33,146 nt of DNA from Acidobacteriota bacterium (lineage in GTDB: Bacteria > Acidobacteriota > Vicinamibacteria > Vicinamibacterales > CAVVIG01): NCBI GenBank assembly GCA_017883165.1, contig JADGOC010000025.1, forward strand, positions 1-33,146, given 5' to 3'. Below are positions 1-33,146 of the stretch, piece by piece. The notes beneath the pieces are model-generated. The model was not told where the DNA came from. It searched no databases and saw only the letters and a program-made list of their open reading frames with translations. Made by a program: the position numbers and the translations under genes. Numbering within the stretch: the stretch's first letter is position 1; every line of letters begins with the position of its first letter.

Positions 1-800
1 GTGACGCGGCCCGTCGCGCCAACGAGGCCGACCACCTGCCCGGCCGTCACCGTGTCGCCCTCGTGCGCGCCGATCACGGAAAGATGCGCCAGCATCGAGA
101 AGAGCCCCAGCCCGTGATCGATGATGAGGGTGTTGCCGGAGAAATATAGGTCGCGCGCGAGGACCACGCGTCCCGCGTTGGGCGCGTGGATCGGGGTACC
201 CGACGGACTCAGAAAGTCGGCGCCCCCGTGCGGGCTGCGCGGCTGTCCGTTGAAGACGCTGCGCGTGCCGAACCGGCTCACCGACGCGCCCGGCACCGGC
301 CGGACAAACGGCGCCGTCCACAACCGCCCGGCCGCCGACGTCTTCCAGATTCGTCCGAGTTCGGCCGCCTCTGCTTGGATGCGCGCCTCCATGCCGGCCG
401 GCGGGTTGACGAACGCTTCGTCCACGCTCAGCGATCTGGTGGGGAAGAGCTTCGCGCGCACGCGCAGTGGGTAGACCGACCCAATCCTCGGCGTCGCCGA
501 TGGCGCCTCGATCGACACGACGTGCGTGCCGGGCGCGACGTCGAGGTCGATGCCGACCAGCACACGCCATGTGTCCGGCGCGAGGCGGAATGCGGGCGTG
601 TCGTGGTTGAAGGCGCGGATCTTCAGGCCGTCAACCGGTCGGGCCGTCGTGATCGTGAGCACGACGAGCTCGCCGGGCTGAATCGCCCGCGCGGCCGCGC
701 TGACGCGAATCGCGTCGGCGGCGTCAGCGGCCCCGAGGGCCCCGACGGCGTGCGCCGCCAGCCACAGCAGCGCGCCGGCCACGGTGAAGCGAAGACGCAC
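1..800 (-). CDS. M23-family metallopeptidase, C-terminus cut by the window edge
   Basis: Predicted secreted peptidoglycan endopeptidase of the LytM/M23 type. About 266 residues are visible from a GTG at 800-798 and the frame is still open at base 1. Residues 1-24 look like a signal peptide (basic start, then an Ala/Leu-rich stretch). Residues 30-120 resemble a beta-rich N-terminal domain. The catalytic domain starts near residue 170. The first zinc-ligand motif is seen as SPHGGADF (H191, D195), followed by the typical SGNTLIIDHG and a conserved His at 239 in MLAHLS. The final HxH motif would lie outside the window, so catalytic completeness cannot be judged. It starts 16 bases after rpoZ and is probably cotranscribed with it. 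No clear Shine-Dalgarno supports the start. Family assignment is secure; the start is tentative. Confidence 0.85.
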   Translation of the reverse strand, partial: MRLRFTVAGALLWLAAHAVGALGAADAADAIRVSAAARAIQPGELVVLTITTARPVDGLKIRAFNHDTPAFRLAPDTWRVLVGIDLDVAPGTHVVSIEAPSATPRIGSVYPLRVRAKLFPTRSLSVDEAFVNPPAGMEARIQAEAAELGRIWKTSAAGRLWTAPFVRPVPGASVSRFGTRSVFNGQPRSPHGGADFLSPSGTPIHAPNAGRVVLARDLYFSGNTLIIDHGLGLFSMLAHLSVIGAHEGDTVTAGQVVGLVGATGRV

Positions 801-816
801 GGCCCGATTGGACGAA

Positions 817-1011
817 TCAGACGGGATCGACGGCGGGTGCGAGGTACGGGAGCCGCACGATTTTGCCCGCGGCGACTTCCATTTGCGCGGTGGTGATGAG
901 TTTGTGGGTGCTTTCGATGCGAGGCGTGCACCCACGCATGAGCTGCGCGGCGCGCAGACTGCTGACGACGGCGAACTCGAGCGCGCTGGTGCCGGCGGGA
1001 CGAGTAACCAT
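817..1011 (-). CDS. rpoZ: DNA-directed RNA polymerase subunit omega
   Basis: Small (64 aa) RNA polymerase omega subunit, which helps fold and assemble beta-prime. Visible hallmarks are the helix FAVVSSLRAAQLMRG followed by HKLITTAQMEVAAGKI, matching the omega core (R-A-x-Q-L ... H-K-x-x-x-x-A-x-x-E-V-A). The frame extends upstream, but ATG 1011-1009 is chosen because AGGGAGG lies about six bases before it and because the product then begins at the conserved MVTRP-type N-terminus. It is short for the family, as in other Acidobacteria. The M23 peptidase gene follows directly. Confidence 0.88.
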   Translation of the reverse strand: MVTRPAGTSALEFAVVSSLRAAQLMRGCTPRIESTHKLITTAQMEVAAGKIVRLPYLAPAVDPV

Positions 1012-1087
1012 CAAGCCCTCCCTGAAGTGCTTTAGTGAGGGCTGGACCAGAGAGAGGCCGCAGGGCTCATGAAAGCGGAACAGCACC

Positions 1088-1093
1088 ATTATA
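1088..1093 (-). promoter_or_regulatory. candidate -10 box for rpoZ
   Basis: The minus strand reads TATAAT here, about 75 bases upstream of the rpoZ start. No good -35 hexamer stands at 16-18 bases, so this rests on the -10 match and position alone. Confidence 0.35.
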
Positions 1094-1107
1094 CTCTGTA
1101 AACGAGG

Positions 1108-1113
1108 TATACT
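1108..1113 (+). promoter_or_regulatory. candidate -10 box directly before the zinc-ribbon gene
   Basis: TATACT ends five bases before the ATG at 1119. A transcript from it would begin at or next to the start codon, that is, be leaderless. There is no convincing -35 element. A second TATACT occurs at 1090-1095. Confidence 0.3.
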
Positions 1114-1118
1114 ACTGC

Positions 1119-1295
1119 ATGAAGCAACCGCTCCTCGTCGCTCCCCGGCGGCCGGCTAAGCCCACCGCGTCCGACAAAGAAATCTGCCCTCGCTGCGGCC
1201 GTCCGAATGCCAAGATCATCGGACGCTCCGAATCGGTTCCGGTCCTGTATCTGCGATGCGACGACTGTCGTCACACCTCAATCGCTCCCGCATGA
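1119..1295 (+). CDS. small zinc-ribbon protein of unknown function
   Basis: A 58-residue protein with two Cys pairs, CPRCG near residue 23 and CDDC near residue 48, arranged as a single zinc ribbon. The first 20 residues are basic and Pro-rich. The start ATG was chosen because it follows a -10-like TATACT by five bases; the frame extends upstream to 1035 without a better start. A GAGG 11 bases upstream is a weak ribosome site. It could be a nucleic-acid-binding or adaptor protein, but nothing in the sequence decides. It is divergent from rpoZ. Confidence 0.55.
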   Translation: MKQPLLVAPRRPAKPTASDKEICPRCGRPNAKIIGRSESVPVLYLRCDDCRHTSIAPA

Positions 1296-1315
1296 ACCCG
1301 TAGCGGTCGCGATCT

Positions 1316-1972
1316 CTATTTCCCAGGCGCCGTATAGAACTGGAGCGACACGCTCCCGCTCGCCCCTTGGAGCCGGCTGTTCGCGTTGAAGGCTCCGCCA
1401 ATCACTCGATAGCCGACGCCGACGGCCAGCCGCACCTGACGCGCGAGCTTCAGGCTGACGTCCGCCTCGGGTTCGAAGACGAAGAATTGCTCGCGCACGA
1501 GCAGTGTGCCGCTCTGCGTCGTCATGACTTGCGGCATGTTGTCGTGTGCGTCGTGATCGAACGACACGAAGCTGACCGTCGTCGGCAGCCTCGTCTCGCC
1601 CCCGCCGACGAGCGCGCCCAGACTGAACCCGACCGGCTCGGTGTCCTGCACGAGCCACTTCACGAGCGCGCCGCCATACGACATTCTGGACCCGGCAGTC
1701 TGGTTCGTCTGCCAGTAGCCGGCCGCTCCGAGGAGCAGCGTGTGGTCGTACACCCAGCCGCCGTACACGCCCGCGAGTTTCGCCGACGAGTGGTCGATCT
1801 CGGTGTACTTGAAATCAGGAGCCAGGACGAAGCCGTTCTCGACGCGCTCGACGGTCATCGAACCGGCACCGGATTGCGAAGAAGCGGCCTGCTGGGCCGC
1901 CGCCGACAGCGGCAGCCCGACCAGGCACAGAGACACAGCGATGAGCCGCCGAATGGTTTGCAGTGTGGCCAT
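1316..1972 (-). CDS. secreted protein, probable outer-membrane beta-barrel
   Basis: 218 residues. A signal peptide covers residues 1-26 (RRLIAVSLCLVGLPLSAAAQQ). The rest is made of alternating aromatic/hydrophobic and small/polar strands (YGGWVYDHTLLLGAAGYWQ, FSLGALVGGGETRL, RLAVGVGYRVIGG) and ends in an aromatic strand (VSLQFYTAPGK), as in small outer-membrane barrels. No named family is recognised. The start lies seven bases after the stop of the PEGA-domain gene, so the two form an operon and may act together at the cell envelope. Confidence 0.65.
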   Translation of the reverse strand: MATLQTIRRLIAVSLCLVGLPLSAAAQQAASSQSGAGSMTVERVENGFVLAPDFKYTEIDHSSAKLAGVYGGWVYDHTLLLGAAGYWQTNQTAGSRMSYGGALVKWLVQDTEPVGFSLGALVGGGETRLPTTVSFVSFDHDAHDNMPQVMTTQSGTLLVREQFFVFEPEADVSLKLARQVRLAVGVGYRVIGGAFNANSRLQGASGSVSLQFYTAPGK

Positions 1973-1979
1973 CGGCGAC

Positions 1980-2846
1980 CTACTGACGGCTCGAGAGGCT
2001 GACGTTCACCGGCGTCGTTTCGCCGCGGCGAACCTGGACCTCGGTCGAGAATTTCTGGAAGCCATCTTTCTGCACCTCGACGCGATGTGGACCTTCGGAC
2101 ACCTGCACGACGAGACGCTCGTCGTTTTCCGGTCCGCGCCAGCGCTCGCCGTCAATCAGGACCTCGGCGCCGGCCGGCTGGACGCGGATCGACAACGTAC
2201 CGTAGCGCGCGTTCTCTCCCGGTTGCGACGGGGGCGGCCCAGGCGGCATGCGCTCGGGCGGCGGAACGCGCTGCGGCGGCATCCGCTGCGGTGGGTACTG
2301 CGGCGGATACATGCCGGGCTGCGGCCCTTCGGGCGGCGGCGGCACGGCGTCCGGCGCGACCGGACGCGGTTCATTCGCTTCGCCGGCGGCGAGCGGCGTC
2401 ATCGTGGAGCGGAGCTTCGACTCGGAACGCGCCGCCAGGTACATCTTCTGACGGATCGTGCGGTATCCGTCGCGATAGAGCGTGATTTCGTGGTTGCCGG
2501 GCGCCACGCGCAGCCGCTGAAATATCCCGTCGAAGTCGTCGACGACGCCGGCGTAGTACCCGTCGACGTAGACCTCGGCCTCCTTCGGCGTGACCATCAC
2601 GCGAATCGACGCGCCGTTATCGAATCGGCGCCCGTAGCCGTACGGCGGATAGGGATACGGGTACTGGTAACCGAACCCGAACCAGGGATCGTAGAACGGG
2701 TCGTAGAAGTAACCGGTGCTGATGAAGACGCCGCCCCGCATGGGCCCTCGGCGGAACTGAGCCTCTGCGGTCGCGGGGAGTAGCGTCGACAGCGTGACGA
2801 CGCCGGCAAGAATAATGAGGAGGGGGAGATACTTTTTGGAGCGCAC
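1980..2846 (-). CDS. secreted protein with two PEGA domains
   Basis: 288 residues from GTG 2846-2844, chosen because AAAAGGTG precedes it and because the product then starts with MRSKKYLPLLII, a signal peptide (residues 1-30). A Tyr/Gly/Pro-rich stretch follows (31-78, YPYPYPPYGYG). The first PEGA repeat is at about 79-155 (VYVDGYYAGVV, LRVAPGNHEITLYRDGY), then comes a Pro-rich linker (about 156-213, repeated MPPQRVPPPERMPP), then the second PEGA repeat (214-288, VLIDGERWRG, VSEGPHRVEVQKDGF). PEGA domains are surface or periplasmic beta modules, often scaffolding. The frame is open 15 codons further upstream, but that part looks like intergenic repeat translation. Confidence 0.78.
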   Translation of the reverse strand: MRSKKYLPLLIILAGVVTLSTLLPATAEAQFRRGPMRGGVFISTGYFYDPFYDPWFGFGYQYPYPYPPYGYGRRFDNGASIRVMVTPKEAEVYVDGYYAGVVDDFDGIFQRLRVAPGNHEITLYRDGYRTIRQKMYLAARSESKLRSTMTPLAAGEANEPRPVAPDAVPPPPEGPQPGMYPPQYPPQRMPPQRVPPPERMPPGPPPSQPGENARYGTLSIRVQPAGAEVLIDGERWRGPENDERLVVQVSEGPHRVEVQKDGFQKFSTEVQVRRGETTPVNVSLSSRQ

Positions 2847-3054
2847 GAGGCACCTTTTAGCAGACAGGACGCGGCACTGACTCGACAGCAACCGCTGTGC
2901 CAGTCAGAATGTCCAATTTTACTCCAGTTTTTCGACCTCATGACCGGGCTCTGTCATCGCTCCGCGACGCCCGTGTGACAGCGCGAGGACGAGCCGGCTG
3001 ACACAGCTAACGGTCCCGACCTTGCAGATGGGAAACCGTGGTTGAGGAGGATTT

Positions 3055-3258
3055 ATGAATCGTGACGAAGTCGAAGGCAAGGCCCAGGCGCTCAAGGGGA
3101 AAATGAAACAGGTCGCGGGTGATCTGACCAACGATCCCAATCTGCACGACGAAGGCGTCGTTGACGAAGCGGCCGGCAAGACGCAGGACGCGTTCGGTCG
3201 CGGCCGCCGGAAGGTCGGCGACGCGATCAAGGACATCGGGGACGCGATCAAGAAGTAG
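3055..3258 (+). CDS. CsbD-family stress-response protein
   Basis: 67 residues, matching the CsbD family: MNRDEVEGKAQALKGKMKQ, then GDLTNDPNLHDEG and VDEAAGKTQDAFG. It is a small, charged, helical cytoplasmic protein induced by general stress in other bacteria; its mechanism is unknown. A strong ribosome site (GAGGAGG) stands five bases before the ATG. It sits between divergent and convergent neighbours, so it is probably monocistronic. Its last 11 bases overlap the end of the convergent SDR gene. Confidence 0.85.
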   Translation: MNRDEVEGKAQALKGKMKQVAGDLTNDPNLHDEGVVDEAAGKTQDAFGRGRRKVGDAIKDIGDAIKK

Positions 3259-4003
3259 ACGGCCTGGATTGGTTCATCCGGCTGAACAGCGCGTCCAGCT
3301 CCGCGCGTGAGGCGTGGCTCGCCTGTTCGGCTGAGCCATACGCGATCTCCAGATCGCCCTTCTCGATCCGCTCGACCACCGCGTCGGCAAACTCATCCAC
3401 AGCCACCCCGAATGTGTGGAGGCCGGGCCCGCCGAGATCCGTGTTCACCGCCGGCGGGATGATCTCGACGACCTGAATCGCCGTGCCCACGAGCTGATGG
3501 CGGAGCGACAGCGTAAAAGAACGCAGTCCGGCTTTCGTCGCGCTGTAGATCGGGACACTCGTCAGCGGCGCAAATGAGAGCCCCGAGGTGACGTTCACAA
3601 TCGCCGGGTGCTGCTGCTGCAACAGATGCGGAATGAAGAGCCTCGACAAATGCACCGGCGCCTCGAGGTTGATCACGATCTCCTGGTGGACGGCCTCCCA
3701 CTCCTCATCTTCATCGTGGGCGATCCGAAGACGGCGCTGGATGCCGGCGTTGTTGACGAGGACGTTGAGCTTGGGGAACTCGGCCGTCGCCCACGCGACA
3801 AGCGATCGCCGTTCCGATTCGACGGTCAGATCGCAGACGCGGACGTGGAGCGTGGGGTGCGTCTCCTGGGCGCGGCGCAGGGTCTGCGCGCGGCGGCCGC
3901 AGACGATGACGTCGCTGCCGCGCAGAAGCCAGCGCTCCGCGAGCGCCAATCCGATGCCTGACGCGCCGCCGGTGACGAGAATCGTGTTCGAAGCGAGATC
4001 CAT
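3248..4003 (-). CDS. short-chain dehydrogenase/reductase, DltE-like
   Basis: 251 residues with the classical SDR layout: the Rossmann glycine motif TGGASGIG at 11-18, VNNAG, a catalytic Ser in NVTSGLSF, and the YSATK catalytic pair. The substrate is not predictable; the IQRRL and PAVNTDLGG contexts resemble DltE-like SDRs. ATG 4003-4001 is preferred because MDLASNTILVTGG gives the usual short N-terminus; an in-frame start at 4054 would overlap the upstream methyltransferase gene. The ribosome site is weak (GAAAG). Probably cotranscribed with the methyltransferase-like gene upstream. Confidence 0.82.
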   Translation of the reverse strand: MDLASNTILVTGGASGIGLALAERWLLRGSDVIVCGRRAQTLRRAQETHPTLHVRVCDLTVESERRSLVAWATAEFPKLNVLVNNAGIQRRLRIAHDEDEEWEAVHQEIVINLEAPVHLSRLFIPHLLQQQHPAIVNVTSGLSFAPLTSVPIYSATKAGLRSFTLSLRHQLVGTAIQVVEIIPPAVNTDLGGPGLHTFGVAVDEFADAVVERIEKGDLEIAYGSAEQASHASRAELDALFSRMNQSRPSTS

Positions 4004-4025
4004 CTTTCGAGGATAGCAAATAACG

Positions 4026-4718
4026 CTATGTGTCGGAGGAAGTGCGGAGGGCATTGCGCGCGAGGAAGATGGTGTGCCGCGGGCCGCCTTTTTTCAGACG
4101 TCCGCGGACGCGTTCCACGACGACGGTGAATCCGGCGTAGCGCAGGCGCTGCTCGAAGCGTCGATCCTCCCAGGCGGACCAGACGGCGAGCACGCCGCCG
4201 ATGGTGAGCGCCCCTCGCGCGGCGGCTAATCCCCGGTCGTCGTAGAGCGCGGTGTTGTGCGACGCGGTGAAGGCGGCGGGGCCGTTGTCCACGTCGAGCA
4301 GCACGGCGTCGAACCGGCGCGAGCTCGACCGCAGGGTGACGGCGACGTCGTCGACCTCGACCACGACGCGTCTGTCTTTCAGCGGGTGTCCGGCCAGCGG
4401 CCCGAGCGGGCCGCGGTTCCACTCGACGACGCCCGGCACCAGTTCCGCGACGATCACGGTCGCGTCCGGCGGGAGCAGGTCGAGCGTGGCGCGCAGCGTG
4501 AATCCCATGCCGAGGCCGCCGACGAGGATGCACGGCCGCTCGAGCGTCCGCACGCCGCGGCAGGCGAAGGCCGCGAGCGCTTCCTCCGAGCCGTGCATGC
4601 GGCTCGACATCAGGCTGCGGCCGCCGGCGAGGATCACGTGTTCGCCGCCGCGCCGCGTCAGCGCCAGTTCGGTCCCATCGGGTGCGCGCGTCTGCCCGAG
4701 CAACTCCCAGGGTTTCAT
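4026..4718 (-). CDS. spermidine synthase-like SAM-binding protein
   Basis: 230 residues with the aminopropyltransferase/methyltransferase fold: glycine loop LVGGLGMGFTLRATL (about residues 64-78), acidic residue after strand 2 (VIVAELVPGVVEWNRG), and DAVLLDVDNGPAAF. This matches spermidine-synthase-like proteins of unknown substrate that are common beside non-polyamine genes. The aminopropyl-acceptor motifs of true SpeE are not evident. No Shine-Dalgarno is seen before the ATG. It begins 20 bases downstream of tRNA-Thr on the same strand and may share its transcript. Confidence 0.7.
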   Translation of the reverse strand: MKPWELLGQTRAPDGTELALTRRGGEHVILAGGRSLMSSRMHGSEEALAAFACRGVRTLERPCILVGGLGMGFTLRATLDLLPPDATVIVAELVPGVVEWNRGPLGPLAGHPLKDRRVVVEVDDVAVTLRSSSRRFDAVLLDVDNGPAAFTASHNTALYDDRGLAAARGALTIGGVLAVWSAWEDRRFEQRLRYAGFTVVVERVRGRLKKGGPRHTIFLARNALRTSSDT

Positions 4719-4737
4719 GAGTGAGTTCAGTGAATTT

Positions 4738-4813
4738 TGGAGCCGGCGACCCGACTTGAACGGGTGACCTGCTGATTACGAATCAGCTGCTCTACCAACT
4801 GAGCTACGCCGGC
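4738..4813 (-). tRNA. tRNA-Thr (anticodon CGU)
   Basis: A 76-base cloverleaf including an encoded CCA end. The acceptor stem is GCCGGCG/CGCCGGC, the D arm GCTC-AGTTGGTA-GAGC, the anticodon arm GCTGA-TTCGTAA-TCAGC with anticodon CGT, and the T arm ACCCG-TTCAAGT-CGGGT. All stems pair. Anticodon CGU reads ACG, a Thr codon favoured in GC-rich genomes. Confidence 0.97.
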
Positions 4814-4860
4814 CAGGCGGGACGCGACTGAATCTCATACTTTAGCACGGCATCCACAAA

Positions 4861-4866
4861 TATAAT
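4861..4866 (+). promoter_or_regulatory. candidate -10 box for the cytochrome gene
   Basis: A perfect TATAAT ends seven bases before ATG 4874, so the transcript would start at or next to the initiation codon. No clear -35 hexamer is present. Confidence 0.4.
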
Positions 4867-4873
4867 GAGAAGC

Positions 4874-5266
4874 ATGCGCGCCCTGTGGCTTGCGTCCATC
4901 GCCGTGTCGGTATTTCTCCAATCGGCCGCCAATCCCAACGGATGGCAAATCCCCGAGACGGCGCGCGACGAGAAGAGCCCGTTGTCGGCCACGTCTGCCG
5001 TCCTCAAGAAAGGAAAGTCGCTCTACGATTCGCACTGCCAGAAGTGTCACGGCCCGCTCGGCAAAGGCGATGGGCCGGACGGCGAACGGGAGAATCCGCC
5101 GGCCGATCTCACCGACGCGTCGCGCGCGACGCGCAATACCGACGGCGTCCTGTTCTACAAGATCTGGAACGGACGCACGGATCCCAAGATGCCGGCGTTC
5201 AAGAGCGAGCTGAGCAAGGACGAAGTCTGGACCGTCGTCGAATATGCGAAGAGCCTCAGAAAGTAG
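4874..5266 (+). CDS. exported class I c-type cytochrome
   Basis: 130 residues with a short signal peptide (MRALWLASIAVSVFLQSAA). The haem-binding motif is CQKCH (CxxCH), and the distal Met ligand is probably the Met of PKMPAF near residue 112. It is a small mono-haem periplasmic electron carrier. An ATG three codons upstream (4865) is in frame but overlaps the TATAAT, so ATG 4874 is preferred. The MarR gene starts inside its 3' end. Confidence 0.82.
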   Translation: MRALWLASIAVSVFLQSAANPNGWQIPETARDEKSPLSATSAVLKKGKSLYDSHCQKCHGPLGKGDGPDGERENPPADLTDASRATRNTDGVLFYKIWNGRTDPKMPAFKSELSKDEVWTVVEYAKSLRK

Positions 5267-5660
5267 GCTGCTCACCGTCCTGCACGCCGCGGGCTCGCTC
5301 GAAGCGCGCGTCGACTCGAAGCTTGCCGCGGTCGGGCTGTCGCTGCCCAAGCTCGCGGCGCTGCGCGCGCTCGTGTCCGCCGGCGACGCCGTGCCGCTCG
5401 GCCAACTCGCCGAGCGGCTGGCCTGCGTCAAATCGAACGTCACGCAGCTCGTCGATCGTCTCGAAGCGGATGGCCTGGTGAGCCGCGCGGCCGACCCCAC
5501 CGATCGCCGCTCGCGGCTCGCGGCGATCACCAGTACGGGACGTGCCGCCTACGAGCAGGGCCTGCGGATCTATCAGGACGCCGAAAAACAACTGATGGGC
5601 GCGCTCACCGCCGAGGAATCGCTTCAGCTCGCGGACCTCATCGATAAGTTGGGCGGCTGA
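5244..5660 (+). CDS. MarR-family transcriptional regulator
   Basis: 138 residues with the winged-helix layout of MarR: dimerisation helices at both ends, a recognition region PLGQLAERLACVKSNVTQLVDRLEADGLVSR, and the wing motif DPTDRRSRLAAITSTGR (D-x-R-D/S-x-R). The family represses or activates genes in response to small ligands. The start overlaps the cytochrome gene by 23 bases, so translational coupling is likely and the target may be local. A slightly later start cannot be excluded. Confidence 0.85.
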   Translation: MRRASESRLLTVLHAAGSLEARVDSKLAAVGLSLPKLAALRALVSAGDAVPLGQLAERLACVKSNVTQLVDRLEADGLVSRAADPTDRRSRLAAITSTGRAAYEQGLRIYQDAEKQLMGALTAEESLQLADLIDKLGG

Positions 5661-5678
5661 GCCCGGACATTCCCATCG

Positions 5679-5707
5679 TTGCCTCGGTTCGCCGCCTGCG
5701 CTACGAT
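5679..5707 (+). promoter_or_regulatory. candidate sigma-70 promoter for uvrA
   Basis: TTGCCT (5679-5684), 17 bases, TACGAT (5702-5707), placing the transcript start about 30 bases before the uvrA ATG. The efp gene has a similar GCTACGAT -10 region. No LexA-type operator was recognised. Confidence 0.5.
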
Positions 5708-5743
5708 AGATGGTTTAGTTCATCCAAATAATCGCCAGACTAC

Positions 5744-8700
5744 ATGTCAGACACCGCCGCTCCCGCGGCTGTTGAAGCCACCGGTCTCGTCGTGCGCGGC
5801 GCGCGCACGCACAACCTGAAGAATATCGATCTCTCCTTGCCGTCCGGCAAGCTCATCATCGTCACCGGCGTGAGCGGATCGGGCAAGTCGTCGCTCGCCT
5901 TCGACACCATCTACGCTGAGGGGCAGCGCCGGTACGTCGAGTCGCTGTCGGCCTACGCGCGGCAGTTTCTGGAACGGATGGAGAAGCCCGACGTCGATCG
6001 CATCGACGGCATTTCCCCCGCGATTGCGATCCGGCAGAAGAACAGCATCCGCAACCCGCGTTCCACGGTCGGCACGACGACCGAGATTCACGATTACATG
6101 CGGCTGCTGTTTGCGCGCGTCGGCCGCACCTTCTGCCGCAACTGCGGCAAGGAAGTCGTGCGCGAGACGGCCGAAGTCGTCGCGCGGCAGCTGGGCACGC
6201 TGCCGCCGGGTACGCGCCTGCTGATTGGCTTCGATCTCCAGGTGGTCGACGCGTCGGTCACGCCGGCGCTCGCCGCCGACGCGTCGGAAGAGGTGGACGA
6301 AACGGCGGAAGTGTCCGATCTGCTGTCCGATGCGGCTCCGGACACCGGCAACGCGACGTCCACGCCGCCGGAGCCCCTGGAGCCGACGCGAGCGCCTGGC
6401 GCGGCAGCGGTCGCGGCGACGATCGAGACGCTCAGGCGGAAAGGATTCGGCCGCCTGCTGGTCGATCGGGCGAGCGCCCAGGCCGTGCCGTTCGACGACA
6501 TCACGCCTGCCGCGCTCACCGATCGCTCGACGCTGCAGGTCGTTGTCGATCGCGTGCAGCTCAATGACGAGGATTTGCGCCAGCGGCTGACCGATTCGAT
6601 TGAGACGGCGTATCTCGAGGGCGGCGGCGCCGCGTGGGCGGTGGAGTCGCCAATCGCAGGTCGTCAGTCGTCAGTCGTGCATTTGTTCTCCGAGCGCTTC
6701 GAGTGCCGCGCCTGCGGCATCGCGTACGAAGATCCCCAGCCGCGGTTGTTCTCGTTCAACAATCCCTTCGGCGCCTGTCCGACCTGCCACGGCTTCGGCA
6801 ACGTCATTGAGCTCGACATGGGCCTGGTCGTCCCCGATCAGACGAAATCGATCCAGCAGGGCGCAATCGAGCCGTGGAGCAAGCCGCATTACCGCGCGCA
6901 GCTGGCCAGCCTCAAGCGTGTCGCGCGGAAGCACAAAGTCCGTCTCGACGTCCCCTGGGCGGAACTCTCGGACGAGGAACGGCAATTCGTCGTCGACGGC
7001 GGAGCCGACGAGTACGAGGGCATCCGCGGCTTCTTCCGCTGGCTCGAGCGGAAGAAATACAAGGTGCACGTGCGCGTGTTCCTCAGCCGGTATCGCGGCT
7101 ACCTGACGTGTCCCGACTGCGGCGGCGCGCGGCTGCGGCGCGAGGCGCGCGCCGTGCGGGTGGCCGGCCGCACGATCGACCAGGTGTCGTCGCTGACCGT
7201 GCGGGACGCGCAGGGCTTCTTCGGCACGCTGGAGCTGACCGAGAAAGAAGCGGCGATCGCCGACAAAGTGCTGAAGGAGATCTGCCGGCGCTTGTCGTTT
7301 CTGAGCGACGTCGGCCTCGACTACCTGACGCTCGATCGGCTCTCGTCGACGCTCTCGGGCGGCGAAGCGCAGCGCATCAACCTCGCGACGTCGCTCGGCT
7401 CCGCGCTCGTCGGCACCTTGTACGTGCTCGACGAGCCGTCGATCGGCCTGCATTCGCGCGACAACCTGCGGCTCATCGCGATCCTGCGCCAGCTCCGAGA
7501 CCAGGGCAACACGGTCATTGTCGTCGAGCACGACGCCGACATGATCAAGGTCGCCGATCACATCGTCGATCTCGGCTTGGGCGCCGGCGAGCAGGGCGGA
7601 CGCGTCGTCTTTTCCGGCACGCTCGACGCGCTGATGCTCGAGCCGCGCTCGCTGACGTCGAAGTACCTGCGCGGCGAGCTCGCGATTCCGGTGCCGACGA
7701 CAAGAAGGCGGGGGACGGGGCAGAAGATCCGGCTACTCGGGGCGAGCGAGCACAACCTCAAGGACATCGACGTCGCCATCCCGCTGAACATGCTGACGGC
7801 GGTGACCGGCGTCAGCGGATCCGGCAAGTCGACGCTCGTGCACGACGTGCTCTACGCCGCAATCAAACGCGCGAAGGGGAGCTGGGACAAGCGCGTCGGC
7901 ACGTTTGAGAAGCTCGAGGGCGTCGAGTACGTCACCGACGCCGTGCTCGTCGATCAGGCGCCCATCGGCCGCACGCCGCGGTCGAATCCGGTGACGTATC
8001 TGAAGGCGTTCGACCCGATCCGCGAGCTCTTCGCCGCCACCAAGGACGCGCGATCGCGCGGGCTCACGGCCAGCCACTTCTCGTTCAACGTGCCGGGCGG
8101 GCGCTGCGAAGCGTGCCAGGGCGAGGGCGAGGTGCGCGTCGAAATGCAGTTTCTCGCCGACGTCTTCGTCCCGTGCGATCAGTGCGACGGCAAGCGCTTC
8201 AAGCCGCAGGTGCTCGAGGTCCGCTACCGCGGGCGCTCGATTCACCAGGTGCTCGACCTGACGGTCCGCGAAGCGCTGACCTTCTTCAGCAGCTCGCCAA
8301 AGGTGCTGCGGCGGCTGCAGGTGCTCGACGAGATCGGACTCGGCTACCTCCGACTCGGCCAGCCGGCGACGACCTTGTCTGGCGGCGAGGCGCAGCGGAT
8401 CAAGATCGCGGCGCATCTCTCGTCGCACAGCGGCGAGCGTCTGCTCTACATCCTCGATGAGCCGACGACCGGCCTCCATTTCGACGACATCGCGAAGCTG
8501 CTGACCGCGTTCAGGAAACTGCTCGAGGCCGGCCACACGCTCCTCGTGATCGAGCACAACCTCGATGTCATCAAGACGGCCGACTACATCATCGATCTCG
8601 GCCCCGAAGGCGGCGACGAAGGCGGCATGGTCGTGGCGACCGGCACGCCGGAGCAGGTGGCCCAGATAGAGTCGTCTTACACGGGCCGATACCTGAGAAC

Positions 8701-8746
8701 CGTGCTGGCCGCAGGCCGCTCGCACGCGTATGCGGCAGGGCGCTGA
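5744..8746 (+). CDS. uvrA: excinuclease ABC subunit A
   Basis: 1000-residue UvrA, the damage-recognition ATPase of nucleotide excision repair. Two ABC modules are seen: Walker A GVSGSGKSS at about 42-50 and GVSGSGKST near 688-696; signature LSGGEAQRI twice, each followed by a Walker B ending LDEPSIGLH or LDEPTTGLH. Zinc-module pairs CPTCHG, CPDCGG, CEACQG and CDQCDG are present. It is somewhat longer than usual because of an Ala/Asp/Glu/Pro-rich insertion near residues 180-225. A heptamer-repeat stretch at 6646-6680 is translated as residues about 302-313 just before HLFSERFECRACG. The HEAT-repeat gene follows after 8 bases. Confidence 0.97.
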   Translation: MSDTAAPAAVEATGLVVRGARTHNLKNIDLSLPSGKLIIVTGVSGSGKSSLAFDTIYAEGQRRYVESLSAYARQFLERMEKPDVDRIDGISPAIAIRQKNSIRNPRSTVGTTTEIHDYMRLLFARVGRTFCRNCGKEVVRETAEVVARQLGTLPPGTRLLIGFDLQVVDASVTPALAADASEEVDETAEVSDLLSDAAPDTGNATSTPPEPLEPTRAPGAAAVAATIETLRRKGFGRLLVDRASAQAVPFDDITPAALTDRSTLQVVVDRVQLNDEDLRQRLTDSIETAYLEGGGAAWAVESPIAGRQSSVVHLFSERFECRACGIAYEDPQPRLFSFNNPFGACPTCHGFGNVIELDMGLVVPDQTKSIQQGAIEPWSKPHYRAQLASLKRVARKHKVRLDVPWAELSDEERQFVVDGGADEYEGIRGFFRWLERKKYKVHVRVFLSRYRGYLTCPDCGGARLRREARAVRVAGRTIDQVSSLTVRDAQGFFGTLELTEKEAAIADKVLKEICRRLSFLSDVGLDYLTLDRLSSTLSGGEAQRINLATSLGSALVGTLYVLDEPSIGLHSRDNLRLIAILRQLRDQGNTVIVVEHDADMIKVADHIVDLGLGAGEQGGRVVFSGTLDALMLEPRSLTSKYLRGELAIPVPTTRRRGTGQKIRLLGASEHNLKDIDVAIPLNMLTAVTGVSGSGKSTLVHDVLYAAIKRAKGSWDKRVGTFEKLEGVEYVTDAVLVDQAPIGRTPRSNPVTYLKAFDPIRELFAATKDARSRGLTASHFSFNVPGGRCEACQGEGEVRVEMQFLADVFVPCDQCDGKRFKPQVLEVRYRGRSIHQVLDLTVREALTFFSSSPKVLRRLQVLDEIGLGYLRLGQPATTLSGGEAQRIKIAAHLSSHSGERLLYILDEPTTGLHFDDIAKLLTAFRKLLEAGHTLLVIEHNLDVIKTADYIIDLGPEGGDEGGMVVATGTPEQVAQIESSYTGRYLRTVLAAGRSHAYAAGR
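6646..6680 (+). repeat. heptanucleotide tandem repeat inside uvrA
   Basis: Five consecutive 7-base units: GTCGCCA, ATCGCAG, GTCGTCA, GTCGTCA, GTCGTGC. The reading frame of uvrA passes through without a stop. Confidence 0.65.
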
Positions 8747-8754
8747 CTGAAATC

Positions 8755-10011
8755 ATGAAGACGAACGTTCTCGCGGCAACACTGTGTGTAGCGCTCGGGG
8801 CGTCGGCCGCCGCCTCGCAAGCCTCCTTCGAGCAAACCACCCGCGATCTCGCGAGCCCTGACGCGAACGTCCGGATGCGTGCGGTTCAGCTCCTCAAGGA
8901 AGCGGCGTACCCGGAAGCGGCCGTGCCGCTCGCCAAACTGGTGACCGATCCGGAAGACGCCGTCCAGCTCGAGGCGATCGCCGCCGAGCTGAACATCTTT
9001 CTGGCCGAGAAGATCGTGCCGCGCAAGCGCATCGGCCTGGTCATCGAGGTCCGCAGCCAGATTGCCGCCGACGCGGCGTTCTCGCGCGGGCCCTCGGCGG
9101 TCGGTCCGCGCTCGGTGCCGATGGACGTCCTGGCGGCGCTGCGGGCCGCATCGCGCGACACGACGCCCCGTGTCGCGCTCGAAGCGCTGTACGCCTTCGG
9201 GACGTTGGCGCCACAATCGGGCGGCGCCGAGCGCCGCGAGCTGTTGCGCGCGAGCGGCCCGGACCTGGCCGCCATGCTCGGCGCGCCGGACCAGGGCGTC
9301 CGTTTCGCGGCCATCCGCGTCCTCGGACGGCTCTTCGAGAAGCGTCCGCAGGACGATCCGATCGAGACGACGGTGGGGGATGCGGTCATCACCGCGCTCA
9401 ACGAGGAGGATCGGCCCATGCGGGAGGCGGCCATTCAGACGCTCGGTGCCATGCGGTACGAGCGCGCGGTTCAGGCGCTGACCGATCTGTATCAGTATTT
9501 TCGTCGAGGCGATCTCGCCGGGACGACGCTCGACGCGCTCGCGCGCATCGGGCACCCCTCGAGCGTGCCACTCTTCACGGCGGCGCTGACCGGCAAGGAC
9601 AGCGCGTTCAAGGCCATCGCGATCGAGGGGTTGGCGCGGACCCGCGATGCGACGAACCTCGCGGCCATTGAGGCGGCGCTCGCCGGCGAGCGCGGCGACA
9701 GCGTCTTGCTGGCCGGGACGTTCGCGGCCGTCCTGTTGAGCCACGCGCCGATCGATCCGCTCATCGAGGCGCTCTCGCAGCCCCGCGCGCACGATCGGGT
9801 GCGCGAGTATTTGATCGAGATCGCGCCGGGGCGCACCAGCGACTTCGCGCGGCAGCTGCAGGATCCGGATGCCCGCCTGCGCGGCCAAGTGGTCGATATC
9901 CTCGGTCTCTCTGGCGATCGGGCGGCGCTGCCGCTCGTCGAGCCGCTGATGAACGATCAGAATCCGGTGGTGGCGCTCGCCGCCGAGCGCGCCGTGGCGC
10001 GTCTCCGATAG
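8755..10011 (+). CDS. exported HEAT-repeat protein
   Basis: 418 residues with a signal peptide (MKTNVLAATLCVALGASAAASQA). The rest is a chain of two-helix HEAT/armadillo repeats, for example PDANVRMRAVQLLKEA, DQGVRFAAIRVLGRLFE, DRPMREAAIQTLGAMRY and DARLRGQVVDILGLSG. Such solenoids bind other proteins; no catalytic motif is visible. It starts 8 bases after uvrA and is probably cotranscribed, although an exported scaffold has no obvious link to DNA repair. The stop codon lies at the edge of a palindromic element (10012-10078). Confidence 0.75.
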   Translation: MKTNVLAATLCVALGASAAASQASFEQTTRDLASPDANVRMRAVQLLKEAAYPEAAVPLAKLVTDPEDAVQLEAIAAELNIFLAEKIVPRKRIGLVIEVRSQIAADAAFSRGPSAVGPRSVPMDVLAALRAASRDTTPRVALEALYAFGTLAPQSGGAERRELLRASGPDLAAMLGAPDQGVRFAAIRVLGRLFEKRPQDDPIETTVGDAVITALNEEDRPMREAAIQTLGAMRYERAVQALTDLYQYFRRGDLAGTTLDALARIGHPSSVPLFTAALTGKDSAFKAIAIEGLARTRDATNLAAIEAALAGERGDSVLLAGTFAAVLLSHAPIDPLIEALSQPRAHDRVREYLIEIAPGRTSDFARQLQDPDARLRGQVVDILGLSGDRAALPLVEPLMNDQNPVVALAAERAVARLR

Positions 10012-10078
10012 GGGGTCGGGAGTCTTTTGCAGGATCTGCGATCAGAGTACGCAAAGACTGCAAAAGACTCCCGACCCC
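10012..10078. repeat. 67-bp palindromic element, copy A
   Basis: Perfect 21-base inverted arms (10012-10032 and 10058-10078; the left arm begins GGGGTCGGGAGTC and ends TTTTGCAG) around a 25-base centre containing TCAGAGTACGCA. It is nearly identical in arms and centre motif to the element inside uvrC at 26718. It fills the gap between the HEAT gene stop and the glycosylase and reaches into the glycosylase reading frame. The structure resembles REP/MITE-type non-autonomous elements; no transposase is in the window. Confidence 0.85.
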
Positions 10079-10698
10079 TGTTGCGGGCGTTCTACGATCG
10101 GCCGACGCTCGAGGTCGTCGGCGATCTCATCGGCAAAGTGCTCGTCCACCAGCGCCGCGGCGTCCGCACGAGCGGCGTCATCGTCGAAGTCGAGGCCTAC
10201 ATCGGCGAGTCGGATCCGGCCTGCCACGCCGCGCCCGGCCCCACGCCACGCAACCAACCGCTCTACGGCGCACCGGGCCACGCGTACGTCTATCTCAATT
10301 ACGGCATCCACTATCTCGTGAACGTCGTCACCGAAGCGCATGGGTCGCCTGCGGCGATCCTCATTCGTGCGCTCGGTCCGCTCGAGGGCGTGGACGTGAT
10401 GCGCCGGCGGCGCGGCCGGCCTGGAAAGCCGGCCGTGCACGACGATGATCTCTGTCGAGGCCCGGGCAATGTGACGAGAGCCATGGGCATCACGCTGGCC
10501 GAGAATCGACTCGATCTCACCGGCGATCGGCTGTTCGTCGAGGATCGCCGGATCGACGCCGGTCCGATCGCGTGGGGGCCGCGCGTTGGCATCCGCGTGG
10601 GCACCGAACAACCGTGGCGGGCGTACGTCGTGGGGCAGCGCGCAGTGTCTGGCAAACGCGTTGATTCGAGCGCTGGGCGACTGGCGACTAGCCGCTAG
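10027..10698 (+). CDS. 3-methyladenine DNA glycosylase (AAG/MPG family)
   Basis: Monofunctional base-excision glycosylase that removes alkylated purines such as 3-methyladenine. Family motifs: FYDRPTLEVVGDLIGKVLV, the catalytic region VEVEAYIGESDPACHA, NQPLYGAPGHAYVYLNYGIHYLVNVVT, and CRGPGNVTRAMGI. The frame opens with TTG 10027, inside palindromic element A, so the first 17 residues (MQDLRSEYAKTAKDSRP) come from the repeat. TTG 10081, immediately after the element, would give a product beginning at LRAFYDRPT and is a plausible native start. Neither has a Shine-Dalgarno. The C-terminal ATSR comes from a heptamer repeat, and the stop overlaps the end of the convergent aminopeptidase gene by 4 bases. 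Confidence 0.9.
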   Translation: MQDLRSEYAKTAKDSRPLLRAFYDRPTLEVVGDLIGKVLVHQRRGVRTSGVIVEVEAYIGESDPACHAAPGPTPRNQPLYGAPGHAYVYLNYGIHYLVNVVTEAHGSPAAILIRALGPLEGVDVMRRRRGRPGKPAVHDDDLCRGPGNVTRAMGITLAENRLDLTGDRLFVEDRRIDAGPIAWGPRVGIRVGTEQPWRAYVVGQRAVSGKRVDSSAGRLATSR

Positions 10699-10704
10699 CG
10701 ACTA
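10677..10704. repeat. heptanucleotide tandem repeat at a convergent gene junction
   Basis: Four units in exact 7-base phase: GCGACTG, GCGACTA, GCCGCTA, GCGACTA. They contain the stop codons of both the glycosylase (plus) and the aminopeptidase (minus), so both proteins end in the repeat-derived residues TSR. Confidence 0.75.
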
Positions 10705-13313
10705 GTCACCCACTTGGCGAGCGTGTCGGTCTGCCGCTCCCGCAGGTCGATGCAGTTGTTGATCCGCTCGATCGTCTGATCGAGCGTCCGCGTCGCCCCG
10801 GGCAGCGGGTGCGCGGCGAAGAACTTCCGGATGTCGTCACGCGCGCCGGCGTCGCAGAAGGCGCTCAGCGACCCGACGAAGTTGGTGTCGCTGCCGGCGA
10901 TCGCGAGCTTCGGCTCGAGCTCCGCCCAGTGCGCGTTGACGAACGACCACGCGCGCGTGCGGGCCGCGGAATTGCCGAAGAACTGCCCCATGTAGATCGC
11001 CGCGTCCTGGCGGCGCAGCTCTGGCGACAGCGCGTACTCGAGGCCGCGATCGACAAGCGCCGGGTCGCGGAAATTGGTCAGGGCATAGAGATAGCGGTAG
11101 TGCTCGTCTGGCGCCGTCGCGCGATCGGAGGCCGCCTTGAGCGCCGCGTACAGCGTCGCATCGCCGTGCTCGGAGGCGACCGCCACGATCGGCCCCGCGA
11201 GCGTCGCGTCGAGCGGCGCGCCGCCGCCCAGCGCGCGGTCGAGCGCGGCGCGCGACCTGGCGATGACGTCGGCGTCCGCGCCGGTCGTGCCCAGGGTCTC
11301 GATGACCACCGCGCGCAGCTGCCGCTGCTCGTCGGTGTCCGCGGCCTTCGGCGCGAAGCCGAGCTGTTCGAACAGCGGCCGGACCAGTGTCCGCGTGAAC
11401 GCTTCGAACCGCGGACGCGTGCTCTCTGTGGTCAAGTACTCCCGCGCATAGTCGAGCCGCTGGGTGACCATCGCGAGCACGCCGCTCGTCTGCTCGCGTC
11501 CGAAGCCGGACGCCAGCGTCAGGTAATCCGCGATGCTGTGATGATGCGCGCGCATCAGCGCCCATTCGTCGCCGACGAGCGACACCCGCTCCGGCGCGCT
11601 CAGCGCGTCCTCGACGTGCGGCGCCATCGCGCGCAGCATGTCGGGCGGATACTCCGTCCGGTAGTAGCCGTGCGCGCCGGCGTTGGCGAACACCCACGGC
11701 ACGCAGCCGTGCGCGACCGGCGGCGCCTCGGCCACCTGCTTCAGCAGAAGACAGCCGGCCGGCGAGCCGGGCTTGACCGTAAAGCACACCGGGACTTCCC
11801 AGAGCTGATTGCGGGTCGGCTGCGCCGGATCGAGCATGAAGCGGCTCTGCGCGATCGTGGCGCGGGTCTCGGTCCGCTGCGCGTCGCAGGTCAGCCCCGA
11901 GACGCCGATGAGCGGCGCGCCCGGCTGATTGACGAAGGTCGGCATCACCAGGTCGACCGGCTTGCCCGTGGACGCCGCGATCGCGCTCCAGAAATCGCTC
12001 GCCGTGGCATTGCCGTACGCGTGGGCCTGCAGATAGGCGTTGACGCCCTTCTTGAACGCGTCCGCGCCGACGTAGCTCTCCATCATGCGCAGGACCGCCG
12101 CGCCTTTCTGATACGCGATCGCGTCAAACGCCTCCTCGATCTGCGCGGGCGTGTCGACGCGGGCATGGATCGGACGCGTGGACGTGAGCGAGTCGAGACT
12201 GAGCGCCGTCTGATTCTCGAGCGCGTCGTCGACGGCGACGTTCCAGTCGGGCCGCCACGCGGCGAGCGGATGGTTGGCCATCCAGGTGGCGAACCCCTCG
12301 TTCAGCCAGATATCGTCCCACCACGCCATCGTCACGAGATCGCCGAACCACTGGTGCGCCATCTCATGGGCCAGAATCGACGCGATGTTCTTGCGCGTGC
12401 CGACCGACGCGTGCTTCGGATCGGCGAGCAGATCGGTTTCGCGGTAGAAGATGGCCGCTGTGTTCTCCATCGCGCCCGCTGCGAAGTCGGGAACGGCGAC
12501 GACGTCGAGCTTGGTGAAGGGGTATTTGATGGCGAAGTAGCTGTCGTAAAACTTGAGGACCTGCTGCGCCGACTCGAGCGCCACGCTCAGGAGCGCCTTG
12601 TTCTCGGGCGTCGCGCAAATCCGGATCGGAATGCCGTCCTGGCCGCCTTCGACGCATTGAAAATCGCCGACGGCCATGGCCACCAGGTACGACGACATCT
12701 TCGGCGACTCCGCGAACTTCACGGTGTGGCGGGTCGCGCCAGGCCCGGGCGTGTCGGAGAGGATCTTGCCGTTGGAGATCGCCATGTCGCCGCGGTTGAT
12801 CACGAGGGTGAGGGCGAACGTGGCCTTGAAGGCCGGTTCGTCGAAGCACGGAAACGCGCGGCGCGCGTCGGTCGATTCAAACTGCGTGACGGCATAGCTT
12901 CGCACCTTGGTCTTGCTCAAGTAGAAGCCGCGCAGCTTGTCGTTGAGCATGCCGGTGTAGGCGATGCGCACGTCCGCGGCGCCTTTCGCGATCGCCTCGG
13001 GTACGGTGAGCGTCGCCGTCTGGTCGTCCGCATTCAGCGACACGGTCGCCTTCTGCGCCGCGGGACCCGTGCCGATCGTCACGTCGTGAAACTGGATCTC
13101 GACCGCGTGCAGCACGATGCGCGTGGTCGGCTCGGCGACCTGCACGCGAATCGATTCAGCCCCTTCGAAGGTCGCGTGGGCGAGGTCCACGGTGAACGTC
13201 AGATCGTAATGTTCCGGGGCGACGGTGGTCGGCAGCCGCTGGGCGGCTGCCGGTGAAGCGAGCACGAACGTCAGTGCGGCGGACGCCGCGAAAGGCCAGG
13301 CGCGTGTAGACAT
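10695..13313 (-). CDS. exported M1-family zinc aminopeptidase
   Basis: 872-residue gluzincin aminopeptidase that removes N-terminal residues from peptides. A signal peptide (FAASAALTFVLASPAAAQ) suggests periplasmic or surface location. The substrate-binding motif GAMEN is at 280-284. The zinc site HEMAH (H316, E317, H320) is followed after 18 residues by the third ligand E339 in WLNEGFATW. The C-terminal ERAP1-like helical region runs from about 540 to the end. Length is typical. The start (ATG 13313-13311) gives a normal signal peptide. It is divergent from the cysteine attenuator region. Confidence 0.94.
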   Translation of the reverse strand: MSTRAWPFAASAALTFVLASPAAAQRLPTTVAPEHYDLTFTVDLAHATFEGAESIRVQVAEPTTRIVLHAVEIQFHDVTIGTGPAAQKATVSLNADDQTATLTVPEAIAKGAADVRIAYTGMLNDKLRGFYLSKTKVRSYAVTQFESTDARRAFPCFDEPAFKATFALTLVINRGDMAISNGKILSDTPGPGATRHTVKFAESPKMSSYLVAMAVGDFQCVEGGQDGIPIRICATPENKALLSVALESAQQVLKFYDSYFAIKYPFTKLDVVAVPDFAAGAMENTAAIFYRETDLLADPKHASVGTRKNIASILAHEMAHQWFGDLVTMAWWDDIWLNEGFATWMANHPLAAWRPDWNVAVDDALENQTALSLDSLTSTRPIHARVDTPAQIEEAFDAIAYQKGAAVLRMMESYVGADAFKKGVNAYLQAHAYGNATASDFWSAIAASTGKPVDLVMPTFVNQPGAPLIGVSGLTCDAQRTETRATIAQSRFMLDPAQPTRNQLWEVPVCFTVKPGSPAGCLLLKQVAEAPPVAHGCVPWVFANAGAHGYYRTEYPPDMLRAMAPHVEDALSAPERVSLVGDEWALMRAHHHSIADYLTLASGFGREQTSGVLAMVTQRLDYAREYLTTESTRPRFEAFTRTLVRPLFEQLGFAPKAADTDEQRQLRAVVIETLGTTGADADVIARSRAALDRALGGGAPLDATLAGPIVAVASEHGDATLYAALKAASDRATAPDEHYRYLYALTNFRDPALVDRGLEYALSPELRRQDAAIYMGQFFGNSAARTRAWSFVNAHWAELEPKLAIAGSDTNFVGSLSAFCDAGARDDIRKFFAAHPLPGATRTLDQTIERINNCIDLRERQTDTLAKWVTSR

Positions 13314-13344
13314 GCCGCCAGTTTACTGGGAAATTGCGCCGCAC

Positions 13345-13375
13345 TTGACCCAGGGCCGCTGCCCGAAGTACTAAT
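13345..13375 (+). promoter_or_regulatory. candidate promoter for the sulfur-assimilation leader
   Basis: TTGACC (13345-13350) is followed after 18-19 bases by a -10-like ACTAAT (13370-13375). The predicted transcript start is near 13382, about a dozen bases before the leader-peptide ATG at 13394 and next to an in-frame GTG at 13385. Confidence 0.45.
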
Positions 13376-13393
13376 AGACCCATCGTGATCGGC

Positions 13394-13489
13394 ATGTCGA
13401 CCTGCATCTGTTGCTGCTGTTGTTGCAAGGGCTCCATGAGCCCCTTGGCCAACGGTCTAGCTCCGTGCGTGTCGGCGACCACGACGTGA
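13394..13489 (+). CDS. polycysteine leader peptide of the siroheme/sulfite reductase operon
   Basis: 31 codons reading MSTCICCCCCCKGSMSPL and onward to TGA 13487-13489. Codon 4 is Cys, and codons 6-11 (13409-13426) are six consecutive Cys codons, TGT and TGC mixed; an eighth Cys is at codon 25. The peptide has no visible function of its own. Its position between a promoter-like sequence and an intrinsic terminator, upstream of genes that make siroheme and reduce sulfite, marks it as a sensor of Cys-tRNA supply. An in-frame GTG at 13385 could serve as an earlier, possibly leaderless, start; the ATG has no good ribosome site. The alternative is a chance TGY trinucleotide repeat. Confidence 0.7.
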   Translation: MSTCICCCCCCKGSMSPLANGLAPCVSATTT

Positions 13490-13530
13490 TCTAATTCAGC
13501 ACTGCTGAAGACCGAAGGCCCGGGAAGCTC
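13426..13530 (+). promoter_or_regulatory. attenuator: pause hairpin and alternative antiterminator helix
   Basis: Two mutually exclusive structures can be drawn. Hairpin 1:2 spans 13426-13447 (CAAGGGCT pairs with AGCCCCTTG, eight pairs, one bulged C, five-base loop) and begins at the last Cys codon. Helix 2:3 pairs 13438-13458 with 13509-13530: GAGC with GCTC, CTTGG with CCGGG (two G-U pairs), CC with GG, and CGGTCT with AGACCG. These 17 pairs are interrupted by two 2x2 loops and one bulge. Helix 2:3 uses the 5' arm of the terminator at 13517. A ribosome stalled on the Cys run would cover the left arm of hairpin 1:2 and favour helix 2:3, allowing read-through. Confidence 0.65.
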
Positions 13531-13556
13531 ATAACTTCCCGGGCCTTTTTTATTTT
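13517..13556 (+). terminator. Rho-independent terminator of the leader transcript
   Basis: A perfect 11-bp stem (GGCCCGGGAAG, 13517-13527, with CTTCCCGGGCC, 13535-13545) and a 7-base loop, then TTTTTTATTTT. It is the only strong intrinsic terminator seen in the window and it stands 11 bases before the first structural gene. That fits conditional attenuation rather than the end of an upstream gene, since the upstream gene is on the other strand. Confidence 0.92.
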
Positions 13557-13567
13557 GTGCGCCTTTT

Positions 13568-14155
13568 ATGACCGAACTGCTGCCGCTCTTTCTCACGCTC
13601 ACCGGGCGACGGGTGTTGCTCGTCGGCGGCGGATCCGTGGCGGCCGCCAAGCTGCGGCAGCTGCTCGCCGTTGGCGCCGACGTCCACGTGGTCGCGCCCC
13701 GGGTCGATGCGGAAATCGAGCGTGCGGGCGTGACGATTGCGCGCCGGCGATTCGAGCCGGCCGATCTCGACGAGACGTGGCTCGTGGTCGCGGCGGCGAC
13801 GCCCGAGGCGAACCGCGAGGTCGCGGCTGCGGCCGACGCACGGCGCATCTTCGTCAACGCCGTCGACGACCCGTCGAATGCGACGGCGTTTCTGAGCGGC
13901 GTCGTCAGGCGCGGTGGTGTGACGATCGCGATCTCGACGAGCGGAGACGCGCCGGCGCTGACGGGGCTGCTGCGCGAAGCGCTCGACGCGGTGCTGCCGG
14001 CCGAGCTCGATACGTGGGTCGACCAAGCGCGGCGCGAGCGCGGGGTCTGGCGCCGCACGCTCGTGCCGATGGAGAAACGACGGCCGCTGCTGCTCGAGGC
14101 GTTGAACGCCCTGTACGAAAGATCCGGAAAATCCGGTGTGCCGAAGGACATATGA
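13568..14155 (+). CDS. precorrin-2 dehydrogenase / sirohydrochlorin ferrochelatase
   Basis: 195 residues, equal to the N-terminal CysG or Met8-type domain. It oxidises precorrin-2 with NAD and probably inserts iron to form siroheme. The Rossmann motif is RVLLVGGGSVAAAK (about 14-27), followed by the family motifs NAVDDPSNATAFLSG and ISTSGDAPAL. The CysG methyltransferase half is encoded separately next door; the genes overlap as ATGA. The start is 11 bases after the terminator T-run and has no visible Shine-Dalgarno, so translation initiation here is unusual. Confidence 0.9.
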   Translation: MTELLPLFLTLTGRRVLLVGGGSVAAAKLRQLLAVGADVHVVAPRVDAEIERAGVTIARRRFEPADLDETWLVVAAATPEANREVAAAADARRIFVNAVDDPSNATAFLSGVVRRGGVTIAISTSGDAPALTGLLREALDAVLPAELDTWVDQARRERGVWRRTLVPMEKRRPLLLEALNALYERSGKSGVPKDI

Positions 14156-14958
14156 CAGGACATGTTTCGATCGTGGGGGCCGGCCCGGGCGACCCTGAAC
14201 TGCTGACGCGCAAGGCGGTTGCGCGCCTGCGCGCCGCGGACCTCGTGCTCTACGACGCGCTCGTCGACGTCCGCGTGCTCGATTTCGCCAGGCGCGCGCA
14301 GCGTTTCTTCGTCGGGAAGCGCGCCGGCCGCCACGCGATCAGCCAGACGGGGATTGAGGCGCTCATGATCCGCGCCGCGCGGAAGGGGCGCCGCGTCGTG
14401 CGGCTGAAGGGCGGCGATCCGTTCGTCTTCGGCCGCGGCGGCGAGGAGGCGCTCGCGCTACGCGCGGCGGGAGTGCCGTTCGACGTCGTGCCCGGGGTGA
14501 CCAGCGCCGTCGCGGCGCCGGCGCTCGCCGGGATTCCGGTGACGCACCGAGGCCTCGCGTCGGCCTTTCTCGTCGTCAGCGGCCACGACGAGGCGGCGTT
14601 TGCGTCCGCGATCGGCCAACTGCAGCCCAACCGCGTGACGGTCGTCGTGCTGATGGGGGTCGGCCGCGCGGCGTCGCTGGCCGCGCTCCTCGTCGAGCGC
14701 GGGTGGGCGCGCGGCACACCGGCGGCCATGGTCTTTGCCGCGTCGACACCGCGACAGCAGGCGTGGTACGGCCGTCTCGGAGATCTCAGCTCGGACACGC
14801 TGGCCGCCGTGGTCGCCGGCGGCGACGATCCCGGCACGCTCATCATCGGCGACGTGGTGACGATCGCCGCGCGGATCGGCGTCAGCGACGCCGGCGCCAG
14901 CGACACCGAAGAGGCGCCTGCGGCCATGAGAAATGAGGAACGCTATGTCGGTCGTTGA
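14152..14958 (+). CDS. cobA: uroporphyrinogen-III C-methyltransferase
   Basis: 268 residues; SAM-dependent methylation of uroporphyrinogen III at C2 and C7 to precorrin-2, the first step to siroheme. Family motifs: HVSIVGAGPGDPELLTRKAVARL at the N-terminus, VLYDALVD, VRLKGGDPFVFGRGGEEA, VVPGVTSAVAAPALAGIPVTHRG. ATG 14152-14154 overlaps the stop of the preceding gene (ATGA). It also overlaps the start of the reductase gene, so all three are translationally coupled. Standalone length is typical of SUMT. Confidence 0.93.
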   Translation: MTGHVSIVGAGPGDPELLTRKAVARLRAADLVLYDALVDVRVLDFARRAQRFFVGKRAGRHAISQTGIEALMIRAARKGRRVVRLKGGDPFVFGRGGEEALALRAAGVPFDVVPGVTSAVAAPALAGIPVTHRGLASAFLVVSGHDEAAFASAIGQLQPNRVTVVVLMGVGRAASLAALLVERGWARGTPAAMVFAASTPRQQAWYGRLGDLSSDTLAAVVAGGDDPGTLIIGDVVTIAARIGVSDAGASDTEEAPAAMRNEERYVGR

Positions 14959-16783
14959 CGACACCACCACGTTCGGCCGCGCGCGTCTCTCCTTCGCCGA
15001 CCAGGCCGAGATCGACGACTTCGTCGCCACGCTCGGACGCTTCGAGCGCGGCGAGATCTCGCCGGACGCGTGGCGCCGATTCCGTCTGGTGCGCGGCACG
15101 TACGGCCAACGGCAGATCGAGGATGCGCAGATGCTGCGCGTGAAGGTTCCGCAGGGCGTGCTGACGGCCGACGCGCTGTCGGCGCTCGCCGACGTCGGCG
15201 AGCGCCACTCGCGCGGCTTCGGCCACATCACGACGCGCCAGAACGTGCAGTTCCATTTCGTCAAGCTGCACGACGTCGAGCCGGCGATGCGGCGGCTGGC
15301 CGACGCGGGTCTGACCACGCGTGAAGCGTGCGGCAACTCGGTGCGCAATATCACCGCATGTCCGTACGCGGGCGTCGCCGCCGATGAGCGGTTCGACGTG
15401 ACGCCGTACGCCGAAGCGCTCACGCGGTATCTGCTCCGGCATCCGCTCAGCTCGACGCTGCCGCGGAAATTCAAGATCGCGTTCGAAGGGTGCCCGGGCG
15501 ATCACGTCGCGACGGCGATCAACGATCTCGGGTTCCGCGCGGTCGTCACGCCAGACGGCCGCGGCCGCGGTTTTCGCGTGACGGCGGGCGGCGGCACGTC
15601 GATCCTCACCGCGTCGGGCCAGCTCCTGCACGAGTTCCTGCCGGCATCCGAAGTGTTCCGCGTGGCGGAAGCGGTCTTGCGCGTGTTCCATCGACTCGGC
15701 GACTACGAGCACAAGCAGCGGAACCGGATGAAGTTCCTCATTCGGACGCTCGGCTGGACCAGATGGCGCGAGGAGTACGACCGCGAGCTGGCGGCCTGCC
15801 GCCTGCAGGGCACCGTGCCGACGCTCGATATCGCGCCACCGGCCTCGGAGCCGCGGCCGGACTGGGCGCCCGGCCCATCGCCTTCGATCGGACACATCAC
15901 GGCGCGCGTCAGCGCCGAGTCGGTCAGCGGGCCGGGGCTTGCGCCGATCGTCGTTCCGATGTTCCATGCCGGCGACGAAGCCTACGCGCGGTGGCGCGCG
16001 ACCAACGTCAGACCACAGAAGCAGTTCGGGTACGTCATGGCGGTCGCAGCGGTGCCGCTCGGCGACCTCACGAGCGAGCAGATGCGCGTGCTCGCCGAAC
16101 TCGCGCGCGCCTACGGCGACGGCACCATCCGAGTGACGACCGAACAGGATCTGGTGTTCCGCTGGGTGAATGCGAGCGACGTGCGCCAGCTCTATCGCCG
16201 CCTCGCGGCCGCCGGGCTCGGGTTGGCGGAGGCGGGGACGCTGGCCGACGTGACGAGCTGCCCGGGCGCGGAAACGTGCCGCATTGCGGTGACGCAATCG
16301 CGCGGCCTCGGCCGGCTGCTCGAGGATCACCTGCGCGCCCGTCCCGGTCTCGTCGCCGCGGCCGACGACGCGCGCATCAAGATCAGCGGCTGCCCGAACG
16401 GCTGCGGCCAGCATCACATCGCGACGATTGGGTTCCAGGGCAGCGTGCGGCGCGTGGGCTCGCGCGCCGTGCCGCATTACTTCGTCATGGTGGGCGGCGG
16501 CGTCACCGATCGCGGCGCCAGCTTCGCGCGGCTGGCGGCGAAGATCCCAGCCCGCCGCATTCCGGTAGCCGTCGATCGGCTGATCGCGCTGTACGCGAGC
16601 GACAAGGCGGCGGGCGAATCGGCGACCTCGTTCTTCGTGCGGGTGGATCTGGCGCGAGTGAAGGCGATCCTGGCCGATCTCGAACGGCTCGCCGCCTCGG
16701 ACGCGACGCCCGACGACTTCGTCGATTTGGGCGAGGAGGCCGACTTCGCGCCCGAGGTGCTGGAAGGCGAGTGCTCAGCCTAA
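14945..16783 (+). CDS. siroheme [4Fe-4S] sulfite (or nitrite) reductase
   Basis: 612 residues of the ferredoxin-type NirA/SirA family: six-electron reduction of sulfite to sulfide or nitrite to ammonia. The cofactor Cys ligands are CPGAETC (C439, C445) and CPNGC (C483, C487). Substrate and siroheme motifs include GFGHITTRQNVQFHF and CGNSVRNITACP. ATG 14945 is chosen because GAGGAA precedes it; ATG 14933 is in frame but has no ribosome site. Sequence alone does not separate sulfite from nitrite reductase. The siroheme genes fit both, but the polycysteine leader upstream favours sulfite. Confidence 0.9.
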   Translation: MSVVDDTTTFGRARLSFADQAEIDDFVATLGRFERGEISPDAWRRFRLVRGTYGQRQIEDAQMLRVKVPQGVLTADALSALADVGERHSRGFGHITTRQNVQFHFVKLHDVEPAMRRLADAGLTTREACGNSVRNITACPYAGVAADERFDVTPYAEALTRYLLRHPLSSTLPRKFKIAFEGCPGDHVATAINDLGFRAVVTPDGRGRGFRVTAGGGTSILTASGQLLHEFLPASEVFRVAEAVLRVFHRLGDYEHKQRNRMKFLIRTLGWTRWREEYDRELAACRLQGTVPTLDIAPPASEPRPDWAPGPSPSIGHITARVSAESVSGPGLAPIVVPMFHAGDEAYARWRATNVRPQKQFGYVMAVAAVPLGDLTSEQMRVLAELARAYGDGTIRVTTEQDLVFRWVNASDVRQLYRRLAAAGLGLAEAGTLADVTSCPGAETCRIAVTQSRGLGRLLEDHLRARPGLVAAADDARIKISGCPNGCGQHHIATIGFQGSVRRVGSRAVPHYFVMVGGGVTDRGASFARLAAKIPARRIPVAVDRLIALYASDKAAGESATSFFVRVDLARVKAILADLERLAASDATPDDFVDLGEEADFAPEVLEGECSA

Positions 16784-16815
16784 ATCAACAAATGTAGATA
16801 TGTCGATGGCAGTAC

Positions 16816-16845
16816 TTGCGCCTGGGCGCGCCGCTTTGTTATAGT
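16816..16845 (+). promoter_or_regulatory. candidate promoter for the SAM riboswitch transcript
   Basis: TTGCGC (16816-16821), 18 bases, TATAGT (16840-16845). The transcript would start about a dozen bases before the riboswitch P1 strand. Confidence 0.55.
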
Positions 16846-16865
16846 CCCCGGGACAACTGAATACG

Positions 16866-17045
16866 CTCTTCTTATCCAGAGTGGCTGAGGGACAGGCCCG
16901 ACGACGCCACGGCAACCACGTGAGGTTCGGCACGAGAGGCCTCGCGGTTCAGGTGCCAATTCCTGCCTCGACGGTCCGGCTGAAGCCGGACACTACAGAT
17001 GTAGTGTCCGCCTTTCGGCGGACCCGGGAGGGGAGATGAGGGGAG
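16866..17045 (+). ncRNA. SAM-I (S-box) riboswitch with an enlarged P4 arm
   Basis: The aptamer core is recognisable: CTTATC at the 5' side, GAGGGACAGGCCCGACGA, GGCAACC, and GGTGCCAATTCC. P2 pairs GTGGC (16881) with GCCAC (16906), and P3 pairs GTGAGG (16920) with CCTCGC (16940). P1 can be closed by CTCTTCTTATC (16866-16876) with GATGAGGGGAG (17035-17045), 11 pairs including G-U. P4 can be closed by TTCC...CTC (16960-16969) with GAGGGGA (17028-17034). A palindromic repeat fills the space inside P4. The switch binds S-adenosylmethionine and normally shuts off methionine-related genes; here the target is hom-thrC. No terminator with a T-run follows. Confidence 0.88.
16973..17024. repeat. REPIN-like palindromic repeat within riboswitch P4
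   Basis: A 52-base unit made of two hairpins in inverted orientation: GTCCGGCT-GA-AGCCGGAC (16974-16991) and GTCCGCC-TTTC-GGCGGAC (17006-17023). They are joined by ACTACA-GA-TGTAGT, which also lets the whole unit fold as one long stem. Two inverted REP hairpins form the layout called REPIN in other genomes. Only one copy is in the window. Confidence 0.7.
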
Positions 17046-17061
17046 GTGAAGCACCGTGCGA

Positions 17062-17112
17062 CGCCTTCTCCTCGGAGAAGGCGTATCGCGTACGGCTTCA
17101 TATCCTGAGGAG
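17062..17112 (+). promoter_or_regulatory. possible translational expression platform of the SAM riboswitch
   Basis: Hairpin CGCCTTCTC-CTCG-GAGAAGGCG (17062-17083). Its CTCCTC (17068-17073) could instead pair with the hom ribosome site GAGGAG (17107-17112). The two pairings exclude each other. This suggests, without proving, that SAM controls translation initiation of hom. Confidence 0.4.
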
Positions 17113-17119
17113 CGTGTTC

Positions 17120-18334
17120 ATGAGCGTCGATTCCTTTCTCGCATCCGGCAACAGCCCAGGCGACTTCACCCGTCCGGCCGCCCTCGTGGCGGCGGCGCAG
17201 CGCTGTCGCGTCGGCATCCTCGGCTTCGGGACCGTCGGTTCCGCGATCGCCCGGCGTCTGGGCGGCGCCGACTCCACGGGCGCGGCTGGCGCGGCTGGCG
17301 CGCCTGGGACGGTTGACGGCCTCGACCTCACACACATTCTCGACCGCCGCGCGTTCGCGAAACGCGACGCCTTGAACGGCCACGCGCCCGCCTTTCGCGC
17401 CAACATCGTCTGGACGACGCGCTTCGAGGATGTCCTGGCGAGCGACGTCGACGTCATCGTGGAAGCGATTGGCGGCATCGAGCCGGCCGCCGAATGGATT
17501 CGCGCGGCGCTGATGGCCGGCAAGTCGGTGGTCACCGCCAACAAGCAGGTCATTGCGCATCATGGGCCGGCGCTGCTCCAGCTCGCCGAACGGCAGGGGC
17601 GGCAGCTGCGCTTCGAGGGGGCCGTGGGCGGCGCGATGCCGATCGTGCGCGCGGTGAGCGACGGGCTGGCCGGCGATCGGCTCACGCGCATCGTGGCGAT
17701 TTTGAACGGTACGAGTAACGCCGTGTTGTCGCGCATGGAAGCGACCGGCTGCACGGTCGCCGAAGGGCTCGTCGAAGCGCGACATCGCGGGTGGGCCGAA
17801 GCGGACCCTTCAGCGGACGTGGACGGCATCGATGCGCGCGCCAAGCTCGCGATTCTCTGCGGCGTGGGGTTCCAGCTGCGCGTGGAGCCGGCACGCATCG
17901 AGACGCGGTCGATCGCGCAGCTGCGGCCGGCGGAATTCCAGGCGGTCCGCCGCCGCGGCGCGACGATCCGTCAGCTCGCGTTTGCCGAGTATGATCGTGC
18001 GCGCGCCGCGCTGACGGCCTGGGTCGCCCCGGCGATCGTCCCGCGCTCGTCGATTTTCGCGCGTACCTGCGGCCCGCAGAACGCGGCGCTCATCACCGGC
18101 GAACACGCCGGCGAGATCGGCGTGTTCGGCGCCGGCGCGGGCGGCGCGGCGACGGCCGTCGCCGCGATCGGCGATCTGCTGGCCATCGCGCGCGATCGCT
18201 CGGCGGTCGTGCCGGCGCCCGTGTGGTCGGCGCCCTCGCTCATCAAGGGCCTCAACCGCGGCACGCACATCGTCGATTTCGACAACCGGTACGGAGAACG
18301 TCAGACGGGCCGGCGGCTCGCGGAGGCGGTATGA
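17120..18334 (+). CDS. hom: homoserine dehydrogenase
   Basis: 404 residues. Reduces aspartate semialdehyde to homoserine, the branch point to threonine and methionine. The NAD(P)-binding motif VGILGFGTVGSA (glycines 35-40) is followed by VDVIVEAIGGIEPA, SVVTANKQVIAHHG, ILNGTSNAVLSRM and a catalytic-domain stretch GWAEADPSADVDGIDARAKLAIL. No C-terminal ACT domain is seen, so allosteric threonine control may be absent. ATG 17120 was chosen because GAGGAG lies seven bases upstream and the product starts conventionally; the frame is open back to 17036 through the riboswitch tail. An Ala/Gly repeat (GAAGAAGAPG) lies after the Rossmann loop. Confidence 0.93.
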   Translation: MSVDSFLASGNSPGDFTRPAALVAAAQRCRVGILGFGTVGSAIARRLGGADSTGAAGAAGAPGTVDGLDLTHILDRRAFAKRDALNGHAPAFRANIVWTTRFEDVLASDVDVIVEAIGGIEPAAEWIRAALMAGKSVVTANKQVIAHHGPALLQLAERQGRQLRFEGAVGGAMPIVRAVSDGLAGDRLTRIVAILNGTSNAVLSRMEATGCTVAEGLVEARHRGWAEADPSADVDGIDARAKLAILCGVGFQLRVEPARIETRSIAQLRPAEFQAVRRRGATIRQLAFAEYDRARAALTAWVAPAIVPRSSIFARTCGPQNAALITGEHAGEIGVFGAGAGGAATAVAAIGDLLAIARDRSAVVPAPVWSAPSLIKGLNRGTHIVDFDNRYGERQTGRRLAEAV

Positions 18335-19566
18335 GCGCGTTCATCGGACTGCAGTGCCATCTGTGCCACACGCCGTTTCCCGCGCAGGCGTTGTATGTCT
18401 GCGACCGCTGCCTCGGGCCGCTCGAACCGGTCTACGACTACGACGCCATTCGGCTGACGCGCGAGCTGATCGCCAGCCGGCCGAAGAACCTCTGGCGCTA
18501 CCGGGAATTGCTGCCGATCACCGGCGAGCCGCGCACCGGCTTCAACTCGGGATTCACGCCGCTCGTCCGCTGCGATCGTCTGGCCGAGCGTCTCGGCCTG
18601 CGCGAGTTGTACATCAAAGATGACTCGGTGAATCATCCGACCTTGTCCTACAAGGACCGCGTTGTCTCCGTCGCCGCGACGCGCGCGCTCGAGCTCGGCT
18701 TCAAGGTGCTCGCGTGCGCGTCCACCGGCAACCTCGCCAACAGCGTCGCCGCACACGCCGCGCGGCTCGGCGTCGAGTGCGTCGTCTTCATCCCCGACAA
18801 TCTCGAAGCGGGGAAGCTGCTCGGCTCGGCCATCTTCAACCCCACCATTCTCGCCATCGCGGGCAATTACGACGATGTGAACCGGCTGTGCACGCAGGTG
18901 GCGGATCGCCACGCGTGGGGCTTCGTGAACATCAACCTCCGTTCGTACTACGCGGAAGGCGCGAAGACGTACGGATTCGAGATCGTCGAGCAGCTGGGCT
19001 GGCGCTATCCGGATCACGTGGTGTCGCCGGTCGCCGGGGGCACGCTGCTGCCGCGCATCGTGCGCGGATTCCGCGAGCTGCGGCAGGTGGGACTCGTGGA
19101 CGGCGATCTACCGCGCGTCCACGCCGCGCAGGCGGCCGGCTGCGCGCCGGTCATCAACGCGCTCGAGGCCGGGCTCGAACATCCGGAGCCGGTGCGGCCG
19201 GACACGATCGCGAAGTCGATTGCGATCGGCAACCCCGCCGACGGCTATCAGGTGATCCAGACGATCCGCGAAACGGGCGGCACCGGCGCGGCGGTCAGCG
19301 ACGCGCAGATCGTCGACGCGATTCAGCTGCTCGCGGAAACCGAAGGGATCTTCACCGAGCCGGCCGGCGGCACGACGCTCGGCGCCACGATCGAGCTGGT
19401 GAAGCGCGGCGTCATCGGGCGCGACGAATCGGTCGTCGTCTGCGTGACCGGCAACGGCTACAAGACGGGAGAGGTGCTGCAGGGCCGGCTGCGCGAGCCG
19501 GTGCGGTTGAGCCGCGCGTTCAAGGAATTCGAGAGCTGGTTCGAGACCCGCGAGGCGATCGCCTAG
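18331..19566 (+). CDS. thrC: threonine synthase
   Basis: 411 residues; PLP-dependent conversion of O-phosphohomoserine to threonine. It has an N-terminal zinc-ribbon-like segment (C9, C12, C24, C27: CHLCH and CDRC) and then the fold type II core with the PLP lysine in TLSYKDRVV, STGNLANSVAAHA and VAGGTLLPR. This is the ThrC type common in Acidobacteria and archaea. ATG overlaps the hom stop (ATGA), so translation is coupled. The 3' end overlaps the convergent protease gene by 4 bases. Homoserine kinase is not in the window. Confidence 0.92.
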   Translation: MSAFIGLQCHLCHTPFPAQALYVCDRCLGPLEPVYDYDAIRLTRELIASRPKNLWRYRELLPITGEPRTGFNSGFTPLVRCDRLAERLGLRELYIKDDSVNHPTLSYKDRVVSVAATRALELGFKVLACASTGNLANSVAAHAARLGVECVVFIPDNLEAGKLLGSAIFNPTILAIAGNYDDVNRLCTQVADRHAWGFVNINLRSYYAEGAKTYGFEIVEQLGWRYPDHVVSPVAGGTLLPRIVRGFRELRQVGLVDGDLPRVHAAQAAGCAPVINALEAGLEHPEPVRPDTIAKSIAIGNPADGYQVIQTIRETGGTGAAVSDAQIVDAIQLLAETEGIFTEPAGGTTLGATIELVKRGVIGRDESVVVCVTGNGYKTGEVLQGRLREPVRLSRAFKEFESWFETREAIA

Positions 19567-20750
19567 CGTCCGCTCGACACGACGGAGATTTTGATCTCGA
19601 TCGGACGGCCTTCCCGCATCACTTTCATCGTGGCCGTCGTCCCAATCCTCGCGTCGCCGACCATGCGGCTGAATTGCGACTTATCCGTCACCGGTTGCCC
19701 GTTGAAGGCGACGATGACGTCGCCCGGCCGCAAACCCGCGTCGTAGGTCGGCGAGTTGCGCTGCATCTCCACGATGATCGCGCCCTGCGTATTCGGTGCG
19801 CGGACGTCCTCGGCCAGCTGGGTCGTCAGGTTGTCGACCTTCAGATAGCCAATTTCCCCGCGGCGGACTTGCCCATTCTTCATCAGTTCGTCGACGATGT
19901 GCCGCGCGAGTTTGCTCGGGATCGCGAAGCCGATCCCCTGATAGCCGCCGCTCTGGCTGAAGATGCCGGTGTTGATGCCCACGAGCTCGCCGCGCGTGTT
20001 GATCAGCGCGCCGCCGGAGTTTCCCGGATTGATCGCGGCGTCGGTCTGAATGAAATCCTCGTAATCGGCGAAGCCGAGATTGGTGCGCCCCGTGGCGCTG
20101 ATGATGCCGGCCGTCACCGTCTGATTCAGCTGGAACGGACTGCCGATCGCCAGCACCCACTCGCCGAGCTTCAACTGGCTCGAGTCGCCCCACGGCACGA
20201 CCGCGAGGCCGGTGACGTTGATCTTCAATAGCGCGATGTCAGTTTTCGCGTCGGTGCCGATCACTTTGGCGCGGACCTCGCGCTTGTCGGGTAGCGACAC
20301 CGTCACCTCAGTCGAGGCGCGCACGTGCTCGCCGACGACGTGGTTGTTGGTGACGACGTAGCCGTCCGACGAGATGATGACGCCGGAGCCGAGGCTGAGC
20401 GACCGGCGATCGCGCGAGCCGAACGCCTGCTCGTCGTTGCCGAAAAAATACTGGAAGAACGGATCATTCGCGAACGGCGAGTTCGGCGTGCGCACGACCT
20501 GGAGCGACGAGATGTTGGCGACGCCTTTCACCGCCTGGCCGGCGACGCGCGTGAAATCGGGACCGGCCGCCATCGCCACCGCGGGCGTCGGCGCGCGCTG
20601 GAGTTCGAGCGTCGAGGTCGGCGTCGCGGCCGGAACCTCGTCCGCGCGCGCGTCTGCGGCGGCGCGGATCCGGCCGGCCGTCAGCCGCCCCGCGACGAAG
20701 GCGCTGGCGGCGAGCACCAGCGTCAGCGAAAGGAGAAAGCGTTTACTCAC
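19563..20750 (-). CDS. HtrA/Deg-family serine protease with one PDZ domain
   Basis: 395 residues. The N-terminal signal or anchor segment is RFLLSLTLVLAASAFVAGRL. The trypsin-like domain has the complete triad: H137 (TNNHVVG), D171 (TDIALLK) and S245 (NPGNSGGAL). One C-terminal PDZ domain follows (YDAGLRPGDVIVAFNGQPV). Single-PDZ architecture is DegS-like, but the role here is probably periplasmic quality control. The GTG start directly follows the hsp20 stop (TAG then GTG), so the two are cotranscribed and coupled. A stress operon is inferred. Confidence 0.92.
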   Translation of the reverse strand: MSKRFLLSLTLVLAASAFVAGRLTAGRIRAAADARADEVPAATPTSTLELQRAPTPAVAMAAGPDFTRVAGQAVKGVANISSLQVVRTPNSPFANDPFFQYFFGNDEQAFGSRDRRSLSLGSGVIISSDGYVVTNNHVVGEHVRASTEVTVSLPDKREVRAKVIGTDAKTDIALLKINVTGLAVVPWGDSSQLKLGEWVLAIGSPFQLNQTVTAGIISATGRTNLGFADYEDFIQTDAAINPGNSGGALINTRGELVGINTGIFSQSGGYQGIGFAIPSKLARHIVDELMKNGQVRRGEIGYLKVDNLTTQLAEDVRAPNTQGAIIVEMQRNSPTYDAGLRPGDVIVAFNGQPVTDKSQFSRMVGDARIGTTATMKVMREGRPIEIKISVVSSGR

Positions 20751-21161
20751 CTAGGTGACGTTGACGCGGCGAACGCCGCGGTCGGCGGCCTTCGGGATGG
20801 TGACGGTGAGCAGACCGTCCTTGAGGTCGGCGGTGACCGCCTCGACGTCGATCACCTCGGGCAGCGCGAAGGCGCGCGAGAAGTGCCCATGGCCGCGTTC
20901 GACGCGTTGATAGTGGTCGCACGGCACCTGCCCGCCGCGCTGGCCGCGAATGACGATGCGATTGTCTTCGGCGTGGATCTCGATCTGATCGCGCGTCAGC
21001 CCCGGCAGCTCCGCGATCAGGACGAACTCGGCGGGCGTCTCGTACAGATCGACGGACGGCGTCCAGCCGGGCGCGTCGGTGCCGACCAGCTGCCCGAGAT
21101 GTTCGTGGAGCGCGAGCAGATCGCGCAGCGGATCCCACCGCGTGAAGGCCACGATTTTCAT
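20751..21161 (-). CDS. Hsp20/alpha-crystallin small heat-shock protein
   Basis: 136 residues; an ATP-independent holdase chaperone. The alpha-crystallin domain spans about 30-125: DLYETPAEFVLIAELPGLTRDQIEIHAEDNRIVIRG, FSRAFALPEVID, ADLKDGLLTVTIPKA. It abuts the HtrA protease gene, pairing a holdase with a protease. No CIRCE element or strong Shine-Dalgarno is visible upstream. Confidence 0.9.
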   Translation of the reverse strand: MKIVAFTRWDPLRDLLALHEHLGQLVGTDAPGWTPSVDLYETPAEFVLIAELPGLTRDQIEIHAEDNRIVIRGQRGGQVPCDHYQRVERGHGHFSRAFALPEVIDVEAVTADLKDGLLTVTIPKAADRGVRRVNVT

Positions 21162-21171
21162 CGTAGCATGT

Positions 21172-21201
21172 TTGGTCGGGCTCGGCCATATGTGCTACGA
21201 T
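21172..21201 (+). promoter_or_regulatory. candidate promoter for efp
   Basis: TTGGTC (21172-21177), 18 bases, TACGAT (21196-21201). An AGGGATAG just before the ATG acts as ribosome site. The GCTACGAT -10 context is shared with the uvrA promoter. Confidence 0.45.
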
Positions 21202-21222
21202 TGCAAGGATATACAGGGATAG

Positions 21223-21789
21223 ATGGCCTCATCCATTCAAGCGACGCGCCTTCGGAAAGGGATGCTCATCAAGGTCGGCAACGACCTGTTTCGTATCCTC
21301 GAACTGCATCACCTCACGCCCGGCAACAAGCGCGCCCACATCCAGGTGCGGATGCGCAACATCCGCAGCGGCATGCTCGCCGACGAGAAGTTCCGCGCCG
21401 AAGAAGACATCGAGCGCGCGATGCTGGACGAGCGCGAGATGCAGTATCTGTACAACGACGGCGACCATTACTACTTCATGGACACGTCCAACTACGAGCA
21501 GATCCACATCTCGCACGAGGCGATGGGCGAATCGAAGAATTACATCATCCCCGACGCGGTGATCCGAGTGGAGTTCTACGACGTCGAGCCGGTCGGCATC
21601 GAGCTGCCGCCGACCGTCGATCTCGTTGTGAAGGAGACGGTGCCCGGCATCAAAGGCGCAACGGCCAGCGCCCAGGTCAAGCCCGCCACGCTCGAGACCG
21701 GACTCGTCGTGTCCGTCCCGTCCTTCGTCAACGAGGGCGACAAGATCCGCGTCAACACCGAAACCGGCGAATATCAGTCGCGCGTGTGA
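21223..21789 (+). CDS. efp: elongation factor P
   Basis: 188 residues; binds stalled ribosomes and promotes peptide bonds at polyproline. All three beta-barrel domains are present: the KOW-like N-terminal region (TRLRKGMLIKVGNDLFRI), the middle domain, and the C-terminal OB (GIELPPTVDLVVKETVPGIKG ... GDKIRVNTETGEY). The loop that carries the modified Lys or Arg in other species reads TPGNKRAHIQ, with N35 at the usual tip position. Poly-Pro targets exist in this window (PEGA protein, phosphatidyltransferase N-terminus). The next gene overlaps its stop (GTGA). Confidence 0.95.
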   Translation: MASSIQATRLRKGMLIKVGNDLFRILELHHLTPGNKRAHIQVRMRNIRSGMLADEKFRAEEDIERAMLDEREMQYLYNDGDHYYFMDTSNYEQIHISHEAMGESKNYIIPDAVIRVEFYDVEPVGIELPPTVDLVVKETVPGIKGATASAQVKPATLETGLVVSVPSFVNEGDKIRVNTETGEYQSRV

Positions 21790-22352
21790 TCATTCTCGTG
21801 GGATCCACTCGCGCCGCGAAGGTGGACGGCGTGCGCGCGGCGCTCGAGGCGGTGGCCGATCGCGACGCGCGCTTTCGTGAGGCGGTCGTCGAGGCGGTGG
21901 ACGTCGCCGATGTGGCGCCCGTCATGCCGATGACGGAAGCGGCCATCGTCGAAGGCGCTCGTGCCCGCGCGACGGCAGTGATGAACCGCCACACGCGCGC
22001 GGGGCCGGACACCATCCTGGCGATCGGCCTCGAGGGCGGCGTCGATCCCGTGGGCGCCGGGGGTGATCACTATGCCCTGAAAACGTGGGCCGCGATCACC
22101 GACGGGTCGCGCTGGAGCTACGGGGCGGGCGGCGCGGTGCTGCTGCCGCGCGCGGTAGCGCGAGCGGTCGTCGGCGGCCGGGAGCTCGGCGACGTGGTGG
22201 ACGCACTGGCCGGCACGCCGATCCGCGGTACGCGCGGGGCGTGGGGCCTGCTCACGCTGGATCTCATCGGCCGGCGCGACGCCTTCAAATTAGCCGTCGT
22301 CGCCGCGCTCGCGCCGTTCTATAATCCCGCGCTCTATGCATCTGATCTTTGA
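21786..22352 (+). CDS. inosine/xanthosine triphosphatase (YjjX/DUF84 family)
   Basis: 188 residues; house-cleaning hydrolysis of non-canonical purine NTPs. Family motifs: ILVGSTRAAKVDGVRAAL at the start, MPMTEAAIVEGARARA, AIGLEGGVDPVG, and GTRGAWGLLTLDLIGRRDAFKLAVVAALAPFYNP at the end. The GTG start overlaps the efp stop, so translation is coupled. A heptamer repeat begins right after its stop. Confidence 0.85.
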   Translation: MIILVGSTRAAKVDGVRAALEAVADRDARFREAVVEAVDVADVAPVMPMTEAAIVEGARARATAVMNRHTRAGPDTILAIGLEGGVDPVGAGGDHYALKTWAAITDGSRWSYGAGGAVLLPRAVARAVVGGRELGDVVDALAGTPIRGTRGAWGLLTLDLIGRRDAFKLAVVAALAPFYNPALYASDL

Positions 22353-22357
22353 CGCTC

Positions 22358-22404
22358 TCTGAATCTGAAATCTGAATCTGAAGTCTGACCTCTGAAATCT
22401 GCAA
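22358..22404 (+). repeat. heptanucleotide tandem repeat between yjjX-like gene and tdk
   Basis: Seven TCTG-starting units spaced 6-7 bases apart (22358, 22364, 22371, 22377, 22384, 22391, 22398), consensus TCTGAAN. It fills the gap between the two genes and is AT-richer than its surroundings. Confidence 0.75.
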
Positions 22405-22418
22405 TTTCTGGTGTCCCC

Positions 22419-23003
22419 ATGGATGTCGTCCGCAAAGAAGCGCATCACGGCTGGATTGAAGTCGTCACCGGCAGCATGTTCAGCGGCAAGAGCGAAGAGC
22501 TCATCCGCCGCCTGCGCCGGGCGCAGATCGCCAAGCAGAAGGTCCAGATCTTCAAGCCGCTCATCGACAACCGGTTCAGCGAGGATCACATCGTGTCGCA
22601 CAGCGACATGCGCATCGCGTCGCAGAACGTGAAGACCTCCGACGAATTGATCACGCTCGTCGGGAAGGACACAGAAGTCGTCGGGATCGACGAAGGACAG
22701 TTCTTCGACGCGAACCTGCCCGCGGCGTGCAACGCGCTGGCCAATCGCGGCAAGCGCGTCATCGTCGCGGGGCTCGATCAGGATTATCTCGGCCGGCCGT
22801 TCGAACCGATGCCGCAGCTGCTGGCGATCGCCGAGTACATCACCAAGACGCTCGCGATCTGCGTCGTCTGCGGCGACCCAGCGAACCACACGCAGCGCCT
22901 CGTGGCGAGCAGCGATCGGGTGCTCGTGGGCGCGACCGGCATGTACGAAGCGCGGTGCCGCCACTGCTTCGATCCGAAGCTCGCCTCCGTGGAGAAGGTG
23001 TAG
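22419..23003 (+). CDS. tdk: thymidine kinase (type II)
   Basis: 194 residues; ATP-dependent phosphorylation of thymidine in the salvage pathway. P-loop GSMFSGKS (18-25), Walker B-like [11 protein letters not shown], lasso region with zinc ligands CVVCGDP and CRHC, and YEARCRHCF near the end. Length and motifs are typical. Upstream is a heptamer repeat; no clear Shine-Dalgarno is seen. Confidence 0.95.
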
Positions 23004-23004
23004 G

Positions 23005-23024
23005 CCGGGTCCTGGTGGACCCGG
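23005..23024. other. intergenic 8-bp hairpin
   Basis: CCGGGTCC-TGGT-GGACCCGG, a perfect 8-bp stem with a 4-base loop starting two bases after the tdk stop. No T-run follows, so it is not a classical terminator; it could stabilise the tdk 3' end or slow transcription. Confidence 0.5.
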
Positions 23025-23037
23025 AGAGATTCCGGCG

Positions 23038-23595
23038 ATGGACATTCAGTCCGTGCTCAACCGCGTGCTTCTGCTGCTTGGCGCCGGTTTTCTCGTCGCC
23101 AACGCGCGGCTCATCCTCGAGTACTTCACGTTCCTCCGCCGCCGGCGCAGCGCCCTGCTGATCTGGCCGAGCCCGAAGCCGCCGTACTACGGCATGGCGC
23201 TCGCCATCGGCGTCGTCCTCGGGCTCATCGTCTTTTACAAGCTCGTCTTCCTGCACCGCCAGGTGTTCGGCGAAGCGATGATGTTCCTCTACTACGCGTA
23301 CTTGCTTCCGCTCAGCCGGCGCATCGGACGTGGGTTTTACGAGGACGGCATCTGGGGCGACACCGTGTTTGTGCCGTACAACGAGGTGAGCGGGATCAGC
23401 TGGCGTGAAGGGGAGCACCGGATGACGCTCATCCTGATCTCGCGGCTGCGCAATCTGGCACGCCGCCTGTCGGTGCCCGTCGAGCACTACGCCGCCGCCC
23501 GGCGCCTGCTGCGCGACAAGATCGCCGCGCATGATATTCACTTTACGGGAACCGGGTTGGACCTTGGCGTGCATGATGAACGCGACGAGATCTGA
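23038..23595 (+). CDS. small membrane protein of unknown function
   Basis: 185 residues. Predicted membrane segments lie at about 8-32 (VLLLLGAGFLVANARLIL), 51-72 (GMALAIGVVLGLIVFYKLVFL) and possibly 77-92 (MMFLYYAYLLPL). A C-terminal soluble domain has YEDGIWGDTVFVPYNEVSGISWREGE, the pattern of small PH-like domains that follow two to three membrane helices (similar to DUF5673-type proteins; not a firm match). It lies between tdk and ku in the same direction. Confidence 0.6.
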   Translation: MDIQSVLNRVLLLLGAGFLVANARLILEYFTFLRRRRSALLIWPSPKPPYYGMALAIGVVLGLIVFYKLVFLHRQVFGEAMMFLYYAYLLPLSRRIGRGFYEDGIWGDTVFVPYNEVSGISWREGEHRMTLILISRLRNLARRLSVPVEHYAAARRLLRDKIAAHDIHFTGTGLDLGVHDERDEI

Positions 23596-23616
23596 CGATA
23601 AACCCCCGAGACCACT

Positions 23617-24459
23617 ATGGCGCCAAGACCGACCTGGAAAGGCTTCCTCAAGATCAGCCTGGTGAACATTCCGATCAAGGTGTTCCCGGCGACCGAGTCG
23701 AGCGGCACGATCTCGTTCAACCAGCTTCACGGTGAGTGCCAGACGCGCATCCAGCAGAAGCGCTGGTGCGCGCACTGCAACCGGGAGGTGCCGAACTCGG
23801 AGATCGTCAAAGGCTACGAGTTCGAAAAGGGGCGCTACGTCGTGCTGTCGGAAGACGACTTCGACAAGGTCCGCCCCGCCTCGACGCGCGTCATCGACCT
23901 GGTGCAGTTTGCCGACGACTCGGCGATCGATCCGATCTACGTCGATCGCGCGTACTACCTGGCGCCCGACGGCCCAGTGGCGTCCGACGCGTTCGCGGTG
24001 ATGCGCGAAGGGATGAAGGGCAAGGTCGGCATCGGCAAGCTCGCGCTCTACGGACGCGAGTACCTCGTCGCCGTCCGCCCGCAGCAGCGCGGCATCGTGA
24101 TGTACACGCTGCACCACGCCGCCGAGATTCGCAGCATCGACGCCGTCGAAGAGCTCAATGCCGTCTCGACGAAGGTCAAACCCGAGGAGGTCAAGCTCGC
24201 GCGGCAGATTATCGGCAGCTTCGAGGGTCCGTTGAATCTGTTGGACTACAAGGACGAGTACCGCGAGGGGCTGCAGGCGATCATCGACGCAAAGATCGCG
24301 GGCAAAGAGATCGTCGCGCCGGCCGTGGAGACGCCGGCCCGGGTCGTCAATCTGATGGAGGCGCTTAAGAAGAGCCTCGACACGGTGAGCCGCGCCAAGA
24401 AGACGCCCGCGAAGGCGTCGATCGCCAAACCCGCCGCGAAACGCAAGCGCGCGGGATAG
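23617..24459 (+). CDS. ku: bacterial Ku, non-homologous end-joining protein
   Basis: 280 residues; a homodimeric ring that binds double-strand DNA ends and recruits ligase LigD. The Ku core is clear: TWKGFLKISLVNIPIKVFPA, FNQLHGECQTRIQQKRWC, VVLSEDDFDKV, YYLAPDGP, LALYGREYLVAVRP, and LLDYKDEYREGLQAIIDAKIAGKEI. A basic Lys/Ala-rich tail (about 250-280) is typical. No LigD is in the window. The stop codon is the first part of a heptamer repeat. Confidence 0.95.
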   Translation: MAPRPTWKGFLKISLVNIPIKVFPATESSGTISFNQLHGECQTRIQQKRWCAHCNREVPNSEIVKGYEFEKGRYVVLSEDDFDKVRPASTRVIDLVQFADDSAIDPIYVDRAYYLAPDGPVASDAFAVMREGMKGKVGIGKLALYGREYLVAVRPQQRGIVMYTLHHAAEIRSIDAVEELNAVSTKVKPEEVKLARQIIGSFEGPLNLLDYKDEYREGLQAIIDAKIAGKEIVAPAVETPARVVNLMEALKKSLDTVSRAKKTPAKASIAKPAAKRKRAG

Positions 24460-24484
24460 TTCTTAGTTCCTGATGCTCAATTCC
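24457..24484. repeat. heptanucleotide repeat at the ku / phosphatidyltransferase junction
   Basis: Units TAGTTCT, TAGTTCC, TGATGCT, CAATTCC in 7-base phase. They include the stop codons of both convergent genes. More degenerate than the copies at 10677 and 22358. Confidence 0.5.
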
Positions 24485-25355
24485 TGAGGGCAAGTTTCAG
24501 CGCGATCCATCCGCCCAGGCCGTGCCCGTGCGCCATGGGGTCGCCGAGCCAGTCGGGCGGCACAAGCCAGACGAAGGCCAGAATCGCGATCACCCACAGG
24601 TCGTAGGGAATCGTCGTGCGCTCGTCGGTCCAGAAGAACGCGCGCCAGAACAGGCCGGCCGCGCCGTCGCGCCGCGGCATCGGCAAGGCGTTCAGGGCGA
24701 GATATGTGTAGTAGATCCGGTTGACGACGGCCAGGATCGACAGCACCAGAATCACCCACAGCACGCCGGCCATGCGGTTCGTGAACGCGCCGATCATGAA
24801 CAGCACGATGCGCTCGGGTCGCTCCATGAAGCCGACCTTGCACTTCTCGACGAGCGATTCGGCGCGCGCCCGCGCGTAGCTCGTCATGATCGAGAAGATG
24901 AGCGTCAGCGCGGCGACCATCACGTAATCGGTGCGGCCCAGCTTGGAGTACAGGAAGATCAGCCCGGTCAGCAGGGCGAGGTCGGAGAAGCGGTCCAGCG
25001 TCGAATCCCAGAACGCGCCGAATCGCGACTGGAGCTGGAGCTGAAGCGCCACCTTGCCGTCGATAAAATCGAAAATATTGGCCACGATCATGATGACGCC
25101 GGCGAGGACGAAATGCCCGAAGCCGAGCGCCCAGGCCGCGCCGACGTTGACCAGCACGCCGACGAGCGTCAGTGTGTTCGGGTGAATCCGCAGCGCCACG
25201 CACGCCGCGATGATCGCGCGCAGCGGGAACATGCAGATGACGCCGATCGCGCCCGTGAAGGTCAGCCGCGGCGCCGGGCCGCCAGGGCCAGGAGGACCAG
25301 GAGGACCAGGAGGAGACGACCCGTGGGGCTGCGGCGCAGGGGCCAGGACATTCAT
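24477..25355 (-). CDS. CDP-alcohol phosphatidyltransferase family membrane enzyme
   Basis: 292 residues with five or six membrane segments. The active-site signature reads D96-x2-D99-G-x2-A103-L104-x8-G113-x3-D117-x3-D121. All four Asp are kept, but the Arg that usually follows the Ala is Leu. The family transfers a phospho-alcohol from a CDP-activated lipid headgroup; FGAFWDSTLDRFSD resembles inositol-phosphate-type members, but the substrate is unknown. The N-terminus (residues 15-27) is a Pro-Pro-Gly tract encoded by a 9-base repeat. The ATG at 25355 has no Shine-Dalgarno, so a later start is possible. Confidence 0.82.
   Translation of the reverse strand: MNVLAPAPQPHGSSPPGPPGPPGPGGPAPRLTFTGAIGVICMFPLRAIIAACVALRIHPNTLTLVGVLVNVGAAWALGFGHFVLAGVIMIVANIFDFIDGKVALQLQLQSRFGAFWDSTLDRFSDLALLTGLIFLYSKLGRTDYVMVAALTLIFSIMTSYARARAESLVEKCKVGFMERPERIVLFMIGAFTNRMAGVLWVILVLSILAVVNRIYYTYLALNALPMPRRDGAAGLFWRAFFWTDERTTIPYDLWVIAILAFVWLVPPDWLGDPMAHGHGLGGWIALKLALRN
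25286..25315. repeat. 9-base tandem repeat encoding Pro-Pro-Gly
   Basis: About three units of CCAGGAGGA on the plus strand, read on the minus strand as a collagen-like Pro/Gly tract at the N-terminus of the phosphatidyltransferase. The boundaries are approximate. Confidence 0.6.
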
Positions 25356-25376
25356 CGGGTCGTGCACGGACTGCCG

Positions 25377-25382
25377 TATAAT
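25377..25382 (+). promoter_or_regulatory. candidate -10 box for the uvrC operon
   Basis: A perfect TATAAT 41 bases before the uvrC ATG, in the gap between divergent genes. No convincing -35 element stands at the usual spacing. Confidence 0.4.
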
Positions 25383-25423
25383 GGAGGGTTCAGGCACTGA
25401 GCGGAGACGCGACATAGTAACGT

Positions 25424-27301
25424 ATGGCCATCCACGAACTCAAGGAGCAGATTGCCCGGCTGCCCGAGCAGCCCGGAGTCTATCTGTACTTCAACGCGGA
25501 CGGCGACACGATTTACGTCGGGAAAGCGCGCGCGCTGCGCGACCGCGTGCGCAACTATCTAGGCGCGTTCGGGTCGGACTCGAAAACCGACGCGCTGCTG
25601 AACGAAGTCGCGCGCCTCGAGGTCATCGTCACCGACTCGGTCGTCGAGGCGCTGGCGCTCGAGAACAATCTCATCAAACAGCGCGCGCCGAAGTACAACA
25701 TCCTGCTTCGCGACGACAAGAACTATCCGTATCTGCAGCTGACGACGAACGAGCCGTTTCCGCGCGTCCTCGTCGCGCGCCGCGTGGAGCGCGATGGCAG
25801 CTTCTACGCGGGCCCGTTTCTGCCCGCCACCTTCGCGCGCAAGACGATGGCGCTGACACACCGGCTGTTCGGGATGCGTTCGTGCAACGAGGTGATCACC
25901 GGCAAGCGCGAACGACCGTGTCTGGAGTACGACATCAAGCGCTGCATTGCGCCATGCGTGGACACGGTGTGCGGCGCCGAGGAGTATGGGCGCGCGGTGG
26001 CGCTCACGCAGCTGTTTCTCGAGGGCAAGAACGACGAGCTGCTGAACACGCTCGGCGCGCGCATGGCGGACGCCGCCGCGGGCGAGCGCTATGAAGAAGC
26101 GGCGCAGATGCGCGACGCGATGCGCACCGTGCAGACGCTGCACGATCGCCAGCAGAAGATGGCGACGCCCGAGTTCGGGCACCGGGACGTTTTCGGACTC
26201 AAGATGGGTCCGGCCGGCCTCGTCATCCAGGTCTTCCAGGTCCGCAGCGGCCGGGTCGTCGAGCGCGTGGAGCTTGGGAGCGAGCAGGCGATGGCCGGGT
26301 CGCGCGAGGGCGAAGTACTCGAGGCGGGGATCCAGCAGTTCTACGAATGGCGCGGCGCGCCGCCGGAGATCCACGTGCCGGCTGAACCGGACGAGCGCGA
26401 GGCGCTCGAGAGCTGGCTCTCCGAGCGCGCGAGGCGGCGGGTCCGCATTCTGGTGCCGCAGCGCGGCGACAAGCGCGGGTTGATCGATCTCGCGAACCGG
26501 AACGCCGCGCTGGTGTATCAGACGCGCTTCAACCAGACGACTGCCGCGCAGTACGACGCCCTCGAAACGCTGCAGGCGGTGCTCGCGCTGCCGGCGATCC
26601 CGCGGCGCATCGAGTGTTTCGATATTTCGACGATTCAAGGCAGCGAGACGGTGGCGTCGATGGTGGTGTGCGAGGACGGCCGTATGCGCCGCGGCGAGTA
26701 CCGCAAGTACCGCATCCGGGGTCGGGAGCCTTTTGCAGTTTCTGCCACGTTAGAGCGTCAGGGTACGCAGAAACTGCAAAAGGCTCCCGACCCCCCTGTG
26801 AATAACGACTTCGCGGCGATGCACGAAGTTGTCCTCCGCCGGTATCGCAAGCTGCTCGAGCAGGGCGGGCCGTTTCCCGATCTCATCCTGGTCGATGGCG
26901 GCAAGGGGCAACTGTCCGCGGCGTATACGGCGCTCGAAGCGCTGGGGCTCGCCAATCTCGTCGCGATCGGCATCGCGAAAAAAGAAGAGCTGCTCCACAC
27001 GCGCGACCGTGTCGATCCCATCGCGCTCGCGCCGCACGATCCCGCGCTGCTGCTCGTCCAGCGCATTCGCGACGAAGCGCATCGCTTCGCGGTGGCGTTC
27101 CACCGACGCGCGCGCACGATGCGCGACCTCCGATCGGAGCTCGACCATGTTCCCGGGATCGGGCCGCGCCGCCGACGCACCCTCCTGACGACATTCGGAA
27201 GCGTGGCGGGCGTGCGGCGCGCGACGCGCGAAGAGCTCAAGGCGGTGATCGGCCCGAAAGCGGCGGATCTCGTCCTTGCGTTTTTCGCGAGTCGGCCGTA
27301 A
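25424..27301 (+). CDS. uvrC: excinuclease ABC subunit C
   Basis: 625 residues; makes the 3' and 5' incisions of nucleotide excision repair. N-terminal GIY-YIG nuclease (QPGVYLYFNADGDTIYVGKARALRDRVRNY), UVR domain (RYEEAAQMRDAMRTV), RNase H-like nuclease (IECFDISTIQG ... PDLILVDGGKGQLSAA), and a tandem HhH tail (LDHVPGIGPRRRRTLL). A palindromic element (26718-26794) is translated in frame as residues about 432-458, between KYRIRG and NDFAAMHEVV inside the RNase H-like domain. The flanking family motifs are intact. No good Shine-Dalgarno precedes the ATG. Confidence 0.96.
   Translation: MAIHELKEQIARLPEQPGVYLYFNADGDTIYVGKARALRDRVRNYLGAFGSDSKTDALLNEVARLEVIVTDSVVEALALENNLIKQRAPKYNILLRDDKNYPYLQLTTNEPFPRVLVARRVERDGSFYAGPFLPATFARKTMALTHRLFGMRSCNEVITGKRERPCLEYDIKRCIAPCVDTVCGAEEYGRAVALTQLFLEGKNDELLNTLGARMADAAAGERYEEAAQMRDAMRTVQTLHDRQQKMATPEFGHRDVFGLKMGPAGLVIQVFQVRSGRVVERVELGSEQAMAGSREGEVLEAGIQQFYEWRGAPPEIHVPAEPDEREALESWLSERARRRVRILVPQRGDKRGLIDLANRNAALVYQTRFNQTTAAQYDALETLQAVLALPAIPRRIECFDISTIQGSETVASMVVCEDGRMRRGEYRKYRIRGREPFAVSATLERQGTQKLQKAPDPPVNNDFAAMHEVVLRRYRKLLEQGGPFPDLILVDGGKGQLSAAYTALEALGLANLVAIGIAKKEELLHTRDRVDPIALAPHDPALLLVQRIRDEAHRFAVAFHRRARTMRDLRSELDHVPGIGPRRRRTLLTTFGSVAGVRRATREELKAVIGPKAADLVLAFFASRP
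26718..26794. repeat. 77-bp palindromic element, copy B, inserted in frame in uvrC
   Basis: Perfect 28-base inverted arms (26718-26745 and 26767-26794; the left arm begins GGGGTCGGGAGCC and ends GTTTCTGC) with a 21-base loop that contains TCAGGGTACG. Compared with copy A at 10012, the outer 21 bases differ at a single position, T to C, matched by A to G in the other arm. The centre shares TCAG-R-GTACGCA. No stop codon occurs in the uvrC frame. Confidence 0.9.
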
Positions 27302-27312
27302 CCTGTTACTCC

Positions 27313-27960
27313 TTGCTGGACATCCACTACGCGCAGGTTTTCATCGCGTTCATCGTCCTGCTGTTCTCCTTGACCATTCATGAAATGGCGCACGCATGGA
27401 CGGCGGATCGGCTCGGCGATCCGACCGCGCGCCTGCGGGGACGCGTGTCGCTCAACCCGCTCGTGCACGCCGACCCGATCGGCACGGTGCTGTTTCCGTT
27501 GCTCGCGCTGATCAGCGGGTTTCCGCTGATCGGCTGGGCGAAGCCGGTGCCGGTGGACGTGCGCAATCTGCGCCGCGGTCGGCGCGATTTCGTCCTCGTC
27601 GCGGCGGCGGGGCCGTCGAGCAATCTCGTCATGGCTGTCGCCGCGGCGATTCTCCTGCAGCTCACACCGGTGACACCCGTGACGCTCGGCGAGCCGAACG
27701 TGACCGCGCCGCTGGCCTCGCTCTTCAGCCTCGCGATGCAGATCAACGTGCTGCTCGCGATCTTCAACATGATTCCGATTCCGCCGCTCGACGGCGGCAA
27801 CGTCCTCAGCGGCCTGCTGCCCGAATGGCTGGCGATCGTGTTCAACCGCATTCGTCCGTACGGCTTTCTGCTGCTGTACGTCCTGATGTTCACGGGGGGC
27901 TTCGACTACCTGGTGGGGCCGCCGTACCGCCTTCTCGTCTCGTGGCTGCCGACACGGTGA
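27313..27960 (+). CDS. site-2-protease family (M50) membrane metalloprotease
   Basis: 215 residues with about five membrane segments. The zinc motif HEMAH is in the first segment (LLFSLTIHEMAHAW), and the second active-site motif is NMIPIPPLDGG in a later helix. This is the short M50 subgroup lacking PDZ or CBS domains. Substrates are unknown. The TTG start at 27313 lies 11 bases after uvrC; it is the only suitable start. The stop overlaps the trpS start (GTGA). Confidence 0.88.
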   Translation: MLDIHYAQVFIAFIVLLFSLTIHEMAHAWTADRLGDPTARLRGRVSLNPLVHADPIGTVLFPLLALISGFPLIGWAKPVPVDVRNLRRGRRDFVLVAAAGPSSNLVMAVAAAILLQLTPVTPVTLGEPNVTAPLASLFSLAMQINVLLAIFNMIPIPPLDGGNVLSGLLPEWLAIVFNRIRPYGFLLLYVLMFTGGFDYLVGPPYRLLVSWLPTR

Positions 27961-28976
27961 CGTCCCGCGCGCGCGTCGTCTCGGGGATGCGGCCGACGGG
28001 ACGGCTGCACCTCGGCCATCTGGTCGGGGCGCTCGGGAATTGGGTCCCGCTGCAGGAGAAATACGACTGCTTCTATTTCGTCGCCGACTGGCACGCGCTC
28101 ACGAGCGATTTCGCCGACACGAGCCAGCTCACGTCGTACACGTATGAAAACGTCGCCGACTGGATCGGCGCGGGTCTGGATCCCGAGAAGAGCACCTTTT
28201 TCATCCAGTCGCTCGTCCCCGAACACGCCGAGCTCTATCTGATGCTGTCGATGGTGGTGCCCGTGCCGTGGCTCGAGCGCGTGCCGACCTATAAAGAGCA
28301 GCAGGAAACGCTGAAGGACAAAGATCTCTCCTCGATCGGTTTTCTCGGCTATCCCCTGCTGCAGACGGCCGACGTCGCGATGTACGATGCGCGCTTCGTG
28401 CCGGTCGGCGAGGATCAGGTCGCGCACCTCGAGCTGGCGCGCGAGGTCGTGCGTCGTTTCAACAACGTCTTCGGCGGCAGCGCCCCCGGCGGTGACGTGC
28501 TCGTCGAACCGCAGGCGCTCCTGACGACGTTCGGCAGACTGCCGGGGCTCGACGGCGACAAGAAGATGAGCAAGAGCCTCGGCAACACGATTCATCTGTC
28601 GGACAGCGCCGACGAGGTCCGCAAGAAAGTGATGCGGATGTACACGGATCCCAAACGGGTGCGCGCCGACATCCCCGGTACCGTCGAAGGCAACCCGGTT
28701 TTCACGTATCATGACGCGTTCAACGCGAACACGGCCGAAGTGGACGACCTAAAAGCGCGGTACCGCGCGGGGAAAGTCGGCGACGTCGAGGTGAAGACCA
28801 AACTGTCCCTCGCGCTTAACGCGCGGCTCGATCCGATTCGCGAGCGCCGCGCCGCCGTGCTCGCCAAGCCGGACCGGCTGCGCGAGATCCTCTTCGAGGG
28901 CTCGACGCGCGCCCGGCGCGCCGCGCAGGGGACCATGGAACGGGTCCGCGACGCGATGAAGATTTCGTACAAGTAG
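27957..28976 (+). CDS. trpS: tryptophanyl-tRNA synthetase
   Basis: 339 residues; class I synthetase that charges tRNA-Trp. N-terminal VVSGMRPTGRLHLGHLVGALGNW holds the HIGH-type HLGH. KMSKS appears in GDKKMSKSLGNTIHLS. VGEDQVAHLELAREVVRRFN is also family-typical. The GTG at 27957 overlaps the stop of the M50 gene, giving MTSRARVVSGMRP; the next ATG would cut the ATP-binding strand. Part of the uvrC-to-scpB run. Confidence 0.94.
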   Translation: MTSRARVVSGMRPTGRLHLGHLVGALGNWVPLQEKYDCFYFVADWHALTSDFADTSQLTSYTYENVADWIGAGLDPEKSTFFIQSLVPEHAELYLMLSMVVPVPWLERVPTYKEQQETLKDKDLSSIGFLGYPLLQTADVAMYDARFVPVGEDQVAHLELAREVVRRFNNVFGGSAPGGDVLVEPQALLTTFGRLPGLDGDKKMSKSLGNTIHLSDSADEVRKKVMRMYTDPKRVRADIPGTVEGNPVFTYHDAFNANTAEVDDLKARYRAGKVGDVEVKTKLSLALNARLDPIRERRAAVLAKPDRLREILFEGSTRARRAAQGTMERVRDAMKISYK

Positions 28977-28986
28977 AAGCACGCCG

Positions 28987-29790
28987 ATGGATCACTCGCA
29001 GGACTTCGAATCGTCGGCCGACGCGTACCCCGTCAAGCTCGAACACTTCGAGGGGCCGCTCGACTTGCTGCTTCATCTCATCAAGAAGAACGAGGTGAAC
29101 ATCTACGATATTCCGATCGCGCTGATCACCCAGCAGTACCTCGACACCATCGAGTTCATGCAGGAGCTGGATCTCGACGTCGCCGGCGACTATCTCGTGC
29201 TCGCGGCGACCCTCATCCACATCAAATCTAAAATGCTGCTGCCCCGGCCCGAGACGGCGGCGGGCGTCGAGGGTGACGAAGAGGATCCGCGCGACGCGCT
29301 GGTGCGGCGGCTGCTCGAGCATCAGAAGTACAAGGCCGCGGCGGGCCTGCTGCACGAACGCGAACAGCTGCGCTCGGCGCAGTGGCTGCGGCCCGATGAG
29401 CGCGTGGCCGCCATCGCGGGCGACGAGTACGAGCCGGAGCTGGAAGTCGATCTCTTCAGCCTGCTCAACGCGTTTCAGGCGGTCGTCGAGCGCGCGAAGC
29501 ACCGGCCGCGCGTGCTGCTGCCGCCCGAACAGATCCCCGTCGAGGTGCGGATCGAGCAGCTCCTGGCGCGGATGTCGGAAACCGAGGCGATCGGCTTCGA
29601 CGAGCTCTTTGCCGACGCGCACGATCGCTCGGGGCTCATCGTGACGTTCCTCGCGCTGCTCGAAATGATCCGCCTGAAACTGGTGAGGGTCTTCCAGTCC
29701 GGCTCGTTCGGGCCGATCCGCGTGTACAAGCGTGCGCGGCCGGCCGATGCGCCGCATCCCATTGGCGACCCGGAGGAGAATCGTGGCTGA
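28987..29790 (+). CDS. scpA: segregation and condensation protein A
   Basis: 267 residues; the kleisin that bridges SMC heads and binds ScpB for chromosome condensation. The N-terminal SMC-binding part reads VKLEHFEGPLDLLLHLIKKNEVNIYDIPIALITQQYL; the middle is acidic; the C-terminal winged helix (TFLALLEMIRLKLVRVFQSGSFGPI) binds the SMC cap. It begins 10 bases after trpS. The gene overlaps scpB by 8 bases. Confidence 0.94.
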   Translation: MDHSQDFESSADAYPVKLEHFEGPLDLLLHLIKKNEVNIYDIPIALITQQYLDTIEFMQELDLDVAGDYLVLAATLIHIKSKMLLPRPETAAGVEGDEEDPRDALVRRLLEHQKYKAAAGLLHEREQLRSAQWLRPDERVAAIAGDEYEPELEVDLFSLLNAFQAVVERAKHRPRVLLPPEQIPVEVRIEQLLARMSETEAIGFDELFADAHDRSGLIVTFLALLEMIRLKLVRVFQSGSFGPIRVYKRARPADAPHPIGDPEENRG

Positions 29791-30466
29791 CGAACGCACG
29801 GGGCAGGATGGGCAGGAAGGGCAGGAAGAGACGCTGCCGAAGAGCGTATCCGCGGAACTGAAGGCGATCCTCGAGGCGCTCATCTTCGCGTCGCCTGAAC
29901 CGCTGACGCCGAAGGCGATCTTCAAGCTGCTCGAGTCGGAGCCGAAAGAAGACGTCGAGGCCGCCCTCGCGGAGCTGAAACAGGACTACGAGCGGCCCGG
30001 CGGCCTGCAGCTGGTCGAAGTGGCGGGCGGCCTCCAAATCGTCACCCGCTCCGATCTCCACGACTGGGTCCGCCGGCTCTTCAACGAGCGGACGACGCAG
30101 CGGCTCACCGTGCAGGCGCTCGAGACGCTCGCCGTGATCGCTTACAAGCAGCCGATCACGGCCGCCGAGATCACCGAGATCCGCGCCGTCAACACCTCGG
30201 GCGTGTTGAACACGCTGCTCGAGCGGCATCTGATCAAGATCGTCGGCCGGAAACAGGTCGTCGGCCGTCCCTTCCTGTACGCGACGACGAAGGACTTCCT
30301 GATTCGGTTCGGGCTGAACGACCTGACGGATCTGCCCAAAGTCGAAGACATGGCGGAAGCGCTCGGCTTCGAGCCGCCGGCGCTCCTCGTCGAAAAGACG
30401 CCGACCGAGGAGATGTTGCCGCTCGAGGAGCCCGAGGCTGACGAGCCGTCCGGATCGATCCACTGA
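29783..30466 (+). CDS. scpB: segregation and condensation protein B
   Basis: 227 residues; dimeric partner of ScpA in the SMC complex. Two winged helices: LKAILEALIFASPEPLTPKAIFKLL and LTVQALETLAVIAYKQPITAAEITEIRAVNTSGVLNTLLERHLIKIVGRK, then GRPFLYATTKDFLIRFGL. GTG 29783 is chosen because GGAGGAG stands four bases upstream, and it overlaps the scpA stop. The first residues (TGQDGQEGQEE) come from a 9-base repeat, GGGCAGGAW, three times. The acidic C-terminal tail is typical. Confidence 0.94.
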   Translation: MADERTGQDGQEGQEETLPKSVSAELKAILEALIFASPEPLTPKAIFKLLESEPKEDVEAALAELKQDYERPGGLQLVEVAGGLQIVTRSDLHDWVRRLFNERTTQRLTVQALETLAVIAYKQPITAAEITEIRAVNTSGVLNTLLERHLIKIVGRKQVVGRPFLYATTKDFLIRFGLNDLTDLPKVEDMAEALGFEPPALLVEKTPTEEMLPLEEPEADEPSGSIH

Positions 30467-30502
30467 TCGGCGTTTGACACGGTCTAACTCAACCGTCGAT
30501 GT

Positions 30503-30535
30503 GCGGTGCAGGTGAACATCCAAATCATGCGCGCC
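30503..30535 (+). pseudogene. possible remnant of an ORF6N-domain gene
   Basis: The frame reads AVQVNIQIMRAF, which matches the highly conserved end of the ORF6N domain (normally followed by V-x-L-R). Similarity stops at once on both sides. It is short, so a chance match is possible. Confidence 0.35.
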
Positions 30536-30775
30536 TTCCCGGCGATCCCCGTGGACTCGTTCGTCGGCGTGTTGTCTGGTCCGTCCGGCCTGATCACGAA
30601 CGAAGGCAAGGTGAGGCCCTCGTCAGCGACAAGGACCTCAGGTCTGCGCGACGGCTATTTGGAGCCGTGCTGTTGGGCGTGTGCTTTGGCGGCCTCGCCA
30701 GCGTGTTGCGTTGCGCAGATGGTGCGCGTGGGCGATGTGTGCGTGATGCGCGGCCTTTTCGTGAGCGCCGGCGTC

Positions 30776-30844
30776 GTGATGTTTCGCCGCCTCCTTGTGA
30801 TGACGTGCCGCGTGTTTGTGATGCTCCGCCGCTATCGCGTGCGG
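30776..30844 (+). repeat. 21-base imperfect tandem repeat
   Basis: GTGATG occurs at 30776, 30797 and 30818 and GTGCGG at 30839, each 21 bases apart. In one frame it encodes heptads such as VMFRRLL, VMTCRVF and VMLRRYR. No start or ribosome site supports a protein. Confidence 0.55.
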
Positions 30845-30961
30845 ATCGGCGATCGGGGCCGGAGGTGGAGCCGGTCATTCCGCATGGGCGCTTCGGCGGT
30901 TCGGCCCAATTGTGGGACATTACGGGTGTAGAATGCCCGGAAAAGCCGTTTCGATTACTAG

Positions 30962-31100
30962 CTCCTTGGAGCACAGCCAATCTGCTACACGGCCGAAGAC
31001 TTCAACGGCTGCGCGCAGAAGTTCTGGCCCAAGCAGGGGGTCGATCCGGCGACTTGGTCGGACAGCCACTTCGTGTCGCATGGAAACAGGCGACGCGCCC
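30962..31100 (+). pseudogene. orphan coding-like fragment upstream of the esterase gene
   Basis: After an in-frame TAG at 30959, one frame reads LLGAQPICYTAEDFNGCAQ and continues through FWPKQGVDPATWSDSHFVSHG, with gene-like codon bias and no start codon. It looks like the C-terminal part of a protein that has lost its 5' portion. The family is not recognised. Confidence 0.4.
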
Positions 31101-31113
31101 GCGAGGAGACGTC

Positions 31114-32727
31114 ATGCGCACACAACAGTTCGGCCGGCGTTGGTCCCGGGTCCTTTCTGCATTTCTCTTCGCCCTAATCGTCGCATGGGTCTCAACGGCG
31201 GCCACCGCACGTGGCGACAGCCGTCCGATCGTTAGCGAACTCGTCACGGCTGAAGCGTCTCCGGACGGTGCGGAGTGCGCGAAGCTGATGAAACTGTCGC
31301 TGCCTGACACGGTCATCTCGTCCGCCGCGGTGGTTCCGGCCAAAGGCGAGATGCCCGAGTACTGCAAGGTCATCGGAGGCATCGAACAGGTGATCCTCTT
31401 CGAGATCGACCTGCCCACGATTACCTGGAACGGCAAGTTCTTCTTCGCGGGCGGCGGCGGGTATAACGGCACGATCCCGACGCTCGCTCACGCGGTGGTC
31501 AGGGGCTATGCGGCGGCAGGCTCGGACACGGGTCATCGGGGCGAGCACTGGGACGGGTCGGCGCTGTACAACAATCCGCAGGCGCAGATCAATTACGCGC
31601 ACCGCGGCGCCCACCTCGTGACGACGATCGGGAAGGAGGTCGTCAAGGCGTTCTACGGCAGGGCGCAGCGGCGCTCCTATTTCATGGGCTGCTCGAACGG
31701 CGGCAAGATGGGGCTCATGGCGGTGCAGCGGTACCCCGGGGACTTCGACGGCGTCGTCGCCGGCGGCTTCGTGGCCGACCGCACCAAACTGATGATGATG
31801 TTCGACTGGACGCAGCGAGCGCTGCTCGGCGCGGAGATTCCGCCGCACAAGATCCCCGCGATGGAGAAGGCCACGCTTGCGGCGTGCGATGCTCGCGACG
31901 GCCTCAAAGATGGCCTCATCGATCGCCCCGACCTCTGCAAGTTCGATCCGAAGGTGCTGACCTGTCAAGGTGCCGATGGCCCGGAGTGTCTGACGCCCGC
32001 CCAGGTGACCGCATGGCAGAAGATTCTGGACGGACCGCGGAACTCTGCCGGGCAGCAATTGTTCTCCGGATTCTCGCCCGGCCATGAAGGCGATTACCCG
32101 GAGTACATCACCGGGTTCGGATCCATGCATGGATATCCATCGAGCAACTTCATGTACATGGACAGCTTCATGCGCTGGTTCGTGTTCGGCCCGAGCTACG
32201 ATTCGGTGCGACAGTTCGACTACGACAAGGATCCAGCGGCGCTGGTGAGGTTCGAAAACGATCAGAATGCCGTGCAGACCGACCTGTCGCCGTTCAGGAA
32301 ACACGGTGGCAAGCTGATCCTGTACAACGGTTGGGCGGACCATTCGACGCCTCCGCTGCGGGCCGCTCAGTACTACGAGGACGTCCGTCAGGCGAACGGT
32401 CCGGCGACCGACGAGTTCGTCCGTCTGTTCATGCCGCCGGGCATGTATCACTGCGGGCGAGGACCCGGACCGAACGCCTTCGGCGCGCGCGGTCAGGAGA
32501 TCGTCAGGATGGGCGATCCCGACTACGACATCATGGCGGCGCTCGACCGGTGGGTCGAGCAGGGAGTCGCCCCTGCGAAGATCATCAGCACGAAGTTCAA
32601 GGGCGACGATCCGAAGCAGGGGGTCGCTCGCACGCGACCGGTCTGTCCATATCCCGAAATGGCGAAGTACACGGGTTCAGGCAGCATCGACGATGCCGCG
32701 AGCTTCGTGTGTGGCAACCCCCAATAG
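31114..32727 (+). CDS. exported tannase/feruloyl esterase-family protein
   Basis: 537 residues. A signal peptide covers about 1-33 (RVLSAFLFALIVAWVSTAATA). The alpha/beta hydrolase core of the tannase/feruloyl esterase family shows WNGKFFFAGGGGYNG (oxyanion region), nucleophile S194 in MGCSNGGKMG, the acid in LYNGWADHSTPP, and the His in MPPGMYHCGRGPGP. Paired Cys near the Ser and His match the family's active-site disulfide. It hydrolyses esters of phenolic acids such as gallate or ferulate; the exact substrate is unknown. GAGGAGA five bases before ATG 31114 fixes the start. The amidohydrolase gene follows after 51 bases. Confidence 0.9.
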   Translation: MRTQQFGRRWSRVLSAFLFALIVAWVSTAATARGDSRPIVSELVTAEASPDGAECAKLMKLSLPDTVISSAAVVPAKGEMPEYCKVIGGIEQVILFEIDLPTITWNGKFFFAGGGGYNGTIPTLAHAVVRGYAAAGSDTGHRGEHWDGSALYNNPQAQINYAHRGAHLVTTIGKEVVKAFYGRAQRRSYFMGCSNGGKMGLMAVQRYPGDFDGVVAGGFVADRTKLMMMFDWTQRALLGAEIPPHKIPAMEKATLAACDARDGLKDGLIDRPDLCKFDPKVLTCQGADGPECLTPAQVTAWQKILDGPRNSAGQQLFSGFSPGHEGDYPEYITGFGSMHGYPSSNFMYMDSFMRWFVFGPSYDSVRQFDYDKDPAALVRFENDQNAVQTDLSPFRKHGGKLILYNGWADHSTPPLRAAQYYEDVRQANGPATDEFVRLFMPPGMYHCGRGPGPNAFGARGQEIVRMGDPDYDIMAALDRWVEQGVAPAKIISTKFKGDDPKQGVARTRPVCPYPEMAKYTGSGSIDDAASFVCGNPQ

Positions 32728-32778
32728 TCGAACAGCGGACGCTGACCTGGGGCGGAGTGACTGCAGGTGGGGAGACAC

Positions 32779-33146
32779 ATGAGCGAGCTCGATCGACGAG
32801 GTTTTCTGACCAGCACCATTGCGGCGCTCGGTCTGTCCGCGACCGCCCGCTGGGACGAGGTCGCGGCGTTCATGCAGGCGGCGGCTGGCGCCAAGGCCCA
32901 GCGCATCGACATCCACCATCACTTCGCGCCCCCGGCGTGGGTCGCGGAAGTGAAGGGGCGGCCGCTGCTGCAGACGGCCAACACCACATGGACGCCGGAA
33001 AAGTCGATCGAGGACCTCGACCGCGCCGGCAGCGCGGCGGCGGTGATCTCCATCACCAACCCCGGCCTGTGGTTCGGCGACAACCAGACGACGAACCGGA
33101 TTGCGCGCGCGTGCAACGAGTACGGCGCGAAGCTGGTGCAGCAGTA
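32779..33146 (+). CDS. amidohydrolase family 2 protein, 3' end outside the window
   Basis: The first 122 residues are visible. A Tat-like leader (LDRRGFLTSTIAALGLSATA) precedes the metal-binding start of an amidohydrolase-2 TIM barrel, QRIDIHHHFAPPAW, and a first helix with SIEDLDRAGSAAAVISITNPG. This family includes decarboxylases of aromatic acids (ACMSD, resorcylate decarboxylase types). GGGGAG precedes the ATG. Next to the tannase-family esterase, a role on released phenolic acids is plausible but unproven; an exported location would be unusual for known members. Confidence 0.82.
   Translation, partial: MSELDRRGFLTSTIAALGLSATARWDEVAAFMQAAAGAKAQRIDIHHHFAPPAWVAEVKGRPLLQTANTTWTPEKSIEDLDRAGSAAAVISITNPGLWFGDNQTTNRIARACNEYGAKLVQQ

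Follow-up and report, generated by a model that had tools for sequence, protein, structure and literature searches.

How did a riboswitch upstream of a threonine biosynthesis operon come to carry a P4 arm more than twice the length of that in its short relatives, and does the aptamer survive it? We asked this of a window of 33,146 nucleotides, the whole stretch of an Acidobacteriota contig that was analysed, in which a riboswitch at 16866–17045 lies between a nitrite/sulfite reductase-like gene (14933–16783) and hom-thrC. Riboswitch arms differ greatly in length, and the origin of the added sequence is rarely known; here it can be identified. Taken together, the evidence makes it very probable that this locus is a functional SAM-I switch of hom-thrC into whose P4 loop a REPIN was inserted and tolerated.

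The RNA shares with SAM-I (S-box, RF00162) riboswitches the core sequence, the P1–P4 architecture, the L2–J3/4 pseudoknot and a position before amino-acid biosynthesis genes. RF00162 matches 16869–17005 at 53.5 bits (cmscan; gathering score, 44.4), and this match near hom is the sole SAM-I match of the 4.24 Mb assembly (334 contigs), in which the window is contig C181. The aptamer had been called canonical in an earlier note on this DNA, a reading borne out by these matches and by a covariance model built from relatives, which covers the full span. From its sequence, 16866–17045 is thus a SAM-I aptamer that is predicted to bind SAM. The features of the locus are as follows.

16866–16876, + strand: P1 helix, 5′ strand (CTCTTCTTATC); pairs with 17035–17045, with P1 covariation among relatives
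16881–16910, + strand: P2 domain, from the RF00162 alignment; invariant in the family alignment
16881–16885/16906–16910, + strand: P2, part of the P2 domain
16889–16891/16897–16899, + strand: P2b, part of the P2 domain
16893–16896, + strand: L2 pseudoknot strand CAGG, within the P2 domain
16911–16957, + strand: P3 arm, GGCAACC (16911–16917) with GGTGCC (16952–16957)
16962–16965, + strand: J3/4 pseudoknot strand CCTG, partner of CAGG at 16893–16896; covariation among relatives
16966–16969, + strand: P4 base, 5′ strand CCTC; register from covariation among relatives
16973–17024, + strand: REPIN in the P4 loop, two inverted REP units with GTAG feet inward; genomic copies, and an empty site in G023
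16974–16996, + strand: REP unit A, GTCCGGC-TGAA-GCCGGAC with foot ACTAC (GTAG on the − strand); up to 100% identity to other genomic copies
17001–17023, + strand: REP unit B, GTAGT foot with GTCCGCC-TTTC-GGCGGAC; from sequence and related genomic copies
17028–17031, + strand: P4 base, 3′ strand GAGG; family alignment columns 120–123
17035–17045, + strand: P1 helix, 3′ strand (GATGAGGGGAG); from fold, covariation and the model from relatives
17061–17084, + strand: attenuator-like hairpin without a U-tract, candidate expression platform, with a 5′ arm able to pair with the P1 3′ strand
17107–17112, + strand: putative hom ribosome binding site GAGGAG, from sequence, 7 nt before the ATG at 17120
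17120–18334, + strand: hom, homoserine dehydrogenase (NF004976, 301.8 bits, cut-off 205; PF00742)
18334–19566, + strand: thrC, threonine synthase (TIGR00260, 277.4 bits, cut-off 167.1)

Whether the aptamer closes around the repeat depends on the strands that lie beyond it. All 11 positions of the P1 3′ strand pair with the 5′ strand, CCTC pairs with GAGG to form the P4 base, and an unconstrained fold of 16860–17050 (−91.1 kcal/mol, z −3.8) closes both P4 and P1, with P1 pair probabilities of 0.92–1.0 in the ensemble in the presence of the REPIN. The window RNA therefore has the P1–P4 four-way architecture with a closed P1, and the earlier proposal that sequence past the repeat closes both helices holds. 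ViennaRNA favours a register of the P4 base shifted from the comparative one, and P4 and P1 close in both. ViennaRNA folding is blind to the pseudoknot, which is intact in the window and covaries among relatives as CAGG/CCTG, CTGG/CCAG and CGGG/CCCG. Across 11 relatives, four of the six P4 pairs show two-sided changes and 100% of cells pair; two-sided changes also occur in three P1 pairs. Because both P4 and the pseudoknot covary, we assign CCTG at 16962–16965 to the pseudoknot and CCTC/GAGG to the P4 base. The upper part of P3 is longer in the window than in relatives. P1, the P4 base and the L2–J3/4 pseudoknot are retained despite the insert.

The two available models disagree on where P1 ends. 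The Rfam alignment sets the P1 3′ strand at 16998–17005, within the repeat. The covariance model from 11 relatives with REP-free P4, from which the window was left out, recovers the full span 16866–17045 at 94.9 bits in a default run and favours 17035–17045 by score, so the Rfam placement is rejected. With filters off over 16700–17200, the same model (R1) ends at 16989 (16866–16989, 68.8 bits); since the longer parse has the higher score, this shorter match probably reflects a length limit of the scan. Fold, covariation and the model from relatives thus agree that the P1 3′ strand lies past the repeat, which is not downstream of the aptamer. A long P4 can lead default annotation to put P1 in the wrong place, as in the Rfam alignment here.

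The insert itself is a 52-nt unit, GGTCCGGCTGAAGCCGGACACTACAGATGTAGTGTCCGCCTTTCGGCGGACC, lying exactly at 16973–17024 within a P4 region of 76 nt as counted. Its hairpins (REP A, 16974–16991; REP B, 17006–17023) carry GTAG tags at their feet (CTAC at 16993–16996, GTAG at 17001–17004) and are separated by a 4-nt spacer, AGAT. A REPIN is defined as two REPs in inverted orientation with a short spacer between them (PMC8049555), and GTAG-type REP families are described in a survey (PMC3733652); judged by its letters, the window unit is a REPIN of GTAG type. The two inverted hairpins described earlier are right as a REPIN sequence. As an RNA, the unit is predicted to form one long imperfect hairpin instead (−34.6 kcal/mol, compared with −27.4 for two hairpins and −31.4 when a middle hairpin is added).

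If the unit is a mobile repeat, it should occur elsewhere in the genome, and it does. The pattern GTCCGNCTNNAGNCGGAC finds 16 hairpins in the window's genome (reversed-pattern control, 0), and a longer 24-mer with ≤3 mismatches finds 18 matches (control, 0). Relatives hold as many as 596 (G013) and 459 (G023) REP hairpins, with a control count of 0 in G013 for the same pattern. P4 length variation is known, and two family members (G002 and G015) have a long P4 built from other extensions without a REP, so ordinary drift might be imagined to have lengthened this P4 and chance to have made it resemble a REP. A 26-nt stretch of the insert, however, is 100% identical to genomic copies on contigs C321 and C240 with a control count of 0, and we regard drift as exceedingly improbable; chance resemblance is refuted by the genome-wide matches. 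No exact full REPIN other than the P4 copy occurs in the window's genome, which has a degenerate second one on contig C20, and none of the genome's other REPs lies within a known RNA among 20 loci. Elsewhere in the window, palindromic elements at 10011–10086 and 26710–26795 share GGGGTCGGGAGYCTTTTGCAG-type arms, those of the 26718–26794 element being 28 nt long and 100% complementary; they resemble a second small dispersed repeat family.

We then considered what might have moved the repeat. Y1 transposases of G013 and G023 score 90.5 and 93.8 bits against the REP-associated transposase model NF047646 (cut-off, 80), and both RAYT genes have the same GTAG-tagged REPs on both sides; RAYT-like genes of G021, G012 and G009 also adjoin REPs. 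From this arrangement we infer that a RAYT moved the P4 element. The window's genome has one Y1_Tnp (PF01797) gene, which scores 64 against the cut-off of 80 (NF047646) and has no adjoining REPs, so the mover may now be lost from this genome. The RAYT reading frames at L108:1941 and L110:1938 enter the downstream REP and seem to stop inside its hairpin.

A filled and an empty site within one genus bear on the insertion directly. G012 has a REP in P4 and G023 has none, while their leaders are near-identical, with 22 of 23 P3 positions the same (96%). What G012 carries is one REP unit plus a remnant, short of a full REPIN. This pair, together with the REP-flanked RAYTs of relatives, upholds the view that a mobile repeat landed in P4, and comparison of the leaders indicates a real and recurrent mobile-element insertion in the P4 loop.

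How often has this happened? P4 is short (22–33 nt as counted) in 10 of 18 SAM-I family leaders, compared with 76 nt in the window owing to the REPIN, and long (43–84 nt) in the other 8. REP-derived sequence occurs in P4 in 5 of the 18: G000 (the window's), G009 (degenerate), G012, G013 and G014 (single hairpin). In G017 (L083:498-663), P4 contains another palindrome, GCCGGCTCAATGCCGGC, twice in tandem. Outside the family, 16 further leaders all have a short P4; P4 regions of G037, G038 and G050, from other families, measure 42, 41 and 94 nt and lack the window's REP. A scan of species genomes for a SAM-I core followed by the window's REP, using a strict pattern and with the window's genome perhaps absent from the set, returned only the records of G012 and G013, both Acidobacteria MAGs. 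These comparisons suggest that one REP family has inserted into this arm in several related lineages.

Under a neutral estimate based on REP counts, an assumed intergenic share of 10% and a target of 10–20 nt, 0.04–0.08 REPs are expected in P4 over 18 genomes. The probability of at least three P4 REPs besides the window's is ~1e-5 to 7e-5, or ~0.01 with the whole leader as target, in a post hoc calculation with independence of the cases and the intergenic fraction both assumed. P4 insertions thus exceed a crude neutral expectation, which is suggestive but falls short of proof.

These REPs could also descend from a single ancestral P4 REPIN, inherited by the family and later lost or degraded in most of its members. 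G000, G009 and G012 carry the insert at a similar place, 12–13 nt past the invariant AA, and the backbone of the tree is weak: that tree was built from hom and thrC, since rpoB is too fragmentary in these MAGs, and only 4 of its 16 inner branches are well supported. Single descent nonetheless appears doubtful to us. The window and G013 share 88% identity across the REPIN, far above the 52% of P3 in the same two RNAs, which supports independent insertions; further, the near-identical leaders of G012 and G023 differ in REP content, the G014 REP sits at another distance in another P4 stem, and parsimony on the best tree counts five changes in REP presence, a number that may include losses as well as gains. 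We favour independent insertions, and leave their number uncertain because the tree is too weak.

Such recurrence raises the possibility that the P4 loop of the hom/thrC leader is a preferred REPIN landing site, as would follow if the RAYT aims at the hairpin that P4 forms in single-stranded DNA, or if lengthening of P4 is favoured. We advance this tentatively and think it would more probably prove wrong than right. In an in-silico insertion scan, which is blind to the pseudoknot and the ligand pocket, insertions in the joints and L2 pass on secondary structure as well, so a preference for P4 cannot be put down to folding alone. The flanks of 81 REPs yielded no insertion target motif resembling the P4 flanks; the sole signal was an extension of the REP itself (G at −1). 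In a leader outside the family (G113, L214:311-452), a palindromic insert, GACAGACCTGAAGGTCTGTC, occupies P3 and is missing in same-genus G112 (L212:309-417). P4 does tolerate length change, as had been suggested, but it is not the only arm to do so.

Given these observations, a simple sequence of events can be proposed. Binding of SAM causes SAM-I switches to repress the genes downstream, and the aptamer most likely represses hom-thrC when S-adenosylmethionine is plentiful. The REPIN, a non-autonomous element probably copied by a RAYT-type single-strand transposase, would have entered the apical loop of P4 and, folding on itself, would have made P4 a long hairpin while leaving P1, P2, P3, the pseudoknot and the SAM-contacting core unaltered. 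Because the element would fold by itself and leave the core as it was, the switch is expected still to function, with the repeat as a tolerated passenger in the P4 loop, and we infer that the window RNA binds SAM. The claim that the ligand pocket is intact holds at the level of sequence and secondary structure.

The downstream region bears on how the switch might act. In SAM-I switches acting on translation, the ribosome site can form part of P1 (PMC2258182). In most relatives the start codon comes soon after a purine-rich P1 3′ strand, which fits translational control; unlike in most family members, the window's start codon lies ~75 nt past P1. The 5′ arm of the intervening hairpin (17061–17084) can form a duplex of −15.2 kcal/mol with the P1 3′ strand and so could compete with P1. 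G038 and G037, from other families, have homologous hairpins with the same pairing potential, each followed by a U-tract that the window's lacks. By tblastn, the riboswitches at L151, L159, L163, L150 and L164 (G023, G011, G013, G019 and G002) stand directly before thrC with no hom between, in contrast to the window.

The missing U-tract is one reason to ask whether the REPIN instead disabled or altered the switch, leaving a decaying riboswitch or a repeat that serves as its own attenuator, an RNase barrier or a Rho-related element. The predicted repeat fold is very stable (−34.6 kcal/mol), and a role for REPs in termination and mRNA stability has been hypothesised, according to the abstract of the GTAG survey (PMC3733652). 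Decay, however, would be expected to cost the aptamer P1 or core residues early, and the core motifs, the pseudoknot and all 11 P1 pairs are intact; the core is also kept in the four relatives with P4 REPs (G009, G012, G013 and G014). A disabled or altered switch is therefore improbable, and a working switch with a tolerated insert remains our preferred reading.

Each component of this arrangement has a known counterpart. Riboswitches carry variable insertions, long non-conserved stem-loops at particular sites that leave core folding undisturbed (Barrick and Breaker, 2007, PMC2258182); the window shows the same tolerance of long inserts, but in this case the insert can be traced to a mobile repeat that has both filled and empty sites. 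The repeat resembles REPs and REPINs of the GTAG super-family with their RAYTs in its inverted REPs, GTAG feet, short spacer, dispersal and, in relatives, REP-flanked RAYTs, and differs from known REPINs in sitting within a structured regulatory RNA. In the available passages of the GTAG survey, the carriers listed are Proteobacteria, Cyanobacteria, Chloroflexi and the PVC group, and Acidobacteria appear only for a transposase group (PMC3733652). A review of MITEs goes no further than to mention that mobile elements might give rise to riboswitches or terminators, together with T-box-like motifs within BOX elements (PMC10969869). We found no publication linking REPINs or REPs with a riboswitch in substance, in a search that most subscription journals fell outside. 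Neither long riboswitch insertions nor REPINs with RAYTs are new; a recurrent origin of such insertions from RAYT/REPIN elements appears undescribed in the literature searched.

With a close relative that has the empty site, and with several lineages serving as natural replicates, the family offers a means to test how large a foreign insert a ligand-binding RNA can bear and whether hairpins are what RAYT elements target. If P4 does prove to be a hot spot, a mobile-element family would be repeatedly rebuilding one arm of a metabolite sensor. As the window stands, it suggests that jumping DNA can join an RNA sensor without visible breakage.
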